This document shows positions 1 through 64,000 of a stretch of 64,000 nt of DNA, in pieces. The stretch is taken from NCBI RefSeq assembly GCF_006152115.1, contig NZ_VDFU01000017.1:1-64000 (forward strand), given 5' to 3'. Source of the DNA: Rubellimicrobium rubrum (GTDB taxonomy: Bacteria; Pseudomonadota; Alphaproteobacteria; Rhodobacterales; Rhodobacteraceae). How positions within the stretch are numbered: position 1 is the first letter of the stretch; every line of letters starts with the position of its first letter. Below the pieces are notes generated by a model that was given only the letters and a program-made list of their open reading frames with translations, did no database searches and was not told the DNA's origin. Made by a program: the position numbers and the translations under genes.

Positions 1-91
1 CAGGGTCAGGGGCAAGTGCCCGAAAAGTTGCTGTCAGACTGGACCAGGTTTCCGGGCCTGGCCAGCACCAGGCGGACGGTAGCGGACGGGA

Positions 92-163
92 CTGGACGTT
101 GGAAGCAGCAAATCTCTAAGCCTGCTTGGCTATTCTGGACGTTTCAGGATTACGCTGGACGTT
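92..163. repeat. Three direct copies of CTGGACGTT
   Basis: The 9-base word CTGGACGTT occurs at 92-100, 135-143 and 155-163, all in the same direction. The copies lie just beyond the 3' end of a decayed transposase gene, so they may belong to the decayed element or be unrelated binding sites. The last two are 20 bases apart, about two helical turns. No function is assigned. Confidence 0.4.
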
Positions 164-283
164 AGTTAGGCGGACTTCGTCTCCGCCACATGCTCGCATG
201 CTAGCTAGGATGCTGCAAAGCAACCTGATATCCTGGGTGAGCTCTGTGGCGGAACTCGGCTTTAGGCGCGCTCATCCTGAGCT

Positions 284-550
284 TTATGCCACGCATGCCA
301 TCTCGGGCATGGCTAGGGTGGTGAAGCGGTTGAGGAGGCCGGCCTGGATCTGGTGCTCGGCAGTTTGGCGGTCGAAGGGGCGGGCTGAGAGCCGCTCGCC
401 CAGCAACTTCATGCATTTCGTCGTGGCGTCGATGAGACACCGCCGGTGGGTGCCGCTCCAGTGTCGCCAGATCGCCCGACCGATGGGACGGCTTGCGCGC
501 AGGATGTCGTCGCGCGAGTTGGAGGACTTGGATGCATCATGCGGCGTCAA
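284..550 (-). pseudogene. IS5-family transposase, C-terminal remnant
   Basis: This open stretch encodes about 88 residues that read like the last quarter of an IS5-group DDE transposase. The run around ILRASRPIGRAIWRHWSG, followed by HRR and then KLLGERLSARPFDRQTAE and LNRFTTLAMPE, follows the conserved C-terminal order of this family (RASRRLGR.., W.RWSGYHRRS, KLLGQRLMARDFDRQVAE, LNGFTALGIP). The third catalytic acidic residue normally sits just after HRR in a RVETKM context, and here that stretch reads LIDATTK, so it is altered. The N-terminal catalytic domain is absent upstream. The start given is simply the first ATG of the open frame. It is a dead relic; I could not identify terminal inverted repeats. 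Confidence 0.6.
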
Positions 551-862
551 GGGTCACCGTCGGACCTTCTCGCCGAGATGGTGCCATGACGGCCCAGCCG
601 AGTGAAGCACCTGACAGTACCGATCCCCACTGTCATGAAGCGCAGTGTGCTGGCCAGGAGCAGCCCAAGGCTTGGAAACAACCGGCTTGCAATCATCGAC
701 GCGGGGCCGATGCCTGCTTTGCGGGTCCGGTCCAGCTGACCTTCGTCGGTCGTTCCCGGCTTGGTACGGACCTTGGGCCAGGCTGCAATGGCAGTCCCGC
801 GCAGATCTACTGCCCGGCGGCAGGGCCTAGCTAAGGACCCAGCAGCGCCCGACTTTCGAAGC
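551..862. other. Non-coding stretch, nothing recognised
   Basis: Between the transposase remnant and the end of the receiver gene I see no supported gene. Open frames exist on both strands but have no family features and no ribosome binding site. This may be further decayed insertion-sequence DNA. Confidence 0.5.
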
Positions 863-1273
863 CTAAGGTTCTACTGAGCCCCCGAACACCGGACCGCTCA
901 CCAACGTCACGATGTCGATCGGATTGTAGGGTTTCGACAGCACGGCGACGACGGCAGGGTTGAGGCCAACGGCCTCCGAGGCCGCGACATAGCCCGAGAT
1001 GATCACCACCGGCAGGCCAGGCCGGCGGTCGGCGAGCCACGCTGTCAGCCCCAGGCCGTCCATGCTTCCTGGCATTCGCACATCGGTCACGACAGCCGTG
1101 ACCTCCAGACCGGCCTCTAGCAGCGCGACCGCCTTGTCTGCGCTGCCGGCTTCATGCACCTCGAAGCCCCCGTCCTCGAACTCGCCCGCAAGCATCATGC
1201 GGATAAGGGCTTCATCCTCGACAAGGAGCACTGAACGTCGCTGATCCTGCATTTTCCGGTCTCTGTGGGTCAT
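863..1273 (-). CDS. Single-domain response regulator (CheY-like receiver)
   Basis: A 136-residue stand-alone receiver domain with no output domain. Visible features are the acidic pair E19/D20, the phospho-acceptor D64 in VVTDVRMPG, the switch serine S93 in IISGY and the conserved lysine K114 in LSKPY. The start ATG overlaps the stop of the upstream receiver-HWE kinase by four bases (ATGA), so the two are translationally coupled. It is the last gene of a four-gene minus-strand operon. As a receiver without output it most likely takes phosphate from the neighbouring kinases and works by protein contact or as a phosphate shuttle; the target is unknown. The receiver call is secure, the partner assignment is inference from position. 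Confidence 0.88.
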   Translation of the reverse strand: MTHRDRKMQDQRRSVLLVEDEALIRMMLAGEFEDGGFEVHEAGSADKAVALLEAGLEVTAVVTDVRMPGSMDGLGLTAWLADRRPGLPVVIISGYVAASEAVGLNPAVVAVLSKPYNPIDIVTLVSGPVFGGSVEP

Positions 1274-2295
1274 TGAGCCAGCCGCATGACGACTGTCGTG
1301 CCGCTCCCTGGCGTCGTCTGGATGTCCACCTGCACCGCCGCTTCCAAGGCGAGGGCGCGGGTGATCTGGGTGCCAAGGCCTGTCGGGGTGTTGCCCGTCA
1401 GGAAACCGACGCCGTTGTCGGAGATCCGAAGTTCGGCTGTGGGGACCGTGGCTCGGAGCCCGACCACGAGCCTGCCGGCCTGGCGGTCCGGCCAGGCGTG
1501 CTCGAGCGCGTTGAGGATTGTCTCGTAGCAGAGCAGACCAAGAGGCATCGCCTGGGCGACGTCCAGAACCAACGGCCCTTCAAGGTGGAGGGCGAGCTCC
1601 ACATGGCCGTTGCCATGAATACGTGCGAGCTCGCCGGCCATATCGCTGAGCACGCCCGCAAAGTCGACATGCTGGAGAGACTCGGTGTCGTAGATGCGGG
1701 ACTGGACAAGGGCCAGGGCCCGCATCCGTCCTGCGAGGTCGTTCAGTTCAGCGGCGAGCTCGCCGCCCCGGGCGCGGGCGCGAAGTCCCAGAAGGCTGAT
1801 CATCGTCTGGAGATTGTTCTTCACCCGGTGGTGGAGTTCGCGCACGATCGTCTTCTCGTGCTCGAGAGCGTTCGCCAGCTGCCGCTCGCGGGCCGAAAGG
1901 GCGACCCGATTGCGCGCGCCCTCGACGACGATCTTCATGGACGCGCGCAACCGGGCCAATTGGCGCGCGGACTTGACCACGTAATCGTCGAGTCCCGCCT
2001 TCATCAGTTCGACTGCGGTCATCTCGTCGCCGGAGTCGGTGAACATGATGACAGGGCAGCTCGGTTGCAGCGCACGCACCCGGGCGAGGACCTCGCGCCC
2101 CGTGCCCCATTTGAGCTCGAGGTCGGTCACGACCAGACCGAACGGCGGACCAGCAAGAGCTGCCTCGAACTCCGCCCGCGTGCCGGCCTCGATGACCTCG
2201 CCTTTGGGGAACTGCGCTTCCGCCTCTCGCCGGACCATCGCCCGGTCATCCGGTTCATCGTCAACGGTCAGGACCCGGATGCGTTGCGGGCTCAT
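1270..2295 (-). CDS. Hybrid receiver - HWE/HisKA_2 histidine kinase
   Basis: A 341-residue soluble protein with an N-terminal receiver (residues about 5-120: acidic pair D12/D13, phospho-acceptor D58 in VVTDLE, K108) joined to a HisKA_2-type kinase. The phospho-acceptor motif ELHHRVKNNLQ has its histidine at 156, followed by an ATPase domain with N262 (N box) and glycine boxes at DNGVGF (about 293-298) and GLGTQI. The arrangement resembles histidine kinases in which a receiver controls kinase activity. There is no membrane segment, so its input must come through the receiver, plausibly from the membrane kinase encoded first in this operon. It overlaps the preceding gene by ATGA (2292-2295) and the following one by ATGA (1270-1273). 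Confidence 0.9.
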   Translation of the reverse strand: MSPQRIRVLTVDDEPDDRAMVRREAEAQFPKGEVIEAGTRAEFEAALAGPPFGLVVTDLELKWGTGREVLARVRALQPSCPVIMFTDSGDEMTAVELMKAGLDDYVVKSARQLARLRASMKIVVEGARNRVALSARERQLANALEHEKTIVRELHHRVKNNLQTMISLLGLRARARGGELAAELNDLAGRMRALALVQSRIYDTESLQHVDFAGVLSDMAGELARIHGNGHVELALHLEGPLVLDVAQAMPLGLLCYETILNALEHAWPDRQAGRLVVGLRATVPTAELRISDNGVGFLTGNTPTGLGTQITRALALEAAVQVDIQTTPGSGTTVVMRLAQ

Positions 2296-2732
2296 GGTCC
2301 GACCACCCGGTTGAGCTTGATCCAGAACGCTTCCAGCGTCTGCACCAGAGCGAGCAAGGCGTCACGCGAGACAGGCTTGACGAGGTAGGCGTTGGCGCTG
2401 AGATCATAGGCCCGCTTGATGTCGGTGTTCTGATCCGACGACGTCAGGATGACGACCGGCGTGTGCCTGGCGACCTCGTTGTCGCGGATGACCTTCAGCA
2501 CCTCCAGGCCAGAGCGCCGTGGCAGTTTCAGGTCCAGGAGAATGAGCGCCGGCAGCGGATGGAGAGCGCGATCCGCAAAGGGTCCGGTGCCCTCGATGTA
2601 GTGAACCGCAGCATCGCCATGGGCCACCCGGGTCACCGGGTTCTCGATCCCGGACTTCTTGAAGGCATAAAGAATGAGATCAGCATCGTCCTCGTTGTCC
2701 TCGACCAGAAGGATCGTGCTCAACTCATGCAT
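2292..2732 (-). CDS. Response regulator receiver protein (Rcp1-like)
   Basis: A 146-residue stand-alone receiver with acidic residues E11/D12, phospho-acceptor D67 in LILLDLKLP, switch T97 in ILTSS and K119 in LVKP. The inserted segment before D67 and the LDLKLPRRSG.EVL pattern are typical of the Rcp1-like regulators that pair with phytochrome-type kinases. I chose the ATG at 2732 because a longer in-frame start would overlap the upstream kinase gene by about 60 bases and add 17 residues foreign to the receiver fold; with this start the overlap is 8 bases (ATGCATGA). It is the likely cognate receiver of the kinase directly upstream. Confidence 0.88.
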   Translation of the reverse strand: MHELSTILLVEDNEDDADLILYAFKKSGIENPVTRVAHGDAAVHYIEGTGPFADRALHPLPALILLDLKLPRRSGLEVLKVIRDNEVARHTPVVILTSSDQNTDIKRAYDLSANAYLVKPVSRDALLALVQTLEAFWIKLNRVVGP

Positions 2733-3933
2733 GGTCAACCTCGTGGCTCTCGTCACGCTCTTGGGCCGTTCTGCCCGCGGCAAGCTCGATCCAGAAGCGT
2801 GCGCCGACGCCGGCCATCGACTCCACGCCGACGGTGCCGCCCATTCGCTCGGCGCCGGTCTTGACGATAGCTAAGCCAATCCCCGTTCCGGGATAGGTTT
2901 CCTGCCCGTGCAGGCGCTCGAAGGCTCCAAAGATCTTGGCCTGATGCTCGGGCGCGATTCCGATGCCGGCGTCCTCGACCCAGATGCGCACGCGCTTTCC
3001 GCGCGTCTCGCCCCAGATCCGGACCTGCGCCGGCTCGCCTTCCTTGTGGAACTTGGCCGCATTGGTCAGCAGGTTGGCGATGATCTGCCCGAGGATCACG
3101 GGCTCGGCCATGACGGACGGAATGGGTGCGTCGACCTGGATCGTGACGTCGCCGGCAGAGCTTGCTGCGGCGGCCTCGACCTCCTTGGCGCAGGACCGCG
3201 CGATCCTGGTCGGGTCCAGCGTTCTCAGCGCCACTGCGGACCGCTGCAGACGGCTGAACGTGAGCAGGCTGTTGATCAGACCTTCCATCCGTCCGGCTGC
3301 GGCGACGATCCGTTCGGCGTAACGCTTGCCCTGCGAGCCGAGGGAGTCGCCGAAATCGTCCAGCAGGATGCGTGCAAAGCCTTCCATGCCACGCAAGGGC
3401 GCCCGCAGATCGTGGGAGACGGTGTAGGAGAACGCCTCAAGCTGGCTGTTGGCGGCCTCCAGCTCGGCGGTGCGTTCGGAGATGAGGGTCTCGAGATGCT
3501 GGTTCAGGCGGCGCACCTCGGCTTCCGCCTGCCGCTGCTGCGCCTCGCCAGCCTCGGCCCGAAGACGCGCCATGCGCATTCGGCTGGCCAGGAGGGCCAC
3601 GGCGAGCGAGGCCGCAGCGAAGACGAGGACCTCCAGCGTAAACTCGGCCGACTGGGGCAGCAGGGAACCGCGGGGCGGCACAAAGGTCCAGAGCGCGGCC
3701 ACGGCGGATATCACCGTCGCCAGAATGCCGACCCGTGCCCCTCCGGTGGCCGATGCGGCGACGACCGCCAGCAGGAACAGCAGAAAGGGAGCCCGATCCT
3801 GGAGGACAGGATCGAGCGTCAGGCGAATGCCGAAGGCGGCCCCGACCGAAAGCAGCGCAACGAGGATGGATCTGAAGTTTACGGCACCCTCCGTCGCGGC
3901 CAGGCCCAGCATCGCATGCGTTGCTTGAGCCAT
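2725..3933 (-). CDS. Membrane sensor histidine kinase (DUF4118-like, HisKA, HATPase)
   Basis: A 402-residue kinase. Residues about 22-118 form four hydrophobic segments with the compact layout of the KdpD-type DUF4118 membrane domain. A coiled-coil linker follows (about 118-165, ending ISERTAELEAANSQLEAF), then HisKA with phospho-acceptor H174 in YTVSHDLRAPL, and an ATPase domain (about 270-385) with N box LLTNAAKF, DAGIGI and GTGIGLAI. The kinase core is of the kind seen in phytochrome-like kinases, matching the Rcp1-like receiver encoded next. No extracytoplasmic sensor domain is visible, so the signal is probably sensed in the membrane or cytoplasm. First gene of the operon; the ATG is preceded by a divergent intergenic region of about 520 bases. 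Confidence 0.88.
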   Translation of the reverse strand: MAQATHAMLGLAATEGAVNFRSILVALLSVGAAFGIRLTLDPVLQDRAPFLLFLLAVVAASATGGARVGILATVISAVAALWTFVPPRGSLLPQSAEFTLEVLVFAAASLAVALLASRMRMARLRAEAGEAQQRQAEAEVRRLNQHLETLISERTAELEAANSQLEAFSYTVSHDLRAPLRGMEGFARILLDDFGDSLGSQGKRYAERIVAAAGRMEGLINSLLTFSRLQRSAVALRTLDPTRIARSCAKEVEAAAASSAGDVTIQVDAPIPSVMAEPVILGQIIANLLTNAAKFHKEGEPAQVRIWGETRGKRVRIWVEDAGIGIAPEHQAKIFGAFERLHGQETYPGTGIGLAIVKTGAERMGGTVGVESMAGVGARFWIELAAGRTAQERDESHEVDHA

Positions 3934-4456
3934 GAATATGAGCCGAAGTTCGTAAAGTCACTCGGTTGAAGGCGAAAAGGGTTCCGCAGGTGATGGTGGT
4001 GCTGCGGCGGACGTGGCGGCCTTAGGCTGGACCTGCGGCGCGCTTACCGGCGGGCATCTCCCCTGACGGGTGAAGCCCCGTAGCCATGATGACGGGCCAG
4101 CTTGCATTCGAGGTACGGACCCGTGCCATACGAATGGCGTCGCGTCGAAGCCTCCCCGCCATCGGGTCGAACGACGGGTGAGGGAAGGCCTGAATGGCTC
4201 CACGCTCAGGCCGCCCTTATTGCAGTCCCATCCAGGATCGGATGCCTGGCACGTACCTTGAGCCAGTGGTCAGGGTGCTCTGTCCGCCGTCCGTCACCGA
4301 CATTCCTCCGCAACGGCCAACATGAAGCCAGGGCGAAGCCGGTTTGGGGGGGGGCGGCGATCGGGATCAGCGATGCATTGATGGGCCATGCTGTGGAACA
4401 CGGATCGGCTTGCCCCGCGTTGTCCACCCTGCCGGAGTCGCACGGAGATTGAGGGT
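3934..4456. other. Divergent intergenic region with a G9 tract
   Basis: About 520 bases separate the minus-strand kinase operon from the plus-strand GAF kinase, so promoters for both should lie here. I see no convincing gene. A run of nine G occurs at 4346-4354, roughly 100 bases upstream of the GAF kinase start. Open frames here lack family features. Confidence 0.5.
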
Positions 4457-5605
4457 ATGGCCAATCGCGAGCAGATGGTGGCCCGCCAGAAGGCGCTGGC
4501 GGAGTTCGGCGACCTGGTTCTGCGCAGCGACGATCTGGACAAGGTCCTCCAAGAGGCCTGCCGCATCGTGGGCGACACGCTCGACACCGACCTCGCGAAG
4601 ATCCTGGAAATCCAGCCCGAGAAGGAGGAGTTGCTGGTCAAAGCGGGTGTGGGTTGGAGGCCAGGCATCGTTGGCCAGATGCGCTTGCCGCTGGGAGAGC
4701 GGTCGTCCGAGACCTTCGCCATCGATCTCGCCGAGCCTGTCATCATGAAGGATATCCACCACGAGGACCGCTTCGACATCCCCGAGTTCCTGAAGGAGCA
4801 CGGCGTCCTAGCCCTCGTCAACGTGCCCATCTTCCTGCCTGGGAAAAGGCCTTACGGTCTCCTCCAGGTGGACAGCCGCGAGCCGCGTGAGTTCGGCCCG
4901 GAGGACATCGCGTTCCTGCAAACCTATACGACCATCCTTGGCCCCGTCATCGACCGTCTGCACAAGTCCCACAGCCTGGAGCAGGCGCTCCAGACCAACC
5001 AGCAGCTGCTTCAGGAACTGCAACACCGGGTCAAGAACCAGTTTGCCATCGTCACGAGCCTGCTCCGCATGGGCATGCGTCAGGCCCAGTCCGAGAACGC
5101 GCGCCGGGAGCTCGCGGCGGTCAAGGAGCGGGTGGAGACGCTGCGGCTCCTCAACGAGCAACTCTACATCGCCGGGAGCGTTGACCGCATAGCCGTGCGC
5201 CCCTTCATCACCGAACTGGTCGAGAACCTCGTTCACCTGAGACCACCCCAGACCGGACCGGTGCGGCTCGGGTTCGCGATCGAGGAGATGGAGGTCAGCC
5301 CCGATAAGGCCGTGTCGCTGGGCCTCATTCTTAACGAGTTCGTCACCAACAGCCTCAAGCACGCGTTCGACGGACGCGGTGGGGCCATCGAGATCAGAAT
5401 GGAACGCCAGGAGGATGGCACCATGCGCCTGCGGGTCTGTGACAGCGGCAAGGGCCTGCCACCCGAGCCGCGGGAGGCACTGCCCGGCTCCGGAACCGGC
5501 ATGAGGCTCATCGAGGCGTTTGCGCAGCAGATCGGGGCCGAGCCCGTCTGGTCGGCCGCTGAGCCCGGCACGGCGCTGTCGCTGGAGTTCAACAGTCTGA
5601 CCTGA
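4457..5605 (+). CDS. GAF-domain HWE/HisKA_2 histidine kinase
   Basis: A 382-residue soluble kinase. An N-terminal GAF domain (about 10-165) is followed by a helical linker and the HisKA_2 motif ELQHRVKNQFA with the phospho-acceptor H190, then an ATPase domain with N box LNEFVTNSLKHAF and glycine-rich DSGKGLP and GTGMRLIEA. GAF-HisKA_2 kinases of this layout are common in alphaproteobacteria and often feed the general stress response. I preferred the ATG at 4457 (MANREQM) over an in-frame ATG 69 bases upstream, because GGAGATTGAGG lies just before it and the extra N-terminus is not GAF-like. It is transcribed away from the kinase operon and has no adjacent receiver, so its partner may be one of the single-domain receivers across the divergent promoter. 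Confidence 0.88.
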   Translation: MANREQMVARQKALAEFGDLVLRSDDLDKVLQEACRIVGDTLDTDLAKILEIQPEKEELLVKAGVGWRPGIVGQMRLPLGERSSETFAIDLAEPVIMKDIHHEDRFDIPEFLKEHGVLALVNVPIFLPGKRPYGLLQVDSREPREFGPEDIAFLQTYTTILGPVIDRLHKSHSLEQALQTNQQLLQELQHRVKNQFAIVTSLLRMGMRQAQSENARRELAAVKERVETLRLLNEQLYIAGSVDRIAVRPFITELVENLVHLRPPQTGPVRLGFAIEEMEVSPDKAVSLGLILNEFVTNSLKHAFDGRGGAIEIRMERQEDGTMRLRVCDSGKGLPPEPREALPGSGTGMRLIEAFAQQIGAEPVWSAAEPGTALSLEFNSLT

Positions 5606-6730
5606 GGGCAGAGCGCCTGGCGGCCGGCGCTTCCGATCAAGGGGTTGAAGCGTTCTGGCCCTCCCATCCCTGCATCTTGGCTCATCCGACCCCGTTGCGA
5701 TCACGCCGGCTTGAAACGTCTAAGGCTTGGACTGCGACAGGAGGGCGGCCTTGGTTCCTGCTCCGTCCGACCAAGGTTGCGCCGTGGTTGAAAGGCGGGC
5801 CACAGCGGACCTGTCGTGCTTCAGGATGCACAGCATCGTCCAGCGGGGCGCCAGCGCAGACCGACCCTTCATAAGGCATAGCACTATGATCCGAGGCAGG
5901 CTGCTGCTGTCGCTGAAACGCGGGCGCTCAGCGCCGATTCACACCGGTAGACATTCGGGAGATCAAGACGATCTCGCATTTGTCTGCTAACCCCGCCACT
6001 TGCATCAGGCGAGTGCATGAGTTGCTGCAGAGCAGTTCAGTCCCAGTGGCTTCCCTTTCTACCTGTCCGGAGTGCCGGCCGAGCGTCCTTTTGGTTCGCG
6101 TCTGAGCGGTGGGTCCTGTCTCACCTCACGACGACAAACCTTCGGCCCCTCAAGCTCGCAACCCGCTGCGCGCCTACAAAGTGGGCCAGGCGCAGCCGTG
6201 CTCCTTCCCTTGTTGTCCTTCGCGGCGCTGCCCAGGTTGGCGATGCGCGCCTGCGGACCCGTGACCGCCAAGGGGTCGGCGCCACGGACGTGTGTCACAT
6301 GCCCCTCCGGGACTGTACTTCGGCGCCGTGCTGGGCCGGACGACGCTTGGCGCAAGGTCCAAAGACCTGCTCATCCAAGTCTCACGAGTGGGGATGGACC
6401 GGGGCTCGGGTTGGCGCAGACGCGCTAGCGCGGCCGCCACTCGTGACGCCACACCAGATGGCCTGCATCCGGCTGCGGCAGCCCCTCGGCTCGAACGGTC
6501 CTCACCCTTGGCCGATGAACGAACCAGACACCCGGCTGAGGGCTGCATTAACTCTTCATTCACTATGGCTTTCGGAGATCGCCCCCGGACGGATAAGACT
6601 AGTCCTCGACGCCATTGCGACAAAGGGTGACGGGCGTCACCCGGCATCGTTCAGGCGGCCATTCCAAAGGTCTGTCAGGGTGCGTATTGCAGGTGCCCGG
6701 CCGCAAGGGGCTGGAGTCTAGGAGGACAGC
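5606..6730. other. Long non-coding region upstream of the RTX gene
   Basis: About 1.1 kb without a supportable gene. Open frames on both strands have unusual composition and no family match. Two short dyads are visible: GGCGCT-C-AGCGCC at 5923-5935 and GAGATC-AAGAC-GATCTC at 5959-5975. The 3' part must hold the promoter of the RTX gene; a strong Shine-Dalgarno AGGAGG lies at 6720-6725. Confidence 0.5.
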
Positions 6731-9700
6731 GTGCTGCTCGAAGGAACGGTCAACAACGACAGTCTGGTCGGTGGCATCGGGGACGATCAGATCCTCGGGG
6801 ATGCCGGCGACGATACGCTTTGGGGCGAAGCCGGCCACGACACGCTGATCGGGTACTTGGGCAACGACACGCTGTGGGGCGGCGAGGGGAACGACAATCT
6901 CCAGAGCGGAGAAGGCGCCGACACCGTCCTTGGGGAGGACGGCGACGACTTCATCGATGGCTACATCGGTGACGACTCGCTGTCCGGCGGGACGGGAAAC
7001 GACACTCTGGCCGGCTGGGACGGAGAGGACATCCTTAAGGCGGACGAAGGCGAGGACCTCCTCTTCGGCGGCAGCGATGACGACCATCTGAACGGCGGCA
7101 CCGGCAATGATGAGATCTTCGGAGGGGGCGGGGGCGATGAACTCCTTGGCGGTGACGGAGTTGACTGGCTCCATGGCGACGACGGGGATGATGCGCTGAA
7201 TGGCGGTTTCGGTGATGACATGCTTTTCGGCGGGACCGGAGCCGACGTGATGATTGGCGCCGGTGGGGCCGATCACCTCATCGGTGGCGTGGGTGACGAC
7301 AGGCTGGACGGCGGCACGGACGATGATACCCTTTTTGGCGAGGGTGGCTCCGACAGCGTTTTCGGGAACTCCGGCGCGGATATCGTCTATGGAGGCCTTG
7401 GCGACGATCGCTTCGTGGATGGCGGGGATGGCAACGACCAAGCCTGGGGCCGCTACGGCCACGACACCGTCTTTGGAGGCGCCGGTGACGATCTGGTGTA
7501 TGGCGATGTCGACCCCCTGGGAACCGGAGCGCGGCAGTTCGCCGTGTTCGCCTTTGACGCCAGCGGAGCGGACCTAGCCGGTCCCAGCGGCACCATCACC
7601 GTCCACGACATCAACGGTCCCGTCGTGATGGAAGCAGCAGACGACGACGATCTGTTTCAAGATGTCTCGTCCGAAGGCGGCAGCGATGTGGACGCTTCGG
7701 GGCAGACCTTGGCCTACGGCGTTACGGTGGGCGGCATCACCTACGAGACCGGAACGCCGATCTATGCCGTGTCCCAGAGTTTGGTCGCCAATGCCACCAC
7801 CGGACAGGAGGGGCGAGCCTGGCTGATCCAGTTCGGACTCGACCCGACCGCAAGGGCCTGGGCGTTCGACATCCCCGTGCGGGTGGGTGACCAGATCACT
7901 TGGACGACAGCCCCGGATGCGACCGACACCACCGGCCTGTCCTACGAGGATCTGATCCAGGCCGATGGCAGCACCGCCGTGGGGAACGACACGCTTCATG
8001 GTGGCGATGGTAACGACACGCTCTTCGGTGCCGATGGCCGGGACCGACTGGAGGGGGATGCAGGAAACGACACCCTCTTCGGAGGAGAAGGCAACGACAG
8101 CCTTTCCGGCGGAACCGGCGACGATTGGCTCGATGGGGGCGCGGGGCTGGATGCGGCGGTCTTCGCAGATCCGGTCGCACGCTACGTCATCGAGCCGCTA
8201 GCCGATGGCTCGGTAACCGTGACTGACATGAGCGGTGGCCCGAAAGGCAGTGTCGATACCCTTCTCTCCATCGAGCAGTTGCTTTTTGCCGACGCGATCC
8301 TGAATGCGGACGGATCGGTGGTCAACTCTGCGCCGGTCGTGGGCAAGGTCGCCGACAGAACCTTTGCCGAGGACACGGCCTTCACGTTCACGGTGCCGGC
8401 CTCGACGGATGCCGAAGGAGATGACCTGACCTACGCGGCGAGGCTTGAAGGCGGACAGGACCTACCCTCGTGGCTCAGCTTCGATGCGGCCACCCTCACC
8501 TTCACGGGCACGCCCCCGGCTGATGCTGCCTCTGCCTTGAACATCGAGATCGAGGTCTCGGACGGGGTGTTCAAGTCGTCTGCCACCTTCGGCCTCGTCA
8601 TCGCCGCGGTGAACGACGCCCCTGTGCTGGACGCCATTGCCGACCAGACCCGCGTCGAGGACGCTGGGGCTTGGAGCTTCCAGGTGCCCGCGGCCACGGA
8701 TGTGGACAGCGTAGTGACCTATACGGCCGCCTTGGCCGATGGCGCGGCGCTGCCCTCCTGGCTCGCGTTCAACGCCAGCACGCGGACGTTCTCGGGCACC
8801 CCGCCCAAGGACTTCGCCGGCACAGTGGGCCTGCGCATCACCGCCTCCGACGGGGCACTCTCGGCCAGCCAAAGCTTCAACCTCGTGGTCAGGGGGGTGA
8901 ACGACGCGCCCACAGACCTGAGCCTCGGGACGTCGCTCGTGCGCGAGTTCGCGAGCAACGGCGCCGTAGTGGGCACCCTTTCTGCACAGGACGTGGACTC
9001 GGCCTTGTTCACCTACACGCTGCTCAACAGCGCCGGTGGCCGCTTCACCCTTTCAGGCAACAAGGTCGTGGTGGCCGACGGGCTCCGGCTCGACTTCGAA
9101 CAAAGCGCGTCGCATGTCATCCGAGTCCAAGTCAGCGATGGGCAGGGCGGAGTTCGGACCGAGAGCCTGACCATCAGCGTCACGGATGTCTCGCCCGAGG
9201 TCGTCACCGGGGATGCGCGCGCCAACACCTTTGTCGGTGGCTCGGGCCGCGACGTCCTCGCGGGCCTGGGCGGCAACGACACGCTCCTGGGTGGGGGCGG
9301 GGCGGACCGGCTCGACGGTGGAGTGGGAACGGACCGGCTGGAGGGCGGGGCGGGGAGCGACATCTATGTTCTGGCCGCGGCGGGTGACACTATCGTGGAG
9401 CTGGCCGGGGGCGGGACGGATCAGGTGCAGGCTTCGGTGGGCGTGACGGCTCTGGCCGCCAATGTGGAGAACTTGGTCTTGACTGGCACGTCAGCCCTCA
9501 ACGGTGCGGGCAACGGTCTGGCGAACCGCCTGACGGGGAACGGGGCCGCCAATTCGCTCTCTGGATTGGCGGGCAGCGATGCCCTGCTCGGCGGGGCTGG
9601 GCATGACCGCCTGACAGGGGGCGTGGGCAATGACGTGTTTGTCTTTGCAAGCCGCGCGGAAGCCGGGGACGTCATCACCGACTTCCACAACAACTCGGGC

Positions 9701-9961
9701 GACAACGACCGCATCCAGATCGACGCTTCCGCCTTCGGGGGCGGGCTGCTGGCCGGGGCGCGGCTCACCGCCTCACAGTTCCAGGCCGCCGACGACGCCA
9801 TCCTGCAAGGAACGGCAGAGCGAGGCGTCCGGTTCATCTGGGAGAAGGATGCGACGAAGCTCTGGTTCGACAGCAACGGCAGCGGCGCGGGTGGGCTGAC
9901 GCTGGTGGCCGACCTGCAAACGGGGGCGGCCGTGACAGCAGGAGACATCTGGCTGATCTAG
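6731..9961 (+). CDS. Secreted RTX calcium-binding protein with cadherin/CADG-like domains
   Basis: A 1076-residue protein starting at GTG, preceded by AGGAGG with 5-base spacing. It has no N-terminal signal peptide. Residues about 5-260 are a long array of GGxGxDxLx nonapeptide repeats that bind calcium and fold as a beta-roll. About 260-405 is a non-repetitive domain I do not recognise. A short RTX block (about 415-470) follows, then two CADG/He_PIG-like Ig domains (about 531-625 and 628-720, each with P.WL.FD/N..T.TF.GTPP) and a cadherin-like domain (about 724-820). The last part (about 826-1076) holds more RTX repeats, a VENL.LTG segment and a serralysin-type C-terminal secretion region ending in hydrophobic residues. 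Such proteins leave the cell by type I secretion; no exporter genes are in the window. An adhesin or surface/biofilm matrix role is likely; no catalytic domain was seen. Confidence 0.9.
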   Translation: MLLEGTVNNDSLVGGIGDDQILGDAGDDTLWGEAGHDTLIGYLGNDTLWGGEGNDNLQSGEGADTVLGEDGDDFIDGYIGDDSLSGGTGNDTLAGWDGEDILKADEGEDLLFGGSDDDHLNGGTGNDEIFGGGGGDELLGGDGVDWLHGDDGDDALNGGFGDDMLFGGTGADVMIGAGGADHLIGGVGDDRLDGGTDDDTLFGEGGSDSVFGNSGADIVYGGLGDDRFVDGGDGNDQAWGRYGHDTVFGGAGDDLVYGDVDPLGTGARQFAVFAFDASGADLAGPSGTITVHDINGPVVMEAADDDDLFQDVSSEGGSDVDASGQTLAYGVTVGGITYETGTPIYAVSQSLVANATTGQEGRAWLIQFGLDPTARAWAFDIPVRVGDQITWTTAPDATDTTGLSYEDLIQADGSTAVGNDTLHGGDGNDTLFGADGRDRLEGDAGNDTLFGGEGNDSLSGGTGDDWLDGGAGLDAAVFADPVARYVIEPLADGSVTVTDMSGGPKGSVDTLLSIEQLLFADAILNADGSVVNSAPVVGKVADRTFAEDTAFTFTVPASTDAEGDDLTYAARLEGGQDLPSWLSFDAATLTFTGTPPADAASALNIEIEVSDGVFKSSATFGLVIAAVNDAPVLDAIADQTRVEDAGAWSFQVPAATDVDSVVTYTAALADGAALPSWLAFNASTRTFSGTPPKDFAGTVGLRITASDGALSASQSFNLVVRGVNDAPTDLSLGTSLVREFASNGAVVGTLSAQDVDSALFTYTLLNSAGGRFTLSGNKVVVADGLRLDFEQSASHVIRVQVSDGQGGVRTESLTISVTDVSPEVVTGDARANTFVGGSGRDVLAGLGGNDTLLGGGGADRLDGGVGTDRLEGGAGSDIYVLAAAGDTIVELAGGGTDQVQASVGVTALAANVENLVLTGTSALNGAGNGLANRLTGNGAANSLSGLAGSDALLGGAGHDRLTGGVGNDVFVFASRAEAGDVITDFHNNSGDNDRIQIDASAFGGGLLAGARLTASQFQAADDAILQGTAERGVRFIWEKDATKLWFDSNGSGAGGLTLVADLQTGAAVTAGDIWLI

Positions 9962-10599
9962 GGCAACAGGCGCCGGATCGCTCGCGACGCTGCCCAGCGC
10001 CGATGCAGTGCCCCGACTGTTCTTGCTCGGACTTCCCCTCATCCTGCACCGTTGTCTGGAAACCGGATCAATCCCTGTTCCGGCACTATGTCAGGCGCTG
10101 GGCTCTGGGTTCCCCGAGCTTTGGACCGCAATCCACGACCGTGTCCTAGATCCATCCGGACCGGCACGCCCTGACGCAGGAGTTTTCGCCGGCATCGTCG
10201 GGTCCGGTGCCAAATGGGCAAGCTCAACAGGGCCTGAGCTGTGAACGCGCTGATGCGGGTCGACTGTTCGTCGGATGGCCCACCATGGTGTGGAGCAGCA
10301 TAATCCAGGCTCAGAGCATACCCAGGGTCAGCGGCGGCCCAGAGGCGATGCTGTGACATTCACCATCGAAGACTTGCCCTTGGTTGATCGGCCCCTGTCT
10401 CTTTCGCCGTTGGCAGGCTGACGATCAGGGTCAGGGAGGACGGGCGGGCTAGTCCGGAGATCGTCTAACATGCAGGCCTCCCGATCGAGATGCGGCTCTC
10501 ACAAAAAGCACTACCTTGCGGCCTGTGATCATGCCTCCTCGACGGGCAGGGCTGTTTGTCGTCACACTGGACCGTGACAAGGAAAAACCGGAGTAGCCT
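9962..10599. other. Intergenic region before the betaine ABC operon
   Basis: About 640 bases with no supportable gene. It should contain the terminator of the RTX gene and the promoter of the ABC operon, but I could not identify either with confidence. Confidence 0.45.
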
Positions 10600-11508
10600 A
10601 TGCGTCTGACTGCCACGATCCTGAGCGTCGTTGCCGCCATCACCGTGTCCACCACCGCGAACGCCCAAGTGGCGGTTTCGTCCAAGATCGACACCGAAGG
10701 AGGTGTGCTGGGCAACATCATCCTTCAGGTGCTTCAGAATGCGGATATCCCCGTCACGGACCGCATCCAGCTTGGCGGAACGCCCATCGTCCGCGAGGCG
10801 ATCATCGCGGGAGAGATCGACATCTATCCCGAATACACGGGCAATGCGGCCTTCTTCTTCGAGCGTGCGGATGAACCTGTCTGGAACGATCCCGCAAGCG
10901 CCTATGCCGAAGCCGCGCGGCTTGATCTGGAGGCGAACCAGATCGTCTGGCTGACGCCTTCGCCCGCCAACAACACCTGGGGCGTGGCCATCCGTAACGA
11001 TGTGGCGGAAGCCAATGGCCTCAGCACCTTCAGCGACTTTGCCAAGTGGGTGTCCAGCGGAGGGGAGGCCAAGCTCGCCGCATCGGCCGAGTTCGTCAAC
11101 TCTCCGGCGGCCCTGCCGAAGTTCCAGGAGATCTACGGCTTCACCCTGTCGCCCGACCAACTGGTGACCCTGTCTGGCGGCGACACGGCGGCCACGATCG
11201 CGGCTGCGGCCCAGCAGACCAATGGCGTCAACGCCGCCATGGTCTACGGCACCGACGGCGGCATCGCACCGTCCGGATTAACGGTTCTCACGGACGACAA
11301 GGGCGTGCAGCCCATCTACCAGCCAGCGCCGATCATCCGACAGGAGGTGCTCGAGGAGTATCCGCAGATCGAAAACCTGCTCGAGCCGGTGTTCGAGGGA
11401 CTGACCCTTGAAGTGCTGCAGGGGTTGAACGGCCGCGTGCAGGTGGGTGGCGAGGCCGCGGCGACTGTCGCGACCGATTACCTGACGCAGAACGGCTTTC
11501 TGGAATAG
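10600..11508 (+). CDS. osmF: Glycine betaine/choline-type ABC substrate-binding protein (OsmF/YehZ-like)
   Basis: A 302-residue periplasmic binding protein with a signal peptide cleaved near residue 22 (TTANA-Q). The opening VAVSSKIDTEGGVLGNIIL, the segment GEIDIYPEYTGNA and the later ASAEFVNSPAALPKFQEIYGF are characteristic of the OpuAC/OsmF family that binds quaternary amines such as glycine betaine, choline or related osmolytes. In this family the tyrosine in YPEYTGN and nearby aromatic residues form the ligand cage. It is the first gene of a four-gene operon with two permeases and one ATPase, as in the E. coli yehZYXW set. The precise ligand cannot be read from sequence; YehZ-type proteins bind betaine weakly. 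Confidence 0.9.
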   Translation: MRLTATILSVVAAITVSTTANAQVAVSSKIDTEGGVLGNIILQVLQNADIPVTDRIQLGGTPIVREAIIAGEIDIYPEYTGNAAFFFERADEPVWNDPASAYAEAARLDLEANQIVWLTPSPANNTWGVAIRNDVAEANGLSTFSDFAKWVSSGGEAKLAASAEFVNSPAALPKFQEIYGFTLSPDQLVTLSGGDTAATIAAAAQQTNGVNAAMVYGTDGGIAPSGLTVLTDDKGVQPIYQPAPIIRQEVLEEYPQIENLLEPVFEGLTLEVLQGLNGRVQVGGEAAATVATDYLTQNGFLE

Positions 11509-11533
11509 TCTATCTTTTCAGGATGTACCCCTC

Positions 11534-11560
11534 GGTGGCCTGTCCATGCGATGGGCCACC
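11534..11560 (+). promoter_or_regulatory. Intercistronic hairpin after the binding-protein gene
   Basis: GGTGGCC at 11534-11540 pairs with GGCCACC at 11554-11560, with a possible inner CAT/ATG pairing. It lies 26 bases after the osmF stop and before the permease start, the usual place for an RNA hairpin that raises binding-protein expression over permease by protecting the upstream mRNA or partly terminating. There is no U-run, so processing or stability is more likely than termination. Confidence 0.45.
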
Positions 11561-11641
11561 CTGGTCTTGCCACTGACCATGGTCTGCAGCACCGATGAAG
11601 AAAACGCCGGCCCCTCATGTCCGCGTCATTCCGGAGCCTCG

Positions 11642-12832
11642 ATGAGCGTCGTCCGCACTGCCAAGGCCGCCGGTCGGCCAAACTGGCTCGTGTTCGATAA
11701 GCTCGGGGTGCTGATCGGGGTGATCGCTGCTGCAGGCGTCATGCTTCCTTTTGCCCTGTTCCGGGCCAATCGCATCGTGGCTGGAGAGGGAAGGGGCTTG
11801 GCGGAAGCGCTGCCCAGTGTCGTGTCGGCTGTCCTGATCGGTGCTCTGGTGATTGGCTTCATGGGCGCGCTGTTCCGCGTTGCGCCCTCGGTCAAGCTGG
11901 TGGCGGGGGTTCTCGCTTTGATTGGCCTGGCGATATCGATCGGGTGGTCAGCCCGCTACCTCACGCCCCCGGAGGACACGCTTGCCCGTGTTTCCCCTGC
12001 GGGTGGGTTCTGGCTGCTGGTCCTGGCGTTCGCGCTGCTCGTTGCCGATGCGCTGATCCGGCTGCGGCCAGGGCCCTGGCTCCGTATCACGGCGCTGGTC
12101 ACCGTGGGCGTGGCGGTTGCCTTGTTGCTGTGGAGCGGCACATGGGACGACCTGTCGATCCTCAGGGAATATGCCAATCGTGCCCCGGCCTTCTGGCAGG
12201 AGGCCCGGGCGCATCTGGTTCTGGCGTTCGGGTCGGTGGCGATGGCCGCTTTCGTCGGCGTGCCGATCGGCGTGCTGTGCCACAAGCTGCAGGCTTTCCG
12301 AACCGTCGTGCTCAATGGGCTCAACATCGTCCAGACCATCCCTTCAATCGCGCTGTTCGGCCTGCTGATCGCACCGCTGGCCTGGGTGGCCGCAAACGTG
12401 CCAGGGGCGGCGGCGCTCGGGATATCGGGCATCGGAACAGCGCCCGCCATGGTGGCGCTCTTTGCGTATTCGTTGCTGCCGCTGGTGTCGAACACGGTCG
12501 TGGGCCTTCAGGCCGTGCCGGCCTCGGCCGTCGATGCGGCCAAGGGCATGGGCATGAGCGGCTCACAGCGGTTCTTCGGCATCGAATTACCCTTGGCGTT
12601 TCCCGTGATCCTGACGGGCATCCGCATCGTGCTGGTGCAGAACATCGGACTGGCAACCATCGCCGCCCTGATTGGTGGGGGCGGGTTCGGCGTCTTCGTG
12701 TTCCAGGGCATCGGACAGACGGCGATGGACTTGGTGCTCCTGGGCACCGTGCCAACGGTTGCGCTGTCCTTTGCCGCAGCGGTGGTGCTCGACGCCCTGG
12801 TCGAGCTGAGTTCGGTTCGGAGGCGCCGATGA
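11642..12832 (+). CDS. yehY: Betaine-type ABC transporter permease (YehY-like, long form)
   Basis: A 396-residue integral membrane protein. The N-terminal half has several extra transmembrane segments (about residues 15-200) typical of YehY, and the C-terminal half is the binding-protein-dependent permease domain with the ATPase-contact loop around SAVDAAKGMGMSGSQRFFGIELPLAFP. I place the start at the ATG at 11642 (MSVVRTAKAAG); an in-frame ATG at 11546 would begin inside the intercistronic hairpin. The stop overlaps the ATPase start by ATGA (12829-12832). Together with the second permease it should form the heterodimeric channel of the importer. Confidence 0.88.
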   Translation: MSVVRTAKAAGRPNWLVFDKLGVLIGVIAAAGVMLPFALFRANRIVAGEGRGLAEALPSVVSAVLIGALVIGFMGALFRVAPSVKLVAGVLALIGLAISIGWSARYLTPPEDTLARVSPAGGFWLLVLAFALLVADALIRLRPGPWLRITALVTVGVAVALLLWSGTWDDLSILREYANRAPAFWQEARAHLVLAFGSVAMAAFVGVPIGVLCHKLQAFRTVVLNGLNIVQTIPSIALFGLLIAPLAWVAANVPGAAALGISGIGTAPAMVALFAYSLLPLVSNTVVGLQAVPASAVDAAKGMGMSGSQRFFGIELPLAFPVILTGIRIVLVQNIGLATIAALIGGGGFGVFVFQGIGQTAMDLVLLGTVPTVALSFAAAVVLDALVELSSVRRRR

Positions 12833-13764
12833 TCGAGATCGAGGATGTCACCAAGATCTACGAAGGCACGGCTGTGGTCGATCGGGTGACGCTCACCATT
12901 CAGCCGCATACGATCTGTGCGGTCGTCGGAACCTCCGGCTCGGGCAAGACGACCCTGGTGCGAATGATCAACAAGCTCGTGGAGCCCAGTTCGGGCGCTA
13001 TCCGCATCGATGGCGTCGACATCGCCGGCATCCCCGCCTTTCAGCTACGCCGCCGCATCGGTTACGCCATCCAGGGACTTGGGCTTTTTCCCCATCGCAC
13101 GGTGGGGCAGAACATAGCCACCGTGCCGAAGCTCCTTGGCTGGAACAGGGGGCGCATCAGGGACCGGGTAGAGGAGCTCTTGGACCTGTTCGGTCTTGAT
13201 CCGGAAGAGTTTCGCGACCGCATGCCCCATGAACTCTCGGGGGGGCAGCAACAGCGGGTGGGCGTCGCGCGCGCGCTCGCGGCCGGCCCCAACATCCTGC
13301 TCATGGACGAACCGTTCGGAGCCCTGGACCCGCTGATCCGTGCCAAGGCGCAGGAGGATCTGCTGACCATCCAACGCAGGTTCGGCACCACGATCATGCT
13401 CGTGACACATGACATGAACGAGGCCATCCATCTGGGCGATACCATCGCCGTCATGGACAAGGGCAGGCTGCTGCAGGCTGCGCCGCCCCGGACGATCATC
13501 GCGGACCCCGCGACACCCTTTGTCGCCGAACTGATCGGGACCGCCGAGCGGCCGTTCCGGCTCTTGTCGTTGGCGCGCGTGTCCGACCATGCCGAACCCG
13601 GCCAAGCAACGGGAGAGCCGATCGACGCCGACCGTTCGCTGCGCGACGCCTATGCCGAGCTGCTTTGGTCCGGCCGGGCAGCGGCCCCCGTGCGGCGCAA
13701 CGGCGACATCGTCGGGCGGATCAGCCTCGACCAACTTGCGCGATTGGCCGCACGACCGCGATGA
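12829..13764 (+). CDS. yehX: Betaine-type ABC transporter ATP-binding protein (YehX/OpuCA-like)
   Basis: A 311-residue ATPase with Walker A GTSGSGKT (34-41), Q loop YAIQGLGLFPH, signature LSGGQQQR (136-143), Walker B LLMDEP with D160/E161 and the switch H194 in LVTHD. The FPH and PH..LSGGQQQRVG variants are typical of the OpuCA/ProV group. The C-terminal tail after about residue 245 is short and contains at most a degenerate CBS-like segment ending VRRNGDIVGRISLDQLARL, so the osmosensing tandem CBS module of OpuA/OpuCA is largely missing. It is coupled by ATGA overlaps to both permease genes. Confidence 0.9.
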   Translation: MIEIEDVTKIYEGTAVVDRVTLTIQPHTICAVVGTSGSGKTTLVRMINKLVEPSSGAIRIDGVDIAGIPAFQLRRRIGYAIQGLGLFPHRTVGQNIATVPKLLGWNRGRIRDRVEELLDLFGLDPEEFRDRMPHELSGGQQQRVGVARALAAGPNILLMDEPFGALDPLIRAKAQEDLLTIQRRFGTTIMLVTHDMNEAIHLGDTIAVMDKGRLLQAAPPRTIIADPATPFVAELIGTAERPFRLLSLARVSDHAEPGQATGEPIDADRSLRDAYAELLWSGRAAAPVRRNGDIVGRISLDQLARLAARPR

Positions 13765-14513
13765 AGGTTGGATCGATCTTTCGCCTGCTTGCCCTGGTCC
13801 TGCTGATCGCCCTTCTGCTGAGGCCCGAGACCTTTGCCGGCCTCTTTGCCCTGTTCGCCGGCCCTCGGCAGCCGCCGATCTACAACCAGGGCAGTCTGCT
13901 CGAACTGACCCTGAACCACTTGGCCATCGTCGGCGCCGCGATCCTGGCCTCCACCCTCGTCGCGGTAGGACTGGGGGTCCTGGTGACGCGGCCGATCGGA
14001 GCCGAGTTCCTGCCCCTGTCTCGCGCACTGGCCCAAGTCGGGCAGACATTCCCGCCGGTGGCGGTGTTGGCGATAGCGGTTCCCGTGCTGGGCTTCGGCA
14101 CGGCGCCGACCTTCGTGGCGCTGTTCCTTTACGGGCTGCTGCCCATTTTCGAGAACACCTTGGCCGGGTTGACCAACCTGCCACCCAAGGTGACCGATGC
14201 CGCCAAGGGCATGGGGATGACCGGCTGGCAGCGCCTGTTGAGCGTCGATCTACCGTTGGCGCTGCCCGTCATTCTGGCGGGCGTGCGGCTATCGACCGTG
14301 ATCTCGCTGGGCACCGCGACAATCGGATCAACGGTCGCGGCCCGCACCTTGGGCGAAGTCATCATCGCGGGGCTGCTGTCGGCCAACACCGCCTTTGTCC
14401 TCCAGGGTGGCCTGATCGTCGGCCTGCTGGCGGTGCTGATCCATGATGGTTTTTCGGCACTGGAACGGCTGGTCCTGGCGCGCAACGGCCAGGCGGGAGC
14501 AGCAGCGGGCTGA
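13761..14513 (+). CDS. yehW: Betaine-type ABC transporter permease (YehW-like, short form)
   Basis: A 250-residue membrane protein with about six transmembrane segments and the permease motif at TDAAKGMGMTGWQRLLSVDLPLALP. It is the shorter partner of the permease pair in YehZYXW-type importers. The ATG overlaps the ATPase stop (ATGA, 13761-13764), which fixes the start; longer in-frame starts would lie within the ATPase gene. Last gene of the operon; a small CCAA/TTGG hairpin follows the stop, but no clear terminator was seen. Confidence 0.88.
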   Translation: MKVGSIFRLLALVLLIALLLRPETFAGLFALFAGPRQPPIYNQGSLLELTLNHLAIVGAAILASTLVAVGLGVLVTRPIGAEFLPLSRALAQVGQTFPPVAVLAIAVPVLGFGTAPTFVALFLYGLLPIFENTLAGLTNLPPKVTDAAKGMGMTGWQRLLSVDLPLALPVILAGVRLSTVISLGTATIGSTVAARTLGEVIIAGLLSANTAFVLQGGLIVGLLAVLIHDGFSALERLVLARNGQAGAAAG

Positions 14514-14655
14514 CCCCAAGGGCTTGGAGACGATGATGCCGCAGGGCGTGGGGCTGAACGGCGCCCGGCTGCACGATCCGATCCGGGGCAGCCCATCAGG
14601 GATCTTGGCCCGGAGGGGCCGGCCGCTCCCTCCTGCCATGGCACCATAGGCTGCC

Positions 14656-15963
14656 TCAGGCCGGACCACCTGCGCCGGTCACCCGCCAGATCACGTCTCC
14701 CACATCGTCCGCGACCAGCAATGAGCCATCGGGACCGATGGCAACCCCGACCGGGCGCCCATAGGACACCTTCTCGTCGGGAGCGAGGAAGCCCGATAGG
14801 ATGTCCCGCGGCGGCCCAGACGGCCGGCCATTCTCGAACGGAATGAACACGACCTTGTAGCCGCTCAGGGTCGAGCGGTTCCAGGACCCATGCTGTCCGA
14901 TGACCATCCCCTCCGGGAAGCCGGGCAGCGTTCCAGCCGGAAGCCAGCACAGCCCAAGCGACGCCGTATGGCCGCCCAGCGCGTAGTCCGGACTGAGGGC
15001 TTTGGCCACCATCGCGGCATCCTGCGGCACCCGATCATCGACGGTCTGGCCCCAATAGCAGTAGGGCCAGCCATAGAAGCCACCATCACGGACGGATGTC
15101 AGGTAGTCCGGCGGGGTCTCGTCCCCCAAGCCGTCGCGTTCGTTGACCACGGTCCAAAGCGCTCCGGTCGTGGGCTCCCACGCCAGTCCCACCGGGTTGC
15201 GGAGGCCCGAGGCAAAGATACGGCTTTCTCCGGTCTCGAGGTCGATTTCGTAGATCGCGGCTCGACCGACCTCCTTGTCCAGCCCGCTTTCGCCGATATT
15301 GCTGAGCGAGCCTACCCCGACATACAGCTTGCGCCCATCAGGGCTGGGCAGCAGGCTCCGGGTCCAGTGACCTGCGGGCTTGACGTCCAGGATCTTACGG
15401 CCGGCCGTCCTGATGCGGGTCGCCCCCTCGGGATAGTCGTAGGCATAAACCCCGTCGGTGTTGCCGACGTAGAAAGTCCCGTCGAGCATCGCCATGCCGA
15501 GCGGATGGTTCAGCCCTTCCATGAAGACGTGACGCTCTTCGGCCGCGCCGTCGCCATCCGCGTCCCGCAACAGGGTGATCCGGTTGGGGCTGTCCCCCAC
15601 CGCGGCGGCCCGCTTCATGGTTGTGTGGATCGCATAGTCGAACAGGGTCGTGATCGGCCCTCCGGGCACGCCCAGGGCTTCGGCCGTCACCACGTCGCCG
15701 TTCGGCAGGACGTGGATCCAGCGGGGATGCTTGAGGCCGGTGGCGAAGGCGTTCACAGAAAGCCCTGGGGCGGCAGTCGGGGTCTGCCCCGCACTCCAAC
15801 CTTTGGCCGTCGGCATCTTCAGTGTCGGGATGCCCTGAGGTTTAGCCGCTGGAATGGCCGGGCTGCTGCCGATGGCCGGCTCGCCCGTCGTGGCCCCCCG
15901 CCGACGCATGAGGATCATCAAACCGCCGACCATGGCCACGACCTGTGCGAAGATTGCTGACAT
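14656..15963 (-). CDS. Membrane-anchored L-sorbosone/glucose dehydrogenase-like beta-propeller protein
   Basis: A 435-residue protein. One N-terminal hydrophobic segment (residues about 2-20, followed by RRR) anchors it or acts as an uncleaved signal. A proline/alanine-rich linker and a six-bladed propeller of the GSDH/sorbosone dehydrogenase family follow, with the family features GLKHPRWIHVLPNGDVVTAE, NRITLLRDADGDG, GLNHPLGMA, GLRNPVGLAWEP and GRPVGVAIGPDGSLLVADD. These proteins bind PQQ and calcium and oxidise aldoses or sorbosone in the periplasm, but many members are uncharacterised and some do not bind PQQ. AGGGAG precedes the ATG by 5 bases. It faces the betaine operon convergently and has no obvious operon partner. 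Confidence 0.82.
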   Translation of the reverse strand: MSAIFAQVVAMVGGLMILMRRRGATTGEPAIGSSPAIPAAKPQGIPTLKMPTAKGWSAGQTPTAAPGLSVNAFATGLKHPRWIHVLPNGDVVTAEALGVPGGPITTLFDYAIHTTMKRAAAVGDSPNRITLLRDADGDGAAEERHVFMEGLNHPLGMAMLDGTFYVGNTDGVYAYDYPEGATRIRTAGRKILDVKPAGHWTRSLLPSPDGRKLYVGVGSLSNIGESGLDKEVGRAAIYEIDLETGESRIFASGLRNPVGLAWEPTTGALWTVVNERDGLGDETPPDYLTSVRDGGFYGWPYCYWGQTVDDRVPQDAAMVAKALSPDYALGGHTASLGLCWLPAGTLPGFPEGMVIGQHGSWNRSTLSGYKVVFIPFENGRPSGPPRDILSGFLAPDEKVSYGRPVGVAIGPDGSLLVADDVGDVIWRVTGAGGPA

Positions 15964-16462
15964 ATCTGCTCCCTGAATAGCCGAGACCGGTATGTCAGGG
16001 CCGGCCGGACAAGGGAACCTTGCCTGAGCCTGGTAGGGGGCTGGCCGGGCAGGGGGGGTTCCGGCGCGACCGGTTCCAGTTCCTCAAGGCCTTGCCTGGG
16101 TGATCCTCCCGGCGGTGGGGTTCCGCCTGTCCCTGGCCTCCTCCTCAGGGATGTCCAGGGCTTTGGGAACGGCTCAGGCAGTGAGCCGAGCCGCCGCGGG
16201 GCAGCACGGAGCCAAGCGCTGAGTGGGTCCGTGAACAGACCGAGGTTGTCGACCGGGGCCCGCTTCCTCTCCGAGCCTGTCTGGATCTCCCACTTCAACT
16301 GCTTTTCGGCCCGGGGCTGGGCCACAAGGATCCGTCCACGTCCTGGCGACGGTCGAGGAACATCTCACAAGACGATGCGGCCCAAGTAGCCCCTTGACAG
16401 GGCCTGTGCCGGGCAGTGGTGCGGATCGCGCTTAGGACCATGCATCGCGCCGATTGCGAGGC
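15964..16462. other. Intergenic stretch, nothing recognised
   Basis: About 500 bases between two minus-strand genes. No gene, RNA or clear terminator is supported. It is G-rich around 16030-16070. Confidence 0.45.
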
Positions 16463-17302
16463 TCATCCTTGAAAGATGCGCGCCATCTCGCTGTCGAACT
16501 GCGACCAGCTCATGGTTGCGGCATTGCCGGCATAGCCGTCGTAGTGCGATCGACCCGAAGAGTTTGGTAGCCCAGCCCAGATCTTGGCCAAGTTGTTCAT
16601 GAAACCGTGCCGCGTCAGCTCGCCCGAGCGGTAGGCCACGAGGCCGGCCTCGTGCAACAGGATGTCGGCAAGGCGGTCCTGCATCGACGGTGAGAAACGG
16701 TCATCAGGGCCGGCGCCAAGGATATCGACAAGGCGCGCCAGCGTCGACGGGATGAACTGATACCGCCCGATCGCATGCGGCTGGCCGGGCGTCGCGTCGA
16801 TCCAGGCGAAGATGTCACCCAGCGTCATGTCTGTGGGAAGTCGGTCAGGCTTGCGTGTCGCGCCATATTGCACCGCGTCGTAGCCGGCCCGACCGGCTTC
16901 GGCCTGGGCGATGAGGCTGCGGATCATGTCGGCCTGGGGATCGATTCCAAGTGTCGGAGCGTAGGCGTAGGCGTCGCCTGTTGACCCTGACGGCCTGCGA
17001 TCCCGCGGCGCATATGGCGCGAACATGCCGCCGGTCGCCCGTCCGACAAACAGGCTCTGGGCGCGGCCCCGCGCTTCCTCGGCTTCGGCGGTGTCGGGAA
17101 TCTCCGCGCGAGCCCGGATCAGGGGTTGCGGCTCCAGCGTCGGGTCGGACGATGGCTGGTCCGATGACGACTGGTTGAAGAATGACGGCCGGCTGCTCTG
17201 AAGCTTGCCTCCGGTAAACAGCGAATAGCCTTGCGCACAGACGCCGCCAGCCGTGAGAACAAGAATTGCTCCCGGCGCGAGCAGGTGGACCAGTGCCGTC
17301 AT
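16463..17302 (-). CDS. Exported lysozyme-like (muramidase-fold) protein
   Basis: A 279-residue protein with a signal peptide (MTALVHLLAPGAILVLTAGG, cleavage near CAQG). After a low-complexity S/Q/P-rich region the C-terminal half (about 130-270) looks like a lysozyme-like fold: SLIAQAEAGRAGYDAVQYG, MTLGDIFAW, AIGRYQFIPSTLARLVD and later LLHEAGLVAY. The E in the first motif and the IGRYQFIP motif correspond to the catalytic and substrate regions of muramidase-like domains seen in many Rhodobacterales proteins and phage lysins. The ATG at 17302 was chosen over one 33 bases upstream because GAGG precedes it and it begins the signal peptide. A role in peptidoglycan remodelling is inferred. Confidence 0.65.
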   Translation of the reverse strand: MTALVHLLAPGAILVLTAGGVCAQGYSLFTGGKLQSSRPSFFNQSSSDQPSSDPTLEPQPLIRARAEIPDTAEAEEARGRAQSLFVGRATGGMFAPYAPRDRRPSGSTGDAYAYAPTLGIDPQADMIRSLIAQAEAGRAGYDAVQYGATRKPDRLPTDMTLGDIFAWIDATPGQPHAIGRYQFIPSTLARLVDILGAGPDDRFSPSMQDRLADILLHEAGLVAYRSGELTRHGFMNNLAKIWAGLPNSSGRSHYDGYAGNAATMSWSQFDSEMARIFQG

Positions 17303-17603
17303 GCGAACCTCGTTCTGAGATCGGTGCGCCGGCACCTTGACCGCTACGGGGTTTGCAATCCGTTACCGCCTGACAATTAGACCGGCATCAGCCGATCTGT
17401 CGCAGGAACGCCTGCGCTGGCTGCCGCAGCCCGGGGCCGTGCGTAGGGCAGGCGACGACTCGTCAGGAGCGTCTCTGCCCTGCGCACCCCTCGGCCAGAT
17501 CGGCCGTCCTGCATCCGAGCGGGCGATCGGCTGCCGTGGGGCCGGTCCGGATTGCAGATCCCAGGGCTGGCAGGGCCGGAACAACCATCAACGTCTGGTC
17601 GAA

Positions 17604-17629
17604 GGACCGGCCCTGGGGTGGGCCGGTCC
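17604..17629 (-). terminator. Strong hairpin downstream of the arabinofuranosidase gene
   Basis: A perfect 10-base inverted repeat, GGACCGGCCC at 17604-17613 and GGGCCGGTCC at 17620-17629, with a 6-base loop. It begins 16 bases after the stop of the minus-strand GH51 gene. The sequence after the stem on the minus strand is only weakly U-rich (TTCG), so it may stop or stabilise the transcript's 3' end. Confidence 0.6.
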
Positions 17630-17644
17630 CTTCCGTCACGCAGG

Positions 17645-19210
17645 TCAGACGCCGACCCTGATCATCTGCCAGGAGTAGGGCGGCAGAGTGAGATGCAGGA
17701 TGCCACCCTCGACCGCCGCGCCAGTGCCCGGTTTGGGCGCAATCAGGTCGGGCTGCTCCATCGTGTTGACGGCCCTGAGGTCGGGATGGGTCATCACCTG
17801 ATGATCGACGACCTTGGCGGCTGCGAAGCCTTCCAGCGAGACGGCGGTCGTGATCGCCCGATCCGGATGGCGGTTCACGGCGAAGAACGTGATCGTCCGG
17901 CCGGCGTCGTCCTGCACGCCCGCGATGTCGAGGTAGGGTACCTCGCCGGCCGTTTCGGTGTCGTAGGTCGGCGAGGCGACGGCCAGCCGCAGCGCCGTTC
18001 CCCGCCCGTAAAGCGAGGTGAGGAGGAAGGGCCAATAGGTCGTCTGCCGCCAGACGGGGCCGCCGGGCTCGGTCATGATCGGCGCGATGACGTTCACGAT
18101 CTGCGCGATGCAGGCGATCTTCACCACGTCGGCGCGGCGGATGAAGGTGTTGAGGGTCAGCCCCACCTGCAGGACGTCTTCGAAGTTGTAGATGTCTTCA
18201 AGCAGGCGCGGCGCCTTGGGCCACCCTTCCATGCCCTGCAGGATCGCCTTGTCCTGCTCGTGGCTGTGATACCAGACGTTCCATTCGTCGAAGCAGATGG
18301 CAACGTCATGCTTGGACCGCTTGTTGGCCTTCACCACGTTGATGACCGACTGGATGGTGCCGATGTAGCGGTCCAGCGTCTCGCTCAGCGCCAAGTACTC
18401 GGCGGTGTTCTTGGCCTTGTTCTGCGAATACATGTGCAGCGACAGGTAATCGACCGACTCGTAGGTATGCTCGAGAACGATGCGCTCCCATTCGGGGTAG
18501 GTGGGCATCTTGGGATTGGACGAGCCACAGACCACGAGTTCCAGGCTCTTGTCGAAGGCCCTGAGGGCCTTGGCGACCTCCCCGGACAAGCGGCCATATT
18601 CATGCGCGGTCTTCTGGCCGATCTGCCAGGGGCCGTCCATCTCGTTGCCCAGGCACCAGAGCCGGCAGTTCCAAGGCTCTGCGCGCCCGTTCTTCTTCCG
18701 CAGGTCGCCCCAGTAGGCGCCGGTCGGCCCGTTGACGTATTCGACGAAGTTGCGCGCCTCATCCAGGCCGCGCGACCCGAGGTTGAGCGCCAGCATGGGC
18801 TTGGTGTCCACGATCTCGCACCAGTCCATGAACTCGTGGATGCCGATCTCGTTCGACTCCGAGGTATGCCAGGCAAGATCGAGCCGCGTGGGCCGGTCCT
18901 CCCGGGGACCGATGCCGTCCTCCCAGTTGTAGGAGGACACGAAATTGCCGCCCGGGTACCGGACGAACGGCATTTGCAGCGCCTTGACGACCTCTGCGAC
19001 ATCCCCTCGGAACCCCTGGGCATCGGCCGTGGGATGACCGGGCTCATAGATGCCTGAATAGATGGCGCGGCCCAGATGCTCGAGGAAGCCGGAATAGATG
19101 CGGTCGTCGATCTTGGCGATCGTGTAATCCCGGTGCGCGGTGACACGGGCCGCCAGCACCTCGCCCGCCTGCGCGGCCCCGCTGCCCTGGCCTTCAACCA
19201 TGACGTTCAT
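17645..19210 (-). CDS. abfA: Alpha-L-arabinofuranosidase, GH51
   Basis: A 521-residue cytoplasmic glycosidase of family GH51, which releases terminal alpha-L-arabinofuranosyl groups from arabinoside oligosaccharides. The N-terminal part carries IYSGFLEHLGRAIYSGIYEPGH and MPFVRYPGGNFVSSYNWEDGIGP, both hallmarks of the family. The acid/base glutamate is E190 in WCLGNEMDGPW and the nucleophile is E309 in CFDEWNVWYH. No signal peptide is present, so the substrate must be imported, probably by the sugar ABC system encoded nearby. The ATG at 19210 is preceded by GGGAGGGG; an upstream in-frame ATG lacks such a site. A 12-base palindrome lies about 39 bases upstream. It follows the ArsR-type regulator gene on the same strand. 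Confidence 0.95.
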   Translation of the reverse strand: MNVMVEGQGSGAAQAGEVLAARVTAHRDYTIAKIDDRIYSGFLEHLGRAIYSGIYEPGHPTADAQGFRGDVAEVVKALQMPFVRYPGGNFVSSYNWEDGIGPREDRPTRLDLAWHTSESNEIGIHEFMDWCEIVDTKPMLALNLGSRGLDEARNFVEYVNGPTGAYWGDLRKKNGRAEPWNCRLWCLGNEMDGPWQIGQKTAHEYGRLSGEVAKALRAFDKSLELVVCGSSNPKMPTYPEWERIVLEHTYESVDYLSLHMYSQNKAKNTAEYLALSETLDRYIGTIQSVINVVKANKRSKHDVAICFDEWNVWYHSHEQDKAILQGMEGWPKAPRLLEDIYNFEDVLQVGLTLNTFIRRADVVKIACIAQIVNVIAPIMTEPGGPVWRQTTYWPFLLTSLYGRGTALRLAVASPTYDTETAGEVPYLDIAGVQDDAGRTITFFAVNRHPDRAITTAVSLEGFAAAKVVDHQVMTHPDLRAVNTMEQPDLIAPKPGTGAAVEGGILHLTLPPYSWQMIRVGV

Positions 19211-19248
19211 CGTTCTTCCCCTCCCGGCGTGCCTTGGATGCACTCTTT

Positions 19249-19260
19249 GTATCGCGATAC
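19249..19260. promoter_or_regulatory. Palindrome GTATCGCGATAC, candidate operator
   Basis: A perfect 12-base palindrome in the 98-base gap between the regulator gene and the arabinofuranosidase gene, about 39 bases upstream of the latter's ATG. The position suits an operator overlapping a promoter for the glycosidase. I found no second copy in the divergent region before the sugar-binding-protein gene, so which regulator uses it is open. Confidence 0.45.
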
Positions 19261-19308
19261 CCGATATCTATCTGGAAGTGGAATGCTGCGGTCAAGCACC
19301 CTGTCGTA

Positions 19309-20235
19309 TCACCGGCGTGCGGTCACCCTCAGGATGATGTCCTGATCGTAGTTGCCGAAGCCCCGCCCGAAGATGTTGATGCCGCCGGGATGGCGGGCGT
19401 CCTCGCGCACCGCGACCGTGAGCCGGATGGAGCGGTGGTCCGCCAGGCTCAGGTCCTTGATGCTCACCGGCGAGATCTTGACCCCATCTACGAAGGAGCC
19501 TTCGGGCGTTACCCGGAAGCTCTTGAGCATGCCGTACTGGCTGCCTTTCAGCTTCCACCAGTCAGGTGTGTAGACTCCGCGCTTGTCGCCGAAGTCACCG
19601 GGCGAGGTCCAAGTGCCGATCTCGATACCGTTGATCGAAACGGTGATGTCCGATGGCCAGTCGGGCGAGGTTCCGGGCACCTCGGAGGAAAGCTCCATGG
19701 CAACCTCCAGGGCGGCCACATCCCCACCCAAGAGGCGTGCGTTGTTGGGGAACTGGTAGTCGACGTAGCCCCGCATGAACCAAACCAGCGCCGCTCCCAT
19801 CCGGCCGGGGTCGAGAAAGCTGTCCGGCACGTCGAGAAGGCCCACCACACCGTGAGGCGAGCAGAGGCCGCAAGGCGCGCTCACCTGACAGCTTGTGTAG
19901 AGCCCGAGCGGCATGGCGGTTTCGATGGTGTCGGAGTCGGATGGCCGGGGCGGATCCTTGAACGTGACCAGCACCTCGTCAAAGAGTGTGTGGCAAACCT
20001 TTTGCGTCCCCTTGCGAGCGCGCTGGTTCTCGGACCGGACGAGGCCGGCCTCCTCAAGGATTTGGATATTCGCCGAGACGCTGGATTGCGGTAGGCCGGT
20101 CGCCGTCGAGATGTCGTTGACGTTCAATGGGCCGGCGCGCAGGAGCTTGAGGATCCGGGCTCGCGCCGGGGAGGCGAAGGCCCGCAGCACCGCCTGATCC
20201 TCCTCGGGGTCCACGATGAGGAAGTCGCGGGACAT
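19309..20235 (-). CDS. ArsR-type transcriptional regulator with a large beta-rich C-terminal domain
   Basis: A 308-residue protein. Residues about 10-85 are an ArsR-type winged helix (LRAFASPARARILKLLRAGPLNVNDIS, then LPQSSVSANIQILEEAGLV). Ordinary ArsR proteins end near residue 110; here about 200 residues follow. They include a cysteine cluster C116-x5-C122-x2-C125 with H128 close by, and then a beta-rich part with many W, Y and G residues (GIEIGTWTSPGDFGDKRG, TPDWWKLKGSQYG) that looks like a jelly-roll or sugar-binding sandwich. It sits between the GH51 gene and a divergent sugar ABC importer, so it is most likely the local sugar-responsive regulator. The HTH is certain; ligand and role are inferred. 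Confidence 0.8.
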   Translation of the reverse strand: MSRDFLIVDPEEDQAVLRAFASPARARILKLLRAGPLNVNDISTATGLPQSSVSANIQILEEAGLVRSENQRARKGTQKVCHTLFDEVLVTFKDPPRPSDSDTIETAMPLGLYTSCQVSAPCGLCSPHGVVGLLDVPDSFLDPGRMGAALVWFMRGYVDYQFPNNARLLGGDVAALEVAMELSSEVPGTSPDWPSDITVSINGIEIGTWTSPGDFGDKRGVYTPDWWKLKGSQYGMLKSFRVTPEGSFVDGVKISPVSIKDLSLADHRSIRLTVAVREDARHPGGINIFGRGFGNYDQDIILRVTARR

Positions 20236-20505
20236 GGCCCTTTACCTTCGCGCTGACGGGTTCGGTCCGTGGACGGTAACAGCTTTTCAGGTATGATCAA
20301 TCGGAGTCAGCATTTTCGAGCCGCATACTGGCGAATCTGCTGAGTTGCCACTCGCCTAACGGGTTCAGCTGGCCCCAATCGCCCGGCCTGACCGGCTGCA
20401 AACCTGACTGGCCAGTACGTAGCATGAAAACTGTTGAGAATGATGGCCGACCGGTTAGAGTGCTGGCAACAATGCGGCCAACCGCCGCGAAAACGGGAGG
20501 AGCAC

Positions 20506-21780
20506 ATGAACGCAGTGTGGAGATTCGGCGCGGTCGCCGGGGTTGCTGTCCTGATGGCCGGCTCGGCCGCTGCTCAGGAAACGGTCGTCTGGTGGGACTT
20601 CCTGTCGGGCGGCGACGGCGTCCGGATGAAGCAGCTCATCGAGCAGTTCAACGCCGAGCATCAGGGCGAGGTCGTCATCGACGCCACCACGCTTGAGTGG
20701 GGGACACCCTTCTACTCCAAGGTCCAGACCTCCGCCGCTGTCGGCGAGGCGCCCGACCTCATGACCTACCACGCCAGCCGCATCCCGCTCGCGGTGCAGC
20801 AGGGCATCCTCCAAGAGATCACGGCGGCCGACTGGGAAGCCATGGGCCTTTCGCCCTCCGATTACGACCCGGCCACGCTGGACGCGGTGACGAGCGACGG
20901 CAAGCAGTATGCCGTGCCCTTCGACACCCATCCCATCGTCCTTTACTACAACAAGGACGTCCTGGGCGAAGCGGGCCTCCTGACCGAGGATGGATTGCCA
21001 AAGGGCCTCGAGTCGGCGGAGGCCTTCACGGCCACCCTGCAGGCTCTCAAGGACGCCGGCGTGCAGTTCCCGATGGGAAGCGTCACGGCAGACGGCAACT
21101 TCATGTTCCGCACCATCTATTCGCTGATGGGGCAGCAGGGCGGGGAGTTAATGACCGACGGGGAGTTCCTCGCCGGAGACAACGCCGAAAAGCTGCAGAA
21201 CGCCCTTTCGGTCCTGGCCGGCTGGACCGAAGCCGGGCTTCAGTCCACCTACACCGACTACCCCGCGACGGTGGCGCTGTTCACCTCGGGCGAGGCGGCC
21301 ATGATGATCAACGGCGTGTGGGAGGTTCCCACCATGATGGACCTGCAATCCCAGGGCCAGCTCTTCGAGTGGGGTGCCGTTGAGTTGCCGGTCATCTTCG
21401 AACAGCCCACGACCTATGCCGACAGCCACTCCTTCGCGATCCCGGCCAACCAAGGCAAGGAAATGACGCCCGAGAAGCGCGCCGCCGTGCTGGAAGTGGT
21501 CGGCTGGATGGCGAAGAATTCGCTCTTCTGGGCGACCGCGGGGCACATCCCGGCCTATGGGCCGGTCACCCAGTCCGAGGACTACAAGGCGATGCAGCCC
21601 AACGCGACCTATTCCGCGCTGACGGCCAACATGATCTTCGACCCCAAGACGCCGCTGGCCGGCGTCGCCGGGCCGATCTTCGACGTCATGTCCACCTACT
21701 TCGTGCCGACGCTCAACGGCGAGATGGACCCGGCCGAGGCGGTCGAAGCCATCCGCGAGGAACTGAACGACTTGAACTGA
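20506..21780 (+). CDS. Sugar ABC transporter substrate-binding protein (family 1)
   Basis: A 424-residue periplasmic binding protein with a signal peptide ending near residue 24 (GSAAAQ-E). The mature start ETVVWWDFLSGGDGVRMKQLIEQFN, the segment VGEAPDLMTYH, DTHPIVLYYNKD and the later MMINGVWEVPTM are typical of carbohydrate-binding family 1 proteins. The start at 20506 is set by GGGAGGAG just upstream. It is divergent from the ArsR-type regulator and heads an operon with two permeases. Given the neighbouring GH51 enzyme, arabinose-containing oligosaccharides are a plausible ligand, but this is inference from context. Confidence 0.9.
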   Translation: MNAVWRFGAVAGVAVLMAGSAAAQETVVWWDFLSGGDGVRMKQLIEQFNAEHQGEVVIDATTLEWGTPFYSKVQTSAAVGEAPDLMTYHASRIPLAVQQGILQEITAADWEAMGLSPSDYDPATLDAVTSDGKQYAVPFDTHPIVLYYNKDVLGEAGLLTEDGLPKGLESAEAFTATLQALKDAGVQFPMGSVTADGNFMFRTIYSLMGQQGGELMTDGEFLAGDNAEKLQNALSVLAGWTEAGLQSTYTDYPATVALFTSGEAAMMINGVWEVPTMMDLQSQGQLFEWGAVELPVIFEQPTTYADSHSFAIPANQGKEMTPEKRAAVLEVVGWMAKNSLFWATAGHIPAYGPVTQSEDYKAMQPNATYSALTANMIFDPKTPLAGVAGPIFDVMSTYFVPTLNGEMDPAEAVEAIREELNDLN

Positions 21781-21787
21781 CCCGTGC

Positions 21788-21821
21788 TCCGGGGCGAGCC
21801 CGCGCGCGCGCGCGCCCCGGA
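21788..21821 (+). promoter_or_regulatory. Intercistronic GC hairpin with a (CG)n loop
   Basis: TCCGGGGCG at 21788-21796 pairs perfectly with CGCCCCGGA at 21813-21821; the loop is mostly alternating CG. It lies 7 bases after the binding-protein stop and upstream of the first permease, the usual site for a hairpin giving excess binding protein over permease. Confidence 0.6.
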
Positions 21822-21849
21822 CCCTTCTCTGCCCTCCGAGGAGATGCGG

Positions 21850-22731
21850 ATGCTGCGGCATACGACCAAGGAGACGCTGATCGCGCTGGCATTGGTGACG
21901 CCGTTCGTCGCCATCTATGGGCTCGTCTTCGTCTACCCCACGATCAAGATGTTCCTTCTGAGCTTCACGGACGCCCCTCTGATCGGTCCGGGAGAGTATG
22001 TGGGCGTCGAGAACTACACCCGGCTGACCAGCGACCGCCGCTTCGACACCGCCTTCTGGAACACTGCCTATTTCGTGCTCCTCAGCGTGATACCCGGAAC
22101 CTTTGCCGCCCTGGGCATCGCCCTGGGTGTCGAACGTCTCGGTGGTCGGCTGCAGTCGCTGGTGCTGGCCCTCTTCTTCCTGCCCTACATCCTGCCCGTA
22201 TCGGTCGTGTACCTGATCTGGGACTGGACCCTGAATTTCCAGTTCGGCATCGCGATGCACGTCTTCGACCTCCTCGGCATCCAGCGCGTGCCGATCTTCA
22301 AGTCGACGGCCTGGTTCATGCCGGCCGTGGCCCTCGTGACCATCTGGTGGACCTCCGGCTTCTCGGTCCTGCTGTTCCTGTCGGGCCTTCGAGCCATTCC
22401 CAAGGAGATCTACGAGGCGGCCGCGCTGGACAATGCGAGCCGCTGGACGACCTTCCGCCGAGTGACCTGGCCGCTGCTTTGGCCCGTGACGGCGCTGGTC
22501 CTGACGATTGGGCTCATCGCGCAGCTCAAGATCTTTGACCAGGTGTACCTGTTCTCGACCGGCGGACGTCCGAACGACAACATGGTCATGGTCTATTACA
22601 TCTTCCAACGAGCCTTCCAAAGTGACCAAGGCGGGCGCGCCGCCGCCATCGCGGTGGTCCTTTTCGCGATCGTCATGATCGTCTCGGTCCTCAATTTTCA
22701 GCTGATGCGGCTGAGCCGCGGGAGGGCCTGA
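21850..22731 (+). CDS. Sugar ABC transporter permease (MalF/UgpA type)
   Basis: A 293-residue membrane protein with six predicted transmembrane segments and the permease EAA loop YEAAALDNASRWTTFRRVTWPLL. GAGGAG occupies 21838-21843, directly against an ATG at 21844, whereas the ATG at 21850 lies six bases beyond it, so 21850 (MLRHTTKET) is the better start. The stop shares one base with the next permease gene (TGATG). With its partner it forms the membrane channel of the sugar importer. Confidence 0.9.
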   Translation: MLRHTTKETLIALALVTPFVAIYGLVFVYPTIKMFLLSFTDAPLIGPGEYVGVENYTRLTSDRRFDTAFWNTAYFVLLSVIPGTFAALGIALGVERLGGRLQSLVLALFFLPYILPVSVVYLIWDWTLNFQFGIAMHVFDLLGIQRVPIFKSTAWFMPAVALVTIWWTSGFSVLLFLSGLRAIPKEIYEAAALDNASRWTTFRRVTWPLLWPVTALVLTIGLIAQLKIFDQVYLFSTGGRPNDNMVMVYYIFQRAFQSDQGGRAAAIAVVLFAIVMIVSVLNFQLMRLSRGRA

Positions 22732-23600
22732 TGACCGCCATGCCCCTGGCCGGCGCCCCTTCGGCAGCCCGGATGCGTCGGTTAAACATCGCTGGCGGCA
22801 TCATCTCGGTCCTCACCGTGGCCGCTGCCGTCATCTGGGCCTTTCCGATGTATTGGGCCGTCATCACCTCGCTCAAGCCCGAGAACGAGACCGTCCGTCC
22901 CTTTATCGAGCTGTGGCCCGAGACGCTGACCTTCGAACATTACAGATTCGCGCTGTTCGAGACCCAGATCGGCCGCTGGTACCTCAATTCCGTTATGACG
23001 GCGCTGGGGGTGACCATCCTCACCGTCGCATCGTCGCTCCTGTGCGGTTACGCGATCTCGCAGCTCCGGTTTCCGGGGCGGCGGCTGCTCTGGTGGCTCA
23101 TTCTGGCCAGCTTCATGGTCCCGACGCAGGTCCTGATCATCAACCACTTCGAGCTGGTCGCGGGGCTTGGGCTTCTGAACACCTGGGCGGGGATCATCCT
23201 GCCGCAGCTGATCCACCCGGTCGTGATCATCGTCTACAAGCAGTTCTTCGACAACGTGCCCAAGGATTTCCGCGAGGCGGCCGTGATGGACAACGCTTCG
23301 GAATGGCGGATCCTGACCCGCATCTACATTCCGATGAACTGGGGCGTCACGACGGCGCTCTGCATCGTCAACTTCATCTGGGCGTGGAACGCGTTCCTGT
23401 GGCCATTCCTGGCCGTCACCAAGACCGAGGCGATGACCATCACAGTGGGGATCACGCAGGTGAACGACGCATTCGGGGTGTACTATGCCCGGCAGCTTTC
23501 GGCCGCCGTGCTCGCGGGTCTGCCCGTGGCGCTGGCCTATCTGCTGTTCCAACGCCGCGTGACCGAGGCCATCACCCTGTCGGCCGGCATCAAGGGCTGA
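22731..23600 (+). CDS. Sugar ABC transporter permease (MalG/UgpE type)
   Basis: A 289-residue membrane protein with the MalG-type layout: an N-terminal segment ending in AFPMYWAVITSLKPENE, a large periplasmic loop, and the EAA loop FREAAVMDNASEWRILTRIYIPM. It overlaps the upstream permease by one base. It is the last plus-strand gene of this operon; the ATPase is encoded convergently just beyond a shared terminator. Confidence 0.9.
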   Translation: MTAMPLAGAPSAARMRRLNIAGGIISVLTVAAAVIWAFPMYWAVITSLKPENETVRPFIELWPETLTFEHYRFALFETQIGRWYLNSVMTALGVTILTVASSLLCGYAISQLRFPGRRLLWWLILASFMVPTQVLIINHFELVAGLGLLNTWAGIILPQLIHPVVIIVYKQFFDNVPKDFREAAVMDNASEWRILTRIYIPMNWGVTTALCIVNFIWAWNAFLWPFLAVTKTEAMTITVGITQVNDAFGVYYARQLSAAVLAGLPVALAYLLFQRRVTEAITLSAGIKG

Positions 23601-23628
23601 GGCCGGCAGCGGGGTTCCGCTACCGGCC
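23601..23628. terminator. Bidirectional terminator between convergent genes
   Basis: GGCCGGCAGCGG (23601-23612) and CCGCTACCGGCC (23617-23628) form a 12-base stem with a single mismatch and a GGTT loop. It starts at the base after the permease stop and ends 8 bases before the stop of the convergent ATPase gene. There is no U-run on either side, but position and stability suit a shared terminator. Confidence 0.6.
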
Positions 23629-23636
23629 GGGGCTCC

Positions 23637-24743
23637 TCAGGCCGTCTCGGTCGCGCGGACCGCCTGCGCTTGGGCAGGGTGCCAGGCGCGGCCCGACGCG
23701 TCGAACAGATGCATCTCGGCCCTGTCGATCCCAAGAGCAACCCGGTCGCCCGGCGCCACGTTCGACCGCCCCGAGTCCTGTGCCGTGAGCGAGCGCCCGT
23801 CGGCCAGGCGGACATGGATCAGCGTTCGGTCGCCCAGACGCTCGATAATGACGGCCTCGCCGACAAGGTCGCCCCCGCTCGGGACGACGCGCAGGTTCTC
23901 GGGCCGCACCCCAAGCTCGTAGCGACCATCGTTGGGAAGGTCGATCGGCACCGGCAGCGCCGCGCCAGAAGGCAGCGTCACGAGCCGCTCCGCGCCGCGA
24001 CGGCTGACGTCCACCTCCAGGAAGTTCATCGCCGGGCTTCCCACGAAGCTGGCAACGAAGCGGGACACGGGGCGCATGTAGACCTCGAGCGGGGTGCCGA
24101 TCTGCTCGATCCGCCGTTCGTTCAGGATCACGATCCGGTCGGCCAGGGTCATGGCCTCGGTCTGATCGTGCGTGACATAGATCATGGTCGAGCGGAGCCG
24201 CTGGTGAAGCTCTGCCAGTTCCACCCGTGTCCTCACCCGCAGAGCGGCATCAAGGTTCGACAAAGGCTCGTCGAAGAGGAAGGCCCGCGGTTCCTTCACG
24301 ATGGCTCGGCCGATGGCCACGCGCTGCCTCTGACCACCAGACAGTTCGGCCGGGCGGCGGTCCAGCAGGGCCCCGATCTCGAGGATGCGGGCCGCGTCGG
24401 CGACGCGGCTGGCGATCTCGGCCTGCGGCAGGTTGATGTTGCGCAGGCCGAAGGCCATGTTTTCGCGCACGGTCATGTGCGGGTAGATGGCATAGTTCTG
24501 GAACACCATGGCCACGCCGCGCTGCCCCGGTGGCAGCTGCTCGCATCGCTGCCCGCCGATCGTCAGAGTTCCCGAGTCGATGGTCTCAAGTCCGGCGATC
24601 ATCCGGAGGAGAGTGGACTTGCCCGAGCCGGATGGCCCCAGGAACACCACGAACTCGCCCGAGCCGATGGCAAGCGAGACGTCCTCGATGACGGGAACGG
24701 CTCCGTAACTCTTTGACACGTTGGCCAGCACGATCTCGGCCAT
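23637..24743 (-). CDS. Sugar ABC transporter ATP-binding protein (MalK/UgpC family)
   Basis: A 368-residue ATPase with Walker A GPSGSGKS (36-43), Q loop MVFQNYAIYPHMTV, signature LSGGQRQRVAIGRA, Walker B AFLFDEPLSNLD and the switch histidine in YVTHDQTEAMTLA. After about residue 235 comes the TOBE-type regulatory domain of MalK/UgpC ATPases (GSPAMNFLEV, LGVRPENLRV, GDRVALGID). GGGGAGG in the leader abuts an ATG at 24752; the ATG at 24743 (MAEIVL) has proper spacing and was chosen. Its convergent placement opposite the two permeases is less usual than a co-directional one, but it should energise that importer and possibly others. Confidence 0.9.
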   Translation of the reverse strand: MAEIVLANVSKSYGAVPVIEDVSLAIGSGEFVVFLGPSGSGKSTLLRMIAGLETIDSGTLTIGGQRCEQLPPGQRGVAMVFQNYAIYPHMTVRENMAFGLRNINLPQAEIASRVADAARILEIGALLDRRPAELSGGQRQRVAIGRAIVKEPRAFLFDEPLSNLDAALRVRTRVELAELHQRLRSTMIYVTHDQTEAMTLADRIVILNERRIEQIGTPLEVYMRPVSRFVASFVGSPAMNFLEVDVSRRGAERLVTLPSGAALPVPIDLPNDGRYELGVRPENLRVVPSGGDLVGEAVIIERLGDRTLIHVRLADGRSLTAQDSGRSNVAPGDRVALGIDRAEMHLFDASGRAWHPAQAQAVRATETA

Positions 24744-24889
24744 GAGCGGCATCCTCCCCTTTTCTTCTATCATTATGGATATGGATCACGAGTCAAGAAA
24801 TGAAGCCGTGATGGTCCCGGGCCGTTCCGACACTGACCCCTAGGCCGCAGACTTCTCTCGCCCCCACGAGGGCCCAGACATTGGACGGC

Positions 24890-25192
24890 TCAGAGGCAGG
24901 TCGAGGTCAAGGCGACCGGCATCGAAGTCCAGGCGGCGGCCAGGAGCGATACGGCGGCAAGCGCAAGGCTCGTGCCCTGGACGAAGCGCGACGGGGACGG
25001 ATCCCGCGAGATCAGCCAAAGCAGGACGGCTTGGAGCAGGACGGCCAAGGCCCAGCCGACAAGCAGGGCAGGTCGGGCGGGCAGGTCTTCGGGCCAGTGC
25101 CGCGAGCAGGTCAGGCCCTGGAGCGCATAAACGCCGCTGAACCCCGCGAGCCATAGGGCCAGAGGCACCGAAAGGCGAAGCACGTCCCTCAT
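24890..25192 (-). CDS. Small membrane protein of the oxidase operon
   Basis: A 100-residue protein with three hydrophobic segments (about 7-25, 43-62 and 72-90). I do not recognise a named family. It overlaps the end of the fused oxidase subunit gene by ATGA (25189-25192), so the two are translationally coupled. Small subunit IV-like membrane proteins are common at the 3' end of oxidase operons, and this is the likely role. Two cysteines (in LTCSRHW and near the C-terminus) face opposite ends of the protein. Confidence 0.65.
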   Translation of the reverse strand: MRDVLRLSVPLALWLAGFSGVYALQGLTCSRHWPEDLPARPALLVGWALAVLLQAVLLWLISRDPSPSRFVQGTSLALAAVSLLAAAWTSMPVALTSTCL

Positions 25193-27726
25193 GCGAAGAC
25201 ACCCGGCAACCAGGCCGCGGCAAGGGCGACGAGGCCAGTCGAGCCGGCGAAGTCACACCAGAGCTGCGCGATCCGTGTTTCCCCGATGCGGACGGAGGAG
25301 GCATATCCCGCCGCCACCCGGAAGCAGACATAGGCGAGGATGATCGCGGCCAAAGTCGTGTGAAGCGCCACAAAGCCGCCGAGAAGCCAGAGCGTGGCGT
25401 CGTAGGCGTGCGAGGTCGGGTCGGGGCGGGCGGCCCAGATCGAGGCGGCGGCGGCCGTCAGCGCGCCCGCACCAGCAAGAGCTACAAGGAGACCGATCCA
25501 AGGCCCGCGACTGGCAAGGAGGGCTCGGGCTGCGAGCCGTGGTCCGGCAGCGAGGGCCGCCGCCCCGACGAGCGCGAGGAGAACGTCCAACAGGCCGGGC
25601 GCCACGTAGGACGCCGGGGGCCAGGCTGGGGCCACGGTCCAAAGGAAGGCATAGCCGAAAAGCAGCGAGCCGAACATGGTGGCATCGGCCAGAAGCAGGA
25701 ACAGCGATCCCCACCAGCCGGGCGGGTCTGGAACCTCCCAAGCCGAGGGAAGGCTGGTTCCCCGGCCGGCATCCAACGGACCTTCGTCGCGCGTGCTCCC
25801 GTTGCTCCACGCCCAGCGGAGCGCGAGCGCGATGACGACGAGCAGGGCGACCCCGGCGGTGCGGTAGGCGTCCCAGAGCGGGGCCAGAAACACCACCGCC
25901 GTCGCCACGGCCATGACGAAGGGAAGGCCATCGTTGCCCGGCAGCACGGCCACCTGGAGCGGTTCTGCGCGGGAGGTTCCGACGACCAGCGTCTCGCGGC
26001 GCTTGCGCGTGGGCCAGGACAGGTAGCCTTCGCCGCGAGCGATGCGGACGGCGATCTCCGGGTCGTCGTGGAGGGGGTAGCGGCCCCGCACCTCGGGGAT
26101 GGAGGCCACGTTGTAGGATGGGGAAGGAATGGCCGTCGCCCATTCGAGGGTGCCCGCGCCCCAAGGGTTGCGGCGTCCCCGGCTCGCGACGGCCGCGTTG
26201 ACGGCGATGTCCACGACAATGAGGGCGAAGCCGATCGCTGTCACGAATCCGCCCACGGAGGCCACGAGGTTGATGATCGCCCAGCCATCTTCGGGGGCGT
26301 AGGTCCAGATGCGACGGCGCATTCCCAGAAGCCCGACCAGATGGACGGCCAGGAAGGTGACATGGAAGCCCGGCACCACCAGCCAGAAGGCGACTTCGCC
26401 CAGCTTGAAGAAGCGAGTGCGCCCCGTGATGATCGGCAGAAAGTAGTATACCGCCGCCACCATCGGGAACACGTAGCCGCCGATCAGGACGTAGTGAAGG
26501 TGGGCCACCACGAAATGAGTATCGTGGACCTGCCAGTTGAACGGCACCACGGCCAGCATCACCCCGGTGAGCCCGCCGATCACGAAGGTGGCGAAGAAGC
26601 CGAGGATCCAGAGCATGGGCAGGTGCAGCTCGGGCCGGCCCTTCCAGAGCGTGCCGATCCAGGCGAAGATCTGCACCGCCGTGGGCACTGCCACCAGCGT
26701 GGAGGCCGCCGAGAAGAAGGCGAGCCCCATATGGGGGATGCCGGTCGTGAACATGTGGTGGACCCAGAGCCCGAAGCTCAGCACCGCGAGCGAGACCGCA
26801 GCCCCGACCACCCAGCCGTAGCCCAGCAGGGTCGTGCGGGCCATGACCGGCAGGATCGTGGCGATCATGCCGGCGGCGGGCAGGAAGATGATGTAAACCT
26901 CCGGATGCCCGAACAGCCAGAACAGGTGCTGCCAGAGCAGGGCGTCCCCGCCCTTGTCGACTTGAAAGAAAGGCCAATCCAGCGCTCGCTCGGTCTCGAG
27001 CAGCACGCTTCCCAGGATCATGGGTGGGAAGGCCGTGAGGATCATCACGGCGACCACGAGGATGTACCAGGCAAAGATCGGCATTCGCGACAGCGACATG
27101 CCGGCGGCCCGGTAACGCAGCACGGTGACGACGACCTCGACGGCGGCGGCAATGGCCGACACCTCGATGAAGGTGATGGCCAAGAGCCAGACATCGGCGT
27201 TGATGCCGGGCGAGTACTCGGTAGAGGTGAGCGGCGGATACATGAACCAGCCATCGGCCGGCGCGAGGCCGAGGACGAGGGCCACGACCATGGTGGCGGC
27301 GCCGATCAGGTAGCACCAGAACCCATAGGCCGAGAGGCGCGGATAGGCCATGTCGCGCGTCCCGAGCATCCCCGGCAGGAGATAGACGGTCATCGCCTCG
27401 AAGAAGGGGATGGCGAACAGGAACATCATCACGGTGCCATGCATCGTGAAGACCTGGTTGTAGACCTCCGGGCCCATGAAGGCCGAGTGCGGGCTCGCGA
27501 GTTGGGCGCGGATCAGCATGGCGAGCACGCCGCCCAGAGCGAACATCAGCGCCGCGGTGATCAGGAAGATGCGACCGATGTCGTTGTTGTTGTTCGTGGT
27601 GAACCAGCCACGCAGACGGGGGTCCGCAGCGTAGATGGGCTCGAGCGCGCGGTGAAGCCGCAGCGCCGTCGCGCGGGGCCGTGCAGGCGGTGCATCAGGG
27701 GCGGCATCGGTCGGTGAAGGCGTCAG
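25189..27726 (-). CDS. Heme-copper oxidase subunit I-III fusion
   Basis: An 845-residue membrane protein joining oxidase subunits I and III. Subunit I: low-spin heme ligands H96 (FTMHG) and H411, heme-copper site H274 in FGHPEVY with E276 and Y278, H323/H324 in WVHHMFTTG, and H409 in VVAHLHYV. The E and Y of HPEVY mark a family A1 oxidase. The C-terminal part from about residue 640 (DPPGWWGSLFLLLADATMFGSLLFGY) is subunit III. No ATG, GTG or TTG exists near the N-terminus in this frame. The best start is a CTG at 27726, with GAGGAGA six bases upstream and a CTGA overlap with the subunit II stop. The enzyme reduces O2 to water and pumps protons in the inner membrane. The electron donor is uncertain because subunit II lacks CuA. 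Confidence 0.9.
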   Translation of the reverse strand: MTPSPTDAAPDAPPARPRATALRLHRALEPIYAADPRLRGWFTTNNNNDIGRIFLITAALMFALGGVLAMLIRAQLASPHSAFMGPEVYNQVFTMHGTVMMFLFAIPFFEAMTVYLLPGMLGTRDMAYPRLSAYGFWCYLIGAATMVVALVLGLAPADGWFMYPPLTSTEYSPGINADVWLLAITFIEVSAIAAAVEVVVTVLRYRAAGMSLSRMPIFAWYILVVAVMILTAFPPMILGSVLLETERALDWPFFQVDKGGDALLWQHLFWLFGHPEVYIIFLPAAGMIATILPVMARTTLLGYGWVVGAAVSLAVLSFGLWVHHMFTTGIPHMGLAFFSAASTLVAVPTAVQIFAWIGTLWKGRPELHLPMLWILGFFATFVIGGLTGVMLAVVPFNWQVHDTHFVVAHLHYVLIGGYVFPMVAAVYYFLPIITGRTRFFKLGEVAFWLVVPGFHVTFLAVHLVGLLGMRRRIWTYAPEDGWAIINLVASVGGFVTAIGFALIVVDIAVNAAVASRGRRNPWGAGTLEWATAIPSPSYNVASIPEVRGRYPLHDDPEIAVRIARGEGYLSWPTRKRRETLVVGTSRAEPLQVAVLPGNDGLPFVMAVATAVVFLAPLWDAYRTAGVALLVVIALALRWAWSNGSTRDEGPLDAGRGTSLPSAWEVPDPPGWWGSLFLLLADATMFGSLLFGYAFLWTVAPAWPPASYVAPGLLDVLLALVGAAALAAGPRLAARALLASRGPWIGLLVALAGAGALTAAAASIWAARPDPTSHAYDATLWLLGGFVALHTTLAAIILAYVCFRVAAGYASSVRIGETRIAQLWCDFAGSTGLVALAAAWLPGVFA

Positions 27727-28517
27727 GGCGCGTCTCCTCGCAGGAAGGCACCCCAGGAGGCGGGGTCGTGGGCTTCCACCCGGAATGTATGGCCTAGATA
27801 GCCTTCGCCGCTGAACTCGGCGGACAGGCCGCGATAGGTGCCTGGCCTCGTGGCCTCGATGCGCAAGACATTGACATGGCCCGGGATGGCGTCGAGCTTG
27901 CCGGCAAGGCGGGGCACCCAGAAGCTGTGGATGACGTCCAGGCTGGTGATCTGCACATCCACAGGCCGGCCCGCGGGGATGTGGAGCACGTTTTCTGTGG
28001 TCTGGCCGGGGCGGTCGGCATAGCCGAAGCGCCATTCCCATTGCCGCGCCTCGGCCGTGACCGTCACGAGGTCGGATGCCGCGTGGGGCAGGAGGCGCTC
28101 GCCCACGACAAGGCCATAGCCGGTGAGGGTCGCAAGCACCACGGAAGGAAAGGCGAGCCCCAGTCCCCACAGCCAGAGCCGCTGACGCCTGTCGTCCGGC
28201 GCGGCACGGGGCTCTCGGCGGCGGAACGCCGGAAGGAGCAGGGCCATGACGAGAAGGAAGATTGCTGTGGCCCCGGCCAGGAGCCCCCACCAGAGCGTCG
28301 CGATCGTTTCTGCGGCGGGTCCGGCGGGGTGAAGTGCGGACAGGCGTTCGACGCAGGCGGGCAGGAGCGCTAGGCTTGTCAGGGCAACGACGGTGGAGTG
28401 GCTCGGATGGCGCAGGCGATGGAACAGGGCCCCAAGGAAGCGGGGGAGTTCGACGATCCGATTAATGACGCTCCCGGATTTCAGGAAACCGAGAGTCGGG
28501 TGGCGATCTGGGGCCAT
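27723..28517 (-). CDS. Oxidase subunit II lacking CuA ligands (lipoprotein)
   Basis: A subunit II with a lipobox-like LLPAC (C55), two transmembrane segments (about 75-97 and 113-137) and the cupredoxin domain (AEARQWEWRFGY, SLDVIHSFWVPRLAGKLDAIPG). The CuA loop reads LSAEFSGEGYLGH: both cysteines are serine (S232, S236), the following histidine is Y240 and the methionine position is H243. Only the glutamate and the upstream histidine remain. This resembles quinol-oxidase subunit II (CyoA: GISASYSGPGFSG) and not cytochrome c oxidase. The start is uncertain. The only conventional start before the lipobox is the ATG at 28517, which makes the gene overlap the divergent DUF2231 gene by about 110 bases. 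No heme c domain is present. Confidence 0.82.
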   Translation of the reverse strand: MAPDRHPTLGFLKSGSVINRIVELPRFLGALFHRLRHPSHSTVVALTSLALLPACVERLSALHPAGPAAETIATLWWGLLAGATAIFLLVMALLLPAFRRREPRAAPDDRRQRLWLWGLGLAFPSVVLATLTGYGLVVGERLLPHAASDLVTVTAEARQWEWRFGYADRPGQTTENVLHIPAGRPVDVQITSLDVIHSFWVPRLAGKLDAIPGHVNVLRIEATRPGTYRGLSAEFSGEGYLGHTFRVEAHDPASWGAFLRGDAP

Positions 28518-28943
28518 CCCCTTCACGCCATGAGCGTGGCCTTTCCGGTGGCGCTCACCTTCTGCGCCTTCGGAGCGGACGCGCTCTTCTGGTGGTCGGG
28601 GGCCGAACGCTGGGCCTGGGCGGCGCTCTGGGCTTCGGGCACGGCATTCCTGTTCGGACTGGCGGCTGGTGCCACCGGGACCATGGAGCTTCTCATGGTG
28701 CCGGGCATCAGGATCCGGGCGGCGGCTTGGACCCATTTCGTGATCGCGGTGATGCTGCTGTCGTTGTTGGGCCTCAACTGGGGCTGGCGTCTCACCGGCT
28801 ATGTCGAAGCGGTGCTGCCCTGGGGGCTTCTCATGTCCGGGTTCGCGGTCCTGGTGGTCTCGGCGACGGGATGGCATGGGGGCAAGCTCGTCTTCGACTA
28901 TCGGCTGGGGACGTCGAAGGGCAGCTCTCCCCCGACCGGCTGA
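28407..28943 (+). CDS. DUF2231 membrane protein, antisense within the oxidase locus
   Basis: A 178-residue membrane protein. After a hydrophilic N-terminus (MAQAMEQGPKEAGEF) comes WGHPLHAMSVAFPVAL, the DUF2231 signature (HPLHPLLVHFPIAL), followed by four hydrophobic segments. I chose the ATG at 28407, which has GGTGGAG upstream; a GTG at 28398 is the alternative. Its 5' end overlaps the divergent subunit II gene and its 3' end overlaps the convergent CopD/HemJ-like gene by 46 bases, so it is wedged antisense between two halves of the oxidase locus. The function of DUF2231 is unknown; the proteins often accompany respiratory or metal genes. Confidence 0.85.
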   Translation: MAQAMEQGPKEAGEFDDPINDAPGFQETESRVAIWGHPLHAMSVAFPVALTFCAFGADALFWWSGAERWAWAALWASGTAFLFGLAAGATGTMELLMVPGIRIRAAAWTHFVIAVMLLSLLGLNWGWRLTGYVEAVLPWGLLMSGFAVLVVSATGWHGGKLVFDYRLGTSKGSSPPTG

Positions 28944-29407
28944 CTGAGCCAAGCGGGGATCGGCAACTCCCCGAGTTCTGGCTTGGACAGCACAAGGGCG
29001 AGGACGCCGAGCGAGGCCAGGACGAGTGCGAGGTTCGGCAGGAACGGCCCCGGCGGGTCGTGTCGGCCCTCGGTCTCGGCGACGGTGACGATGGTGTGGC
29101 CGACCCAGGCGTGGATCACGACCAGTCCCGCGACAAGGACCAGCTTGGCGAACATCCAGCCCGTGTAAACCTCGCGCAGGAAGATGAGCACCGTCCCCGA
29201 GCCGATGGCCAGCACGGCTGCCGGGGTGATGACCCAGACATAGCCGTAATGGGTGGCATGACGGATGCGGGCGAAATCGGCCTGCCCTATGGCCGGGTCA
29301 TGCCGCGCGAGCATCCGAGGCAAAGCCAGCAACCCGGCCATCCAAAGGCACAGGAAGCCGATATGGAACACCTTGATGTGGGGAACGAGCGTTTGGAGCC
29401 AACTCAC
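28898..29407 (-). CDS. CopD/HemJ-like membrane protein
   Basis: A 169-residue membrane protein with four hydrophobic segments. The start VSWLQTLVPHIKVFHIGFLCLWMAGLLALPRML resembles the HemJ/CopD fold: WLK..H....WMAGLLYLPRL with a conserved histidine in the first helix. HARIRHATHYGYVWVITP, GWMFAKLVLVAGLVVIHAWVG also fits. HemJ proteins oxidise protoporphyrinogen IX; CopD-like relatives are linked to copper. Either would suit a heme-copper oxidase operon. It starts at GTG overlapping the ctaG stop (GTGA, 29404-29407) with GAGGAG upstream. The last 46 bases overlap the convergent DUF2231 gene. Confidence 0.72.
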   Translation of the reverse strand: MSWLQTLVPHIKVFHIGFLCLWMAGLLALPRMLARHDPAIGQADFARIRHATHYGYVWVITPAAVLAIGSGTVLIFLREVYTGWMFAKLVLVAGLVVIHAWVGHTIVTVAETEGRHDPPGPFLPNLALVLASLGVLALVLSKPELGELPIPAWLSQPVGGELPFDVPSR

Positions 29408-30099
29408 GCGGGCTCCTCCGCTTGAGCCCAGGCCCGCCGTGCGAGGAGAGCACCCCAGAAGGCGAAGGGCAGTCCCGCAGGCACCCACATGAGGAATCCC
29501 GCGAGCTGCTGGTCGGCCAGTGCGGTGAAGTCCCAAAGGAGGGGCGTGGTCGCGTGGGTGGCGTAAAGGGGCTGGGGCGCAAAGGCGATCAGGGCGCCGA
29601 GCAGGCCCATCGCCATGTAGGACAGGAGAACCCAAAGAGCGCCCGCTCCTCCGGGCTGCGAAAACGCCGCGCGCCAGAACAGGACGGCGGTCCCCAGGAG
29701 GCTCGCCTGCATCAGCGCATACAGCCCCTTGTGGGACAGGGCGGCGTCGTAGGGGGCAGGGGCGTGCCAAAGCCAGAGAGCGGCCGTGGCGAGGAGAAAT
29801 GGGAGGCCTGCCCCACGCGGCGCTTGGGCGGGCCGGGCCAGGGCAAGGAGAGGCGCGGCCACGGCCACGAGCAGGACATGGTGCAGGATCCGCGCCGAAA
29901 AGAGAGCCGAGGACAGCGCGCATAGCGGCGACACGAAGGCCAGGACAAGGACTGCGAGTGCCGCGACGCCAGGGCGGCTTCGACCGACCCAAAGAGCGAG
30001 GAGGGCAAGGACAGCCAGCAGGATCGGGTCGAGGTTCCAGCGGGACATCAACTCGGCTGGCGAGGGCGCGGGACCGCAATAGGCGCCTTGCCAAGTCAT
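29404..30099 (-). CDS. ctaG: Cytochrome oxidase assembly factor, caa3_CtaG type
   Basis: A 231-residue protein with about seven transmembrane segments. RILHHVLLVAVAAPLLALA, WLWHAPAPYDAAL, LLSYMAMGLLGALIAFAP, PLYA and LADQQLAGFLMWVPAG are typical of the caa3_CtaG family, which is needed for assembly of caa3-type oxidases, probably in copper delivery. The histidine-rich LHH and W.WH.P positions could bind metal. It is the first gene of the minus-strand oxidase locus and overlaps the CopD/HemJ-like gene by GTGA. Confidence 0.88.
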   Translation of the reverse strand: MTWQGAYCGPAPSPAELMSRWNLDPILLAVLALLALWVGRSRPGVAALAVLVLAFVSPLCALSSALFSARILHHVLLVAVAAPLLALARPAQAPRGAGLPFLLATAALWLWHAPAPYDAALSHKGLYALMQASLLGTAVLFWRAAFSQPGGAGALWVLLSYMAMGLLGALIAFAPQPLYATHATTPLLWDFTALADQQLAGFLMWVPAGLPFAFWGALLARRAWAQAEEPA

Positions 30100-30825
30100 G
30101 CCGGTGCCTCGGGTCCAAGGCAGACAGGCGCGCCGTTGCCGGCCGATTCATCCGGGCAAGCTGTATTGCCGACGGGCGAGAGCGACCAGTCTGGTTCGCA
30201 GCCTGAGGGGACAAGGTCGCCGCCTAGTGCAGTGCCCACTGATCGGTGCCGATGCATCGCCGGCCTCGTGTCGGGCACTCCAGTCACACTGATCCCACGC
30301 CGTTCGCTCAGCCATGTCGGGCCCGACAACCGGTCGAACCGGCCATGGGAGCACATTTCGGCCCCGCGCCGCTGAGATGGCAGCATAGACTTGACCATGA
30401 GGCTACTTGCAGGGACAGCCTGCCCCCCGGATCGGCAACCAGGAGCGCTGCGGAGCCGAACTCCGACAGAGCTAGGAGTGGCGCAGGCGCGCCTGACTGC
30501 TCTGTTTCCGGAGCGGGACGATCTCATGCGGCGAGGCCCACTACGGATGCAAAGGCACCGACGACCGGCAAATGCATGGGATCTCCGAAAAAGCAGCGGA
30601 ACATAACGTTTGTAGAACGTAGGGCTGCAAAGCGGACTGCAAGGCGCTGTCGCTGTCTTTATGCGGCCCAACGATCATCCGAATGCCATCCGACGGGGCA
30701 CCAAGCCCATGAATCGAGCAGATTTGGTCAGGGGCCGCGGGTGACCGGCATGTCGGACCTTGACGTGGCCTCTGCCACTCCGATCAATGGCAACAGATAT
30801 CGGGCATCGCCCGAATGGCATCCGA
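30100..30825. other. Divergent region and leader of the amide operon
   Basis: About 730 bases between ctaG and the leader terminator of the amide operon. No supportable gene. Near the 3' end are two small hairpins: GTGGC-CTCT-GCCAC at 30765-30778, flanked by TCGGA/TCCGA, and CGGG-CATCG-CCCG at 30801-30813. Both lie directly before the terminator and could be the RNA target of the ANTAR protein. Their loops do not match the A-x-x-G hexaloop I remember for ANTAR sites. Confidence 0.45.
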
Positions 30826-30877
30826 GCCTCGCACCGTGCCCTCCTCTTCAGGCGCGGTGCGAGGCTTGTTCGTTTTT
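30826..30877 (+). terminator. Leader terminator (attenuator) of the amide operon
   Basis: A perfect 11-base stem, GCCTCGCACCG at 30826-30836 and CGGTGCGAGGC at 30855-30865, with an 18-base loop, is followed by TTGTTCGTTTTT (30866-30877). It is a textbook intrinsic terminator on the plus strand. No plus-strand gene ends in the preceding 1.8 kb, and the ribosome binding site GGGGA of the AmiC-like gene starts at the next base. It therefore sits in that operon's leader, where an AmiR-like antiterminator would act. Confidence 0.85.
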
Positions 30878-30886
30878 GGGGACTCA

Positions 30887-31948
30887 ATGCGGCAGGTCGA
30901 GATTGGATTGCTGTTCTCCCGGTCCGGCAGCTATCGGCTGATCTCGGAGGCCTGCCGCATGGGGGCTCTTCGTGCGATCGAGGAGGCCAACGCCGATCCC
31001 GCCCTCGGCCTGACGCTCGTCCCCGTGGAGCGCGATCCGGCCGGAGAGGCCGACGCCTATGCCCCGCTCTGCGCCGAGATCCTGACCTCGGGCGCGCGGC
31101 ACGTGGTGGGCTGCGTCACCTCCTGGAGCCGCAAGGAGGTGATCCCGACCCTGGAACGGATGGGCGGCATCCTCTGGTATCCCTGCCCCTACGAGGGGTT
31201 CGAGGCTTCGAGCCAGGTCGTCTACACCCATGCCTGCCCGAACCAGCACCTCGTGCCGCTTCTGCGCTGGGCCTTTCCGCGCTTCGGGCGGCGGGGGGTC
31301 CTGACCGGCTCCAACTACATCTGGGGCTGGGAGATGAACCGGGTGGCCCGCGACCTCATCAACGAGGCCGGGGGCGAGGTGCTGGCCGAGCGTTACCTTG
31401 CCCTGGGCGACACCGATGTGGACCGCATGGTGGCCGAGATCCGGGCGACCCGGCCGGACTTCGTGCTGAACAACCTCGTCGGGGTGTCGTCCTACGCGTT
31501 CCTTGGGGCGATGGCGCGGCTCGGGTGCGAGGACCCGGCCTACGGTCCGGAGCGCTGCCCGATCCTGAGCTGCAACCTGACCGAATGCGAGTTGCCGGCC
31601 CTGGGCGAGGCGGCGGAAGGGCTGGTCTCGGCCGGGCCCTACTTCCGCGACGGTGCCGGGGCTGGCTCTTCCTTCGAGGCCGCCGCCCATGCTGCGGTGA
31701 TGTTCCTGGCTCGGCGGCTTGCGCGCCAGCCCGAGGCCCAACTGGACCGGCTTCTCGCGATGGCGGGCGAGGGGCTGGCCATCGATCCGGCCACGCATCA
31801 TGCGACGTTGCCCGTGCTCATCGCCCAAGTCGAGAGCGGCGCCTTCCGGCTGCGCCAGCGCAGCGAGGCCGTGCCGCCCGATCCTTACCTTGCCCGGCGT
31901 GACCGTTTCGCGATCACGCGCCCGTCGCTCGCCGTGGTGGCGCCGTGA
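30887..31948 (+). CDS. amiC: AmiC/FmdD-like amide-binding protein
   Basis: A 353-residue protein of the periplasmic-binding fold without a signal peptide at this start: MRQVEIGLLFSRSGSYRLISEACRMGALRAIEEAN, then CVTSWSRKEVIPTLERMGGILWYPCPYEGFEASS and TGSNYIWGWEMNRVARD. These patterns match AmiC, the cytosolic amide sensor that holds AmiR inactive in Pseudomonas. They also match the binding proteins of short-chain amide/urea importers. Absence of a signal peptide and the coupled AmiR-like gene (GTGA overlap) favour the sensor role. The ATG at 30887 was chosen because an earlier in-frame ATG would place the leader terminator inside the gene; GGGGA precedes the chosen ATG. Confidence 0.88.
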   Translation: MRQVEIGLLFSRSGSYRLISEACRMGALRAIEEANADPALGLTLVPVERDPAGEADAYAPLCAEILTSGARHVVGCVTSWSRKEVIPTLERMGGILWYPCPYEGFEASSQVVYTHACPNQHLVPLLRWAFPRFGRRGVLTGSNYIWGWEMNRVARDLINEAGGEVLAERYLALGDTDVDRMVAEIRATRPDFVLNNLVGVSSYAFLGAMARLGCEDPAYGPERCPILSCNLTECELPALGEAAEGLVSAGPYFRDGAGAGSSFEAAAHAAVMFLARRLARQPEAQLDRLLAMAGEGLAIDPATHHATLPVLIAQVESGAFRLRQRSEAVPPDPYLARRDRFAITRPSLAVVAP

Positions 31949-32538
31949 GGCGGCTCAGGGTTCCCGACCTTGGCGGCGCGCAGGCTGTGATCCTCCATCG
32001 CCCGCACCCGACCGTGCAGGCGCTGGTGCGTCAGCTTTCCGCCATCGGCCTCCAAGCCGAATCCCACTGGCCCGACCTGCCGTCCTCGGCGCTCGGGGCG
32101 GACTTCATCTTCTTCGACGTGGACATGGGTCATGACGAGCAGTTTCCCTGGAAGCCGGGGCAGGCCCCCATGCCCATGATCGCGCTGATCGGCTCCGAAA
32201 CGCCGGGGCGCGTGGAGTGGGCGCTGGGCATGGGCGCGGACGCGCAGATCCTCAAGCCCGTGGGCGATAGCGGCGTTTACAGCGCGCTCCTGATCGCGCG
32301 GGCAGGGTTCGAGGCGCGCAAGGCTCTTGCCTCCGAGATCGACGGGCTCCGGGCGCGGCTTGCCGAGCGGCAGACGGTGATCCGCGCGGTGACGATCCTG
32401 TCCGTCGGCCAGGACGACGAGGCGGCCTATGCCGAACTTCGCCGCCTCGCCATGTCCTGGCGCGTGACCATCGAGGAGGCGGCCGCGCGCGTGGTGGCGA
32501 ACGGGGAGGCTGGCCGTGTCAGACGCCGCCCTTCCTGA
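31945..32538 (+). CDS. amiR: AmiR-like ANTAR-domain transcription antiterminator
   Basis: A 197-residue protein starting with GTG that overlaps the amiC-like stop (GTGA). Residues about 10-120 are a pseudo-receiver (AVILHRPHPTVQALVRQLSAIGLQAES.WP) without the usual phospho-acceptor context. A helical segment follows, then an ANTAR domain (about 130-190) with LAERQTVIRAVTILSV, DEAAYAELRRLAMSWRVTIEEAAARVV. ANTAR domains bind paired RNA hairpins and prevent intrinsic termination. AmiR does this for the amidase operon when AmiC binds amide. Here a terminator lies directly upstream of the amiC-like gene, so the system probably controls its own operon. The gene overlaps the permease gene downstream by 23 bases. 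Confidence 0.88.
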   Translation: MRRLRVPDLGGAQAVILHRPHPTVQALVRQLSAIGLQAESHWPDLPSSALGADFIFFDVDMGHDEQFPWKPGQAPMPMIALIGSETPGRVEWALGMGADAQILKPVGDSGVYSALLIARAGFEARKALASEIDGLRARLAERQTVIRAVTILSVGQDDEAAYAELRRLAMSWRVTIEEAAARVVANGEAGRVRRRPS

Positions 32539-33397
32539 GCCGCGCCGCCGCACTGCGCTGGGCCGCCTCGCGCGCCGTCCGCTCGCCCTTCTCGGCTTGC
32601 TCATCATCCTGGCAACGGTGCTGGCCGCCATCGCCGCGCCCTGGATCGCGCCCTTCGGACGGGACGAGCAGCTTTTCGAGGGGCTGACGCTGGAGGGCGC
32701 GCCGATGCCCCCCGGGGCTCCGTTCTATCTGGGGACGGACCTCCTCGGGCGGGACCTGCTGACGCGCATCCTTTACGGTGCGCGGACCTCGCTGGTGATC
32801 GGGGTGGTCGCGAACGGCATGGCGCTGCTGCTGGGAACCCTCGTGGGGGTCACGGCCGGTTATTTCCGGGGCTGGCTGGGCAGCATCCTCATGCGCTTCA
32901 CCGACCTGATGATGGCGTTCCCGGCGCTGCTCCTGGCCATCTGCCTCGCCGCGATCTTCACGCCGTCCCTGTGGATCGTGGCGCTGGTCATCGCGCTGGT
33001 GAACTGGGTGCAGGTGGCCCGCGTCCTTTACACCGAGACGACCTCGCTGGCCGAGCGCGACTTCATCGCGGCCGAACGCGCCATCGGGGCGGGGCACGGG
33101 CGCATCCTGTGGCTCCACATCCTGCCGCACCTCGTGCCCACGATCATCGTCTGGGGAACGCTCGGCATCTCCACCACAGTGCTCCTGGAGGCGACGCTGA
33201 GCTTCCTCGGCATCGGCGTGCAGCCGCCCGAGCCGTCCTGGGGCAACATCATCTTCGAGAACCAGACCTACTTCCAGGCCGCGCCCTGGCTCGTGTTCTT
33301 CCCGGGTATGGCGATCCTGCTGCTGGCGCTGGCCTTCAACCTCTTGGGGGACGCGCTGCGCGACGTGCTCGACCCGACGCAGAGGGGGCGCAGCTGA
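32516..33397 (+). CDS. Dipeptide-type ABC transporter permease (DppC family)
   Basis: A 293-residue membrane protein with the DppC-type N-terminus (LARRPLALLGLLIILATVLAAIAAPWIAPF), a periplasmic loop with HLGTD-like YLGTDLLGRDLLTRILYGARTSL, and the permease loop AERDFIAAERAIGAGHGRILWLHILPH. The start is a GTG at 32516 with GGGGAGG upstream, inside the end of the amiR-like gene. The gene order DppC before DppB is inverted relative to the common order. It forms the channel with the next gene. In this operon the substrate is likely an amide or amide-containing compound rather than a dipeptide; this is inferred from the co-encoded amidase. Confidence 0.9.
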   Translation: MSDAALPEPRRRTALGRLARRPLALLGLLIILATVLAAIAAPWIAPFGRDEQLFEGLTLEGAPMPPGAPFYLGTDLLGRDLLTRILYGARTSLVIGVVANGMALLLGTLVGVTAGYFRGWLGSILMRFTDLMMAFPALLLAICLAAIFTPSLWIVALVIALVNWVQVARVLYTETTSLAERDFIAAERAIGAGHGRILWLHILPHLVPTIIVWGTLGISTTVLLEATLSFLGIGVQPPEPSWGNIIFENQTYFQAAPWLVFFPGMAILLLALAFNLLGDALRDVLDPTQRGRS

Positions 33398-34317
33398 TGG
33401 CGGCCTATCTCGCCCGGCGGCTCGTGGAGTCGGTGCTGATCCTCCTTGGCGTGACGCTGGTCACCTTCTTCCTCTTGTATGTCCTGCCCGCCGATCCCGT
33501 GCGCCAGATAGCCGGGCGTTCGGCCACCGCGGAGACGGTCGAGAACATCCGCCAGCAACTCGGCCTCGACCAGCCGTTCTGGGTCCAGTACGGGCGCTAT
33601 CTCTGGAACCTGCTGCATCTCGAGCTGGGGCGCAGCTACCTCCAGCGGTCCAACGTGTCCGAGCTGATCTGGGCGCGGCTGCCTCCGACGCTGCTGCTCA
33701 TGGCCGGGGCCATCGTCTGCGAGCTGGTCCTGGGCCTCACCATGGGCATCGTCGCCGCGCTGCGCCGGGGCACCGTCGCGGACAACGGCCTGATGATCGC
33801 GAGCTTCGTCGGCGTCTCGGCCCCGCAGTTCGTGGTGGGGCTGCTGATGCTCTACCTCTTCGGGGTGAAGCTCCAGTGGCTGCCGATCAGCGGCTACGGC
33901 AGCTTCGCGCATCTCGTGCTGCCCTCGCTGACCTTGGGGATCCTCGGGGCCGGGTGGTATTCGCGCATGATGCGGTCCTCCATGGTCGAGGTGATGCGGC
34001 AGGACTTCATCCGCACCGCCCGCGCCAAGGGGCTGGCCCGCCGCCGCGTGATCCTGCGCCACGCCCTGCCCAACGCGATCCTGCCCATCATCGCCATGAT
34101 CGGCATCGACATCGGCATCTTCATGGGCGGCATCGTCGTGGTGGAAAGCGTCTTCGGCTGGCCGGGCATCGGCCAACTCGCCTGGCAGGCCATCCAGCGC
34201 GTGGACATCCCGATCATCATGGGGGTCACCCTGGTGTCTGCCGTGGCCATCGTCCTGGGCAACCTTCTCGCGGACCTCGTCACGCCGCTGATCGATCCGC
34301 GCATCCGACTTCGCTGA
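33397..34317 (+). CDS. Dipeptide-type ABC transporter permease (DppB family)
   Basis: A 306-residue membrane protein with the DppB-type start YLARRLVESVLILLGVTLVTFFLLYVLPADPVRQIAG, the segment LGLDQPFWVQYGRYLWNLLHLELGRS and the permease loop RQDFIRTARAKGLARRRVILRHALPNA. The ATG shares one base with the preceding permease stop and is preceded by GAGGGGG. It pairs with the DppC-type permease to form the transmembrane channel. Confidence 0.92.
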   Translation: MAAYLARRLVESVLILLGVTLVTFFLLYVLPADPVRQIAGRSATAETVENIRQQLGLDQPFWVQYGRYLWNLLHLELGRSYLQRSNVSELIWARLPPTLLLMAGAIVCELVLGLTMGIVAALRRGTVADNGLMIASFVGVSAPQFVVGLLMLYLFGVKLQWLPISGYGSFAHLVLPSLTLGILGAGWYSRMMRSSMVEVMRQDFIRTARAKGLARRRVILRHALPNAILPIIAMIGIDIGIFMGGIVVVESVFGWPGIGQLAWQAIQRVDIPIIMGVTLVSAVAIVLGNLLADLVTPLIDPRIRLR

Positions 34318-34338
34318 ACAACCAACAGGGAGACAACA

Positions 34339-35970
34339 ATGAAGAAACTGCTCGCCTCCTCCGCGCTTCTGGCGGCCCTTGCGGCACCTGCCTTCGCCCA
34401 AGCCACGGACACCTACACGCCCGACCCGAACGCCAAGCCCGGCGGCGCGATCACCATCACCTACAAGGATGACGTGGCGACGCTCGACCCGGCCATCGGC
34501 TACGACTGGCAGAACTGGTCGATGATCAAGTCGCTCTTTGACGGGCTGATGGACTACGTTCCCGGCACGACCGACCTGCGCCCCGGCCTGGCCGAGAGCT
34601 ACGAGATCTCCGAGGACGGCCTGACCTACACGTTCAAGCTCCGCCCCGGTGTCAAGTTCCACAACGGCCGCGAGATGACCGCCGAGGATGTGGCCTATTC
34701 GCTGAGCCGCGTAACCAACCCGGCGACCCAGTCCCCCGGCGCGGGCTTCTTCGGCATGATCGAGGGCTTCGACGCCATGATGGACGGCTCGGCGACCGAG
34801 CTGTCGGGCGTCACCGCCGTCGATCCGCAGACCGTGCAGATCAAGCTGTCGCGGCCCGATGCGACCTTCCTGCATGTCATGGCTCTCAACTTCGCGTCGG
34901 TGGTCCCGCGCGAGGCGGTCGAGGAGGCGGGCGAAGACTTCGGACGCCAGCCCGTTGGCACCGGGGCCTACCGTCTGGCCGAGTGGACCTTGGGCCAGCG
35001 CCTCGTGTTCGAGAAGAACCCCGACTACTGGCGCGAGGGCGTACCCTATCTCGACCAGATCACCTTCGAGGTCGGCCAGGAGCCCGTGGTCGCGCTGCTG
35101 CGGCTCCAGAACGGTGAGATCGACGTCCCCGGCGACGGCATCCCGCCCGCCAAGTTCCAGGAGGTCATGAACGATCCCGCGCAGGCGGAACGGGTGGTGC
35201 AGGGCGGCCAGCTCCACACCGGCTACATCACCATGAACGTGACACAGCCGCCCTTCGACAACGTCCAGGTCCGGCAGGCCGTCAACATGGCCATCAACAA
35301 GGACCGGATCACCCAGATCATCAACGGCCGCGCGGTCCCCGCGAACCAGCCGCTGCCGCCCACGATGCCGGGCTACACCGAAGGCTACGAGGGCTACGCC
35401 TACGATCCCGAGGGCGCGAAGGAGCTGCTGGCCCAGGCCGGGCTCGCGGACGGCATCGAGACCGAGCTTTACGTGATGAACACCGACCCCAACCCGCGCA
35501 TCGCGCAGGCGATCCAGCAGGACCTTGCGGCGGTGGGTATCACCGCCTCGATCCAATCCCTCGCTCAGGCCAACGTCATCGAGGCGGGCGGAGCGGGCAC
35601 CGCGCCTATGATCTGGTCGGGCGGCATGGCCTGGATCGCGGACTTCCCGGATCCGGCGAACTTCTACTATCCGATCCTGGGCTGCGCGGGCGCCGTCGAG
35701 GGCGGCTGGAACTGGTCCAAGTACTGCAACGAGGAACTGGACGCCAAGGCGACCGAGGCCGACTCCATGTCCGACCCGGCCATGGCCGACCAGCGCCTCG
35801 CGCTCTGGTCCGACATATACACCAAAGTCATGGAGGACGCCGTCTGGGCGCCCGTCTTCAACGAGGAGCGCTACACGATGCGGTCCGCGCGCATGGGTGG
35901 GGCCGACAACCTGTATGTCGATCCGGTGTCGATCCCCGTCAACTACGACTACGTCTACGTGACCGAGTAA
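34339..35970 (+). CDS. ABC transporter substrate-binding protein, family 5
   Basis: A 543-residue periplasmic binding protein with a signal peptide (MKKLLASSALLAALAAPAFA-Q). GGAITITYKDDVATLDPAIGYD, LAESYEISEDGLTYTFKLRPGVKFHNGREMTAEDVAYSL and RQAVNMAINKDRI are typical of family 5 (DppA/OppA-like) proteins. It follows the two permeases after 21 bases that include AGGGAG. Family 5 proteins bind peptides, nickel, opines and diverse amides, so the family does not reveal the ligand. The next gene encodes a formamidase/acetamidase, which suggests the imported compound is an amide. Confidence 0.92.
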   Translation: MKKLLASSALLAALAAPAFAQATDTYTPDPNAKPGGAITITYKDDVATLDPAIGYDWQNWSMIKSLFDGLMDYVPGTTDLRPGLAESYEISEDGLTYTFKLRPGVKFHNGREMTAEDVAYSLSRVTNPATQSPGAGFFGMIEGFDAMMDGSATELSGVTAVDPQTVQIKLSRPDATFLHVMALNFASVVPREAVEEAGEDFGRQPVGTGAYRLAEWTLGQRLVFEKNPDYWREGVPYLDQITFEVGQEPVVALLRLQNGEIDVPGDGIPPAKFQEVMNDPAQAERVVQGGQLHTGYITMNVTQPPFDNVQVRQAVNMAINKDRITQIINGRAVPANQPLPPTMPGYTEGYEGYAYDPEGAKELLAQAGLADGIETELYVMNTDPNPRIAQAIQQDLAAVGITASIQSLAQANVIEAGGAGTAPMIWSGGMAWIADFPDPANFYYPILGCAGAVEGGWNWSKYCNEELDAKATEADSMSDPAMADQRLALWSDIYTKVMEDAVWAPVFNEERYTMRSARMGGADNLYVDPVSIPVNYDYVYVTE

Positions 35971-35975
35971 GGATC

Positions 35976-36920
35976 ATGTGCAAAGCCTGCGACTACACGA
36001 TCCACGGGCATCAGAGCCACTTCGGCTGGGACAACTCGCTTGCTCCGGCCGAAAGGGTGGCCCCCGGATCGACCATCCTGTTTCATTGCCACGACAGCTC
36101 GGCGGGCCAGCTTGGCCCCAAGTCGGTGCTGCAGGACGTGATCGACCTCGACTTCGGCAAGATCAACCCGGTCTCCGGGCCGATCTACGTCGAAGGGGCC
36201 GAGCCCGGCGACGCGCTCAAGATCACGCTCGACAGCTTCGCGCCCTCGGGCTGGGGCTGGACGGCGAACATCCCGGGCTTCGGGCTGCTCGCCGACCAGT
36301 TCAAGGACCCCGCGCTGATCGTCTGGGAGTATGACGCCCAGACGATGGCCCCCGCGATGTGGGGGACGCAGGCGCGGGTGCCGCTCAAGCCCTTCACCGG
36401 CACGATCGGCAACGCGCTGGCCGAGCCCGGGCACCACACGGTGGTGCCGCCCCGGCGGGTGGGCGGCAACCTCGACATCCGCGACATGGGGGTGGGGACG
36501 ACGCTCTACCTGCCCGTCGAGGTGGCGGGCGCGCTGTTCTCGGTGGGCGACACCCACGCGGCGCAGGGTGACGGTGAGGTCTGCGGCACGGCCATCGAAA
36601 GCCCGATGGACGTTGTCCTGACGCTCGATCTGGTGAAGGGCGCGAACCTGCGGACCCCGCGCTTCGTGACCGACGGGCCGGTGACGCGGCATCTCGACGC
36701 CAAGGGCTATGAGGTTACGACCGGGATCGGCCCGGACCTGATGGCCGGGGCGCGGGACGCGGTGGCGAACATGATCGACCATCTCTGCGCCACCCGCGGC
36801 CTGTCGGCGGTCGATGCCTACATGCTCTGCTCCGTTTGCGGTGATCTCCGGATTTCCGAGATCGTGGACATGCCCAACTGGGTGGTGAGCTTCTACTTCC
36901 CCCGGGCCGTGTTCGAATGA
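35976..36920 (+). CDS. fmdA: Formamidase/acetamidase (FmdA/AmdA family)
   Basis: A 314-residue enzyme of the FmdA_AmdA family, which hydrolyses formamide, acetamide or related short amides to ammonia and the acid. Visible family features are HFGWDNSLAPAERVAPGSTILFHCHDSS, GPIYVEGAEPGDALKI, PGHHTVVPPRRVGGNLDIRDMGVGTTLYLPVEVAGALFSVGDTHAAQGDGEV, and AYMLCSVCGDLRISEIVDMPNWVVSFYFP. The last three carry the conserved histidines and acidic residues of the active site. It lies between the binding-protein and ATPase genes of one ABC transporter, starts 5 bases after the first and overlaps the second by ATGA (36917-36920). It is unrelated to the AmiE nitrilase-fold amidase usually paired with AmiC/AmiR. 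Confidence 0.92.
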   Translation: MCKACDYTIHGHQSHFGWDNSLAPAERVAPGSTILFHCHDSSAGQLGPKSVLQDVIDLDFGKINPVSGPIYVEGAEPGDALKITLDSFAPSGWGWTANIPGFGLLADQFKDPALIVWEYDAQTMAPAMWGTQARVPLKPFTGTIGNALAEPGHHTVVPPRRVGGNLDIRDMGVGTTLYLPVEVAGALFSVGDTHAAQGDGEVCGTAIESPMDVVLTLDLVKGANLRTPRFVTDGPVTRHLDAKGYEVTTGIGPDLMAGARDAVANMIDHLCATRGLSAVDAYMLCSVCGDLRISEIVDMPNWVVSFYFPRAVFE

Positions 36921-38710
36921 CGCTGGCCGAGGCGACACGGGTGGGGGCTGGCACGGCCCCCGCCGACCCGGTCCTCTCGGTCGAGGGGCTCACCGTCTCG
37001 GTCGCGACCGAGACGGGGCTCCGCCCGCTCGTCCGAGGCATCTCCTTCGCGCTGCGGCGGGGGGAGACGCTGGCCATCGCGGGCGAGTCGGGGTCGGGCA
37101 AGTCTATTACCTCGCTTGCCGTGATGGGCCTCCTGCCCGCGAACGTGCGGGCGACGGCCGGCGCGGTGCGGCTGGCCGGCACCGACCTCCTGCGGCTGCC
37201 CGAAACACGGATGCGGGCCATCCGGGGCGACCGTATCGCCATGATCTTTCAGGAGCCGATGACCTCGCTCAACCCGGTGATGACCGTCGGGGCGCAACTG
37301 GTCGAGGCCATTCAGGCCCACGAGCCGCTGCCCCGCCGCGAAGCGCAGGGCAGGGCACTCGAGGCTTTGAAGGCCGTGCGGCTCTCCGAGCCGGAACGGC
37401 GGCTCCGGCAGTTTCCCCACGAACTCTCGGGCGGGATGCGTCAGCGCGTGATGATCGCCATGGCCATCGCGCTCCGCCCCGACGTGCTGATCGCGGACGA
37501 GCCGACGACCGCCCTTGATGTGACGGTGCAGCGCGAGGTGCTGGACCTGCTGCGGGACCTCCGGAGCGAGATGGGCACGGCTATCGTCCTCATCACCCAC
37601 GACATGGGCGTCGTGGCCGAAATGGCCGACCGCGTGATCGTCATGAAGGACGGCGCGGTGGTCGAGGAGGGGCCGGTCGCCCAGATCTTCGGCGCACCAG
37701 CCAAGGATTACACCAAGGCGCTTCTTGCCGCCGTCCCGCGCATGGGCCAGCGCGCCCTGACAGACCCGGCGGCACAAAGGCCCCCGGTCTGCACCCTGCG
37801 CGATCTGACGGTGCGTTTCGATATCGCACACGGTCTGCTGGGCCGAACGACCCACCGCGTCCATGCGGTCGAGGGCGTGTCGCTGCAAATCCAAGCCGGC
37901 GAGACCTTCGCGCTGGTGGGGGAGTCCGGCTGCGGCAAATCCACCATCGCCAAGACCATCGCGGGCCTTGTTCCGTTCGAGGGCGAGATCGACCTTGCGG
38001 GCCACCGATTGCGCGGGCAGTCCGACGTGACCCGCGCCGTGCGCCGCGATGCCCAGATCGTGTTCCAGGATCCCGCCGCCGCGCTCGACCCCCGGATGCG
38101 GGTAGGCGACCTCGTGGCCGAGCCGCTGGTGATCCATGGCATCGGCACAAAGGAGGAGCGCCGCGCCACCGTGGAGCGGCTGTTCGAACGGGTGGGCCTG
38201 ACCCGCGCCCAGATCGACCGCTACCCGCACGAGTTCTCTGGCGGGCAGCGCCAGCGCATCTGCATCGCGCGCGCGCTGGCGCTGCGCCCCAAGCTGATCG
38301 TCGCGGACGAAAGCGTCTCGGCGCTGGATGTTTCCGTGCAGGCGCGGGTGTTGCAACTCCTCAAGGAGTTGAAGGAGGACACCGGCGTCGCCTTTCTTTT
38401 CATCTCGCATGACATGGCGGTGGTGGACTCCATCGCCGACCGCGTCGCGGTGATGTTCCTGGGCCAGATCATGGAGATGGGAACCCGTGCGCAGGTCTTT
38501 GGCGATCCCCGCCACCCTTACACCCGCCGCCTGATCGAGGCGGTGCCGATCCCCGATCCCGGCCATGTCCGGCCGTCCCGTCCCCGCATGGCGGCCGAGA
38601 CGCCAAGCCCTGTGCGCCGCGTTGGCGATCCTCCCGAACGGCTCCGGCTCGTGGACGTCGGGGGTGGGCATCTGGTGGCAGAGCAGCCGGGGCGGTCCGA
38701 CCCTTTCTGA
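36917..38710 (+). CDS. Dipeptide-type ABC transporter ATPase, fused DppD-DppF
   Basis: A 597-residue protein with two complete ATPase domains. Domain 1 has Walker A GESGSGKS, signature LSGGMRQRV and Walker B VLIADEPTTALD. Domain 2 has Walker A GESGCGKS, signature FSGGQRQRI and Walker B LIVADESVSALD. The first domain is DppD-like and the second DppF-like, here in a single polypeptide as in YejF/GsiA-type transporters. Note Walker B of domain 2 reads DES instead of DEP, a common variant. It is the last gene of the amide operon and should energise the two permeases encoded upstream. Confidence 0.93.
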   Translation: MTLAEATRVGAGTAPADPVLSVEGLTVSVATETGLRPLVRGISFALRRGETLAIAGESGSGKSITSLAVMGLLPANVRATAGAVRLAGTDLLRLPETRMRAIRGDRIAMIFQEPMTSLNPVMTVGAQLVEAIQAHEPLPRREAQGRALEALKAVRLSEPERRLRQFPHELSGGMRQRVMIAMAIALRPDVLIADEPTTALDVTVQREVLDLLRDLRSEMGTAIVLITHDMGVVAEMADRVIVMKDGAVVEEGPVAQIFGAPAKDYTKALLAAVPRMGQRALTDPAAQRPPVCTLRDLTVRFDIAHGLLGRTTHRVHAVEGVSLQIQAGETFALVGESGCGKSTIAKTIAGLVPFEGEIDLAGHRLRGQSDVTRAVRRDAQIVFQDPAAALDPRMRVGDLVAEPLVIHGIGTKEERRATVERLFERVGLTRAQIDRYPHEFSGGQRQRICIARALALRPKLIVADESVSALDVSVQARVLQLLKELKEDTGVAFLFISHDMAVVDSIADRVAVMFLGQIMEMGTRAQVFGDPRHPYTRRLIEAVPIPDPGHVRPSRPRMAAETPSPVRRVGDPPERLRLVDVGGGHLVAEQPGRSDPF

Positions 38711-38949
38711 CAGATGACGAACAAGGCTGGACAAGGAGCGGCCAATCTTTTCCGTAATGCGAAAGGGCCTGCATTCCCGATAAGCCGTGCTGCTCGTCAA
38801 CGGCCGGTCGCTTCGGGTTCGGCACTCTGCAAGTGGCCCGGGATGGTGACCGGCTATCCAAAGCGTGGTCTGTGCGACCGCGAACAGGATTGGATCATGC
38901 CGGTCCGACCCGTTAAGCCCGGCCCACCGTCCCAGATCGGCTGCCTTTC

Positions 38950-39888
38950 ATGCTGTCCACCCTGTCCGTCGTCCTGCCCATCTTCGCGCTCATCCTGGCC
39001 GGATGGCTGGCCCGGCGGTTGGGCGCGCTTGGCGCCGCGGCCACGACGGAGCTGAGCCGCTTCGTGGTCTCCCTCGCGCTGCCGGCTCTGCTGTTCGACA
39101 TCATGGCCCATGCGCGATGGGCGGATCTTTGGCAGCCTGGTTTCGTCGCGGCCTTTGGCCTTGGATCGGGGGTCGTCTTCGGCCTGACCCTGATGCTGCG
39201 ATTGCGCCAGTCCCGCCCTTTGACCGACGCGGTTCTCGACGGCTTGAACGCCGGGTATGCGAACACCGGTTTCCTGGGCTTTCCGCTCGCGATGGTGGCG
39301 CTGGGCCGCGATGCCTTGGGACCGACGTTGATCGCCACGATCCTGACGGTCTGCGTCCTGTTCGCCGTGGCCATCGTGATGATCGAGATCAGCCTCCAGC
39401 CAGAGTCGCGCCCGGTTCGCCTCGTGGCCAAGGTGGGCCGATCCCTGCTGCGCAATCCTTTGCTGGTCGCCCCGGTCCTGGGAAGCCTTGTTCCCCTCGC
39501 GGGCCTAAGCCTGCCTGGGCCGGCCGAGAGCTTCCTGCGCCTCCTGGGCGGTGCGGCATCGCCTTGTGCCTTAGTGGCGCTAGGCCTGTTCCTTGCCGAT
39601 GCGCAAAGCGCAGGCCTGAAGCGCGACACCAGGTCCACGGCTCTTCTTGTGGCCTTCAAGCTGCTGCTCCAGCCGGCCGTCACCTGGACCCTTGCGGTCG
39701 GCGTGTTCGGGTTGTCACCGGCGATGACCCAGACAGCGGTCCTTCTCGCGGCGCTGCCCACCGGAACCGGCCCCTTCATGCTGGCCGAACTCTATCGGAG
39801 GGATGCCACCACCACCTCGGGCGTCGTGCTGGCCTCGACCTTGGGCTCGGTTCTCACCATCACTGCGTATCTGGCCTGGATCGGGTGA
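38950..39888 (+). CDS. AEC-family (auxin efflux carrier-like) transporter
   Basis: A 312-residue membrane protein with about ten transmembrane segments in two inverted groups of five. The start MLSTLSVVLPIFALILAGWLARR, NAGYANTGFLGFPL and the C-terminal PTGTGPFMLAELYRRDATTTSGVVLASTLGSVLTI are characteristic of bacterial AEC transporters, which carry malate, malonate or other small carboxylates. The crossover motifs NTGFLGFPL and GTGPF.LA are in place. It is separated from the amide operon by about 240 bases and converges on the SUKH/HIRAN gene. Substrate unknown. Confidence 0.88.
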   Translation: MLSTLSVVLPIFALILAGWLARRLGALGAAATTELSRFVVSLALPALLFDIMAHARWADLWQPGFVAAFGLGSGVVFGLTLMLRLRQSRPLTDAVLDGLNAGYANTGFLGFPLAMVALGRDALGPTLIATILTVCVLFAVAIVMIEISLQPESRPVRLVAKVGRSLLRNPLLVAPVLGSLVPLAGLSLPGPAESFLRLLGGAASPCALVALGLFLADAQSAGLKRDTRSTALLVAFKLLLQPAVTWTLAVGVFGLSPAMTQTAVLLAALPTGTGPFMLAELYRRDATTTSGVVLASTLGSVLTITAYLAWIG

Positions 39889-39894
39889 TCCGCA

Positions 39895-39933
39895 AAGGGG
39901 TCGGCTTGGGGCGGCAACGCCGATTATCCCCTT
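39895..39933. terminator. Hairpin between convergent genes
   Basis: AAGGGG-TCGGC (39895-39905) pairs with GCCGA (39919-39923) and, after a short bulge, CCCCTT (39928-39933). It lies just beyond the AEC transporter stop and overlaps the last codons of the convergent gene. No strong U-run is present. Confidence 0.4.
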
Positions 39934-41096
39934 CTGCGAAACAAGTCATGGTCACCCTCGGCACGCGCCTTGGGCCCGGATGCATCAGTGTCGTCGACCG
40001 CGCTCGCGGGTCGGAATCGTTCCAGTCTCGCGAGAAGCGCATGCTCTGAGCGGTCCGTTACCCGCAGCCGCCACGCTGAAGGACCGTCGGGGAGGGCCCT
40101 GTAGTTCGGAGCATCCTGCCGCTCCACGAAGCCCACGCGAACCGGCTCTTCATCGTCGTACCACACTTCGACCGCGTTCGGATCGTACGGATTGTCATGG
40201 ACGGGCTGCAGGCGCAGCAGGGTTCCGAGTCCGATCCGACCGGCCACCAGGGCGAATCCGCCATAAGGCAACCCCACGATGGCCGTAGCGGATCCCAAGG
40301 GGGCAGCGGTGTCCGATCCCTCGCTGCGGGGACCGGCTCGCAGCAGGTCGGGATGATCCAGGGGCTCGACCTCGCCCCAGGTTCGGGGCGTCAGGGATCG
40401 CGGAACCAACAGATGGTCGCGCGCCTCCAGCAGTGCCGCGGGCATGGCGGCCAGCCCGACGCCCTGAGTTACGTCGAGGTCGCGAATCCTTACCAGATCG
40501 CCCGCGAGGTCGTTGGCCCACAGAAGAACCGTCTGATCCACATAGGTCGGGAACGCCGCTTCGAAGATCAGGCGAAAGTCTTGGGGCTCCGGCGAAGCTC
40601 CCTGTCCTGCGTAGCTTTTCAGCGACCACAAACCGTTCCGGCTGACCGTCAGGCCCAAGGGGCCAGCTTGGCCCAGAGGCAGGAACGGGGGACGCTCAAA
40701 GGTGGGCTCGTCCCGGTAGAGCCCCAGATCCTCCTCGAAGGTAGCCAGTCCCACCACGGGATGTCCGAAGCCCTCGTCAGGGAGGGCGGCTCGCAGGAAC
40801 GGCACCGACAGGACGGGGAGAGGGGACACCGGATTTCCCACCCCGAGCGTCCGCCGGTAGATCGCGAGCAGGCTGTCCGGCAGCGGAACGCCGCAATGCC
40901 CGAAGACCGCCTGGATCATGTCGGTTTCCGTCTCTCGGGCGGGGCGCAGGATGTCGTGGAGGCCCTCCCGCTCCCGATGAACCCGGAAGGCGACATGGGC
41001 TCGCAGCAGCCGTTCCAACGCTTCGGCGACGGCTCGGCGCGGTCGCGCGCGGGGGCCGGCCTTGGGGCCGCCGATGTCCAGTTCCGTGTGATCCAT
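39924..41096 (-). CDS. SUKH-like (SMI1/KNR4) and HIRAN domain fusion protein
   Basis: A 390-residue soluble protein without a signal peptide. Residues about 55-190 resemble a SUKH (SMI1/KNR4) domain: IQAVFGHCGVPLPDSLLAIYRRTLGVGNP, then GHPVVGLATFEEDLGLY and a late GLWSLKSYAGQG. Residues about 271-355 are a HIRAN domain with IVGLPYGGFALVAGRIGLGTLLRLQPVHDNPYDPNAVEVWY and VGFVERQDA. HIRAN domains bind DNA ends or ssDNA in helicases; SUKH domains are best known as toxin-immunity modules. I do not recognise the combination. The HIRAN call is firm, the SUKH call moderate. The ATG at 41096 (MDHTELD) was preferred; an upstream ATG adds 16 unrelated residues. No nuclease or toxin gene is adjacent. Confidence 0.75.
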   Translation of the reverse strand: MDHTELDIGGPKAGPRARPRRAVAEALERLLRAHVAFRVHREREGLHDILRPARETETDMIQAVFGHCGVPLPDSLLAIYRRTLGVGNPVSPLPVLSVPFLRAALPDEGFGHPVVGLATFEEDLGLYRDEPTFERPPFLPLGQAGPLGLTVSRNGLWSLKSYAGQGASPEPQDFRLIFEAAFPTYVDQTVLLWANDLAGDLVRIRDLDVTQGVGLAAMPAALLEARDHLLVPRSLTPRTWGEVEPLDHPDLLRAGPRSEGSDTAAPLGSATAIVGLPYGGFALVAGRIGLGTLLRLQPVHDNPYDPNAVEVWYDDEEPVRVGFVERQDAPNYRALPDGPSAWRLRVTDRSEHALLARLERFRPASAVDDTDASGPKARAEGDHDLFRRRG

Positions 41097-41581
41097 GAGC
41101 CTTGGGTCGCCTGTGTCGGCTCGTACTCGAGCCGGATCGGTCAACTGCAGGCTTTATCACGCGACGTCGCAGGGGTCAGCCACGTCCCGGGCCACCTCGC
41201 GCAGATGTTCAGGGCGGCCTGTTCGGGGCGCGGTCCTGAATGCCCAGCGTTGCAAGGAAGCAGGCTGCCATCCTGTCCGGCACGACGACCGCGCATGGTT
41301 ATCCCCGACAGGCGCGCTCGGCTGCGGAGGGTCACGGGACCTTCAGAGTTGCTCCTCGGGTCCGCGTTCCCCGAAGCGTCGGTCGCTGTTCCTTGGGAGC
41401 CGGCATGCATTGAACACCCCTACGGCCCAGCGCATCCGGGCCATTTGGCTGGATGGCCAGCGGGACCGTGAGAGGCTGGTCACAGTGCGTCCCTGAGAAA
41501 CAATTCACAGTTGCAAGTTGGATTGACTCAGTTAAATGCCGTCCCAAGGGTCGTGACGGGGATTGGGGACGCTACGGCTTG
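41097..41581. other. Intergenic stretch
   Basis: About 485 bases between a minus-strand and a plus-strand gene, so both promoters should lie here. The 3' part (about 41480-41540) is less GC-rich than the surroundings. No gene or RNA is supported. Confidence 0.4.
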
Positions 41582-41836
41582 ATGACGGCGCAACGGGATC
41601 GACTGCTGTACATGCTGATGTTGCGGCAGCTCGAGACCTCGTCTCGGGAACTGCGCGCGGCGTGCTCCCGGCTTGAGGAAAGTCTTGAAGCCGCCTCTGA
41701 CCGGGCTCCCCAGACCGTGATCCTCGACTGGCTGCAAAGTGAACTGATGGCGTTGCATCACGCCGGCGATGACACGGACGTCGGGGCGCAGCTTCTCAAT
41801 GCGGCCGTGTCGTTCTCCAACTCCATCAAGGACTAG
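41582..41836 (+). CDS. Small hypothetical protein
   Basis: An 84-residue, mostly helical protein starting MTAQRDRLLYMLMLRQLETSSRELRAACSRLEESLEAA, with an amphipathic heptad-like pattern suggesting a coiled coil. I do not recognise a family. The start is the ATG at 41582; no strong ribosome binding site is visible. It precedes another small ORF on the same strand. Codon use is consistent with coding sequence. Confidence 0.5.
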   Translation: MTAQRDRLLYMLMLRQLETSSRELRAACSRLEESLEAASDRAPQTVILDWLQSELMALHHAGDDTDVGAQLLNAAVSFSNSIKD

Positions 41837-41872
41837 GCCAGCAGGGCTTGACCTAACGTAAGATCAACTAGG

Positions 41873-42112
41873 ATGGGATCCGAGTGGGTGGCAGCCTGCG
41901 ATTCAGGTCACCTGAACCTTGCGGGCCGTGTTGTGAAAGAGTTGCTGTTTGGCGTGACGGCGTTCCTGATTGCAATAACCTCGGTCAATGCTCTTGGGGG
42001 ATGGCTTTTGCCCTGGATGGGCATGGACGAGCCGCTGAGCGGGCTGATCGCCATTGCTGTTGCGCTCTTCCTCGTAATCCTTCTGTATGCCGCCTTCATG
42101 CGATCGGGCTGA
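41873..42112 (+). CDS. Small membrane protein with two hydrophobic segments
   Basis: A 79-residue ORF with hydrophobic segments at about residues 24-48 and 56-75. No family recognised. The real start may be the in-frame GTG just before KELLFGV, about 20 codons in, which would remove a polar N-terminus of non-membrane character. It lies between a small helical ORF and an alpha/beta hydrolase on the same strand. Confidence 0.45.
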   Translation: MGSEWVAACDSGHLNLAGRVVKELLFGVTAFLIAITSVNALGGWLLPWMGMDEPLSGLIAIAVALFLVILLYAAFMRSG

Positions 42113-42241
42113 CGTCGGTCCGCGCCGGACTTTCGCTTGCTTGGGCCGCAGGCAGGAACCTCTGCCACCTTGGCGGGTTGTGCTGCAGTGCGGCATAAAC
42201 GGACATCCCCGAGCCGCCTCCCCCCTGCTCAGAGGCCCGGC

Positions 42242-43279
42242 ATGAACGCTCATTCCCATACGAAACCCGACACCAAGCATTCCTCCCGTCTTGCGGCTCT
42301 GTCGCGCGGTCTATCTGAGAACAAGACCGTGAAGGAGCTGGCCCGGCCGGCGGTTCTGGGCGCGCTTGGACTTGCCACCCTCGGGGCCCTGGCGGTGCTG
42401 AACCAGCGGAACGCGAAGGCGGCCGAACGCCGTTACCCGCCGATCGGCCAATTCCTCGAAGTCGATGGCGTACGCCTGCACTACATCGATCGCGGTACCG
42501 GCCCCGTGCTCGTGCTGCTGCACGGCAACGGCGGAATGATCCAGGACTTCCTTTCGAGCGGACTGGTGGACGAGGCCGCCCGGACGCACCGCGTCATCGT
42601 CTTTGACCGTCCCGGCTACGGCTACAGCACGCGGCCGCGTGGCACGTTGTGGACCCCGGACGCGCAGGCGGACCTCCTCGCCGCTGCCCTCCGACAGCTG
42701 GAGGTTGCCCAGGCCACTGTCCTTGGTCACTCCTGGGCCGCTGCTGTGGCGGTGGCAATGGCCGAGCGTCATCCCGACGTCGCGGGCAGTCTCGTGCTGG
42801 AAGGGGGCTATTTCTACCCGTCGGCCCGCCTGGATGTCGTGCCCATGTCGCTGCCGGCCATTCCCGTCGTAGGCGATGTGCTGCGCCATACCGTGTCGCC
42901 GCTGATCGCCCGCCTGGTTTGGCCGGTCATGATGCGCAAGATCTTCGGGCCGGCGCCCACGCCGGACAAGTTCAAGCAGTTCCCTCGCGACATGGCCCTG
43001 CGCCCGTCGCACCTCCGGGCCAGCGCCGAGGAAACCGGGCTCATGATCCCCTGCGCGGCTGTCGCTAAGGACCGCTATGCCCGCCTGAACATGCCGGTCG
43101 CCATCATTGCCGGCGAAGGGGACCGGATGGTCACCGTTCGCAACCAGTCGGCCCGCCTGCACCGGGAGATCCCGCAAAGCAGCTTCGCCTGCCTGCCGGG
43201 CACGGGGCACATGGTGCACCAGACGGCGACCGCCGAGGTTCTGAGCGCGGTGGAACGGGTGACGGCCGAGGCCGCCTGA
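42242..43279 (+). CDS. Alpha/beta hydrolase with N-terminal membrane segment
   Basis: A 345-residue hydrolase. One hydrophobic segment near residues 37-53 is followed by the alpha/beta hydrolase domain. VLLHGNGGM forms the oxyanion region, FDRPGYGYS follows, the nucleophile S164 is in LGHSWAAAV, the acid is the aspartate of GEGDRMV and the histidine is in GTGHMVHQ. The catalytic triad is therefore complete. The ATG at 42242 (MNAHSHTK) has AGAGG upstream and was preferred over an earlier in-frame ATG. The substrate is unknown; similar proteins include haloperoxidase-like and esterase-like enzymes. Confidence 0.85.
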   Translation: MNAHSHTKPDTKHSSRLAALSRGLSENKTVKELARPAVLGALGLATLGALAVLNQRNAKAAERRYPPIGQFLEVDGVRLHYIDRGTGPVLVLLHGNGGMIQDFLSSGLVDEAARTHRVIVFDRPGYGYSTRPRGTLWTPDAQADLLAAALRQLEVAQATVLGHSWAAAVAVAMAERHPDVAGSLVLEGGYFYPSARLDVVPMSLPAIPVVGDVLRHTVSPLIARLVWPVMMRKIFGPAPTPDKFKQFPRDMALRPSHLRASAEETGLMIPCAAVAKDRYARLNMPVAIIAGEGDRMVTVRNQSARLHREIPQSSFACLPGTGHMVHQTATAEVLSAVERVTAEAA

Positions 43280-43481
43280 TCCCGCTGACGCGATTGCAAG
43301 CGCCCGGGCTCGGCCGATCCGTGTCCAGGGGTTTCAGGGCGGACCGTGACGATCGGTCTTGAGAGTGGGATGTGTTCCGTGGCCTGATCCAAGGTCTGTG
43401 GTCACGGACAGATCCCGCGAAACCTGCGATGGGGCCCGAGGCCGCTGGACCGACGATGACCTGCCAGCCCGGAGCCGCCCC

Positions 43482-44720
43482 TTGACCCTTCGCGTCGCCC
43501 TTGTCCTGTCCTTGTCCCTTTTGACCGGTCCCGCCCTCGGTCAGGACCGCGTCGACGTCGAGCAGCAGTTTCGAGCCTGGCTTGAGCAGACGGTCTGGCC
43601 CCGCGCGCGGGCCGAAGGGGTGACGCGGGCAACCTTCGACACTGCGCTCGGGGGCGTCGCGCTGGACTGGGATCTCCCCGACCTTTTTCCGCCCGGAACG
43701 TCGGGTCAGACCCCGCAGCGGCAGCACCAGGCCGAGTTCAATTCGCCCGCCGACTATTTCAGCCGCGGCGCGGTCGAGGGCGCGGCAGCGGTCGGGCGGC
43801 AGATGGCGTCGCGGCACGCGGCGACGCTTGATGCCGTGGAACAGGCCACAGGCGTTCCCGGCCGTATCATCCTGGCCATCTGGGGCCGCGAGAGCGGCTA
43901 CGGCCGCGTGCCCATTCCGAACGACGCCTTCGAGGTGCTGGGAACCAGGGGCTTCATGGGAGCCCGCCCCGACTACTTCACCGACGAGCTCATCGCGGCA
44001 CTTCGGATCGTCGAAGGAGGGAGCGTCGCGGCGGGCGACATGAGAAGCAGCTGGGCCGGCGCTCTGGGGCAGCCGCAGTTCATGCCGTCGAGCGTGCTCG
44101 ACTTTGCAGCGGATGGCGACGGCGATGGGCAGGCCGACATCTGGAACTCGGACGCCGACACCATCGCATCCATCGGCAACTACCTCTCGCGGCACGGCTG
44201 GGTAAAGGGACGTGACTGGGGGTTCGAGGTCACGGTTCCCTCCTCGGTGTCCTGCTCTTTGGAGGGGCCCGACCAAGGCCGTCCGATCGCCGAATGGGAA
44301 GGAATGGGCATCCGCCGGATTGGCGGACGGGCGTTCCCAGAACACGAGCAGCAGGCCGAGGGGTTTCTGCTGATGCCCGCGGGTCGGCATGGACCGGCCT
44401 TTCTGGTGACGCCGAACTTCTATGTTCTGAAGGACTACAACACGAGCGACCTTTATGCCCTTTTCGTGGGCCATGTGGGTGACCGCATCCAGTACGGCTC
44501 GGGCGACTTTGCGGCATCCTGGGACGATGTCGGCGGACTTGTCCGATCCGACGTTGCGGCGATGCAGCGCGCTCTTGAAACGCTCGGGCATGACGTCGGC
44601 GGGGCCGATGGGCTGCCGGGCTTCAAGACCCGCCGGTCGATCGGTCGTTGGCAGGAAGCGTCGGGCCGTTCCCCAACCTGCTTTCCCGAACTCGACCTCG
44701 TGCAGGATCTTGTGCGCTGA
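43482..44720 (+). CDS. Lytic murein transglycosylase, MltB family
   Basis: A 412-residue periplasmic enzyme starting at TTG, with a signal peptide (MTLRVALVLSLSLLTGPALG-Q) and GGAG upstream. The SLT_2 domain holds the catalytic glutamate E137 in IWGRESGYG, the FMGARPDYFTDELIAAL segment, WAGALGQPQFMPSSVLDFA, and NYLSRHGWVKGRDWG. A C-terminal peptidoglycan-binding domain follows (VAAMQRALETLGHDVGGADGLPGFKTRRSI). It cleaves the glycan strands of peptidoglycan to form 1,6-anhydromuramoyl ends. Earlier in-frame starts would put the signal peptide inside the protein. Confidence 0.9.
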   Translation: MTLRVALVLSLSLLTGPALGQDRVDVEQQFRAWLEQTVWPRARAEGVTRATFDTALGGVALDWDLPDLFPPGTSGQTPQRQHQAEFNSPADYFSRGAVEGAAAVGRQMASRHAATLDAVEQATGVPGRIILAIWGRESGYGRVPIPNDAFEVLGTRGFMGARPDYFTDELIAALRIVEGGSVAAGDMRSSWAGALGQPQFMPSSVLDFAADGDGDGQADIWNSDADTIASIGNYLSRHGWVKGRDWGFEVTVPSSVSCSLEGPDQGRPIAEWEGMGIRRIGGRAFPEHEQQAEGFLLMPAGRHGPAFLVTPNFYVLKDYNTSDLYALFVGHVGDRIQYGSGDFAASWDDVGGLVRSDVAAMQRALETLGHDVGGADGLPGFKTRRSIGRWQEASGRSPTCFPELDLVQDLVR

Positions 44721-44865
44721 TCCTTGGACTCGGCCAATGACGGTAGCACCCGGGTGGTGGCAGCCCGGTTCCTAAGTGTCGCTTGCCCGCTCGACGACGG
44801 ACAGGTTGCGCGGTCGGCCAACGCCTGATCTGTCTGGTGCAGCCCTTTCCGACCCCCGAGGTTCC

Positions 44866-46515
44866 ATGACCGCCGACGTGATCATCACCAGCGCCCGAGT
44901 GCTCACCATGGATGAGGTCGCGCCCCGGGCCGAGGCCGTGGCCGTCGCAGAGGGCCGCATCATCCATGTGGGACGGTCCGCCGAGGTGGAGGCCCTGCAC
45001 GGTCCCCTGACCGAGGTCATCGACGCCCGTGGGGCCACGCTTCTGCCCGGTTTTTTCGAGAACCATTGCCATGTCTTTCAGGGTGGGGCCGAGCTTGGGC
45101 ACCTTCAGCTGACCGGCGTCATGGGAACCGACGCGGTCACGGCTGCCGTTCGCGCCTTTGCCGCTGCGCGGCCCAGGGAAGGGATGCTGGTCGCCCAAGG
45201 CACGGATTATGCGGTGTTCGGACGACCAACGACGCGCGCGGATCTGGATCGCATCCTGCCCGACCGCCCATTCGCCATGGTCTCGGGCGACCACCATACC
45301 GTCTGGGCCAACACCGCCGCCCTGACGGCCGCCGGGCTGCTCGGGGGTGCCGCGACGCCGCCAGGGTCCGAGGTCGTGATGGGATCGGACGGCCTCGCCA
45401 CCGGTGAGTTGCGCGAGCGGCCGGCCTTCGATCCGGTCATGGCGATGGCGGGCATCGTGCGGGCGGGCCTGGGACTCGCGACCGGGGGCGAACCCGACCC
45501 GGCACCCACGCCCGAGGAGCGCGCCGCCGACCGTGCGATGCTGTCGGCAGGTCTTGAACATCTGGCTGCGCACGGCATCACCAGCGCGGTGAACATGGAC
45601 GGCAACCTTTACACACTCCAACTGCTGCGGGAGCTTGAGGATGCGGGCCGCCTGCCGGTCCGGGTCAAGGTGGCCTTCCATTTCAAGCCCTGGATGAAGC
45701 TTGGCCTGCTCGACAAGGCCGACGCTATGGCGCGGGACTGGCAGGGCGACTGGCTGACATCGGGCTTCGTCAAGATGTTTATGGACGGGGTGATCGACAG
45801 CGGAACGGCCGTGGTGACCGAGGATTACCCCGGTCGGCCTGGCTGGCGTGGCGAGCCGCTGTTCGACCCCGCACGTTTTGCCAAGATCGCTACCGAGGCG
45901 GATCGCCGGGGCCTGCAGATCGCGGTTCATGCCATCGGCGACGGCGCGGTCCGTGTCGTGCTGGACGGCTACGAGGCCGCTCGTGCCGCGAACGGCCCGC
46001 GCGACAGCCGCCACCGCATCGAGCACATCGAGTTGATCCATCCCGACGACGTGCCCCGGTTGCGGGCCTTGGGCGTTGTGGCGTCGGTCCAGCCACCGCA
46101 TCCGCCGGGAGCGATGGACCTGCCGCTCGAGCCTTCGGTCAGTCAGATCCCGCGCCATCGCTGGACGGACGCCTATCGCTGGCGGACGCTCGACGCGCCC
46201 TTGGTCTTTGCCTCGGACTGGCCGGTCTCGGATGTGGCCGTCCTGCGCGGCATCCGGGCCGCCCTATGCCGGACGCCCTGGACCGATGACTTGCTCGACG
46301 AGCGGATCGGCTTGATGGACACGCTGGCTGCCTACACGAGTCGGGGCGCCTGGGCCGCCCACGTGGAGGATCGGACCGGACGGCTGCGCGCGGGCCTGCT
46401 GGCGGATATGGTGCTGCTGTCCGGCGACATTGAGGCCACCCCCGCCAACGAGGTGGACAGCCTTTCGGTGGCGCTGACGATTTGCGGTGGCCGGATCACC
46501 CACCGGGCTGTCTGA
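44866..46515 (+). CDS. Metal-dependent amidohydrolase, YtcJ/Amidohydro_3 family
   Basis: A 549-residue amidohydrolase. MTADVIITSARVLTMDEVAPRAEAVAVAEGRIIHVG is the N-terminal beta-sandwich. Metal-binding HxH appears as NHCHVF, GDHHTVWANTAAL is typical of the YtcJ group, K in FVKMFMDGVIDSGTA aligns with the carbamylated or metal-bridging lysine region, HAIGDGAV and HRIEHIE supply the next histidines, and the final aspartate is in FASDWPVS. Family members hydrolyse N-acyl or amide bonds in varied small molecules; the substrate here is unknown. Start set at ATG 44866. It is a single gene, with about 145 bases to the upstream transglycosylase gene. Confidence 0.88.
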   Translation: MTADVIITSARVLTMDEVAPRAEAVAVAEGRIIHVGRSAEVEALHGPLTEVIDARGATLLPGFFENHCHVFQGGAELGHLQLTGVMGTDAVTAAVRAFAAARPREGMLVAQGTDYAVFGRPTTRADLDRILPDRPFAMVSGDHHTVWANTAALTAAGLLGGAATPPGSEVVMGSDGLATGELRERPAFDPVMAMAGIVRAGLGLATGGEPDPAPTPEERAADRAMLSAGLEHLAAHGITSAVNMDGNLYTLQLLRELEDAGRLPVRVKVAFHFKPWMKLGLLDKADAMARDWQGDWLTSGFVKMFMDGVIDSGTAVVTEDYPGRPGWRGEPLFDPARFAKIATEADRRGLQIAVHAIGDGAVRVVLDGYEAARAANGPRDSRHRIEHIELIHPDDVPRLRALGVVASVQPPHPPGAMDLPLEPSVSQIPRHRWTDAYRWRTLDAPLVFASDWPVSDVAVLRGIRAALCRTPWTDDLLDERIGLMDTLAAYTSRGAWAAHVEDRTGRLRAGLLADMVLLSGDIEATPANEVDSLSVALTICGGRITHRAV

Positions 46516-46732
46516 TTGTGGCAGATCCCGGCGTTTCTGGCAGGGCTGTGGCCGCAATTTTGGCCGGTGTGCGCATTTACGGCGTCTTCGGCTTTGACTT
46601 CCCTGGGCTTAGCGGTTAGGGGCGGCGTTCGGCTCCAGGACTCCGGGGCGGCGGGCGCAGGGAGGCCTAGCCGCGAAAGGGAAAAGGTCGCCGCTCATCG
46701 GGTGCAGGCCACCCCCTTTCCTGGCGAAGACC

Positions 46733-48619
46733 ATGACCGATCTCAAGATTGCTGCGCCGCTCGCTGCGGCGCTTTCTGCCAAAGGCTATGACAGCCTCAC
46801 CCCCGTGCAGGAGGCCGTCCTCGCCTCCGACGCCTCGGGCCGCGACATGCTCGTCTCCGCGCAGACCGGATCGGGCAAGACGGTGGCCTTCGGGCTTGCC
46901 ATCGCGCCCGAGATCCTGGCCGACGACGAGCGGCTGAAGCCCGTAAGCACGCCCTTGGCCCTGGCCATCGCCCCCACGCGGGAACTGGCGCTTCAGGTCG
47001 CCCGCGAGCTGGGCTGGCTTTACGGCGAAGCGGGCGGGCAGGTCGCAACCTGCGTCGGTGGCATGGACTACCGCACCGAACGCCGCGCGCTGGAGCGTGG
47101 TCCGCACATCGTCGTGGGCACGCCGGGCCGCCTGCGCGACCATATCGAGCGGGGCAGCCTCGACCTGTCGGGGCTGAAGGCCGCCGTGCTGGACGAAGCG
47201 GACGAGATGCTCGACCTGGGCTTCCGCGAAGATCTGGAATTCATCCTGCAGGCTGCTCCGGCCGAGCGGCGCACGCTCATGTTCTCGGCCACCGTGCCCC
47301 GCGCCATCGAGGACCTGGCGCGCACCTTCCAGACCGATGCGCTGCGCATCCAGACGGGCGGCGAAGCGAGGCAGCACGTCGATATCGAGTATCGTGCGCT
47401 GAGCGTGACGCCGCGCGACCGCGAGCATGCGATTTTCAACATGCTGCGCTTCTACGAGGCGCGCACGGCCATCGTCTTCTGCAAGACCCGCGTGAACGTG
47501 AACCATCTTCTGGCACGGATGACCAACCGGGGATTTCAGGTCGTGGCGCTGTCCGGAGAGTTGAGCCAGCAGGAGCGTACCCACGCGCTGCAGGCGCTGC
47601 GGGACGGCCGGGCGCGGGTGTGCATCGCGACGGACGTGGCGGCACGCGGGATCGACTTGCCGGGCCTTGATCTTGTCATTCATGCGGACCTCCCGACGAA
47701 CTCCGAAACGCTGCTGCACCGCTCTGGTCGCACCGGCCGCGCAGGGGCCAAGGGGGTGTCGGCGCTGATCGTGACCCCAGCCGAATACAAGAAGGCCCAG
47801 CGGCTCCTGCAGGGGGCAAAAGTGGTGGCCGACTGGGGCCGGGCGCCTTCGGCCGACGAGGTGCGCGAAAAAGACGACGTCCGTCTGCTGGAGCATCCCG
47901 CCCTGGCCGCGGAGCCTGACGAGGACACGGGCCTTGCCCCCGCTCTGCTCGAACGCTTCGGCCCCGAGCGGGTCGCAGCGGCCTTCATCCGCCTTTGGCG
48001 CGAGGGGCGCTCCGCACCCGAGGAACTGACGGACGCTGCCACCCCGGCCTCCACGGCGCCCCGCGATCGGGGTGCGTTCGGCGATGCGGTCTGGTTCTCC
48101 CTGTCCGCTGGCCACGAACAGCGGGCCGAGGCGCGTTGGCTCTTGCCCAAGATCTGCGGGGCCGTAGATATCACCAAGGACTCGGTCGGGGCGATCCGCA
48201 TCCAGGGGGACCAGAGCTTCGTCCAGATCTCCAAGGCCGTTGCCCATCTGTTCGGCACGAGTTTCGAGATCGGGCCTGATCTGGTGATGCGTCGCCTGGA
48301 AGGCGAGCCCGTGCTGGAGCGTTCGAGCCGCCCCCCTCGCATGACCGATCGCCGCCCGTCGCGCGATGGCCAGAGCGAGGGGCGCCCCTCGCAGCCCCCG
48401 CGGTCCGAATTCATGGGCGGCGAATCCGGATCCGAGCCGCGTGAAACCGCCCCTCACGACGGGTCCACCCGGCCCGCCAGCTCCAAGCCCCAGGAAGCAG
48501 GGCGCAAGACCCCTGCGGCCCGAACTCAAGCGGCTCCCAGAGTTGACCGGGAGGGTGCTGTGACCAGCAAGTCCTATGGTGGGCGACGTTCCGCGCCGTC
48601 GAAGAAGCCGAGGGGCTGA
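46733..48619 (+). CDS. DEAD-box RNA helicase with DbpA-like RNA-binding domain
   Basis: A 628-residue helicase. Motifs: Q motif around SLTPVQEAVL (21-30), Walker A SAQTGSGKT (42-50), PTRELALQ, GTPGRL, DEAD as LDEADEML, SAT, and C-terminal ATDVAARGIDLPGLDLVIHADLP with HRSGRTGRAG. After about residue 450 comes a DbpA/CsdA-type RNA-binding domain (VWFSLSAGHEQRAEARWLLPKICGAV, AIRIQGDQSFVQIS), then a basic, low-complexity tail. This matches DeaD/CsdA-like proteins that unwind RNA in ribosome assembly and cold adaptation. A GC-only hairpin (48634-48649) follows the stop after 14 bases, without a U-run. Confidence 0.92.
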   Translation: MTDLKIAAPLAAALSAKGYDSLTPVQEAVLASDASGRDMLVSAQTGSGKTVAFGLAIAPEILADDERLKPVSTPLALAIAPTRELALQVARELGWLYGEAGGQVATCVGGMDYRTERRALERGPHIVVGTPGRLRDHIERGSLDLSGLKAAVLDEADEMLDLGFREDLEFILQAAPAERRTLMFSATVPRAIEDLARTFQTDALRIQTGGEARQHVDIEYRALSVTPRDREHAIFNMLRFYEARTAIVFCKTRVNVNHLLARMTNRGFQVVALSGELSQQERTHALQALRDGRARVCIATDVAARGIDLPGLDLVIHADLPTNSETLLHRSGRTGRAGAKGVSALIVTPAEYKKAQRLLQGAKVVADWGRAPSADEVREKDDVRLLEHPALAAEPDEDTGLAPALLERFGPERVAAAFIRLWREGRSAPEELTDAATPASTAPRDRGAFGDAVWFSLSAGHEQRAEARWLLPKICGAVDITKDSVGAIRIQGDQSFVQISKAVAHLFGTSFEIGPDLVMRRLEGEPVLERSSRPPRMTDRRPSRDGQSEGRPSQPPRSEFMGGESGSEPRETAPHDGSTRPASSKPQEAGRKTPAARTQAAPRVDREGAVTSKSYGGRRSAPSKKPRG

Positions 48620-48792
48620 CCGCCCTTTCGGCCCCCGCGCGGGCGCGGGCGGCCCCCTGGGGATGCTGGACAATGCCCTCCCCTGTCAGTCTGCAGAGGG
48701 CGTTTGATCATAGGAAGCCAAGCACCAGGACCCGTAGTCCCGGTGCCTCGACGTCAAAGGCGCCGGGCAGGAGCCGCTCGGCGCTCCTGAAC

Positions 48793-49116
48793 CTACTGTG
48801 CGTTCTGGATCGTGTAGCTGGCCATCTCGCAGACATCGACCTGATCGGTCAGCTCTTGTCCGTCCTCGAACACGAACTTCACGTCGAAGGCGCAGGTCGA
48901 ACTGGCGTCGAACAGGGTCACTGTGCCGCTTTCACCCGAGGCGAGCACGTTGTCGCCCAGGAAATCCTCGCTCCACTCTGGGTCCGACACCGGAGACGTA
49001 TAGAAATAGACCAGCGTGAGGTCGCTGTTGTTGATCAAGTCGTAGGACACGTCAGCCGCCTTGGCAGGCAGTGCGGCGGCAGCCAGCACGGCGATCAGTG
49101 AAAGGCGATGCATCAT
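48793..49116 (-). CDS. Small exported protein, conserved in Rhodobacterales
   Basis: A 107-residue protein with a signal peptide (MMHRLSLIAVLAAAALPAKA-A). The mature part, DVSYDLINNSDLTLVYFYTSPVSDPEWSEDFLG, VLASGESGTVTLFD, CAFDVKFVFEDGQEL and a second cysteine in VDVCEM, resembles a family of small periplasmic proteins I recall from Rhodobacterales genomes, with no known function. Two cysteines could form a disulfide. GGAGG lies 8 bases before the ATG at 49116, which fixes the start. Confidence 0.72.
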   Translation of the reverse strand: MMHRLSLIAVLAAAALPAKAADVSYDLINNSDLTLVYFYTSPVSDPEWSEDFLGDNVLASGESGTVTLFDASSTCAFDVKFVFEDGQELTDQVDVCEMASYTIQNAQ

Positions 49117-49475
49117 GGTCGGGGCCTCCTGGGCTATGGGTCGCGGCCGGCGAAGTGTCGCCCTGCCTTGCTGCGCCCATTCGCGGGTGAACCACGGAGC
49201 TTTCGTGTCTTTGTTGGGGAGTTCTCGTGATTCCCCAAAGAAATATCCGTAAACCCAAGGGATCGAAGGATGAGGGATCCACGAAACGCCTTCAGCGCGG
49301 TCGAGGGTCAGGGGCAATGCTGCAAAAGCTGGGTGGCGCAGGATGCCCCCGAATACCCTCTTGGATCAGGACTGGATCGTCGCAAGGTGGCCGAATCGAA
49401 CAGCCGGGTGCCGTCCCATTCAGGCCTCAAAGCCGGGCGGGGTGCCCAACCCACGAGCTAAACCACGCGCTCCCG
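49117..49475. other. Intergenic region with a dyad and tRNA-like arms
   Basis: About 360 bases without a gene. TTGGGGA (49214-49220) and TCCCCAA (49232-49238) form an inverted repeat about 100 bases upstream of the small exported protein gene. Between about 49385 and 49470, the minus strand has a T-arm-like stem-loop (GGCTG-TTCGATT-CGGCC) and a D-arm-like TAGCTC segment. The anticodon arm does not fold, so no tRNA is called. Confidence 0.35.
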
Positions 49476-50288
49476 TCAGCCGTGGGAGGTCGCGTCCGTA
49501 TAGAAGATGTGATCGTCGATCCGGATGATCCGCATCATGTCCTCATCCCACGAGGGATCGACGGCTGGGGTATGGTAGTGGTCGGCTCCCCCGACGACCG
49601 GACTGGGCCCCCGTTCGATCGCCTCGCGCGCCATTTCCACAGCGACCGCCCAAGCCTCGGGTTCGTCGATCGGAGGAAAGCGGGCCTCGCTGGTCAGGAA
49701 AGAGAACTGGATGGGTTGGACGACGGCACAGGGACTGTCACCCCAGCGGGCGGGGCTTCCGGTCCGGTTGAGGATCACAGAGGCCACAGCCAGTTGGCCG
49801 TCCAAGGGCTGGTCGCGAGCCTCGTGGTAGATCGCGACCGCCATGCACAGAAGATCGTCCGCCCCGGACAAGCTCGTCGGCGGGTCCGGCACCAGAAGGT
49901 CGGCTGGCCGTGCCTGAGGGCGGAACAAAGGCTCGGCCGGCCGGGCCTTGGGACCAAAGGACGGATCCGCCGCGAGAACCACGAGCGGGTCGAGGGTGAC
50001 GAACGGTCGGGCGCGCGGCCGGGACACTCCACCGTGAGCTGCATTGTCCGGTCCGGCCTTCGGCTGCAGCGCCGGCATGCGGTAGGGCGCTTCTTCGTGC
50101 AGAGCCCACTGGGCGAGGCTGTCCGCCCGGACCGGGACGATGCTGCGATCCCGGTCTGCCACACCCCCGTCGGCGGAGTGCTGCGGCTGGTCCATCGCAA
50201 GATCATAAACCGGCAGATCCGGCCCGGCACCCATCGGGTCCATCATGGCCAAGCCGATCACGGCCAAGTATGCAGTAGCACGGATCAT
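49476..50288 (-). CDS. SleB-like cell wall hydrolase
   Basis: A 270-residue exported protein with an N-terminal hydrophobic signal (MIRATAYLAVIGLAMM). After a proline-rich linker the C-terminal half (about 145-265) is a Hydrolase_2 (SleB) domain. It contains MAVAIYHEARDQPLDGQLAVASVILNR with the catalytic E156, AVVQPIQFSFL, and GADHYHTPAVDPSW. SleB-type domains are lytic transglycosylases or amidases acting on peptidoglycan. It is a monocistronic minus-strand gene. Confidence 0.88.
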   Translation of the reverse strand: MIRATAYLAVIGLAMMDPMGAGPDLPVYDLAMDQPQHSADGGVADRDRSIVPVRADSLAQWALHEEAPYRMPALQPKAGPDNAAHGGVSRPRARPFVTLDPLVVLAADPSFGPKARPAEPLFRPQARPADLLVPDPPTSLSGADDLLCMAVAIYHEARDQPLDGQLAVASVILNRTGSPARWGDSPCAVVQPIQFSFLTSEARFPPIDEPEAWAVAVEMAREAIERGPSPVVGGADHYHTPAVDPSWDEDMMRIIRIDDHIFYTDATSHG

Positions 50289-50928
50289 GTCGGAGCCCCG
50301 ATTCTGATTGGACCAGCGCCCTTGGGCGCAGGCCGAGAGGCTTTCTCGGCCGAGATCCAGCCGAGCCTGTTGCCGTGACGCCTGCCATGCCGACCGGCGT
50401 GATGTTAAGGTATTGCGTTCCCTGGCTCGGCCCAGGCTCGGGTCGCGTTCTGGGCAGAATCGTGCTCAGGAACTGTGCTCATCGATCAAAGGAGATGCTG
50501 CTGCGACGAGCAACGGGCGCATGAGGCGCGGCTGAGGGTTGTCCATCCTACAGGCATCGACAGACTATCGGCGAGAGGGGAGTTCCCAGCCGCTCCGGAT
50601 CGGACTCCGCCGTCTCCGGCTCCTGGCTTGTTCGGACTGTCAGACGATCCTTCTGATCGAGAGCGGGCGTGCGGCTCTGGGAAGGTCTGAGAAGGACCCG
50701 GAGGCCCAGCGCATGGCAGGTCCAAACGCGCTCCGTCGTCCCAATCGCAAGGATTTCGCCTTGGGGCAGGGAGGGGGCGTCAAGAAAGCATCAGTCGGGT
50801 GCCTGAAACGTTGCAGCGGGCCCGGCTCGAAGGACCTTGTCCTTGATCACCACCGAAACCAGGCAGGATGCTCCAACGGCGACGGCTGCATGCGCCGAGT
50901 CGCGCCGTGCCCAGGGAGGAGGGGCGGC
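50289..50928. other. Intergenic stretch, nothing recognised
   Basis: About 640 bases without a supportable gene. The end is marked by a strong Shine-Dalgarno, GGGAGGAGGGG at 50914-50924, of the AraC-like pseudogene. Confidence 0.45.
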
Positions 50929-51449
50929 GTGACGCCGGAACTTGAGGTTGTCCAGATCGGCCGAGGCGAAGCCTTCACCGCCTGGAACCAAGGCTACCCT
51001 TGCAGGGCCGCCCGCTGGCACTTCCACCCGGAATCCGGGATCCACTACGTGGTCGCCACGACGGGACGCGGCTACCTCGGGGAGTTCGGGCCGGGCAATC
51101 TCGTGATGACCGGGCCGAAGCTGCCGAACACCTGGATCAGCCACGTCAGTCCAGCCATGCCGGTTCCCTTGCGCAGCCGTGTCATCCAACTGGCCGACAC
51201 GTTCCTCGCCGGACCGCCGAACTTCCCGAGCTCGGGGTGTTCAGCCCCGTCCTCGACCTGAGCTGCCGTGGCGCGCTGTTCGGAGCAGGGACTGCCACCA
51301 TCGTGATGCCCACGGGGGGAGCTGATGGGCGGGGCGGCGTACGCCGGGTCAAACTGTTCGCAAGCATTCCCGAGGCTCTGAGCCTCGATCTCAAGTTCTG
51401 CCCCCTTGCGAGCGCGGGACGGGCGACGTCATCACGACAAGGCCGGTAG
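50929..51449 (+). pseudogene. AraC-family regulator, frameshifted and lacking its HTH
   Basis: From a GTG at 50929 with a strong ribosome binding site the frame encodes an AraC-type cupin N-terminus: FTAWNQGYPCRAARWHFHPESGIHYVVATTGRGYLGEFGPGNLVMTGPKLPNTWIS. Around 51220-51230, after FLAGPPNF, the expected continuation (PELGVFSPVLDLSCRGALFGAGTA) moves to another frame, consistent with loss of one base in the AACTTCCCGAG region. That second frame stops at 51449 without the two helix-turn-helix motifs found in the last 100 residues of the family. It is a decayed gene unless the frameshift is a sequencing error; even then the HTH is missing. Confidence 0.7.
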
Positions 51450-51452
51450 CCC

Positions 51453-51728
51453 ATGGGGGAGCCGATCTACACCGACTCCAAGTTCGCGGTGCGGACCATT
51501 GTCCAGACGGTTCGCCGGCGGGTGTCAAAGCACGGACAGCGCGTCGGCGCGGTGCTGTCCGGTCCCGTGCTGACGGCGCTCCTCGACCACTGGCCCAAGG
51601 CCAAGATGGAGGAGGCGCTCGCAAGGCACCCTGAGGAGGTGGCCCACGCAGTCCTGTTCATGCCGAAGCGGCCCCTAAGCATTGTGATCCGGAATCTCGT
51701 CATCCTGCCGAACAGCGTGGGCCTGTAA
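51453..51728 (+). CDS. Small hypothetical protein
   Basis: A 91-residue ORF with no family I recognise. It is rich in basic and helical residues ([46 protein letters not shown]). It begins 4 bases after the AraC remnant and stops 4 bases before the stop of the convergent DUF882 gene, a spacing that supports a real gene. No strong ribosome binding site is visible. Confidence 0.5.
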
Positions 51729-51731
51729 GCC

Positions 51732-52355
51732 TCAGGCGGTCCAAGTGCGGCTGGGGCCCGAATCCACATGGGTGAAGTTCGACCCATAGTAACGACCGAC
51801 GCCGCCGATCTGCAGCCACTCGGCGTAGTCGGCGATCTGCTCGACCGTGGTACCCTCCAGCCGGATGTCGGCGGCGCGCCGGCGGGTGTGGTAGCTGTTC
51901 GATGCGGCTCCCGCCCCCTTGCTGCGCAGCATATTGTTGGTGCGCTTGGTCCGGAACCCCGACAGCAGGGTGATCTGGCCGGAATGGCCTTCCTCTCGGG
52001 CCGCGTTCGAGATGGCGGCCAACGCCCAGAACAGGCGCGGGTCGATCTCGGGATCCTTGTTCTCGCGCCAGTCGCGAAAGATCCAGTTCAGCCGGCGCAA
52101 GGCCCGGCGATCGTAGTCGCCATCATCGGCGAAGCGCAGCGCCACCCGATCTCCGGTGTTGGAGTTGGTGATGTCGAGATAGGGATCGATGGTGGAAACC
52201 ATGCCGTCCAAGCGGCTGCCCGGTCGCCATGGGGAGGGCAGGGGTTCGTATCCGCCGCCGCAACCGGACAGAAGCGGCAAGGCGAGCCCGGCGCCCAAGG
52301 CGCCCAGGAGGTCACGCCGACCGAGGCGGCTCGTGGCCGCGATAGTGGGAATCAT
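51732..52355 (-). CDS. Tat-exported DUF882/M15-like (YcbK) protein
   Basis: A 207-residue protein with a twin-arginine signal (GRRDLLGALGAGLALPLLSGC) that ends in a possible lipobox. The C-terminal domain, LNWIFRDWRENKDPEIDPRLFWALAAI, ITLLSGFRTKRTNNMLRSKG, NSYHTRRRAADIRLEGTT and GGVGRYYGSNFTHVDSGPSRTW, is DUF882, a peptidase M15-like fold related to D,D-carboxypeptidases. The H and D in YHTRRRAADI and the H in FTHVD are the zinc ligands of that fold. E. coli YcbK is a murein endopeptidase (MepK), so peptidoglycan cleavage is likely. Confidence 0.9.
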   Translation of the reverse strand: MIPTIAATSRLGRRDLLGALGAGLALPLLSGCGGGYEPLPSPWRPGSRLDGMVSTIDPYLDITNSNTGDRVALRFADDGDYDRRALRRLNWIFRDWRENKDPEIDPRLFWALAAISNAAREEGHSGQITLLSGFRTKRTNNMLRSKGAGAASNSYHTRRRAADIRLEGTTVEQIADYAEWLQIGGVGRYYGSNFTHVDSGPSRTWTA

Positions 52356-52581
52356 TCTTGTTATCTCCGAGGAGTCTGCTCGTTTGCCCCCAGGCCATCC
52401 TTAACCGGGCGAAGGGCAGACGAGAATGTCCTCGTCAAGATCGGGCTGCGCATCCGGCCAAAGCTGTTGCGCCTCCCCCACGAAGAGGGGTCATTTGCGG
52501 CAGGGCTGCCACAGCCGATCGACCCGGCCGGTCACATCCCGTCCGGTGCCGACCAGCACGGCCCTTGCGCTCCGATTCGCG

Positions 52582-53721
52582 TCACCACTCGGCAAAGCTG
52601 CCGTCGCGGGCGCGCCAGACCGGATTGCGCCAGCGGTGCGGCGTGGCATGAGCCTCTCGGACCGCAGCCTCGTCGATTTCGACCCCAAGACCCGGTCCGG
52701 TCGGAATGGGAAGGAACCCGTCCACTGGCGTCAGCACCTGAGGGTTGGTGACAAAGGTCAGCAAGTCGTGGCCGACATTGTAATGGATGCCTAGGCTCAT
52801 CTCCTGGAGCGCCACGTTCGGCGCACATCCGGCAAGCTGGAGGCAGGCGGCCAGCGACAAAGGCCCCAAGGGGCAATGCGGCGCGACCGCGACGTCGTAG
52901 GCTTCGGCCATCGCGGCGATCCGGCGGCATTCGCTCAGGCCGCCCGCATGCGACAGGTCGGGCTGGATGATGTCGACCGCGCCCCGCTCCAGGAATGGTT
53001 TGAAGTCCCAGCGCGAGTAGAGCCTTTCGCCCAGCGCGATGGGGGTCGAGACCAGTCTGGCGATCTGCTCCAGCCCCTCGGGGTTCTCGGACAGAAGCGG
53101 CTCCTCGATGAACAGCAGGCCCAGCGGTTCGAGCAGCTTCGCGAGTTGCTTGGCCATGGGGCGGTGCACGCGACCATGGAAGTCGAGCCCGACATCCACG
53201 CCCTCGGCCTGGGCCGCCTGTACCCGCTCCACCACCTCGGCCAAGAGCTTGGGTGTGCCCAGGAAGTCCAGTTCGGCGGTCGCGTTCATCTTCACGGCCC
53301 CGAACCCCTGCTCGCGGCGGGCACGGGCGGCAGCGGCGATCTCGTGCGGGCGGTCGCCGCCGATCCAGGCATAGGCGCGGATGCGGTCCCGGACGAGGCC
53401 ACCCAGCATGTCCCAGGCCGGCAGGCCACAGGCCCGGCCCTTGAGGTCCCACAAGGCTTGGTCCAGCCCGGACAGCGCCGACATGAGGACCGGCCCGCCG
53501 CGATAGAAGCCGCCCCGGTAGGCGACCTGCCAGATATCCTCGATCCGCCGCGGGTCATGGCCGATGAAACGATCCCTGAGCGCCTCGAAGGCGCCGTCCA
53601 CCGCCTCGGCATAGCCCTCGAGGCTGGCCTCGCCCCAGCCGAAGTGGCCGTCATCGGCCTCGATGCGGACGAACAGCCAGCGCGGCGGCACGTAGAAGGT
53701 CTCGATGCGCGTGATCTTCAC
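52582..53721 (-). CDS. dgoD: D-galactonate dehydratase (enolase superfamily)
   Basis: A 379-residue enzyme of the mandelate racemase/enolase superfamily. AVKMNATAELDFL and VDVGLDFHGRVHRPMAKQLA include the first metal ligand region, FIEEPLL and LGERLYSRWDFKPFLERGAVDIIQPDLSHAGGLSE the other two, and VAVAPHCPLGPLSLAACLQL plus QEMSLGIHYNVGHDLL the family-specific catalytic loop of DgoD. It removes water from D-galactonate to give 2-keto-3-deoxy-galactonate, the first step of the De Ley-Doudoroff pathway. It starts at GTG with AAAGGA upstream. No other galactonate genes are adjacent. Confidence 0.88.
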   Translation of the reverse strand: MKITRIETFYVPPRWLFVRIEADDGHFGWGEASLEGYAEAVDGAFEALRDRFIGHDPRRIEDIWQVAYRGGFYRGGPVLMSALSGLDQALWDLKGRACGLPAWDMLGGLVRDRIRAYAWIGGDRPHEIAAAARARREQGFGAVKMNATAELDFLGTPKLLAEVVERVQAAQAEGVDVGLDFHGRVHRPMAKQLAKLLEPLGLLFIEEPLLSENPEGLEQIARLVSTPIALGERLYSRWDFKPFLERGAVDIIQPDLSHAGGLSECRRIAAMAEAYDVAVAPHCPLGPLSLAACLQLAGCAPNVALQEMSLGIHYNVGHDLLTFVTNPQVLTPVDGFLPIPTGPGLGVEIDEAAVREAHATPHRWRNPVWRARDGSFAEW

Positions 53722-53739
53722 TGGGATGTTTCCTTTGCT

Positions 53740-54303
53740 TCAGCCGTTCCACGGTGGCCCGACTCGGGCGAGATGGAAGAAGAACGGGTTTGCCATGCCG
53801 TTCCGCTCCATGAGTCCGACCAGACGATCCGGGCCGGCCAGGCGAAGGTGATCGGTGATCGGCTGCTCATGGTAGATCAGCGCGGTGCCCTGTCGCCCGC
53901 GAAAGTCGCGCAGGCCAAGCGTTGCGCCGTGCCTCCTTGCCCGGAGAACGGGCTCAAGCGCGGCAAAGGCCAGACGGACCGGCAGGCTGCGGGCGAACCC
54001 GGGCCGGTGAAGGGCGACGGCCGTGGGCATCAAAGCCGGGTTCAGGGCGACGATCCGCCCCGAGGAACGACGGAAGAGGAGGGGATGGACGCGATCGGAG
54101 TCCTCGATGGACTTGCCATACCAGCCCAAACCCTCGAGCAGGCTGTCGAAGGGGTGTCCGGTCGGCAGCGTCCGGCCCTGCCACAGGCCGATCAGGTGGC
54201 CCGGCCCGATGCCGGGCAGTCCGTCGAAGCGAGCCAAAGCCGCGTCCGTCCCAAGCGGCTCAGCCAGCCAGTCCGTTAGCCACGAAGGCTCCGTGTCCGT
54301 CAT
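53740..54303 (-). CDS. GXWXG / DUF4334 protein
   Basis: A 187-residue protein with an N-terminal GXWXG domain (FDGLPGIGPGHLIGLWQGRTLPTGHP, LGWYGKSIEDSDRVHPLLFR) and a C-terminal DUF4334 domain (ALEPVLRARRHGATLGLRDFRGRQGTALIYHEQPITDHLR, NPFFFHLARV). The two domains usually occur together in small lipocalin-like proteins of unknown function. The ATG at 54303 has GGAG upstream and removes a 23-residue basic extension of the longer frame. It lies 18 bases upstream of dgoD, so the two may be cotranscribed. Confidence 0.85.
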   Translation of the reverse strand: MTDTEPSWLTDWLAEPLGTDAALARFDGLPGIGPGHLIGLWQGRTLPTGHPFDSLLEGLGWYGKSIEDSDRVHPLLFRRSSGRIVALNPALMPTAVALHRPGFARSLPVRLAFAALEPVLRARRHGATLGLRDFRGRQGTALIYHEQPITDHLRLAGPDRLVGLMERNGMANPFFFHLARVGPPWNG

Positions 54304-54431
54304 CGATGCTCCGATTTCATGGGCATGCGCTCGGCGCTCGGGGCCAGGTCTTGGACGAGTCTCCGGGTTCATGGAACGCCTGGATCGCTTCGCGGTTCAT
54401 CTGATGAGATCAGGGAAGAGGAGGCGAGGCG

Positions 54432-54734
54432 ATGGCCGATGATCGCGAGCAACGCATCCGGGAGCGTGCCCACGCCATCTGGGAGCAGGAAGGCCGCCCG
54501 CATGGGCGCGACGAGGACCACTGGCGGCAGGCCAGCCAGGAAGTCGGCAGCGACATGTTCGACCAGCCGGGCGTGACCGAGAACCAGGAAAGGGCGGGGT
54601 CGCTTGACGGCGGACTCCTTCCGGCGGGCGGTCTGGTCGCAGCGGGCGGTCCGGCGGGACTGGGTCTTGCGGGGCTTGGCATGACGGGTGCCCCGGCCGA
54701 CGGCGACGGGGAGCAGACCGAAAGGTCGGACTAG
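54432..54734 (+). CDS. DUF2934 protein
   Basis: A 100-residue protein. The first 30 residues, DREQRIRERAHAIWEQEGRPHGRDEDHWRQA, are the complete DUF2934 motif. The rest is glycine/alanine-rich and low complexity. DUF2934 proteins are small, abundant in alphaproteobacteria, and of unknown function. The ATG follows GGAAGAGGAGGCG. It converges on the MFS transporter gene. Confidence 0.85.
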   Translation: MADDREQRIRERAHAIWEQEGRPHGRDEDHWRQASQEVGSDMFDQPGVTENQERAGSLDGGLLPAGGLVAAGGPAGLGLAGLGMTGAPADGDGEQTERSD

Positions 54735-54767
54735 CGCCCCGAACTTGGACCTCTTGGCAGAGGGCGG

Positions 54768-56078
54768 TCAGGCGAGCGGCTGCTGCCGTGTTTCCTGATC
54801 GATCAAGGACGCGGCCACTGCACCAAGTAGCAGGAAGGCGGCAAAAAGGCCGACGGCGGCCGCAAAGCTTTGCGCCACCAGCAGGGCCAGGGCGGACGGC
54901 GCCAGCAGGCCCCCCAATCGGGCCATCGCGCTGGCCGCCCCCATCCCCGTCGCCCGGCTCTCGGTCGGATAGAGTTCGGGCGTGAACGCATAGAGCGATC
55001 CCCAGGTGCCCAGCAGGGCGAAGCTCATCACCAGGATGGACGCGCCCAAAGTATAGGAATCGCGCGCCACCACGAAGAGCAGGCACGCGGCCGCACTGAG
55101 GAGCAGGAAACCGATCAACGTCGGCTTGCGGCCCCAGGCCTCGACGCCATAGGCCGCGAGCGCATAGCCCGGCACCTGGGCCAAGGCCACGACGACAAGG
55201 AAGCCGTATCCGCGCACGAAGCCAAAGCCTTCGCCGGCCAGGCGGGCCGGCATCCAGGTGAACACCCCGTAATACGAGATCGAGACCAGGAACCAGACCA
55301 GCAGCATCAGCAGGCTTCGCCGTCGCAGCGCGGGCGAGAACAGCCCCGTCGCAGCCGGAGGCGGAGGAGCGGCGACCGTGGCTCCGGCCTCTAGGAGTGC
55401 CTTCCCGTTCGTGCGAAGGACGCGGTCCAGGACCGCCTTGGCCTCAGCCGCCCGGCCAGTCCGAACGAGGAACATGGGTGACTCTGGCACCCAGAAGCGC
55501 AGCCAGACGCCGATCAGGGCGGGCAGGGCGGTGACGGCGAAGATGATGCGCCAAGCGTCCTCGACCCCCGCCACGCTCGCGATCCAGGCCGCGACGGCCA
55601 CGGCAATAGTGCCGATCGCCCAGAACCCCTCGAGCATGACGAGCCATCGGCCCCTGTTGGCGGGGGGCAGGAACTCGGCCATCAGCGCATAGTCCACGGG
55701 CAGGGTGCCGCCCACCGCAACGCCCGTCAGGAACCGGAGCAGCAGCAGGGCGCCAAAGGACGGGGCGAACACGGACAGGAGACCGAACACGGCATCGCAG
55801 GCCACCGTGACCAGCAGCACCCGCCTGCGTCCGTAACGGTCGGCCAGACGCCCGAAGCCGCTGGCCCCGATGAGCATGCCCAGGAAGAACAGGGTTCCGG
55901 TCTGCAAGGCCTCGGGCACCGTGAGCCCAAAGGTCTGTGCGACCGAAGCGGCGGTAAAGCCCACCGCGAGCACCTGCATGGCATCGGCGGCCCATACGAA
56001 GCCGAAGATGCCCAGGAGGCGACGTTGGAACGGGCCGGGGCCGGCCTGCGTAAGGATGTCTTCGACCAGCACTGTCAT
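54768..56078 (-). CDS. MFS transporter (sugar-porter/SV2-like or aromatic acid type)
   Basis: A 436-residue protein with twelve transmembrane segments. The signature loop between helices 2 and 3 reads GRLADRYGRRRVLL and the equivalent loop in the second half is YGVEAWGRKPTLIG. The N-terminal GPFQRRLLGIFGFVWAADAMQVLAVGF and the acidic residue in helix 1 are typical of the AAHS/SV2-like branch that includes niacin and 4-hydroxybenzoate carriers. PTESRATGMGAASAMARLGG fits this group. Substrate unknown. It stands alone between the DUF2934 gene and the LuxR-type regulator on the same strand as the latter. Confidence 0.88.
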   Translation of the reverse strand: MTVLVEDILTQAGPGPFQRRLLGIFGFVWAADAMQVLAVGFTAASVAQTFGLTVPEALQTGTLFFLGMLIGASGFGRLADRYGRRRVLLVTVACDAVFGLLSVFAPSFGALLLLRFLTGVAVGGTLPVDYALMAEFLPPANRGRWLVMLEGFWAIGTIAVAVAAWIASVAGVEDAWRIIFAVTALPALIGVWLRFWVPESPMFLVRTGRAAEAKAVLDRVLRTNGKALLEAGATVAAPPPPAATGLFSPALRRRSLLMLLVWFLVSISYYGVFTWMPARLAGEGFGFVRGYGFLVVVALAQVPGYALAAYGVEAWGRKPTLIGFLLLSAAACLLFVVARDSYTLGASILVMSFALLGTWGSLYAFTPELYPTESRATGMGAASAMARLGGLLAPSALALLVAQSFAAAVGLFAAFLLLGAVAASLIDQETRQQPLA

Positions 56079-56186
56079 GCCGGAGCCAGATAGTCCCTTG
56101 CCCCTGAAAGTCCCGCCGCGCGGGCGGTCGACACTGCGAACCTGTGCCGGCCGCCTTGCCCTCGGGATCAGGGATCACCGGTCTGC

Positions 56187-57215
56187 TCAGGACGCGAGGC
56201 CGAGACCCGCCTGCCAGGTGAGCATTTGCGCGGCCTCGGCCCTGCAGCCGACGTTCAGCTTGGACAGAACGCGCTTTGCGTAGGTGTTGAACGTCTGCTC
56301 CTTGATGCCGGCGATGAAGGCGGCCTCTCTGTTGGGCAGGCCAAGCTGCATGAGCGATGCGACCCGCGCCTCGGCCGGCGTAAGGCCCATGATCTGCGCA
56401 AGCTTCTCGATCCGCTTGGGATCGGGTCGCTGCGGGATCACCAGAACCGCGAGAGACGCACCATCGCCGCCGTCGAAACGGGTCAGCGAGAGGGGCAGGC
56501 GTCCCGGGCCGTCGGGATCATCGATCAGCAGAATGACTTCGGACGCGCCGCTGTGTCCGGCCACGCATTCCGATACCGCCTGGCGCAACGCACGGGTGTC
56601 GGACGGCGTGGCTGCGGACAGGCCATCGGACACGCTGCGCAGGAGACGACGCTCGGCCAGGAGATCGGCCCCAACGCGGTTGGTTTGCAGGATGTGCGCA
56701 TGCTCATCAAGCACCATGACAGCCGCGCCGAACCGATGCGAGATCGTCCAAAGCAGCGCATCCGCCGCGGCCCTGCGGCTTCCGGTGAACTCCCGCAGGC
56801 AGCTTTCGCGCAGCATCGACCAGATGGCGCGCAACACGCCTTCGCAAAGGCTCTCCCCCTGGTCGCCATCGCACAGCAAGGCGACCTGATCGACGACACC
56901 CGACGCGAACCGGATCTCATAGGCGGACCAGGCATCCGCGTCGTGACCGGCCCGTTCGATCCAGCCCTTGTCTTCGGCTGGCATGGGTCGCACGCTCTCC
57001 ACCGGGCCGGGGTTCACCTCGACCCGCTCCGCCCGTCGCAGGGCCGAGGACCACCGGCGCGGGTCGGGCTGGCCCCGGCTGCCCAGGCACAAGCAGGCCT
57101 GGCGGCTGTCCAGCCTTACCAGGGCCTCGCGGCCCAGCGAGGTCAGGCTTTGCTTCAGGATGCGCGAGAAATGAAAAAGCTCCGTGTCGAACACGGACAG
57201 CGTAACCGAACTCAT
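56187..57215 (-). CDS. LuxR-type regulator with PAS-like sensor
   Basis: A 342-residue regulator. A C-terminal LuxR-type HTH (about 275-335) reads IMGLTPAEARVASLMQLGLPNREAAFIAGIKEQTFNTYAKRVLSKLNVGCRAEA. The middle (about 150-260) has a PAS-like segment, LWTISHRFGAAVMVLDEHAHILQTNRVGADLLA. The N-terminal third has no recognised domain. HTH proteins of this shape respond to a small ligand rather than phosphorylation. The ATG at 57215 was chosen over an adjacent TTG at 57218. A perfect dyad (CGTAAC-N5-GTTACG) lies about 15 bases upstream, and a second LuxR-type gene is divergent from it. Confidence 0.82.
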   Translation of the reverse strand: MSSVTLSVFDTELFHFSRILKQSLTSLGREALVRLDSRQACLCLGSRGQPDPRRWSSALRRAERVEVNPGPVESVRPMPAEDKGWIERAGHDADAWSAYEIRFASGVVDQVALLCDGDQGESLCEGVLRAIWSMLRESCLREFTGSRRAAADALLWTISHRFGAAVMVLDEHAHILQTNRVGADLLAERRLLRSVSDGLSAATPSDTRALRQAVSECVAGHSGASEVILLIDDPDGPGRLPLSLTRFDGGDGASLAVLVIPQRPDPKRIEKLAQIMGLTPAEARVASLMQLGLPNREAAFIAGIKEQTFNTYAKRVLSKLNVGCRAEAAQMLTWQAGLGLAS

Positions 57216-57230
57216 CAAAGAACCCCCGGT

Positions 57231-57247
57231 CGTAACGCACTGTTACG
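57231..57247. promoter_or_regulatory. Dyad CGTAAC-N5-GTTACG, candidate operator
   Basis: A perfect 6-base inverted repeat at 57231-57236 and 57242-57247 with a 5-base spacer, about 15 bases before the start of the minus-strand LuxR-type regulator. The size and spacing suit a dimeric LuxR-type binding site. The location suggests autoregulation by repression or a site for the divergent regulator. Confidence 0.4.
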
Positions 57248-57380
57248 TAATGATCACGGTAGCATAAGGAAGTCCGTGGGACGGGGCGCAGTCGTACTAA
57301 TACCGAGGGAGTAGCGCCCAAGACGGGCGATCCTGTCGCTCCTCAGCGTTACAAGCGGTTCGCATCAGAGGGCAAGAGCG

Positions 57381-57434
57381 ACGGACTGGCGAAAAGGGCA
57401 GGTTCTTACCTACTCCTCAGGATGCCCAGTCCGT
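57381..57434. promoter_or_regulatory. Nested stem structure in the leader of the receiver-LuxR gene
   Basis: ACGGACTG (57381-57388) pairs perfectly with CAGTCCGT (57427-57434), and inside it GGCA (57397-57400) pairs with TGCC (57423-57426). The structure ends 74 bases upstream of the plus-strand gene's start codon. It may be an RNA leader element or two halves of a protein site. Confidence 0.3.
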
Positions 57435-57508
57435 GGTAGGGTTCGATTAACTTCTAAGCCTCTGACGAAAAGTTATGTCAGCCGTTTCTACTGTGTTGTT
57501 AGAAGAAA

Positions 57509-58168
57509 ATGGTGCACGGAATGGGAGTCGTTGTCGTAAGTGGTATTCGTCTTTATCGGGAAATGCTGGCCAAGTTTCTTTCATCCGCGTCCATCGATGT
57601 CCGGGCCTGCTGCGAGAGCCTGGACGAATTGCCTGGACCGGATGTAACCGACGTGATCCTGCTCCACGACGGGGAAGTCTTCGGACAGATCCTCCAGGAC
57701 ATCCGGACGGTGCGGGCCCGGTCTCCACAGGCTCCGATCATCCTCGTCGTCCCGGCGGATCGGTACGAGGAGCTGCGGGCCGTTCTTTGGCGGGACGTCA
57801 GCGCGATCATCTCCGACGACAGCGCCGCCGACACTCTGGTGGGTGCGGTGCGTGTCGTGCAGGCTGGCTTCGCCGTCATGACGCCCCAGCATCGCACGCC
57901 GAGCGAGATCATCTTTCCCCCTGGCGCGGCGATCAGCGGGCGGCAACGGGGCGGCGCACGCTCGCGTCCCCTCAACCTTTCGCCCCAGGAAAGCCGCATC
58001 CTGTCAAGGCTGGTGGCTGGAGGGTCCAACAAGGACATCGCGAACGAGCTGGGCATTTGCGAGACGACCGTGAAGGTGCATCTGAGAGCCTGCTACGAAA
58101 AGATCGGGGCCAAGAACCGCACCCAGGCCGCCATGTGGGCCGCAGCGCATCTGGACCAGCCCTCCTAA
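57509..58168 (+). CDS. NarL/LuxR-type regulator with atypical receiver
   Basis: A 219-residue protein with an N-terminal receiver-like domain (about 5-120) and a C-terminal LuxR-type HTH (about 150-210: LNLSPQESRILSRLVAGGSNKDIANELGICETTVKVHLRACYEKIGAKNRTQAAMWA). In the receiver the usual acidic pair after strand 1 is missing: VVVVSGIRLYREML has none. A single D54 (ILLHDGE) remains at the phospho-acceptor position. Phosphorylation therefore seems unlikely and the domain may be a pseudo-receiver. It is divergent from another LuxR-type gene and downstream of a structured leader. Confidence 0.85.
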   Translation: MVHGMGVVVVSGIRLYREMLAKFLSSASIDVRACCESLDELPGPDVTDVILLHDGEVFGQILQDIRTVRARSPQAPIILVVPADRYEELRAVLWRDVSAIISDDSAADTLVGAVRVVQAGFAVMTPQHRTPSEIIFPPGAAISGRQRGGARSRPLNLSPQESRILSRLVAGGSNKDIANELGICETTVKVHLRACYEKIGAKNRTQAAMWAAAHLDQPS

Positions 58169-58268
58169 ACGCCAAGCCCCTTCCCGGACACGCGATCCTC
58201 ACCGTCGGTTGACTGGACGGCCGCGGCCGGACGATCATCTTGGACCCTGTCCCTTGACAGGAGTATCC

Positions 58269-59264
58269 ATGGCCCGTCCGACCCGCCGCACCGTGCTCGC
58301 GAGCCTGGCCGCTTCGTTCGCCACGCCGGCCCTGGCGCAGTCCGATTCATGGACCAGCGCCGCCGAGGCCGCGCGGGCTTTGCCGCAATTGCACTCGATC
58401 CTTGTGGCCCGGAACGGCGAGACGGTGCTGGCCGAGGCGATCCGGGGGCCGGGATTGGAGCAGCTGACCAACGTCAAATCGGTTTCCAAGTCCATCGTGG
58501 CCTTGCTTCTGGGAGCTGCCATCGACCGCGGTGTGATCCCCTCGGTGCAGACCACCCTGGCCGAAGCCGCCCCGGGGCTTGTCCCCGATGGCGCCGACCC
58601 GCGTGTGGCCAACCTGACCATGGAAAACCTCGTGACCCTGCGGGCGGGGCTGGAGCGGACCTCGGGGCCGAACTACGGCGAATGGGTCTCGTCGTCGAAC
58701 TGGGTGGCCGATGCGCTGTCTCGTCCCTTCGTGGCCGAGCCTGGCGGGCGGATGCTGTACTCCACGGGCAGCTTCCACATCCTTGGGGCAGCTCTGGCCG
58801 AGGCGTCCGGCGAAAGCCTCTTGACGCTGGCCCGCGCTTGGCTCGGCGAGCCGCTGGGCATCGAGGTCGCACCCTGGACGCGCGACCCTCAGGGCTACTA
58901 CCTCGGCGGCAACGAGATGGCGCTGAGCCCCCGTGCCATGCTGCGGATCGGAGAGATGCTGCGACAGGGCGGCACTTGGGACGGGCAGCAGGTCCTGTCG
59001 CCCGAGTGGGTCGAGGCGAGCCTCACCCCGGTGACCCGTTCACCGTTCTCGGGCCTCGACTACGGCTATGGCTGGTTCCTGGGCGATGCTCCACGCGGCC
59101 GGGTCGCCATCGCGCGGGGCTACGGCGGCCAGATCATCGCCGCCGCGCCCGAGGTCGGGATCACGGCCGTCATCACCTCGGACCCGACGCAGCCCGCGCG
59201 GAGCGAGGGCTACTTCGGGGATCTGATGAACCTCCTCGACCGAGAGATCCTGGCGAGGGCCTGA
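58269..59264 (+). CDS. Exported serine hydrolase (class C beta-lactamase-like)
   Basis: A 331-residue protein with a Tat-like signal peptide (RPTRRTVLASLAASFATPALA-Q). The beta-lactamase/penicillin-binding fold has SxxK as SVSK at 71-74, with the catalytic serine S71. Further segments include YSTGSFHILGAALAEASGESLL and YGYGWFLGDAPRGRVAIARGYGGQ. Relatives are esterases, D-amino-acid hydrolases and DD-peptidases; beta-lactamase activity is not implied. The ATG at 58269 has AGGAG upstream. It converges on the ino1 gene with only six bases between the stops. Confidence 0.85.
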   Translation: MARPTRRTVLASLAASFATPALAQSDSWTSAAEAARALPQLHSILVARNGETVLAEAIRGPGLEQLTNVKSVSKSIVALLLGAAIDRGVIPSVQTTLAEAAPGLVPDGADPRVANLTMENLVTLRAGLERTSGPNYGEWVSSSNWVADALSRPFVAEPGGRMLYSTGSFHILGAALAEASGESLLTLARAWLGEPLGIEVAPWTRDPQGYYLGGNEMALSPRAMLRIGEMLRQGGTWDGQQVLSPEWVEASLTPVTRSPFSGLDYGYGWFLGDAPRGRVAIARGYGGQIIAAAPEVGITAVITSDPTQPARSEGYFGDLMNLLDREILARA

Positions 59265-59274
59265 CCGGGGTCAG
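59261..59274. terminator. Small hairpin spanning both convergent stop codons
   Basis: CTGAC (59261-59265) and GTCAG (59270-59274) form a stem with a CGGG loop that contains the stop codons of the serine hydrolase (59262-59264) and of ino1 (59271-59273). It is too short to be a convincing terminator alone. Confidence 0.3.
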
Positions 59275-60386
59275 ACCTCGCGAATGAAGTCCTCGACCGC
59301 CTGATAGGCGTCGTCGTCGTTCATCTGCCGTGGCGGGTGCTTGCAGAAGAAGGCGGCGGGCGCCTCGATAGGACCGGAAAGGCCGCGGTCGCGCGCGACC
59401 TTGGCGCAACGGATCATGTCGATGGCCACGCCGGCGGAGTTCGGAGAGTCCTCGACCGACAAGCGGACCTCCATGTTCATGGGGACGCCGCCGAACATGG
59501 TGCCTTCGAGCCGGATGAAGGCGACTTTGTTGTCGTTCTGCCAGGGAACATAGTCCGAGGGACCGACATGGATGTTCTCCCAGTCGAGGCGTTGGGCGGC
59601 CACGGCCTGCACGGCCTCGGTCTTGGAGATCTTCTTGGAGGCGAGGCGGTCACGCTCGCGCATGTTGAGGAAGTCGGTGTTGCCGCCGGTGTTGAGCTGG
59701 TAGGTCCGCTCCAGCCGCACGCCACGCTTGGCGAAGAGGTCGGTCAAAACACGGTGGACGATTGTGGCGCCGACCTGCGCCTTGATGTCATCGCCGATGA
59801 TCGGGACGCCCGCGTCGGCGAAGCGCTTGGCCCAGGCGGGGTCGCTGGCAATGAAGACGGGAATGTTGTTGACGAAGGCCACGCCCGCTTCCAGCGCGCA
59901 TTCGGCGTAGAACTCGGTCGCCTTCTGGCTGCCCACGGGCAGGTAGTTCATCAGGACATGGGCACCGGTCTCGCGCAGCGCCTGCACGACCTCCTCCTTG
60001 GAGGGCTCGGGCAGGTCGGACCGGAGGAAGGTCCGGTGCTCCGGCTGCTCGGCCATATGGGGCGCGAAGCCGTCGAGGATCTTGCCCATCCGGACCTTGG
60101 CGCCGGTCTCGGGCACGTCGGCGCAGAAGATCAGGGTGCAGTTGGGACGCTCGAAGATCGCGCGTGACACGTCCTGCCCGATCTTGCGACGGTCGATGTC
60201 CCAGGCCGCCACCACGCGGATATCGCCGGGACGGTAGCCGCCCAGGTCCCAATGCATCAGGCCCGTATGCTCGTTGCGGTCATTGTCGCGGTACATGGCG
60301 ATCCCCTGCACGAGCGAACTCGCGCAGTTGCCGACGCCCACGATGGCGATGTTGATCCCCTCGCGGGTCAGGTGTCCGTCAGGCAT
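59271..60386 (-). CDS. ino1: Myo-inositol-1-phosphate synthase
   Basis: A 371-residue enzyme that converts glucose 6-phosphate to 1D-myo-inositol 3-phosphate using NAD. The dinucleotide site is INIAIVGVGNCASSLVQGI (about 11-29). ALRETGAHVLMNYLPVGSQKATEFYA, IGDDIKAQVGATIVHR, TYQLNTGGNTDFLNM and VGPSDYVPWQNDNKVAF are the conserved regions including catalytic lysines and the NTGGN.D loop. The length (about 370) matches the short bacterial/actinobacterial type, not the 500-residue eukaryotic type. GGAGGGG precedes the ATG at 60386. It begins one base after the GH39-like gene's stop and is the last gene of the operon. Confidence 0.93.
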   Translation of the reverse strand: MPDGHLTREGINIAIVGVGNCASSLVQGIAMYRDNDRNEHTGLMHWDLGGYRPGDIRVVAAWDIDRRKIGQDVSRAIFERPNCTLIFCADVPETGAKVRMGKILDGFAPHMAEQPEHRTFLRSDLPEPSKEEVVQALRETGAHVLMNYLPVGSQKATEFYAECALEAGVAFVNNIPVFIASDPAWAKRFADAGVPIIGDDIKAQVGATIVHRVLTDLFAKRGVRLERTYQLNTGGNTDFLNMRERDRLASKKISKTEAVQAVAAQRLDWENIHVGPSDYVPWQNDNKVAFIRLEGTMFGGVPMNMEVRLSVEDSPNSAGVAIDMIRCAKVARDRGLSGPIEAPAAFFCKHPPRQMNDDDAYQAVEDFIREV

Positions 60387-60387
60387 C

Positions 60388-61314
60388 TCAACCCCTCCCT
60401 GCGGAATGCAGCTTGACCGGCGTCGCCGGCGCGTAACGTTCGACCATGGCGGCGCAGAAGTCGGCGAACTGCTGCGGATCGCGCGGGGGACTCGTGTGGT
60501 GGGGCTCCACACCCAGATGTTCGGGCGTGAAGCAGAAGGTCGCCATCACGTCGAAGTCCTGCAGCGCCTCCATCTGGCGGTCGAACCAGTCGAGAGCGTT
60601 GGGCCGGAAGCTGTCGGCCCAGGACAGGCCCGTCCGCAGGTGCCGCACGCCCAACCGCTTGAGCCAGGCCACGGCGTTGGGCAGGCGTGGGTCCTCGTAG
60701 TGGAACCACTGCATGATCCCCATCCGGTCGGCATAGGGCGCATAGGCCTCAAGGCTCGGCTTTGGGGTCCCGTCCTCGCGGATGAGGCCCATGTAGAAAT
60801 GGCGGTAGTAGCTCGACCCCTCGGCCTCCTTGTGGCGCGTCGTGGCCTCCCACTCGCGTGGCAAGTCGAAGAGGGAGTACCAGTAGGCACGGGGCACGCG
60901 GCCGACGAGCAGTTCGGCGGTCTTCTGGACGCCGAAGACCTGAACCTCCTCGGCGCCGAAGGAGCCCACGCCGACCTCGCTTACCCAGACGGGGTGGTCG
61001 GGGGCCACGGCCTCGATCTCGGCGACCTTGGCGGGCCATTCGCCGATCTGCCACAGATTCCAGTCGAGCGGGAAGCCATGGACCGCTACCACGTCCACAT
61101 TGTCGAGAACGCCCATCCCTTTTAGCCGCAGGATGTAATTCGGGTCGATGGGAGAGATCCCGCCCAGCACCCGCGTCACGTCGGGGTTCACATCCGCAAC
61201 GGCTTGGCCTGCGAGGTTGATCATGGTCGCGAACTGCGACCAGTCCGGGTCGATGGCCGGGTCCCAGTGGGACTTGTTGTTGGGCTCGTTCCAGAACATC
61301 ACGGATTCGATCAT
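60388..61314 (-). CDS. GH39-like protein with circularly permuted TIM barrel
   Basis: A 308-residue protein. It begins straight at MIESVMFWNEPNNKSHWDP, where WNEPN (E10) is the acid/base motif at the end of strand 4 of a clan GH-A barrel. VDVVAVHGFPLDWN (strand 6), HPVWVSEVGVGSFG with nucleophile E113 (strand 7), RAYWYSLFDL (strand 8) and GTPKPSLEAY (usual C-terminal end) follow. Only then, from about residue 201, come WLKRLGVRHLRTGLSWAD (strand 1), FDVMATFCFTPEHLG (strand 3) and FADFCAAMVERYAP, which normally precede WNEPN. The two halves are thus swapped. The start overlaps the methyltransferase stop by ATGA (61311-61314), and the frame above it runs within that gene. No signal peptide, so it acts in the cytoplasm. 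Confidence 0.82.
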   Translation of the reverse strand: MIESVMFWNEPNNKSHWDPAIDPDWSQFATMINLAGQAVADVNPDVTRVLGGISPIDPNYILRLKGMGVLDNVDVVAVHGFPLDWNLWQIGEWPAKVAEIEAVAPDHPVWVSEVGVGSFGAEEVQVFGVQKTAELLVGRVPRAYWYSLFDLPREWEATTRHKEAEGSSYYRHFYMGLIREDGTPKPSLEAYAPYADRMGIMQWFHYEDPRLPNAVAWLKRLGVRHLRTGLSWADSFRPNALDWFDRQMEALQDFDVMATFCFTPEHLGVEPHHTSPPRDPQQFADFCAAMVERYAPATPVKLHSAGRG

Positions 61315-62087
61315 CGCGGCCCCCTCGCCGGATAGGCCGCGCCCGCGCCCCATTGCGAATAGGGCACCTCCGCGCGGCGGCAGATATAGACGTCCTCGGA
61401 GGCGCGGGTCTCGATGCTGAAGCCCGCCGCCCTCAGCATGGCCTCGACCCCGGCGCGGTTCGGGGCCCACCAGTTGGTCCAGTCGTCGGCATAAAGGTGC
61501 TCGATGAAGTACATGGCGGGATAACCGGTCGCCTCGAACATGGCCTCCTCGGAAAATGGGGCCTCCTTCGGCACTTCCATGACCTCCTCGGGCCCGCGCA
61601 GGAGCGATTGGAAGATCATCATGTCACCCGCGACATGCTCCCGGATCAGGTCGAGCGCGAGGAGGGGGTGCCGCAGATGGTAAAGCACGCCCATGAAGAT
61701 GACGACGTCGAAGCGTTCGCCCAGCGCGCCCACGTCATAGACCTCGAGCTGCCGGAACTCGATGTCCATGCCCTCCACCTCGGCGGCAAGGCGGGCCTGC
61801 CGAAGGTAGTGCTCGTCATGGTCGATCCCGAGCACGCGCGACGCCCCGCGGCGCTTCATTTCCAAGGCGTAGAACCCGGCGTTGCAGCCGATGTCGAGCA
61901 CGGACTTGCCGCTCAGGTCCTCCGGGATCGCATGGGCGAAGCGTTCGAACTTGGTCCGGGGAAAGTCGCCCAGGAAGTGACCCGGCGCCGTCTCGATGCC
62001 GCCGAGACGCAGGTTGTGAAACCAAGGGCCCAGGGCCTCGATGCGGCGGGCAAGATCGTCGTCGCCAGGGTCAGGCACGTCCTTCAT
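61311..62087 (-). CDS. SAM-dependent methyltransferase
   Basis: A 258-residue class I methyltransferase. The N-terminal segment PWFHNLRLGGIETAPGHFLGDFPRTKFERF resembles CmoB-related enzymes. The SAM site is SVLDIGCNAGFYALEM (62-77), with IDHDEHYLRQAR for the acidic loop and FDVVIFMGVLYHLRHPLLALD as motif IV. The C-terminal part (MYFIEHLYADDWTNWWAPN) is family-specific. From memory it matches a TIGRFAM family named after a Ramlibacter protein (Rta_06860), found in conserved sugar-like clusters. The acceptor is unknown; an inositol glycoside or glycan is likely by context. It overlaps both neighbours by ATGA. Confidence 0.85.
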   Translation of the reverse strand: MKDVPDPGDDDLARRIEALGPWFHNLRLGGIETAPGHFLGDFPRTKFERFAHAIPEDLSGKSVLDIGCNAGFYALEMKRRGASRVLGIDHDEHYLRQARLAAEVEGMDIEFRQLEVYDVGALGERFDVVIFMGVLYHLRHPLLALDLIREHVAGDMMIFQSLLRGPEEVMEVPKEAPFSEEAMFEATGYPAMYFIEHLYADDWTNWWAPNRAGVEAMLRAAGFSIETRASEDVYICRRAEVPYSQWGAGAAYPARGPR

Positions 62088-62755
62088 GCAGTCATTCCAG
62101 TGGTTTCATTGAGGGAAAGCACCCGCGCGCCCCAGGGCCCAGCCTCCAGGCGGCTGACGGAGGCCGGGCCGATCTCGAAGCGCAGGATGTTGTCAAAGGA
62201 CAGGCCCAGCACCCGGGCCACAAGGGCGCGGATCATGTCGCAATGGGTGACCAGAGCGATCCGCCCGCCGGTGCCCGACGCAGCAAGGGCGTCCACATGC
62301 CGGGCGATGCGGCCGGCGGCCTCGTCCATGCTCTCGCCGCTGGGGATGCGGACCAGGGCGCGGCGGGTGTTCCAGTCGTCCCAAAGGGGCTGGCCATTCA
62401 GGGCGGCGAACTCCGCCCCGGTCCAGTCGCCGAAGTCGATCTCGTCCAGCGCATCCACTACCGTGACGGATGCGCCGCTGGCCCGGGCCACGGCCTCGGC
62501 GGTCGCGCGGGCACGCTCGCGCGGGCTGGTCTGGATCTCGGTCAGCGCTTCGGGGGCAAGGCGGCGTCCCAGGACGGCAGCCTGCCGCTCGCCCTCGGGG
62601 GTCAGGGGAACGCCCGGGGCCCGGCCGGTAAGCCTACGCCCGAAATCCGCATGGGTGGCATGGCGGAGCAGGTACAGTTGGACGTTGATCGCGGTGCCCC
62701 CGGACGCTTCTACATTCGTTGGGGTACAAACGCTCGCGAGGCCGTGAGGTTCCAT
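62084..62755 (-). CDS. Histidine phosphatase family protein
   Basis: A 223-residue phosphatase with the catalytic motif LYLLRHATHADFGRRLTG (R31, H32). Further features are TSPRERARATAEAVA, EIDFGDWTG and VTHCDMIRALVARVLG, which carries the second catalytic histidine. Members act on sugar phosphates, phosphoglycerate, cobalamin intermediates and others. In this operon it may remove the phosphate from inositol phosphate or from a glycosylated inositol phosphate. The only conventional start is the ATG at 62755; the first 25 residues are not part of the fold. It overlaps the methyltransferase gene by ATGA (62084-62087). Confidence 0.87.
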   Translation of the reverse strand: MEPHGLASVCTPTNVEASGGTAINVQLYLLRHATHADFGRRLTGRAPGVPLTPEGERQAAVLGRRLAPEALTEIQTSPRERARATAEAVARASGASVTVVDALDEIDFGDWTGAEFAALNGQPLWDDWNTRRALVRIPSGESMDEAAGRIARHVDALAASGTGGRIALVTHCDMIRALVARVLGLSFDNILRFEIGPASVSRLEAGPWGARVLSLNETTGMTA

Positions 62756-62787
62756 GGCTCGTTCCGGTGCGGCGGGAATGTGCCGGA

Positions 62788-63813
62788 TCAGCCCGCCAGT
62801 TCGGCGTAGCGTTCGAGGTAGCGGGCCACCATGCGCTGAGCCGAGAAGCGTGCCCGTGCCGTTGCCCGGCAGACCTCGGGATCGATCCGATCGATGCGGC
62901 GCATGGCATCCGCGAGGCCGTTCACGCTCTCCACCAGGAACCCGGTGCGTCCATCCTCCACGATCTCGGTCAGAGCGCCACTGGGATAGGCGATGACCGG
63001 GGTTCCTGCGGCCATGGCCTCCATGGCAACTAGGGATGACGTTTCGCGCGCCTTGCTGGGGATCAGCACGCAGCGGGCCGCAGCTAGAAGCTGCTGCTTG
63101 CAGCGCCCTTCGACAGCGCCGATCCAGCGGCGGCGCCAGCCCAGATGCGGCTCGACTGCCTCGTGGAAGTGCCGCTGATGGTCGGGGTAGGGGAACACGG
63201 TACCGGCGATCAACAGCGGCACATGGGCCATCTCGGCCGAAGCCAGCGCGTCATCGAAACCCTTCTCGGGGCAGATGCGGCCCAGGGCAAACGCGAAGCT
63301 CCGCCTGCGGACCTTCAGGTCGGGGATCTCCACGCCATTCTCGATGGGAGCCTCGATCCGTGCGCCTGTCGGAGCCGTCGCCGCCTGCGCCGCCGAGACC
63401 GGATGGAGATGGGTGCGCGACCGGGCCGAGCACAGGGCATCGGGCGGATACCAGTCGAGCGGCAGGTGGAGAGTCACCAGCACCGGCGGGCCGCTGGGCG
63501 GCAGGTAGCGGTGGAAATCGATCCCGTGCAGGTGAATCACATCCAGCCGGTCGCGCGTCATCGCCTCGGCGATCCGGTCGCGGACGGCAGCGCGCACATG
63601 CTCCGCCTCGGTGTCGGAGATCGGGCCCGCAATCGCCGGAACGGACCGCAACTCGCCTGCCACGCGGGACCCCTCGGGCGCGATCACGATGGAGCGGTGA
63701 CCGGCCGCTACCAGGGCCCGGTCGAGCCGGGACAGCACCTGCTCGGCTCCGCCCACTGGATCGGCAGTCACGGGGGCGAGCGGATAGGACACGCTCAGGA
63801 CCGTCAGGGTCAC
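62788..63813 (-). CDS. Glycosyltransferase, GT4 family
   Basis: A 341-residue retaining glycosyltransferase of the GT-B fold. The N-terminal VLSVSYPLAPVTADPVGGAEQVLSRL is the donor/acceptor cleft loop with GGAEQ. VIHLHGIDFHRY follows, and the C-terminal FALGRICPEKGFDDAL with SLVAMEAMAAGTPVIAYPSGALTEIVEDGRTGFLV is the nucleotide-sugar site (ETSSLVAMEA for E-x7-E). It starts at GTG overlapping the previous stop (GTGA, 63810-63813). Inositol-phosphate glycosyltransferases such as MshA belong to the same large family, so an inositol acceptor is plausible next to ino1, but not provable from sequence. Confidence 0.88.
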   Translation of the reverse strand: MTLTVLSVSYPLAPVTADPVGGAEQVLSRLDRALVAAGHRSIVIAPEGSRVAGELRSVPAIAGPISDTEAEHVRAAVRDRIAEAMTRDRLDVIHLHGIDFHRYLPPSGPPVLVTLHLPLDWYPPDALCSARSRTHLHPVSAAQAATAPTGARIEAPIENGVEIPDLKVRRRSFAFALGRICPEKGFDDALASAEMAHVPLLIAGTVFPYPDHQRHFHEAVEPHLGWRRRWIGAVEGRCKQQLLAAARCVLIPSKARETSSLVAMEAMAAGTPVIAYPSGALTEIVEDGRTGFLVESVNGLADAMRRIDRIDPEVCRATARARFSAQRMVARYLERYAELAG

Positions 63814-64000
63814 GGCGACGCCTGATCCAGCAGTGTGTCCGCATGGCGCCTCCACTCGGTCAGGGTCATGTTCCAGCCCCAACCGTCGTACAAGGCCGAC
63901 CCCGGGGGGGCCGGCGCGCGGAAATCATAGGCTGGTGCGGGCCGCAGCCATTCCTCCCAGTGCGGAACCTGGTTCAGGAAGCCCATCTGACTTTCGAAGC
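63810..64000 (-). CDS. C-terminus of an unrecognised protein (runs off the window)
   Basis: A continuous minus-strand frame from the window edge to a TGA at 63810-63812, about 62 residues, ending YDGWGWNMTLTEWRRHADTL then LDQASP. It is rich in W, P and Y. I do not recognise the family from this end alone. The GTGA overlap with the glycosyltransferase start supports that it is a real gene of the same operon. Confidence 0.6.
   Translation of the reverse strand, partial: FESQMGFLNQVPHWEEWLRPAPAYDFRAPAPPGSALYDGWGWNMTLTEWRRHADTLLDQASP

Follow-up and report, generated by a model that had tools for sequence, protein, structure and literature searches.

The window analyzed here (the whole stretch of 64,000 nucleotides from the Rubellimicrobium rubrum contig NZ_VDFU01000017.1) encodes a 308-residue protein which, by sequence and predicted structure together, is a natural circular permutation of the clan GH-A (β/α)8 barrel of glycoside hydrolases (GH). 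The permuted GH defines an alphaproteobacterial family and has a common ancestor with a normal-order barrel, found in other Alphaproteobacteria as the N-terminal domain of a fusion with an NAD-dependent epimerase. Taken as one joint claim, this shared ancestry and the place of the permuted barrel in a gene cluster of the TIGR04290 type appear highly probable to us. The minus strand carries the gene, a point that the sequence-only reading left unstated while giving the coordinates correctly; the layout is as follows:

60388..61314, minus strand: gene for the circularly permuted clan GH-A glycosidase-like protein of 308 aa (translation, family search, permutation matches and model)
60739..61314, minus strand: residues 1-192, β4-β8, the C-terminal half in normal order (model; matches to PslG 156-356 and to normal-order residues 117-293)
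60421..60738, minus strand: residues 193-298, β1-β3 and α3, the N-terminal half in normal order (matches to PslG and a normal-order relative)
60391..60420, minus strand: residues 299-308, variable low-confidence C-terminal tail (tails vary among relatives; pLDDT <50 for 301-307)
61285..61287, minus strand: codon of E10, acid/base candidate in WNEPN (invariant in 37/37; aligns with NE of normal-order relatives)
60976..60978, minus strand: codon of E113, nucleophile candidate in VSEVG (invariant in 37/37; corresponds to the WITEAG glutamate of normal-order relatives)

The translation of 60388-61314(-) reads MIESVMFWNEPNN...VWVSEVG...DGTPKPSLEAY...WLKRLGVRHLRTGLSW...FDVMATFCFTPEHLG...MVERYA... 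(308 aa), with WNEPN at residues 8-12, VWVSEVG at 109-115, DGTPKPSLEAY at 181-191, RTGLSW at 227-232 and MVERYA at 290-295; the motif order originally reported is thus directly visible. Scanning species genomes yielded 348 relatives, and 80 of them were kept (72-89% identity over ~296 residues). The sequence-only reading had asked whether homologues share this order, and all 80 do, with the WNEPNNKSHW and RTGLSW motifs present at every locus. Thus, the permuted order is fixed across the family and an assembly error is excluded. The C-terminal tails past RYAP differ in both sequence and length between relatives.

At the sequence level, the permutation is indicated by two segments that match a single homologue in swapped order and become collinear after rotation, the criterion for circular permutation. 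Normal-order homologues were found by a genome search with the permuted-family profile, and BLAST aligns query residues 198-295 with residues 11-110, and 7-185 with 118-293, of the same normal-order protein, the two matches having 30.9% and 33% identity, 84 and 54 bits and E-values of 3e-23 and 6e-13. When the query is rotated at residue 192, the two matches merge into one alignment of 128 bits (E 1.3e-39); identity to normal-order homologues is about 31% after rotation. In genome G159, the match to query 197-297 (8476-8784) is followed in the same frame by the match to 6-185 (8797-9327). Whether the rotation scan uses the single sequence or the family profile, the best cut falls near 190-197 in nearly all normal-order proteins; the family profile peaks close to this position in outgroups as well. 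Scored separately against normal-order relatives, the C-terminal and N-terminal segments reach 45 and 93.5 bits, whereas shuffled copies do not exceed 9.5 and 4.0.

PslG of Pseudomonas aeruginosa (GH39; PDB 5bx9, 4zn2), likewise a clan GH-A barrel, gives the best sequence match across the two halves and is also the closest homologue of known structure to each of them. In a phmmer search of the PDB, one PslG chain is hit by query 195-295 at 18-129 and by query 6-187 at 135-321, again in swapped order. A native-order profile matches PslG over 3-155 only (31 bits), whereas a profile mixing un-permuted and normal-order sequences matches it collinearly over 9-265 (46 bits, E 3.6e-11), and also detects GH39 xylosidases (about 1e-4) and beta-glucosidases.

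The sequence-only reading had inferred a permuted fold and proposed that structure prediction should yield a single closed eight-strand barrel, which is what AlphaFold2 predicts (pLDDT 87, pTM 0.87). The model strands span residues 4-7, 47-53, 75-80, 109-114, 143-146, 199-201, 225-231 and 255-261, with helices between them, and confidence is low for residues 160-167 and in the tail. According to the model, the chain order is β4-α4-β5-β6-β7-β8-α8-β1-α1-β2-α2-β3-α3: the original chain ends are linked near residue 192, and the chain now opens between α3 and β4. Superposition on PslG half by half served as the permutation-aware comparison. With a sequential aligner, model residues 1-196 superpose on PslG chain residues 156-356 (2.2 Å, 22% identity), and residues 190-300, predicted alone, superpose on 42-156 (3.2 Å, 22% identity over 103 residues), so that the two halves tile PslG in swapped order, in support of the inferred fold. 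Structural matches of the C-terminal half include the N-terminal halves of GH1, GH5 and GH164 enzymes. Because this half alone gives no confident Foldseek match (best E 0.045) and a modest VIA Z (5.9 for PslG in the second row, under Bgl6, a beta-glucosidase), its structural match counts as supporting evidence only. Comparison of the whole model was misleading, since a rotated barrel superposes on any barrel and homology is visible half by half only; its top rows were unrelated TIM barrels aligned end to end (Z about 12-14, 3.4-4.5 Å, 5-12% identity). As modeled, the permutation leaves a single closed domain with its fold unchanged.

The permuted GH gene is embedded in an operon, in which its neighbors are:

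61311..62087, minus strand: TIGR04290-family methyltransferase gene, ATGA overlap with the GH start (369.8 bits against a cut-off of 300)
62084..62755, minus strand: histidine phosphatase gene, longest ORF, true start probably further in (Pfam His_Phos_1, E 1e-45)
59271..60386, minus strand: inositol-3-phosphate synthase-like gene, directly downstream (Pfam Inos-1-P_synth, E 4e-37; 454.7 bits with TIGR03450, under its cut-off of 638)
62788..63882, minus strand: GT4-type glycosyltransferase gene, same operon (Pfam Glyco_trans_1_4, E 6e-19)

In this genome, the operon comprises genes for a CgeB-like glycosyltransferase, a nucleotidyltransferase, a PIG-L deacetylase, the GT4 enzyme, the histidine phosphatase, the TIGR04290 methyltransferase, the permuted GH and the inositol-phosphate synthase; the deacetylase and nucleotidyltransferase genes are at 7810-9351(-) of locus L116. 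We take the PIG-L, nucleotidyltransferase, inositol-phosphate synthase and GT4 proteins to resemble the MshA/MshB steps of mycothiol synthesis. Among 86 compared loci with a GH match, 82 encode the TIGR04290 methyltransferase, which the permuted gene usually follows, and 65 of the compared loci encode the histidine phosphatase. The permuted GH is often found beside inositol-phosphate synthase and histidine phosphatase, and the synthase is absent from several Sphingomonas loci. Other genes that adjoin it elsewhere encode two epimerases, four glycosyltransferases, inositol-dehydrogenase-like enzymes, UDP-glucuronate decarboxylase and, sometimes, a TIGR04295 radical SAM protein. On contig 24 of the same genome, EpiA-EpiB-GT4-GTb-GTc-GTd form a second cluster together with a zinc dehydrogenase gene (L160, 5860-12363). 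Because genes of this kind adjoin the permuted-GH operon in other genera, the pathway is apparently split over two places in this genome. On pSymB of Sinorhizobium meliloti, a species well suited to laboratory work (L138, 1-8000 and 12230-14963), the permuted GH gene stands behind those for inositol-phosphate synthase and histidine phosphatase, not behind the methyltransferase gene. We found no paper on TIGR04290 or TIGR04295 in a search largely confined to journals outside subscription, and nothing on the permuted-GH cluster in the S. meliloti papers looked up.

Upstream of the GH gene, there is a promoter-like site of the type GGAAC-N16/17-CGTT, which we take to be the EcfG general-stress consensus:

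62729..62753, minus strand: EcfG-type promoter-like site (GGAAC-N16-CGTT) on the 5' margin of the phosphatase ORF, with sites in the corresponding position in Rubellimicrobium loci L001-L004

The 20 kb around the operon contain four such sites, compared with 0.42 expected for spacings of 15-18, and none of 200 shuffles reaches four. The others, at 10499-10523(-), 11021-11046(+) and 12636-12660(-) of L116, are before the first glycosyltransferase gene of the operon and in or near an SDR gene and a DUF892 gene. Across the 80 loci, 39 EcfG-like sites were observed against 13.2 expected; they cluster just 5' of the first operon gene in Rubellimicrobium, many Sphingomonas and Microvirga, and many of the loci have none. 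These sites make induction of the operon by the general stress response probable in the window's genome.

With respect to catalysis, the sequence-only reading held that both catalytic glutamates are kept, and E10 and E113 are indeed invariant in all 37 aligned family members. In an alignment of both forms, the invariant positions are NE of WNEPNN, the Glu of SEVG/TEAG, the Arg of LRT, the His of HGFP and the Trp of WYS/WYA, which presumably represent the clan GH-A acid/base, nucleophile, β2 (R), β6 (H) and β8 (W) residues. In the model, N9-E10 directly follows strand 4-7 (β4) and E113 ends strand 109-114 (β7), so that the predicted structure has the clan GH-A layout, with NE at the end of β4 and the nucleophile Glu at the end of β7. 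The earlier label "GH39-like" stands insofar as the nearest characterized relative is PslG, but not as a family assignment: Pfam GH39 (PF01229) does not match the window protein in native or un-permuted order (one relative reaches 13.4 bits against a cut-off of 26), and collinear similarity to characterized GH39 enzymes is significant with the mixed un-permuted and normal-order profile only. Pfam GH53 (PF07745) likewise stays below its cut-off of 24 (11.3 bits native, 12.8 un-permuted), and no Pfam or NCBIfam model scores above threshold for the 308-aa protein. Since no Pfam GH39 threshold is passed, "unclassified clan GH-A family" is the better name.

We propose that the permuted GH would be a cytosolic retaining beta-glycosidase or transglycosidase, with E10 as the acid/base and E113 as the nucleophile, that would act on a glycosyl-inositol or oligosaccharide intermediate produced by the operon, on which it may trim, proofread or transfer a sugar. 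That it is an active enzyme of an oligosaccharide or glycosyl-inositol assembly pathway is likely; that the substrate contains inositol, as the neighbor genes would suggest, is a more tentative notion that we rather doubt, given that these neighbors vary. A permuted but catalytically dead barrel, serving as a sugar binder or as a scaffold for the methyltransferase, would account for the overlap with the methyltransferase gene, whose open frame ends on ATGA in 69 of the 80 loci, and for the presence of a hydrolase in a biosynthetic setting, where none is expected; this option is unlikely in view of the invariance, in the permuted set, of E10, E113, R (β2), H (β6) and W (β8), all common to the normal-order form. 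Slightly less plausible still is a catabolic beta-xylosidase, the function assigned in Azospirillum and Sinorhizobium records and seemingly in line with the un-permuted similarity to GH39 xylosidases: the protein begins right at β4, leaving no room for a signal peptide, and its neighbors are biosynthetic (glycosyltransferases, epimerases, nucleotidyltransferase, methyltransferase) rather than transporters or enzymes of sugar catabolism.

The normal-order GH is fused in front of the second, NAD-dependent epimerase of the cluster, and where the GH is permuted, that epimerase stands alone. The fusion (Rhizobium leguminosarum WP_012760324.1 and Tistrella mobilis) has the same barrel, catalytic residues and gene cluster as the permuted form; it differs in that the barrel is the N-terminal domain of a protein of ~680 residues and is not encoded downstream of the methyltransferase gene. 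In a class sample of 289 genomes, 14 have TIGR04290; 12 of these 14, and no others, have the GH, and in the remaining two, contigs end inside the cluster. In a phylum sample of 398 genomes, GH and TIGR04290 occur in the same 14, besides three distant partial matches in other classes. Combined, the GH is found in 24 of the 26 TIGR04290 genomes among 685 sampled (the two exceptions being those cut at contig edges), and, apart from the three partial matches, in no sampled genome that lacks TIGR04290. Because the two forms occupy clusters of one type, a genome has one or the other as a rule: nearly every GH genome shows a single form, G277 having the permuted one plus a weak partial match elsewhere. 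In a plasmid collection, 98 records have the permuted and 50 the normal-order form, out of 146, so that at least two records carry both forms. Moreover, the forms replace each other between related genera, such as Sinorhizobium (permuted; on S. meliloti pSymB annotated "beta-xylosidase") and Rhizobium (normal order; R. leguminosarum pR132503, named epimerase only).

A branch with full support sets the normal-order forms apart in the GH tree, and the epimerase tree separates fused from stand-alone proteins with support of 70/66. Among the loci listed, the region upstream of the stand-alone epimerase showed no GH remnant. Most simply, the change went from normal order to permuted, and the tree agrees with a single event; the outgroups are so distant that the tree leaves the direction (normal to permuted, fusion before fission) unproven. 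To our knowledge, all other GH-A enzymes have normal strand order. A fuller scenario, which we offer as a possibility and lean only slightly against, is that this permuted clan GH-A barrel, a kind absent from the papers searched, arose once by leaving the GH::epimerase fusion and was re-seated behind the methyltransferase gene, and that it now stands in for the fusion in one and the same stress-induced pathway for a glycosyl-inositol or oligosaccharide. TIM barrels can in principle recombine by halves, which lends some credence to a chance fusion of two half-barrels with separate origins, but the two halves here are closest to the two halves of one and the same normal-order protein and, after rotation, match it collinearly (E 1e-39) with a sharp best cut point, making such a fusion very improbable.

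The sequence-only reading had also argued that the start codon is fixed by an ATGA overlap and that no N-terminus is missing. The overlap is that with the methyltransferase gene, 61311-62087(-), and the start has the form [M/V/L]-I-E/D-(A/S)-(A/V)-M-x-WNEPNN in all 80 homologues, small variants aside, with an in-frame stop 1 codon upstream in locus L023 and 5 codons upstream in L027 and L066. Although the frame of the window gene is open upstream as far as a GTG at 61470 (which would give 360 aa), a truncated or mis-annotated ordinary GH-A enzyme, with its true N-terminal half upstream and an unrelated C-terminal segment, is refuted with barely any residual doubt, because the start is at the same codon position in 80/80 homologues, some with stops 1-5 codons before it, the upstream extension is not conserved and falls within methyltransferase coding sequence in another frame, and the C-terminal segment itself matches the supposedly missing normal N-terminal half.

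The fold and the catalytic machinery of the permuted GH are already known, and the connectivity alone is new. PslG, likewise encoded in a polysaccharide biosynthesis operon (PMC10485009), differs in its normal strand order, its periplasmic, membrane-anchored location and an identity of about 22% to the permuted GH. Naturally permuted (beta/alpha)8 barrels with non-permuted relatives are found in GH70 glucansucrases and 4,6-alpha-glucanotransferases (PMC4919382, PMC9732880), which, in contrast, belong to clan GH-H, act in alpha-glucan chemistry and are large extracellular multidomain enzymes. Other natural circular permutations in carbohydrate-active enzymes are MalS (GH13_19) and the CE4 domain of PgaB (PMC10223318, PMC13366581); in MalS it is the domain order that is permuted (C-A-B-A-C), and the PgaB domain is a (beta/alpha)7 esterase. 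We found no publication on the permuted GH family, and none joining clan GH-A or PslG with permutation in a search with most subscription journals outside its scope.

Natural circular permutation is rare among catalytic TIM barrels, and the glycosidase cases found are alpha-glucan enzymes (GH70, MalS). Given that both forms are extant, keep the catalytic residues and reside in the same type of cluster, complementation could test whether the chain order of the barrel matters. Furthermore, the permutation explains why annotation pipelines label these proteins "beta-xylosidase", "glycosyl hydrolase" or "hypothetical", and the permuted GH provides a marker enzyme for a pathway found widely among Alphaproteobacteria, S. 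meliloti being one of them.
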